12,542 bases of DNA from Planctomycetota bacterium. Lineage in GTDB: Bacteria > Planctomycetota > Planctomycetia > Isosphaerales > Isosphaeraceae. Shown here one piece after another: positions 1-12,542 of this stretch. The position numbers and the translations under genes were made by a program. Under the pieces are notes generated by a model, which was not told where the DNA came from, did not search any database, and saw nothing but the letters and a program-made list of their open reading frames with translations. How positions within the stretch are numbered: the first letter of the stretch is position 1; each line of letters begins with the position of its first letter. The stretch is from the NCBI GenBank assembly GCA_021807585.1, contig JAKBCQ010000015.1:1-12542 (forward strand), in the 5' to 3' direction.

Positions 1-2
1 AC

Positions 3-1202
3 GGAACATTTACGGACGTGACCGAGAAGGCGGGGTTACTCGATCCCGTCAACTCGAATACGGCGTCGTGGGCGGATTACGACAACGACGGCCTGCTCGA
101 CGTGTTCATCGGCTGCGAGAAGCAACGCGATCGCTTGTACCACAATCGAGGCGACGGGACGTTCGAGGAGGTCTCGTTCCGCGCGGGATTGACCGGAACC
201 GAGGAGTTCTGGACGAAAGGATCGACATGGATCGATTTTGACAACGACGATTACCCCGATTTATTCATCAACCATCTCAACGGATCGTCCGCCGAATTGT
301 ATCGGAACAATCGCAACGGCACGTTCACCGAGGTCACCGTGTCGATGGGTGTGAACGGACCGAGGCACGGGTTCTCGTGCTGGGCGTGGGATTACGATAA
401 CGACGGCTTGCTCGACCTGTTCGCCACAAGTTATGAACACACGACCGAGGATGTGGTGAAAGGATTGATCGGTCTTCCGCACGCGTTGGAATCGAACAAG
501 CTTTATCACAACATCGGCGGCAAGAAGTTCGAGGATGTAACCAAGAAGGCGGGTCTCGATCTGGTTTTTATGGCGATGGGGAGCAATTACGGAGATTTCG
601 ACAACGACGGTTTTCTTGATATGTACCTGGGAACGGGCGATCCGAACATCGCGAGCTTGGTTCCCAATCGGATGTTCAAGAATGTGGGAGGCGAGCGTTT
701 CGCCGAGATCACCGGGACGTCGGGAACGGGGCACCTCCAAAAAGGGCACGGGGTCGCTTGCGGCGACTGGGATCGCGACGGCGACGTTGATATCTTTATC
801 GAGATGGGAGGAGCAATCAACGGTGATAAATATCACAATGTTTTGTTTAACAATCCGGGCCAGGGGAATTCGTGGTTGACGGTGCGGCTGAAGGGGGTGA
901 AGACGAATCGCGCCGCGATCGGAGCGCGAATCAAGGCGACGACCGCGGGGGATCGGCCGCTCTCGGTTTATCGGCACGTTTCGTCGGGGAGCAGCTTCGG
1001 AGGGAACCCGCTTGAGCAATCGATCGGCCTTGGGAAAGCGGAACGCGTGGCGACGCTCGAGATTCATTGGCCGACAAGCGGGACGACACAGGTTTTCAAG
1101 GACATCGCGGCGAATCAATACATTGAAGTGACGGAATTCGCCGAGAATTATCGGAGGCTCGATCTCAAGCCGATCGCGACTCCCAGTGCGGATGAAAAGT
1201 GA
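3..1202 (+). CDS. FG-GAP/VCBS repeat protein with C-terminal ASPIC/UnbV domain, 5'-truncated by the window edge
   Basis: The reading frame is open from the first complete codon at position 3, which reads G-T-F-T-D-V-T-E-K-A-G-L, a typical FG-GAP repeat end. The gene therefore starts upstream, and the GTG at 18 is not its start. At least four further FG-GAP/VCBS units are visible, each with a D-x-D-N-D-G-x-x-D calcium-binding type loop (near nt 78, 234, 390, 597 and 768) and an aromatic-N-x-G-x-x-F-x-x-V segment. The C-terminal part (nt about 870-1130) has the ASPIC/UnbV pattern V-R-L-K-G..N-R-x-A-I-G-A-R, then S-S-G-S-S-F and I-H-W-P-S-G. Family members are mostly secreted beta-propeller proteins, common in planctomycetes (CRTAC1-like); their biochemical role is generally unknown. 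The gene ends with tandem stops TGA TGA at 1200-1205. The family call is secure; function is not known. Confidence 0.93.
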   Translation, partial: GTFTDVTEKAGLLDPVNSNTASWADYDNDGLLDVFIGCEKQRDRLYHNRGDGTFEEVSFRAGLTGTEEFWTKGSTWIDFDNDDYPDLFINHLNGSSAELYRNNRNGTFTEVTVSMGVNGPRHGFSCWAWDYDNDGLLDLFATSYEHTTEDVVKGLIGLPHALESNKLYHNIGGKKFEDVTKKAGLDLVFMAMGSNYGDFDNDGFLDMYLGTGDPNIASLVPNRMFKNVGGERFAEITGTSGTGHLQKGHGVACGDWDRDGDVDIFIEMGGAINGDKYHNVLFNNPGQGNSWLTVRLKGVKTNRAAIGARIKATTAGDRPLSVYRHVSSGSSFGGNPLEQSIGLGKAERVATLEIHWPTSGTTQVFKDIAANQYIEVTEFAENYRRLDLKPIATPSADEK

Positions 1203-1244
1203 TGATGCTTCCGAGTCGGCTTCGATATTTTTTTGGGCGGGGTC

Positions 1245-1273
1245 TTGAAAAGCGGCGGAAACCGTTATATCAT
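1245..1273 (+). promoter_or_regulatory. Candidate sigma70-type promoter for the small secreted protein
   Basis: TTGAAA at 1245-1250 (5 of 6 to TTGACA) is followed by a 17-nt spacer and TATCAT at 1268-1273 (5 of 6 to TATAAT). It lies between the stop of the FG-GAP gene and the next gene, about 70 bases before its favoured GTG start. This is a sequence match only; planctomycete promoters are poorly defined. Confidence 0.45.
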
Positions 1274-1341
1274 GATCGAGTCTGCCAGTTCGTTTCGATC
1301 TCTTCTGAACATTGTTCGTGAGTTTTTCTTCGGGGCGTGAC

Positions 1342-1779
1342 GTGCTCACAACCGTTCGCATCAATCGAACACTGCAATCGCTCGCGACGCTCGCCGCGTT
1401 GTTGGGTTGCGGTCTGTTCGTCGCGAAGCCGGCTCAAGCCGAGTGCGCTCGCTACGTCACGTATCACGATCAAGACTCGAAGATCTCGGGACGGCTCGAA
1501 CTCGTCCATTTCGGCGTTCCGAAAACGGCGCCAAGCAACCCCGCTCCGGTCGATCGTCCCGCTCGTCCCAGGCCGTGCTCGGGGGCTCTCTGCTCGGGAA
1601 GCCCCGCGGTTCCGTGGGCGCCGATCCACACGATCCCAGAACGCGTCAACCAATGGGCTTTTCTTGACGCGATTTTTGATGCGAGCCGGTCGATTTACGA
1701 ACCGCTCGCTCGCTCATCATCGAATCTGATTCCCACGTCTTATGTCGACTCGATCTTCCATCCTCCTCGAGCTCGCTGA
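1342..1779 (+). CDS. Hypothetical small secreted protein with Pro/Cys-rich centre
   Basis: About 145 residues from the GTG at 1342; in-frame GTG 1318 and TTG 1312 are alternatives, and none has a clear Shine-Dalgarno. I prefer 1342 because it places a short basic n-region (R-I-N-R) before a hydrophobic core and an A-x-A signal-peptidase site (K-P-A-Q-A, then E-C-A). The mature part has a short segment D-Q-D-S-K-I-S-G-R-L-E-L, then a proline-rich stretch with P-C-S-G-A-L-C-S-G-S-P, which could form a small disulfide loop. The C-terminal 50 residues look globular. I recall similar Pro/Cys loop motifs in planctomycete hypothetical proteins, but I cannot assign a function. It stands alone: a good promoter lies just upstream and a hairpin 20 bases downstream. 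Moderate confidence that it is a real gene. Confidence 0.55.
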   Translation: MLTTVRINRTLQSLATLAALLGCGLFVAKPAQAECARYVTYHDQDSKISGRLELVHFGVPKTAPSNPAPVDRPARPRPCSGALCSGSPAVPWAPIHTIPERVNQWAFLDAIFDASRSIYEPLARSSSNLIPTSYVDSIFHPPRAR

Positions 1780-1798
1780 ACGCATCGTTCTTCACGTA

Positions 1799-1819
1799 GA
1801 TCGATCGCAATGATCGATC
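1799..1819. repeat. Perfect 8-bp inverted repeat (hairpin) after the small secreted gene
   Basis: GATCGATC at 1799-1806 and again at 1812-1819, separated by GCAAT. Because GATCGATC is itself palindromic, the copies are both direct and inverted repeats and can form an 8-bp stem with a 5-nt loop. It lies 20 bases past a stop codon, but no T-run follows, so it is not a classical intrinsic terminator. Confidence 0.5.
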
Positions 1820-2053
1820 CGGTCACGCCGATGCGCGCGACTTTTTGTCGAAGGCATCCGCAGATCGTACTTTTTCGCTTCGATCGCTCGTCGTCGTGAT
1901 CCGTTCAAGGATCGCCGGCGCCGGACACTTGGACCGAGAAGCGGATCTGACGACTTCCATGCGCCGACAGGAATCGGTCGTATCGAATCCCCAACCGTGA
2001 AGAAATCGGCGTGTTTTACGATTTCATCATCGCATTGCGCGACGATGGGTTAC

Positions 2054-2082
2054 TCGAAACGCGCTCGAAAGCCATCTAAAAT
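2054..2082 (+). promoter_or_regulatory. Candidate promoter of the DUF1559 gene cluster
   Basis: TAAAAT at 2077-2082 (5 of 6 to the -10 consensus) with TCGAAA at 2054-2059 (4 of 6 to the -35) and a 17-nt spacer. The A/T-rich stretch around 2076-2088 stands out in this GC-rich gap. It would leave a leader of about 110 bases before the start at 2200. Confidence 0.35.
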
Positions 2083-2199
2083 AACAAACGTTCACTGTTC
2101 ATCGATCATTTGAGGCGGCGTCGACGAAACGATTGCGCGAAACGGCCGCGCGTCGGCGCCAAATGCTTTCATACAAGTACGCTCCAGGAGGATACTTCG

Positions 2200-3153
2200 A
2201 TGTCACGACGCCGAGGCGGTTTCACGTTGATCGAATTGTTGGTAGTGATCGCGATCATCAGCGTTTTGATCGCGTTGTTGTTGCCCGCGGTTCAGCAGGC
2301 TCGAGAGGCGGCTCGCCGCGTCCAGTGCGTGAACAATCTCAAGCAGCTCGGTCTGGCTTTGCATAATTATCATGATTCGTACAACATGCTTCCCTCGATG
2401 AATCTCTTCGTCCCCGGTTCTCAATACTCGGTGCTGGGGCAGATCCTTCCTTATCTTGACCAGACGCCGATGGCGAACGCGCTCAATTTCAACATGGTCT
2501 ATTACGATCCATCGAACACGACGGTGTTGATGACGACGATCAACACATTTTTATGTCCTTCGGATTTTCCGAACACGTTGCCTCAGATGGGAGGTGCGAC
2601 GAATTACATGGGGGACCTGGGAAGCGGGATCGCCTTCCTGACGTCGATGATGTTCCAACCGCCGAATTTCCCGCCGCCGAACGGAGTGTTCTATCAAGAC
2701 AGCAACACGACGTTCGCATCGATCGTCGACGGGCTTTCAAGCACCGGCTTTTTCAGCGAGCGCGTGCTCGACGACGCTTCGATGAGCCAGGTGCATCCGC
2801 TCTCGGATGTGTTTATGGGATTCACCAATCCGATGACTCCCGATCAGGCGCTGATCCAATGCCGGGCGATCAATATCAACAATCTTGCCAATCAGGCGCC
2901 GGTATTCATGGGGATGCCCTGGTTGTTGGGACAGCACATTTTTCAGCACGTATCGCCCCCGGACGACATTTCTTGCGGGTTCTTCGTCGTGAACCGCTCG
3001 ACGATGCCTCCGAGCAGTCGTCATCCCGGCGGCGTCAACCTGTTGCTCGGCGACGGTTCGGTCCGTTTCATCAAGAAATCGATCAACCTTATCGTATGGC
3101 GCGGGCTCGGCTCGCGCAACGGCGGCGAGGTGCTCTCGGGTTCGGATTACTAA
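2200..3153 (+). CDS. DUF1559 domain protein with type IV pilin-like N-terminus
   Basis: 317 residues from the ATG at 2200, chosen because AGGAGG at 2186-2191 sits 8 bases before it and the pilin signature begins right there; an in-frame upstream extension to 2110 is unlikely. Residues 7-12 are G-F-T-L-I-E, the prepilin-peptidase site (cleavage after G7, E12 at +5), followed by a hydrophobic helix to about residue 30. Then comes Q-x-A-R-E-A-A-R-R..[16 protein letters not shown], the standard DUF1559 (SBP_bac_10 / H-X9-DG) start. The C-terminus carries [17 protein letters not shown], the family's end motif. These proteins occur in very many copies per planctomycete genome and are thought to be pseudopilin-like envelope proteins of unknown role. 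The small lipoprotein downstream is the usual companion. Confidence 0.95.
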
Positions 3154-3162
3154 TCATTCGAA

Positions 3163-3176
3163 ATATGCATGCATAT
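3163..3176. repeat. 14-bp perfect palindrome between DUF1559 and lipoprotein genes
   Basis: ATATGCATGCATAT is a perfect palindrome in the 34-base gap between two genes. It is strikingly A/T-rich against its surroundings. It could be an operator half-site pair or simply a spacer hairpin. A CATGCATG core recurs at 11558-11565, at the start of the ABC ATPase gene. Confidence 0.4.
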
Positions 3177-3187
3177 AAAGGAATTAG

Positions 3188-3634
3188 GTGATTTCAATGA
3201 TTGCTCCGAGCAAGACTTTCTCGATTTCGTTTCATGACGGCGCGACGGGTTTGTTTCTGATCATCGCGATGGTTGCGGCGACGATTTTGATGTTCTCGGG
3301 CTGCGGCCCGAGCGAGGCGCACGGCGGTCCGGTCGATCCCAAGATCGCGCAGGAATCGCTCCGCATCGTCCTCGACTCGTGGAAAAACGGCGAAAAGCCC
3401 GAACAACTGCAATCGCCTCCCCGATCGATCACCGCACAGGATCTCGATTGGCTCAAGGGGATGAAACTCGTCGAGTACAAGGTGCTCGACGACGCGACGC
3501 CGAAGGGGACGAATCTCTGGGTTTCGGTCGATTTAACGCTCACCGATTCGTCGTCGAAGACCGTCCACAAAAAAGTGCGTTACATCGTGGGAACGAACCC
3601 CGCGGTCACCGTTTTTCGGGAGCTTTTTCGATGA
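3188..3634 (+). CDS. Small lipoprotein of unknown function, DUF1559 companion
   Basis: 148 residues from GTG at 3188, favoured because AAGGA at 3178-3182 lies 5 bases upstream; the alternative ATG at 3197 would be 14 bases from it. Residues 20-39 form a hydrophobic segment ending in M-F-S-G-C, a lipobox with Cys39 as the likely lipidated residue, so the protein should be anchored to a membrane and face outward. The mature part has about 110 residues with A-Q-E-S-L-R..L-x-S-W-K-x-G, a pattern seen in small planctomycete lipoproteins encoded behind DUF1559 genes. I cannot assign a function. Its stop overlaps the next gene's start (ATGA at 3631-3634), so the two are probably translationally coupled, which ties this lipoprotein to the large redox selenoprotein. 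Confidence 0.85.
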   Translation: MISMIAPSKTFSISFHDGATGLFLIIAMVAATILMFSGCGPSEAHGGPVDPKIAQESLRIVLDSWKNGEKPEQLQSPPRSITAQDLDWLKGMKLVEYKVLDDATPKGTNLWVSVDLTLTDSSSKTVHKKVRYIVGTNPAVTVFRELFR

Positions 3635-6306
3635 AAACACGCCGGCGTGAATTGTTCCTTGCGCGAAAGAAACGGTGGAGCGTTCAAGGATCGATCGCGT
3701 TATACCTGGCGTCGACGGTGCTCGCCGCGTCCGCGCTCGTCGCGGCCGCGCGCGGCGCCGATCGTGAACCCCAGGCGATCGTCGCGAAAGCCGTTAAAAA
3801 ACCGGAAGACTCGGGCTCGAAATCGGCTCAATCGACGAATCGAAATCCGAACGAAAGCGCAACCGATCGCCTCGAACAAGTTTGGCCCGCCCACCCCGAG
3901 TGGGTCGCTATGCTCGTTGACATCCTTGACGGAAGCCGGCTCGGCCCCGGCGACGGTTGGTTCAAAAAAGCCGTTTCGCAAACACGTTTTGATTGGAAAT
4001 CGACCCGCGAACGGTTCGACCGCGATCGCGACGGGTCGATCTCGTTGAGCGAATTCGGCGACGCCGAAGCCGACTTCCAACGCCTCGATCGCGACGGCGA
4101 TCGCCGCCTGACCGAGGCCGATTTCAACTTCTCGGCGCACGCGCTCGCGGCCTCGCCCGGAATGATCGTCTTCTATCGAGCCGATCGCAACGGCGACGGC
4201 AGGGTTACTCATAAAGAAATCGATGCTTTTTTTAAGAAGGCCGATTCGGGCGACTCGGGATTCCTTTCGCTCGCCGATTTTCAGCGTTCGATCGACCCGC
4301 CTCCGAGCCGGCCCGAGCCGCGATCGAGCGACGCGGGACCGACCAAGCTCACGCTGATCCGCGGCCTGCTTCGCCAGGAGATCGGCTCGCTTCAGGCGGG
4401 CCCGAAACTCGACGAATCCGCCCCCGATTTCACCCTCGAAACCGTCGACGGCAAGCGTCATGTCACGCTCGCTCACGAGATCGGCGCCAAACCCGTCGTG
4501 CTGATCTTCGGCAATTTCACGTGCGGTCCGTTTCGCTCTCAAGCGGGCAATGTTGAAAAATTGTACAGACGTTATAAAGATCGCGCGACGTTCATGATGG
4601 TTTACGTCCGCGAGGCGCATCCCAACGACGGCTGGCGGATGGAGAGCAACGATCGAGTCGGCGTTTCGCTCGATCAACCAAGAACGTACGACGAACGAGT
4701 CGGAGTCGCTCGGACCTGCGTACAAACGCTCGGGTTCGATATCCCGGTTCTCGTCGATACGATTCAAGACGTCGTGGGCGCTCGTTACAGCGGCATGCCC
4801 AGCCGGCTCTATCTCATCGATTCCAACGGCAAAATCGCGTACAAAAGCGGTCGAGGACCGTTCGGCTTCAAACCCGCCGAGCTTGAGCATTCGCTGATCT
4901 TGATGCTGCGAGCCAGATCGGCCGATCATCCCGCGGAAGACGTCGCATTGAAAAGAAATGAACATGCTTCCGTTAATCTCCCCGTCGACCGTGATTCGGC
5001 GGGCAAAATCGCATCGAAATCGACCGATCGTTCGGCGGGGCGCGTCCCGCGGCTCGATAACGACGAGGCTTGGCGGCTGCTGCCGCGAGTCGAATCGGGC
5101 GGAGGAGGCGCGTTACCGAACTGGGCGCGGGCACTCGCTCGCACGCTGCCGCGAACGACCGCGGCGATGCTCGACCTCGATCGGCTGCAGCGAACGCGTA
5201 GCTCTCTTGGCGCCGTGCTCCGCGGCAAGATGCGCTGGATCGCGGCAAACTCGAATCAATGCGCGTACTCAATGGCCTACGCCGAGGCCGACCTGCGTCG
5301 CGCGGGGGTTTCGGACGCCGAAATCAAGGGGCTTGCGAATGGTCGACCGGGATCGACCCCGGAAGAGATCGCCGCGCTCGATTTCGCCCGCAAAATGACG
5401 CTTGAAGCCGATACCGTGAGCGACGCCGAAGTCGCTTATATCAAACAATCGTATGGCGAAACCAAGTTGGCGGCGATGGTTTTGCTGCTCGCGTACGCGA
5501 ATTTTCAGGATCGGTTGCTGCTCGCGCTCGATGTTCCCGTCGAGGCCGGCGGTCCGCTCGCTCCGATCGATGTCCGGTTCGTCAAAGGAGAGAAAAACCC
5601 CGAGATCCCTCGGCGCGTTTTACCCGAAGGGGCTTCGTTACACTCCGTTCCCGAACGGATCGACGATCCTGAATGGACGGCGTATAAGATCGGCGAACTT
5701 CGAGGCAAGCTGGACAAGCAAAGATCGAACGCGGGACGCATTCGTGTACCATCATGGGATGACGTGTTGAGTGTTTTACCCGAGGGGTATCCGAAACCGA
5801 AGAGTCCGAGCCGGATTCAATGGAGTTTGGTGTGCATGGGATATCAACCCGAATTGGCGATCGCGTGGTCGGCGTGCACACGGGCGTTCGGCGAGGAGGC
5901 GAAGCAGGATCGCGTGTTCGAGGAAAGCCAGTTTTGGATCGTCACGCGAACGATTCATTGCTTTTACTGAATGGGGCACTGCGAAATGCTGCTCGCGGTC
6001 GCGGGCCTCGACGAGAAATCGCTCAACGAACGTACCGAACGCCTCGCCTCGGGAGATTGGTCGGGTTTTACTCCTCGAGATCGCTACGCTTTCCTCTTTA
6101 CACGTAAACAAGCCAAAGCGCCTTGGGCGATCAACGATGAAGACATGAGACTTCTTATTGAACACTTCGGCCTTGAACGCGCCCTCGACGTTCTTTGGTG
6201 GGGGTGTCGCTGCCATTACATGACGCGAGTCGCCGACGGCTTCCAATTACCCCTCGAACGTGAAAACGTGTTTCAAGATCCCCCCGGTACGAAGGCCGAG
6301 AAATGA
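3631..6306 (+). CDS. Exported selenoprotein: EF-hands, deiodinase-like redoxin and two CMD domains (TGA at 5968 read as Sec780)
   Basis: 891 residues if the in-frame TGA at 5968-5970 is read as selenocysteine; 779 if not. The start at 3631 overlaps the previous stop (ATGA). In order: basic n-region and hydrophobic signal peptide (1 to about 43); four EF-hand loops (130-141, 153-164, 185-196, and a weaker 205-216); a thioredoxin fold (about 265-425) matching the iodothyronine deiodinase family, with G-N-F-T-C-G-P-F at 294-301 (Cys298 where deiodinases have Sec) and V-R-E-A-H-P-N-D-G-W ending at 335; a degenerate CMD/AhpD-like domain (about 495-660, C544-A-Y-S547); and a second CMD domain (about 690-891) with E765, C777-F-Y-U780-M-G-H783. 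The frame continues past the TGA for 111 family-like codons, including W-W-G-C-R-C-H-Y and R-V-A-D-G-F. Likely an exported, calcium-responsive thiol or peroxide redox enzyme; substrate unknown. The domain calls are strong and the Sec call is well supported but untested. Confidence 0.85.
5968..5970 (+). other. In-frame TGA recoded as selenocysteine (residue 780)
   Basis: The codon replaces the second Cys of a C-x-x-C redox pair (C777-F-Y-[TGA]-M-G-H). The sequence continues in the same frame with conserved CMD-family sequence to a proper TGA stop at 6304-6306. A Glu lies exactly 12 residues before C777, as between Glu118 and Cys130 of AhpD. Cys homologues of this family typically read C-x-x-C-M-G-H here. 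A sequencing error or simple nonsense mutation would not be expected to hit precisely this catalytic position. Confidence 0.85.
5978..5999 (+). promoter_or_regulatory. Candidate bacterial SECIS element of the large selenoprotein
   Basis: ACTGCGA (5978-5984) pairs with TCGCGGT (5993-5999) in a 7-bp stem (one G-U) closing the 8-nt loop AATGCTGC. The loop G at 5988 is 18 nt after the TGA, inside the window known for bacterial SECIS elements (about 16-37 nt). An alternative fold pairs GGGCA (5974-5978) with TGCTC (5990-5994) and brings G5981 into the loop. The G is not in the first two loop positions of the main fold, so this element is less canonical than the one at 8527. Confidence 0.55.
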
Positions 6307-6367
6307 CGACCCGGCCGGGCCGATTGAATGACAAAACGTGAGCATTCCGGTCATTTAGCAAGGCGCC

Positions 6368-6796
6368 ATGCGAATGAGCGATTCCATCAGTGTAACTTCG
6401 ACGCGTCAGAGTCTGAGCGAGCCGGTGGCCGCCGAGGCGAGTAGAATCGAGCCCGGGACGGATCCCGTCGAGATCGCCGACCGGCTTGAGCGAATCGCCG
6501 CGGACGAGAGCGTCGACGCACGCGAGATTGTTCGTCTCGCGGCGGTTTCGCTCGCGAGCGTGGCTCGGCGGATCGCCGCGATCGAACGGAGGACGACGTT
6601 GATCAGCGGTCGAATCGGCGGGTGGGAGGCTCGACTCGAAGAATCCGAGGATCGCATCGGCGATCATCAGAGATCTTTAAAGCTCATCTGCGAGCTTCTG
6701 AAACAAATGGACGATCCTTACGGGTATGGTCGCGAGACCGACGAGAGGATCGCCCGCGAAGAGATCGATTACGATCGACTCGAGCCGGAGGGATGA
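6368..6796 (+). CDS. Hypothetical charged alpha-helical protein
   Basis: 142 residues from ATG 6368 (a second in-frame ATG is at 6374); only a weak ribosome site (AAGG at 6360-6363) is seen. No signal peptide or membrane segment. The N-terminal 25 residues are Ser/Thr-rich and probably disordered. The rest is rich in Glu, Arg, Ala and Ile with regular hydrophobic spacing (I-A-D-R-L-E-R-I-A, then A-S-V-A-R-R-I-A-A-I-E-R-R and W-E-A-R-L-E-E-S-E-D-R-I), suggesting long helices or a coiled coil of roughly residues 35-115. The tail is acidic with a D-P-Y-G-Y-G segment. I do not recognise the family. Its stop overlaps the permease start (ATGA at 6793-6796), so it may be a cytosolic partner or regulator of that transporter. 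The coding call is fairly good from codon use, length and coupling. Confidence 0.7.
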   Translation: MRMSDSISVTSTRQSLSEPVAAEASRIEPGTDPVEIADRLERIAADESVDAREIVRLAAVSLASVARRIAAIERRTTLISGRIGGWEARLEESEDRIGDHQRSLKLICELLKQMDDPYGYGRETDERIAREEIDYDRLEPEG

Positions 6797-8178
6797 TCGT
6801 GTCGACGCAACTGGAAGCGAACGATAGCCCTCCCCGATCGACTCCGCCCCGCGGGCTCGGCTTCGTTTCGGCGACGGCTATCGTCGTCGGCGAGGTGATC
6901 GGGGTGGGGATTTTCCTTACCCCCGCGGGGATGGCGAAGGCGCTCGGCTCGCCCGCCTTGCTGTTGACGGTTTGGCTGGCGACGGGCGCTTCGGCGATCG
7001 CGGGTGCGCTCTGTTTTGGATCGCTCGCGGCGCGATATCCCGAATCGGGGGGAGGATATGTTTACCTGCGTCGAATCTACGGACCGTTGCCGGCGTTTCT
7101 TTACGGCTGGATGTCGCTCCTGGTGATCGACGGCGGAATCGCCGCGGCGCTCGCGTCGGGCTTTTCGAGCCAAATGAGTTATATCTTCAGACTTTCATTA
7201 ATTGAGGGGCGCGGAGTCGCCGTCGGGGTGATTCTCGCGCTTTCGATCGTGAATATATTGGGGACGCGATTCGGCGTGAACTTCGTGCGAGCGCTGACGA
7301 TTCTCAAGCTCGGCGCCCTGGCTTTCCTCGCGATTTGGGGATTCGGCCTGGGTCTGGGGGATTGGTCGAATTTCGTCCCGTTCGCTGCGCGTCGATCGGG
7401 TTCTCCGCCGCTCGCGGGAGCGCTCGTCGGCGGTTTTATCGCGGCTTTCTTTTCGTTCGGCGGCTGGTGGGATCTGGGAAAACTGACGGACGAAACGCGC
7501 GACCCCGAGCGAACGGTCCCGCGGTCGCTTGTCGCGGGGGTTTTAATCATAACGATTGTTTACATTACGATTAGCGCTGTATTTCTTTATCTTGTTTCGA
7601 TTACGAACGTGACGAGCGACAAAAACTTCGCGGCGCAGGCGGGTGAGTCGTTGTTTGGTCGATCGGGGGGAGTCGTGTTTTCGCTGATCGTCGTCGTTTC
7701 GGTGCTGGGAAGTTTGGCGGCGCTATTAACGACGGCGCCGAGGGTTTATGTGGCGATGGCGCGGGACGGGCTGTTCTTCGCCACCGCGGGGCGCGTTCAC
7801 CCCGGAACGGGAGCGCCGTTTGTCGCGGGAGGGATCCAGGCGATCGCGGCTTCGATTCTCGTCGTCTCGGGTTCGTTTGATCAGATTATCGCGTACTTTA
7901 TTGTACCGATGCTAGTCTTTTTAGGATTGATCGTCGCCGGGGTTTATGTCGTCAAGCCGAATCGCGACCGCGCGTCGGTGACGAGGATACCGGGTTATCC
8001 CGTAACGCCGCTCGTCTTTCTGGTCCCGCTCGCGGCGCTTTTTCCGTTGCTGTTGGTCGACGACCCGGTGCGGGGTCTGATCGGCCTGGGAGTGGTCGCC
8101 GCGGGAATTCCGGCGTATTATCTTATGTTTCGTCGATCACGAACCAAACTCGCGGTCGATCCGCGAACGAGCGGGTGA
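6793..8178 (+). CDS. APC-superfamily amino acid permease
   Basis: 461 residues from ATG 6793. The in-frame GTG at 6799 is an equally good start, because GGAGGG at 6787-6792 is 6 bases from the GTG but touches the ATG. The protein is a typical polytopic APC transporter (AA_permease_2 type, about 12 membrane segments and close to the usual length). Segment 1 has V-I-G-V-G-I-F-L-T-P (35-44), the unwound substrate-binding G-x-G-I-F motif of this superfamily; segment 6 contains F-F-S-F-G-G-W-W-D-L, followed by D-E-T-R-D-P-E-R-T-V-P-R-S, the conserved cytoplasmic loop. It probably exchanges or imports an amino acid or related compound across the cytoplasmic membrane; the substrate cannot be read from sequence. 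It is coupled to the hypothetical gene before it and lies 62 bases upstream of the AhpD-like selenoprotein. Confidence 0.93.
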   Translation: MIVSTQLEANDSPPRSTPPRGLGFVSATAIVVGEVIGVGIFLTPAGMAKALGSPALLLTVWLATGASAIAGALCFGSLAARYPESGGGYVYLRRIYGPLPAFLYGWMSLLVIDGGIAAALASGFSSQMSYIFRLSLIEGRGVAVGVILALSIVNILGTRFGVNFVRALTILKLGALAFLAIWGFGLGLGDWSNFVPFAARRSGSPPLAGALVGGFIAAFFSFGGWWDLGKLTDETRDPERTVPRSLVAGVLIITIVYITISAVFLYLVSITNVTSDKNFAAQAGESLFGRSGGVVFSLIVVVSVLGSLAALLTTAPRVYVAMARDGLFFATAGRVHPGTGAPFVAGGIQAIAASILVVSGSFDQIIAYFIVPMLVFLGLIVAGVYVVKPNRDRASVTRIPGYPVTPLVFLVPLAALFPLLLVDDPVRGLIGLGVVAAGIPAYYLMFRRSRTKLAVDPRTSG

Positions 8179-8240
8179 CGACCGATGTGATCGGATCGAC
8201 AGCGGTTTTTTCTGAAATCGATAATCAAGGAGTTTTCGAT

Positions 8241-8804
8241 ATGGCCTGGATCAAGACGGTTTCTCCCGAGGGAAACGAGAAGCTGGCGAAGGCGCTCGCG
8301 GATCAGCGGTCGTATTACCCCAAGGAATACGCCGCGCCCGTTCAGGCGCTTGACGAGGGGCTGCCGGGAATCGTCGCATCGCACAGCTTACTGCCGCAAA
8401 CGCTTTATCATGCGTTTTCGACGTTCGGGACGTTGATGTCGCCCGACCTGCCGCTCGATCGTCGTCAGCACGAGATGATCGCGACGATGGTTTCGGTGAC
8501 GAACCGGTGCAAATACTGAATTGAATCGCACGCGGAGTTTCTGCGTCGCGTCACCCTGGACGATGAACTCGTCCGGGCGTTAAGAGAGGACCCGGCGACG
8601 GCGCCGATTTCGGAGCAAGATCGCGTTATGATTAATTATGTGGTTAAGATGACGAAAGACGCGACCCGCGTATCCCCCGAGGATCACGCGCGGCTGCGAT
8701 CGGTCGGCTTCGACGACCGCGCGATCCTCCAGATCACGCTTATCGCCGCCTGGTTCAATTACATCAACCGCGTCGCCGATTCGCTGGGAGTCGGCCGCGA
8801 ATAA
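8241..8804 (+). CDS. AhpD-like peroxidase-related selenoprotein (TGA at 8517 read as Sec93)
   Basis: 187 residues with TGA 8517-8519 read as selenocysteine, the usual length for the peroxidase-related CMD/AhpD family; only 92 if it stops there. Start ATG 8241 has AAGGAG at 8227-8232, 8 bases upstream. The N-terminus M-A-W-I-K-T-V and S-H-S-L-x-P-Q-T-L, then [14 protein letters not shown], are family features. The relay is complete: E78, C90-K-Y-U93, H97, with the AhpD spacing (Glu 12 before Cys; C-x-x-C-x-x-x-H). After the TGA come [38 protein letters not shown], the classic C-terminal signature. No signal peptide, so probably cytosolic. Known relatives reduce peroxides or act as thiol carriers; the exact substrate is unknown. 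Stop TAA sits at the base of a hairpin. Confidence 0.9.
8517..8519 (+). other. In-frame TGA recoded as selenocysteine (residue 93)
   Basis: The TGA stands at the second Cys of the AhpD motif (C90-K-Y-[TGA]-I-E-S-H97), where Cys homologues read C-x-Y-C-x-x-x-H. The frame stays open for 94 further codons that complete the family fold. A strong SECIS-like stem-loop follows. Confidence 0.9.
8527..8550 (+). promoter_or_regulatory. Bacterial SECIS element of the AhpD-like selenoprotein
   Basis: Arm 8527-8536 (CGCACGCGGA) pairs with 8540-8550 in ten base pairs (one G-U), with C8547 as a single bulge and a three-base apical loop GTT at 8537-8539. The loop begins with G, 18 nt after the TGA. A G in the first two loop positions and a distance of about 16-37 nt are the known bacterial SECIS criteria, so the match is close. 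The stem lies inside the coding frame, as in E. coli fdhF. Confidence 0.8.
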
Positions 8805-8835
8805 TCGATTGATCAATCTATTGATTAATCGATTG
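8802..8835 (+). repeat. Long A/T-rich hairpin overlapping the stop of the selenoprotein
   Basis: 8803-8816 pairs with 8821-8834 over 14 base pairs (one G-U, extendable by U8802-G8835) around the loop TCTA. The stem includes the TAA stop at 8802-8804. It is far richer in A/T than the genes on either side. It is not directly followed by a T-run. Confidence 0.65.
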
Positions 8836-8880
8836 ATCGAACCCCGATTCGATCGGTTTTCCCCGTTCTCTTTTTTTTAT
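8833..8880 (+). terminator. Probable intrinsic terminator after the selenoprotein gene
   Basis: GATCGAA (8835-8841) pairs with TTCGATC (8848-8854) around CCCCGA, extendable by two T-G wobbles, and is followed directly by TTTT (8857-8860) and, after a short C-rich stretch, by an eight-T run (8871-8878). It shares bases 8833-8835 with the long hairpin before it, so the two cannot both form fully. It would end a transcript covering the redox/permease genes. Confidence 0.5.
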
Positions 8881-8895
8881 ATCGGAGTGACAACG

Positions 8896-9294
8896 ATGAC
8901 GGTCGCCGTCGAGGAAGTTGTTAAGAACCAGGAACATATTCTTGCGAATCAACATTTGATTCGCGAGGCGCAGGAGACGATTCAGAAGAATCAGGCCAAG
9001 CTCGATAAGATCGCCGCGAATCAGGCGGCGATCCTGACGAACCAGGAGTCGATCCAGGGGAATCAGGCGAAGCTCGATAAAGTCGTCGCCAACCAGGCGA
9101 CGATCGAGGCGAATCAGGAGTCGATCCTTGGCAACCAATCGAAGCTCGAGAAGGCGGTCGCGAATCAGGCGACGATCCAATCGAACCAGGAGACGATCCA
9201 GGCGAATCAGGAACGGATTCTCCTCGAGCTCCGCGAGGTCGTCTCCAATCAACGCGAGATTCTCGCGAATCAAAAGAAGATCATGAGCAAGTAA
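8896..9294 (+). CDS. Repetitive coiled-coil protein with Asn-Gln heptads
   Basis: 132 residues from ATG 8896 (GGAG at 8884-8887, 8 bases upstream). Almost the whole protein is built from heptads of the form I/L-x-x-N-Q-x-x. Three heptads plus a three-residue insert (such as V-V-A) make a 24-residue unit, repeated about four times from residue 18 (nt 8947, 9019, 9091, 9163; 72-base period). With Ile/Leu at core position a, Asn falls at core position d, like the N@d layers of trimeric autotransporter stalks. No signal peptide, membrane segment or other domain. It is probably a soluble oligomeric coiled coil; I cannot name its partner. It is separated from the selenoprotein before it by a probable terminator, so it may be transcribed independently. 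Confidence 0.85.
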   Translation: MTVAVEEVVKNQEHILANQHLIREAQETIQKNQAKLDKIAANQAAILTNQESIQGNQAKLDKVVANQATIEANQESILGNQSKLEKAVANQATIQSNQETIQANQERILLELREVVSNQREILANQKKIMSK

Positions 9295-9417
9295 TTCTTG
9301 ATCATGTCGATCCAGCGGGGAACGGAACGGCTCGCGAGGCCGTCGGGGCGCGTCAAGCGTCCCGGCGGTCGGTCGCGGGAGAGGGTGGAATCGCGCCATC
9401 GAGAGGGACGACGATCG

Positions 9418-9585
9418 ATGAGGCCCGGTCGCACGTTTCGGACGTTGATCGTATCGGCTGCGGCGTTTATGTACGCGGCGCCTTCAACGACCGCGTCGGC
9501 TCTGCTTGAACGCGGACCGATGCAACGTCGAGCCGTGGTCAAACCGCCCCGACAAGGCGTTTTTCCCCAGTTCGGCGCCAAATGA
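9418..9585 (+). CDS. Possible small secreted peptide upstream of the ABC importer
   Basis: 55 residues from ATG 9418, with a purine-rich GAGAGG at 9401-9406 rather far upstream (11 bases). The frame is open further back (to 9298), but that part is Arg-rich and unlike a protein start. The first 27 residues look like a signal peptide (R-P-G-R-T-F-R, a hydrophobic V-S-A-A-A-F-M-Y-A-A core, then T-A-S-A as a cleavage site). The remaining 28 residues are basic and Pro-rich. Its stop overlaps an ATG (9582) in frame with the binding protein gene. I do not recognise it; it may be a real small gene or an open leader. Confidence 0.35.
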   Translation: MRPGRTFRTLIVSAAAFMYAAPSTTASALLERGPMQRRAVVKPPRQGVFPQFGAK

Positions 9586-9601
9586 TCGGCGCCTCGGGTT
9601 T
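9574..9601 (+). terminator. GC-rich hairpin with short T-run before the binding-protein gene
   Basis: GGCGCC at 9574-9579 and 9588-9593 form a 6-bp stem with the eight-base loop AAATGATC, followed after TCGGG by four T (9598-9601). The loop contains the stop of the small peptide frame and the upstream ATG of the binding protein frame. It could act as a weak terminator or attenuator, or be chance in GC-rich DNA. Confidence 0.3.
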
Positions 9602-9611
9602 TGGAATTTCA

Positions 9612-10670
9612 ATGAATCGTTTTATGACAATGCAACGCGTCGTAATCGTCGGCTCGATCGGCTGGATCGTCGCGATCAGCGTCTTGCACGCCCGGCTCAA
9701 CCTCGGCGCGTTCGATCGTCCGACGCCCGCCAAGCGAGCGATCGTCGAGCGGTTTCGCGTCGGCTACATCCCCGTGACGTGCCATCTCACGTGCCCCGTG
9801 ACGAACTTCATCAACGAACGGACGACGGGCGACGGGCTCTTCGAACCCGTTCGCTTCAGCGGTTGGCCCGAGCTCAAGGAAACGTTCCTCTCGGGCGACC
9901 TCGAAGCGACTTTCATCCTCGCGCCGATGGCGATCGCGCTTCGCGAACAGGGTGTTCCGCTGAAGATCGTTTATCTCGGCCATCGCGACGGCACGGCGCT
10001 CATGGCGCGGAAAGATTCCAATATCTTCAAGATTGAAGATCTTCGCGGCAAAAAAATCGCCGTCCCCAATCGGTTTTCCAATCAGTTGCTCATCTTATAT
10101 AAAGTGATGAAAGACAGGGGGATGAACATTAAAGATTGTGAGATCGTCGAACTCCCCGCACCCGATATGGCCGCGGCGCTCTTCACGAGAGCGGTCGACG
10201 CGGTGATTTCCGGAGAGCCGTTCATGGCGCAGACCGAGATGGACGGCTACGGAAGGGTGATTTTCTTGACGAAGGACGTTTGGCCGGGGTTCATCTCGTG
10301 CGTCCTCGCGGTTCCGGATCGCGTGATCAAAACCCGCCGCGACGACGTTCAAAAACTCGTCGATGGAATCGCCAAAAGCGGCAAATGGCTTGATCAATCG
10401 GGGAAACATCGGATGACCGCCGCGGAGTTCGCCGGGAATCTCTATTATCATCAGAATCCCGAATTATTAAAGTTCGTTTTAAGCCAGCCCCCCGATCGCG
10501 TCAAGTATACGAATCTCGCGGTCGTGCGGCGTGATTTTGAAGAGATCGAGGCGCTGGGCCGCGAGGCGGGGATTCTCAAGGGGACGGCTCGGTTCGAAGA
10601 TTACGCCGATCCGTCGTTCGTCCAGGACGAATCGGCGATCAAACCTTACGACTGGGAGGGTCCGCCGTGA
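9612..10670 (+). CDS. ABC transporter substrate-binding protein, NMT1/NrtA-SsuA type
   Basis: 352 residues from ATG 9612, where GGAA at 9603-9606 precedes an N-terminus with a basic start and hydrophobic stretch (V-V-I-V-G-S-I-G-W-I-V-A-I-S-V-L) that serves as a signal anchor or signal peptide; ATG 9582 is an alternative adding ten residues but has no ribosome site. The mature protein has the class features: F-R-V-G-Y-I-P-V-T (48-56), D-L-E-A-T-F-I-L-A-P-M-A-I-A, D-L-R-G-K-K-I-A-V-P and A-V-D-A-V-I-S-G-E-P-F, as in nitrate, sulfonate, taurine and thiamine-precursor binding proteins. It should capture the substrate outside the membrane for the permease and ATPase that follow. Unusual is C57-H-L-T-C61 at the ligand-facing loop after beta-strand 1. 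The substrate is unknown. Its stop overlaps the permease start (GTGA). Confidence 0.9.
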   Translation: MNRFMTMQRVVIVGSIGWIVAISVLHARLNLGAFDRPTPAKRAIVERFRVGYIPVTCHLTCPVTNFINERTTGDGLFEPVRFSGWPELKETFLSGDLEATFILAPMAIALREQGVPLKIVYLGHRDGTALMARKDSNIFKIEDLRGKKIAVPNRFSNQLLILYKVMKDRGMNIKDCEIVELPAPDMAAALFTRAVDAVISGEPFMAQTEMDGYGRVIFLTKDVWPGFISCVLAVPDRVIKTRRDDVQKLVDGIAKSGKWLDQSGKHRMTAAEFAGNLYYHQNPELLKFVLSQPPDRVKYTNLAVVRRDFEEIEALGREAGILKGTARFEDYADPSFVQDESAIKPYDWEGPP

Positions 10671-11512
10671 GCTTCGTTCCGATCACGCCGACCGATAACG
10701 CCGATAAAGATCGAGATATTATAACATCCAACCGTGTTAGGCGTTCGTTCTCGATCCCCGCGCCGGCGTTCGTGCTTCCATTACTGGTCGCCGCGGCGTC
10801 GATCGGCCTGTGGGAGATCGCGGTTTCTTTCTCAGACAACGATCTTCTGCCCGGACCGGCGCTCGTCGTCAAAGGAATTATTGAACTGATCCGCAAAGGT
10901 TTGCTTGCTAAATATATCGTCGCGTCTCTCTTTCGCGTGACGTGGGGGTTCGCGCTGGCGGTTCTCGTGGGTGTACCTTTCGGACTTTTCCTCGGGTGGT
11001 TTCGGCCCGCGTACCAGGCGTTCAATCCGCTGATTCAGCTTTTCCGACCGATCTCGCCGATCGCCTGGATTCCGCTCGCGATCCTCTGGTTCGGCGTCTC
11101 GGACGCGGCGCCGATCTTTTTGATTTTCCTCGCGGGGGTGTTTCCGATCACGGTGTCGGCGGCGGCGGCGGTGCGGAACATTCAAACCGTATATATCAGA
11201 GCGGCGCGCAATTTCGGCCTGAGCCGCGCTCGGCTTTTCCGCAAGGTAATCCTTCCCGCCGCTGCCCCGCAAATCATCACGGGGATTCGGATCGCGCTCG
11301 GCGTCGCGTGGCTCGTCGTCGTCGCCGCCGAGATGATCGCGGTCAATTCGGGACTCGGTTATTTGATCATCGACGCACGCAACGCGGGGAAACGATACGA
11401 TCTCGTGGTCGCGGGAATGATCGTGATCGGGCTGATCGGTCTCGGGCTCGATCTTCTTATCAGCCGACTCGAAAGATTCGAGCAAATCCGCTGGGGTTCA
11501 TCACACCGATAA
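10667..11512 (+). CDS. ABC transporter permease, SsuC/TauC/NrtB type
   Basis: 281 residues from GTG 10667, which overlaps the previous stop and has GGGAGGG at 10654-10660, 6 bases upstream. After a polar N-terminal tail of about 30 residues come about six membrane segments (starting near residues 33, 90, 125, 148, 207 and 245). The EAA loop that docks to the ATPase is at about 179-199 (A-A-R-N-F-G-L-S..L-F-R-K-V-I-L-P-A-A). R-P-I-S-P-I-A-W-I-P-L-A-I-L-W-F-G (127-143) is characteristic of the nitrate/sulfonate/taurine permease family. It forms the channel of the importer, probably as a homodimer since only one permease gene is present. Confidence 0.94.
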   Translation: MSFVPITPTDNADKDRDIITSNRVRRSFSIPAPAFVLPLLVAAASIGLWEIAVSFSDNDLLPGPALVVKGIIELIRKGLLAKYIVASLFRVTWGFALAVLVGVPFGLFLGWFRPAYQAFNPLIQLFRPISPIAWIPLAILWFGVSDAAPIFLIFLAGVFPITVSAAAAVRNIQTVYIRAARNFGLSRARLFRKVILPAAAPQIITGIRIALGVAWLVVVAAEMIAVNSGLGYLIIDARNAGKRYDLVVAGMIVIGLIGLGLDLLISRLERFEQIRWGSSHR

Positions 11513-11540
11513 CGAACGATAGCGGTAATGGAACGAATTC

Positions 11541-12356
11541 GTGAACAATATAAATACATGCATGAACAATGATATCGCTTCCCCCTCGGATTTGGTGGCG
11601 AACGTACCCGCGATCGTCGTTCGCGATTTGTGGTCGTCTTATCCCGGTCGGACCAGAGGGACGACGATCGACGTTTTGGAGGGGGCCGAGATGGAGGTTT
11701 CGCGGGGGGAGTTCGCGTGCATCGTAGGTCCTTCGGGCTGCGGGAAAACGACGCTCTTGAACACCATCGCCGGGTTTTTGGCGGCGACGCGCGGCGAGGT
11801 TCTCGTCGAGGGGCGCCCGGTCGCCGGTCCCGATCCCAAACGGATCTTCATCTTTCAAGAAGGGGGAGTCTTCCCCTGGTTGACTGTTCACGATAACGTC
11901 GGCTTCGGCCTCGGCGGCCTCGGCCGCGGCGAGCGCGATTCAAAGATCCAACATTACATAGACATGGTGGGACTAACAGGATTTGAATCGTCGTATCCGC
12001 GCGAGCTATCGGGGGGGATGCGGCAACGGGTGGAGATCGCTCGCGCGTTGGCGGCGAGCCCCGAGATTCTGTACATGGACGAGCCGTTCGGCGCGCTCGA
12101 TTATTTCACGCGATACAAGATGCGGGCCGATCTGATTCGGATCTGGGAGGTCGAACGGAAGACGATCCTGTTCGTTACCCACGATATCGACGAGGCGCTC
12201 CAGCTCGCGGATCGAATCTTTGTGATGAATCGTCGCCCGGCGCGGGTTGCGACGATCGTCGAAGTCGACGCCGCCAGACCGCGCGACCTCGATTCGGCGG
12301 AATATCTCGGTCTTCGTCATCGGATCTTCGCGGCTATGGGGATGAATCATCCGTGA
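11541..12356 (+). CDS. ABC transporter ATP-binding protein, SsuB/TauB/NrtD type
   Basis: 271 residues from GTG 11541 (weak GGAA at 11530-11533); ATG 11562, seven codons in, is an alternative without a visible ribosome site. All nucleotide-binding motifs are intact: Walker A G-P-S-G-C-G-K-T-T (63-71), Q-loop Gln106 (F-Q-E-G-G-V-F-P-W-L-T-V), signature L-S-G-G-M-R-Q-R-V (156-164), Walker B I-L-Y-M-D-E (176-181), D-loop G-A-L-D and H-loop His214 (V-T-H-D-I-D-E-A-L). F-P-W-L-T and the D-E-A-L-x-L-A-D-R-I end are typical of the nitrate/sulfonate/taurine importers. It lies 28 bases after the permease and should drive import by ATP hydrolysis on the cytoplasmic side. Confidence 0.95.
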   Translation: MNNINTCMNNDIASPSDLVANVPAIVVRDLWSSYPGRTRGTTIDVLEGAEMEVSRGEFACIVGPSGCGKTTLLNTIAGFLAATRGEVLVEGRPVAGPDPKRIFIFQEGGVFPWLTVHDNVGFGLGGLGRGERDSKIQHYIDMVGLTGFESSYPRELSGGMRQRVEIARALAASPEILYMDEPFGALDYFTRYKMRADLIRIWEVERKTILFVTHDIDEALQLADRIFVMNRRPARVATIVEVDAARPRDLDSAEYLGLRHRIFAAMGMNHP

Positions 12357-12542
12357 CGACACGATTTTTATTCAGAGTCGATCATCGCGCGCGGCTTCCG
12401 TCGTTTGACGAACGTCTGGGCCGCGGCGGGCGAATTATTCCCGCCGAGTTTCGCGGGTCGGCGCCATCGCGTCAACTTGAAATGATACGAATATTCCTTG
12501 TTTGGATACGCCTCGGCTCTTGATTTTTGAGTCTACTAAGGA
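12357..12542. other. Gene-free right edge with a possible ribosome site
   Basis: No reading frame here is convincing. The last five bases are AAGGA, in an A/T-richer stretch (from about 12475), so a gene probably begins just outside the window. A TTGAAA at 12477-12482 has no well-placed -10 partner that I can see. Confidence 0.4.

Follow-up and report, generated by a model that had tools for sequence, protein, structure and literature searches.

The window, the whole 12,542-nt stretch of planctomycete DNA analysed here, carries a long gene in which a TGA stands in frame at positions 5968–5970. The question raised by this locus is whether that TGA ends the gene or is decoded as selenocysteine (Sec), and, in the latter case, what kind of protein is made. 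We conclude that the mid-gene TGA is almost certainly translated as selenocysteine, which becomes part of the active site in a large redox fusion protein. The Sec reading and the domain anatomy, taken together and leaving the substrate aside, are held with high confidence. The features discussed are collected in Table 1.

Table 1. Features of the selenoprotein locus (positions are those of the window).
Feature	Position	Strand	Basis
DUF1559 pilin-like protein and 148-aa hypothetical protein, both conserved upstream of the gene	2203..3634	+	neighbour comparison
Selenoprotein gene, 891 residues with TGA 5968–5970 as Sec	3631..6306	+	full-length copy in G001
Basic and hydrophobic segment, residues 1–43, probable signal peptide or membrane anchor	3631..3759	+	sequence
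EF-hand calcium-binding region, residues 127–219	4009..4287	+	Pfam EF-hand_7, 36.5 bits (cut-off 30)
Iodothyronine-deiodinase-like thioredoxin-fold domain, residues 257–422	4399..4896	+	PF00837, 99.8 bits (cut-off 27)
Cys298 codon (FTCGPF)	4522..4524	+	TGA at same column in separate deiodinase-like paralogues
First CMD/AhpD repeat, degenerate, C544-A-Y-S547, no second Cys	5056..5586	+	conservation, hhalign repeat match
Second CMD/AhpD repeat with C777-F-Y-U780-M-G-H783	5674..6285	+	fold, repeat match, conservation
Codon for selenocysteine 780 (TGA)	5968..5970	+	Sec/Cys exchange, pattern search
SECIS-like hairpin GCTCGC-GGTC-GCGGGC, 6 bp stem, GGUC loop	5991..6006	+	identical in 21 TGA sequences
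Terminal stop, TGA (TAA in G001)	6304..6306	+	sequence
Amino-acid permease, a conserved neighbour flanked by both selenoprotein genes	6769..8178	+	neighbour comparison
Second selenoprotein gene, AhpD-like (TIGR01926), NRCKYUIESH	8241..8804	+	profile match
In-frame TGA (Sec) of AhpD-like gene	8517..8519	+	sequence
SECIS-like hairpin of AhpD-like gene, 7 bp stem, GUU loop	8530..8546	+	in-register pair count

The Gene and Its In-Frame TGA

The gene starts at the ATG at 3631, which overlaps the TGA stop (3632–3634) of the upstream gene, and runs through 779 open codons to the TGA at 5968–5970. This is the only internal in-frame TGA of the gene (codon 780), and its context is HCFY-U-MGHCEM. A further 111 in-frame codons lead to the terminal TGA. 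The 779-codon frame, the H-C-F-Y before the TGA, and the M-G-H-C-E-M and 111 codons after it had been described in a sequence-only reading; they are confirmed by reading of the frame and by the copy in a genome of the same genus, G001, which has the same TGA and 85% protein identity. The G001 and source DNAs are identical over 55 nt starting at the TGA. The ORF list breaks at this point, with one ORF that stops at 5970 and another, opened by ATG, at 5971–6306.

The chance of 111 stop-free codons is ~0.018 under a base-composition model, so the openness of the frame is by itself weak evidence and conservation decides. The dN/dS ratio is 0.074 downstream of the TGA versus 0.228 upstream, the downstream value being the lowest among four regions compared. 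Among the relatives examined, 20 distinct genes have TGA at column 780 and 36 have TGC (Cys) there, which is the alignment of an in-frame UGA with a homologue Cys that marks bacterial selenoproteins. The check proposed earlier, a search of homologues for Cys at the TGA column, turned up Cys in 36 genes, with one continuous frame. C777, Y779, and H783 are invariant in 54 aligned homologues.

A Hairpin That Accompanies the TGA

A 16-nt hairpin, GCTCGCGGTCGCGGGC, begins 20 nt past the TGA. It is the same in 21 of 21 TGA sequences, each of which therefore has a stem-loop with a small, G-containing apical loop just 3′ of the UGA, as is characteristic of bacterial selenoprotein genes, and it is absent from 38 Cys sequences. 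All six stem pairs are present in the 21 TGA sequences versus two to five of the six (mean 3.7) in the 38 TGC sequences, and RNAalifold recovers the hairpin in the TGA set (−9.6 kcal/mol) but not in the TGC set (−1.4). Proteins sharing the identical hairpin have 39–85% identity to the 891-residue protein. Codons 787–792 show zero synonymous diversity (for codon 787, over the 18 genes out of 20 that encode Leu there), versus a mean of 0.47 over other conserved degenerate columns.

The association also holds when it is approached from the DNA. The 16-mer occurs 36 times in the DNA examined, redundant loci included, and each copy is preceded by a TGA 23 nt upstream. A nucleotide-only search for TGA-N20-hairpin gave matches at 61 places, spread over 55 of the 397 genomes of the class, and zero in the control columns; the 29 distinct sites that were translated all encode C-x-Y-U-[ML]-G-H. 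When the 45 nt of the source itself are folded for minimum free energy, another and longer structure results (z −3.0); the 16 nt around the conserved hairpin, taken by themselves, have a stability that is not unusual (z −1.0). Hairpin pairs in the deiodinase (13) and AhpD (8) TGA sequences were counted in register, by script, in place of a joint MAFFT alignment, which misplaced these hairpins. Since the gene’s terminator is also TGA, the hairpin must discriminate between two TGAs.

Selenocysteine Machinery

SelA (E 3.7e-106) and SelB (E 7.9e-114) are found on the same contig of the source genome, both above cut-off and with no internal stop. This genome (G000) is a draft assembly of 884 contigs with a completeness of 68.75%; SelD matches in it only below cut-off, and no true tRNA-Sec was found in it. 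ARAGORN calls its five tRNA-Sec-model matches tRNA-Leu, -Ser, -Ser, -Met, and -Gly, the tRNA-Leu being the single match to exceed the gathering score, with 49.4 versus 47 bits. The control genome, Thermus composti, also gives a tRNA-Sec match at the threshold used, with none for SelA, SelB, or SelD at theirs; weak tRNA-Sec matches are therefore not trusted. Of the four sel genes whose presence the earlier reading had made a check, selA and selB are there, and selC and selD were not found above doubt in this 68.75%-complete assembly. SelA, SelB, SelD, and tRNA-Sec are all found in G001. ARAGORN and Rfam found no RNA gene in the window.

TGA genes occur in 19 of 99 genomes, the source included. 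SelB is present in 19 of these 19 versus 48 of 99 overall, as counted across related genomes that are not phylogenetically independent. Among the 19, tRNA-Sec is found in 17 (the genes counted score 62–79 bits) and SelD in 16.

Decoding of UGA 780 and Its Alternatives

We propose that SelB and tRNA-Sec would decode UGA 780 as selenocysteine and that the GCUCGC-GGUC-GCGGGC hairpin would direct the decoding. It is very nearly certain, in our judgment, that the product is a single 891-residue selenoprotein made in this way. The earlier placement of Sec780 in a C777-x-x-U780 motif is supported by the exchange at column 780, the invariant hairpin, the purifying selection after the TGA, and the presence of SelA and SelB in the genome.

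Were UGA 780 a plain stop, the product would have 779 residues, and the 111 codons downstream would form an ORF of their own or a dead one. No stop codon is used more often in the window than TGA, which ends 7 of 11 genes checked, and the two entries in the ORF list agree with such a break. However, the stop would cut through a C-x-x-C motif that continues, with Cys in place of the TGA, in 36 homologues with a continuous frame; the low dN/dS after the TGA and the hairpin that accompanies the TGA genes also speak against it. A plain stop is rejected on these four grounds as highly improbable. A sequencing or assembly error, TGC to TGA, might be suspected in a draft of 884 contigs, but G001 and 17 further relatives, including the single-contig assemblies G012 and G067, keep the same TGA; these independent assemblies refute an error, to which we give a negligible probability. 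Slighter still is the case for genome-wide reassignment of TGA, for example to Trp. An in-frame TGA alone speaks for it, yet TGA terminates the seven window genes just mentioned, TGG is used 18 times in the selenoprotein gene and internal TGA once, the SelA and SelB matches lack internal stops, and homologues have Cys at column 780. Reassignment is refuted by these observations.

Domain Anatomy of the Fusion Protein

The description of the product as a redox fusion stands, and it gains specifics: an N terminus resembling a signal sequence, EF-hands, a deiodinase domain that carries Cys298, and two CMD repeats. Judging from its N-terminal sequence, the fusion protein is probably exported. Further EF-hand models match the region of residues 127–219. 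NF038285 scores 500 bits (cut-off 250) across residues 87–427, so that both deiodinase-family models, this and PF00837, exceed their curated cut-offs. The domain matches the type III deiodinase 4tr3 (E 1e-21) and also type II deiodinases. Cys298 aligns with the TC-PF site of 4tr3, the native Sec site of deiodinases. The deiodinase and CMD parts are fused in some genomes; in G013, G015, G017, and G035 two genes lying side by side encode them, each with a TGA. Searching plasmids with tblastn produced one weak deiodinase-like match and nothing more.

The tandem repeat in the C-terminal half has an hhalign probability of 98.4, and the CxxU of the second repeat is aligned with that of the window’s AhpD-like protein at 88.4%. 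In the first repeat, C544 is kept in 48 of 54 homologues and residue 547 is S, A, G, or T in all 54. The AlphaFold2 model of the CMD-CMD part (pLDDT 92) has the all-helical fold of AhpD-like proteins, with matches to 6k40 (TM 0.78) and 3c1l (TM 0.71–0.74), both by target. PF02627 scores under its cut-off of 23 (15.6 bits for the full length, 18.0 for the C-terminal half), and no Pfam or NCBIfam CMD/AhpD model matches the CMD-CMD half above cut-off. The CMD-like assignment is thus carried by fold and repeat structure, and falls short on the Pfam CMD score. The earlier proposal that Glu765, 12 residues ahead of the Cys, serves as the relay is not supported: Glu stands at this position in just 32 of the 54 homologues, and 14 of the 20 TGA genes have it. 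Residue 756 is Glu in 54 of 54 homologues and 19 of 20 TGA genes.

Proposed Function

We suggest that Sec780 and Cys777 would be the redox pair of the second repeat and that the first repeat, its second Cys lost, would be structural or regulatory, a proposal supported by conservation and by the model. The C777–U780 pair may work with the site around Cys298 in the deiodinase-like domain in peroxide or thiol-disulphide chemistry, as a relay of the peroxidase/AhpD type contained within one molecule, and the EF-hands could be a calcium-dependent structural or control element. Such chemistry, that of a thiol/selenol peroxidase or reductase, is the most likely job that we can infer, and it is put forward tentatively; the full-length model (pTM 0.54) does not settle a Cys298–Sec780 contact.

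An exported, selenium-dependent reductive dehalogenase, with deiodinase-like and CMD domains both predicted to act on carbon–halogen bonds, seems unlikely. The matches to type III and type II deiodinases point that way, as does the match of the CMD-CMD part to Bmp8, a debrominase with a CMD fold. The sequence profile matches it at E 1.3e-7 and the model at TM 0.68 (normalised by target), and PMC7918430 ascribes dehalogenation to it. However, the Bmp8 sequence match sits on the degenerate first repeat, and a scan of ten window proteins recognised no gene of halogen metabolism. Deiodinase-like and CMD folds, moreover, belong mostly to general redox proteins, which counts against a dehalogenase. 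Equally doubtful is a broader proposal, of a two-site exported selenoenzyme whose deiodinase fold and sestrin-like double AhpD would form one relay, possibly dehalogenating aromatics, and which would belong to CMD selenoproteins spread across the planctomycetes that share one nucleotide-invariant SECIS hairpin whether Sec is early or late in the chain. Peroxide or thiol-disulphide chemistry remains our preferred reading.

Comparison with Known Systems

Sec-CMD and Sec-deiodinase proteins are already known separately. Bacterial selenoproteins with Sec-containing CMD domains and AhpD-like ones, with CxxU, appear in the accessible portions of Zhang et al. 2005 (PMC1088965) and a review (PMC13188914). 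As far as those portions go, the present protein shares with them Sec for the second Cys of the motif, a SECIS-type hairpin after the UGA, and the AhpD/CMD fold; it differs in having tandem CMD repeats with the full motif in the second only, in a His at +6, not +7, from the first Cys, and in its fusion to an EF-hand/deiodinase module.

Human Sestrin2 has a similar whole-length double AhpD-like repeat (best Foldseek E 2.9e-5; TM 0.48–0.51 by query among the best ten, 11–13% identity, rmsd 12–13 Å), and in both proteins one repeat is active and the other degenerate. In Sestrin2, according to the part of PMC4674687 available, the active site is in the first repeat and has a single Cys125, whereas here the full motif is in the second, as CxxU. 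Sestrins are marked by an active first repeat with a single catalytic Cys, Tyr, and relay His; here, the first repeat keeps C544 and Y546, and Ala551 is at the His position. The likeness to sestrins is one of architecture only. Two named Sec/Cys AhpD-type families are also comparable: NF041238 (AhpD_rel_CFYUT), with CFYU in its name, does not appear when the CMD-CMD half is searched at E 0.1, and GroundWater_YciW (NF053654) scores 24.5 bits versus a cut-off of 310.

Ordinary gene calling would cut this planctomycete protein family at its active-site codon. The identical 16-nt hairpin across 61 places offers a clean natural set for SelB recognition in the group, and the fusion and two-gene versions with TGA in both halves make the role of the bacterial deiodinase-like protein testable.

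Deiodinase-like (seleno)proteins of the NF038285/PF00837 type include separate Sec paralogues with FTUGPF, one of them in the source genome; in the fusion, the deiodinase site holds Cys instead of Sec, and a double CMD is added at the C terminus. Precedents for fused Sec redox domains are the Prx, Prx-like, and UGSC fusions (PMC2398784) and an arsenite methyltransferase/AhpD fusion (PMC13188914). In the literature searched, where subscription journals are sparsely covered, we found no report of a Sec deiodinase-CMD fusion, a planctomycete Sec-CMD family, or the hairpin set. The deiodinase-CMD fusion is not among the fused selenoproteins in the accessible text of those two papers, and it extends the selenoprotein catalogue by one fused architecture.

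Residue 780 among Relatives of the Fusion Protein

Comparison with relatives places UGA780 at the position of a conserved redox residue that is followed by a conserved hairpin. The ORF opens with the ATG at 3631 and, as the sequence-only reading had described, runs for 779 codons to this TGA and continues in frame for 111 codons, opening MGHCEM, to the terminal TGA; the ATG overlaps the stop of a preceding 148-aa gene. Openness after the TGA is weak proof by itself, since a base-composition model gives 111 codons free of stops a probability of about 0.018. The segment 3′ of the TGA is under stronger constraint than the segment before it: between the window and the same-genus genome G001, dN/dS is 0.228 for residues 1–779 and 0.074 for residues 781–891.

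The read-through protein was searched against 99 relatives, the genome of the window (G000) included, and 78 gave matches, part of them weak. Among the matches listed, codon 780 is TGA in at least 20 distinct genes and TGC (Cys) in at least 36 of the loci read. In copies spanning column 780, a TGA at column 892 is the terminator; the one other interior TGA among the matches listed falls in a Cys gene of G040, at column 856. This Cys-form CMD-CMD gene (L056, G040:C2:3802400-3804600) is probably broken, and searches across the genome set found no SelB, SelD or tRNA-Sec in its host. G040 and G058 are examples of genomes without SelB, and residue 780 is Cys in both. A tree of 108 proteins of the CMD-CMD half (the C-terminal double AhpD/CMD repeat), made by a quick method, with some long branches and a root for drawing only, separates 20 Sec forms from 88 Cys forms by a single branch (SH-aLRT 91).

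Domain Anatomy

The C-terminal half is predicted to be an all-helical double repeat (AlphaFold2 pLDDT 92, pTM 0.92), the two repeats matching each other at 98.4% in hhalign. In repeat 1, 48 of 54 homologues retain C544 and the second Cys is lacking; in repeat 2, residues C777, Y779, C/U780, M781, G782, H783, E785 and M786 are invariant in all 54. Since the Pfam CMD score is under the cut-off, the C-terminal sequence is CMD-like, as had been claimed, by fold and motif and not by Pfam membership. Glu765, earlier proposed as a relay, is not accepted because it is Glu in just 32 of 54, and position 756 is Glu in 54 of 54.

Coordinates of features in the fusion protein (residues) and in the window (nt, forward strand)
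Feature	Position	Basis or remark
Main gene, 891 residues with Sec780	nt 3631–6306	
In-frame TGA (codon 780)	nt 5968–5970	
SECIS-like hairpin	nt 5991–6006	six base pairs, GGUC loop
Terminal TGA	nt 6304–6306	
Predicted signal or anchor-like segment	residues 1–43	by appearance
EF-hands	residues ~127–219	domain search
Deiodinase domain	residues 257–422	domain search
NCBIfam NF038285 match	residues 87–427	500 bits
AhpD-like gene	nt 8241–8804	TIGR01926, 108.7 bits
TGA of AhpD-like gene	nt 8517–8519	within NRCKYUIESH
NQ-rich repetitive, coiled-coil-like protein	nt 8899–9294	
Downstream ABC transporter set	nt 9582–12356	NMT1-like binding protein, permease, ATPase

A Hairpin Shared by the Sec-CMD Genes

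The 16-mer GCTCGCGGTCGCGGGC starts 20 nt past the TGA and is common to all 21 TGA sequences compared. All six stem pairs are present in 21 of 21 TGA sequences, against 2 to 5 (mean 3.7) in 38 TGC homologues, and RNAalifold predicts the hairpin for the TGA set but no structure at that place for the TGC set. Codons 787–792 show zero synonymous diversity (codon 787 judged on those 18 of the 20 genes that have Leu there), against a mean of 0.47 for the remaining conserved degenerate columns (86 columns altogether, with 792 placed among the remaining ones), codon 863 being the only further column at zero; LAVAG has 1536 possible synonymous spellings. In all 36 occurrences (loci collected, redundant ones counted), the TGA is exactly 23 nt 5′ of the 16-mer. 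Folding energies count against the hairpin: for the 45 nt of the window itself, minimum-energy folding yields another, longer structure (z −3.0), and a 16-nt piece around the conserved hairpin shows, taken alone, no unusual stability (z −1.0).

Across 397 class genomes, the nucleotide-only pattern TGA-N20-16-mer has 61 occurrences, spread over 55 genomes, and the control columns are zero. Thirty loci were returned, one of which, identical in context, was left out, and all 29 distinct sites read carry C-x-Y-U-[ML]-G-H in frame. At L226, L227 and L232–L235 Sec stands early in the chain (CxYULGHQE), with 314–318 open codons after it; the remaining 23 sites have 106–130. Since these early-Sec loci have the identical hairpin, it serves a second arrangement of CMD proteins. 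When the CMD-CMD half was searched against the phylum, 5 of 392 genomes matched at E 1e-40; one of them, G184, is of another class and, besides the TGA and the identical hairpin, has a strong SelA.

Selenocysteine Machinery

The TGA-780 gene is found in 19 of 99 genomes, and the independent hairpin pattern recovers the identical 19. SelB is over the cut-off in all 19, against 48 of 99 overall (Fisher p 1e-7, a value that ignores kinship), tRNA-Sec (62–79 bits) is present in 17 and SelD in 16. Weak tRNA-Sec-model hits are not trusted, since the model also matches the control Thermus composti, which the SelA, SelB and SelD searches do not match. The sel genes looked for at the suggestion of the sequence-only reading are partly present in the G000 assembly (4.29 Mb, 884 contigs, 68.75% complete): SelB and SelA adjoin on contig C562, but SelD scores under the cut-off and no true tRNA-Sec was found there, since ARAGORN assigns the five model matches to Leu, Ser, Ser, Met and Gly tRNAs. 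The one of these five above the gathering score (49.4 vs 47 bits) is the tRNA-Leu. We infer that assembly gaps account for both lacks; G001 (92% complete) has tRNA-Sec, SelD, SelB and SelA.

Deiodinase-like Paralogues and the AhpD-like Gene

In alignment with the type III deiodinase 4tr3, Cys298 falls at the TC-PF site, and the Cys298 column is TGA in paralogues (13 distinct sequences). A 7-bp hairpin of one geometry, with paired changes in the stem, is complete in 11 of these 13; the more distant L097 and L098 have 3 and 5 of the 7 pairs, and 40 Cys-form deiodinase sequences have 0 to 5 (mean 3.0). Sec forms with the two modules fused are carried by G000, G001, G012 and G067, all four with Cys at the deiodinase site, and the hairpin-pattern sites indicate a fifth in G592 (L238). 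The two modules are separate adjoining genes, with TGA in both, in G013, G015, G017 and G035. Such two-gene selenoprotein pairs, deiodinase-like beside CMD-CMD with an active-site TGA in each, stand at loci L018, L022, L023 and L025. Fused Cys/Cys forms are present in G007, G058, G070 and G091, and also in records named as Gemmataceae or as other Planctomycetota, some of these being contigs of the genome set itself.

About 2 kb downstream of the main gene lies the AhpD-like gene, the second selenoprotein gene of the window, with a CxxU motif. At E 1e-30, copies were found in 9 of 44 genomes searched (G000 included); eight of these carry TGA and one carries Cys. The hairpin of this gene shares its geometry with that of the deiodinase paralogues: 7 of 7 pairs form in each of the 8 TGA copies, against 3 in the Cys copy, while the 45-nt fold energy is unremarkable (z −0.97). 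The order deiodinase–permease–AhpD-like(TGA) recurs as a block in G001, G004, G016 and G017; in the stretches read of the last three, no CMD-CMD match above 80 bits adjoined this block. Between window 8241–8801 and L182 of G001, dS is 0.368 before the TGA and 0.059 after; silent changes after it are unusually few, and this extends beyond the hairpin. The NQ-rich protein is 95% identical in G001, and no Pfam match was found for it.

Proposed Working and Comparison with Known Systems

We infer that SelB and tRNA-Sec insert Sec at UGA780 and that C777 and U780 form a catalytic pair; the protein is probably exported, and this site may cooperate with Cys298. Peroxide or disulphide chemistry is the favoured role, given that alkyl hydroperoxides are reduced by AhpD and by the first domain of Sestrin2 (PMC4674687). 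A dehalogenase role is a bold alternative.

CMD-like and deiodinase-like Sec families have been known since 2005 (excerpts of PMC1088965) and stand in tables of a 2022 paper (PMC9312934) and a 2026 review (PMC13188914). Sections of PMC2398784 describe selenoproteins that are fusions, as well as a single neighbouring pair, Prx-like with AhpD-like, and sections of PMC4807772 planctomycete Sec genes, Isosphaera pallida among them. The terms planctomycet-, AhpD and deiodinase do not occur in the main text, as available, of the deep-Sep paper (PMC12013277), and a deiodinase-CMD fusion selenoprotein was not found in the literature searched, among the matches listed. One 16-nt hairpin is shared between two arrangements of Sec-CMD proteins, with Sec early or late in the chain.

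In sequence profiles, repeat 1 matches CMD proteins and the debrominase Bmp8, and repeat 2 has one weak match, to 2oyo (E 0.0076). Foldseek matches to the CMD-CMD model are headed by human Sestrin2, which spans its full length (TM about 0.5 by query, rmsd 12–13); AhpD-like proteins and Bmp8 come next.
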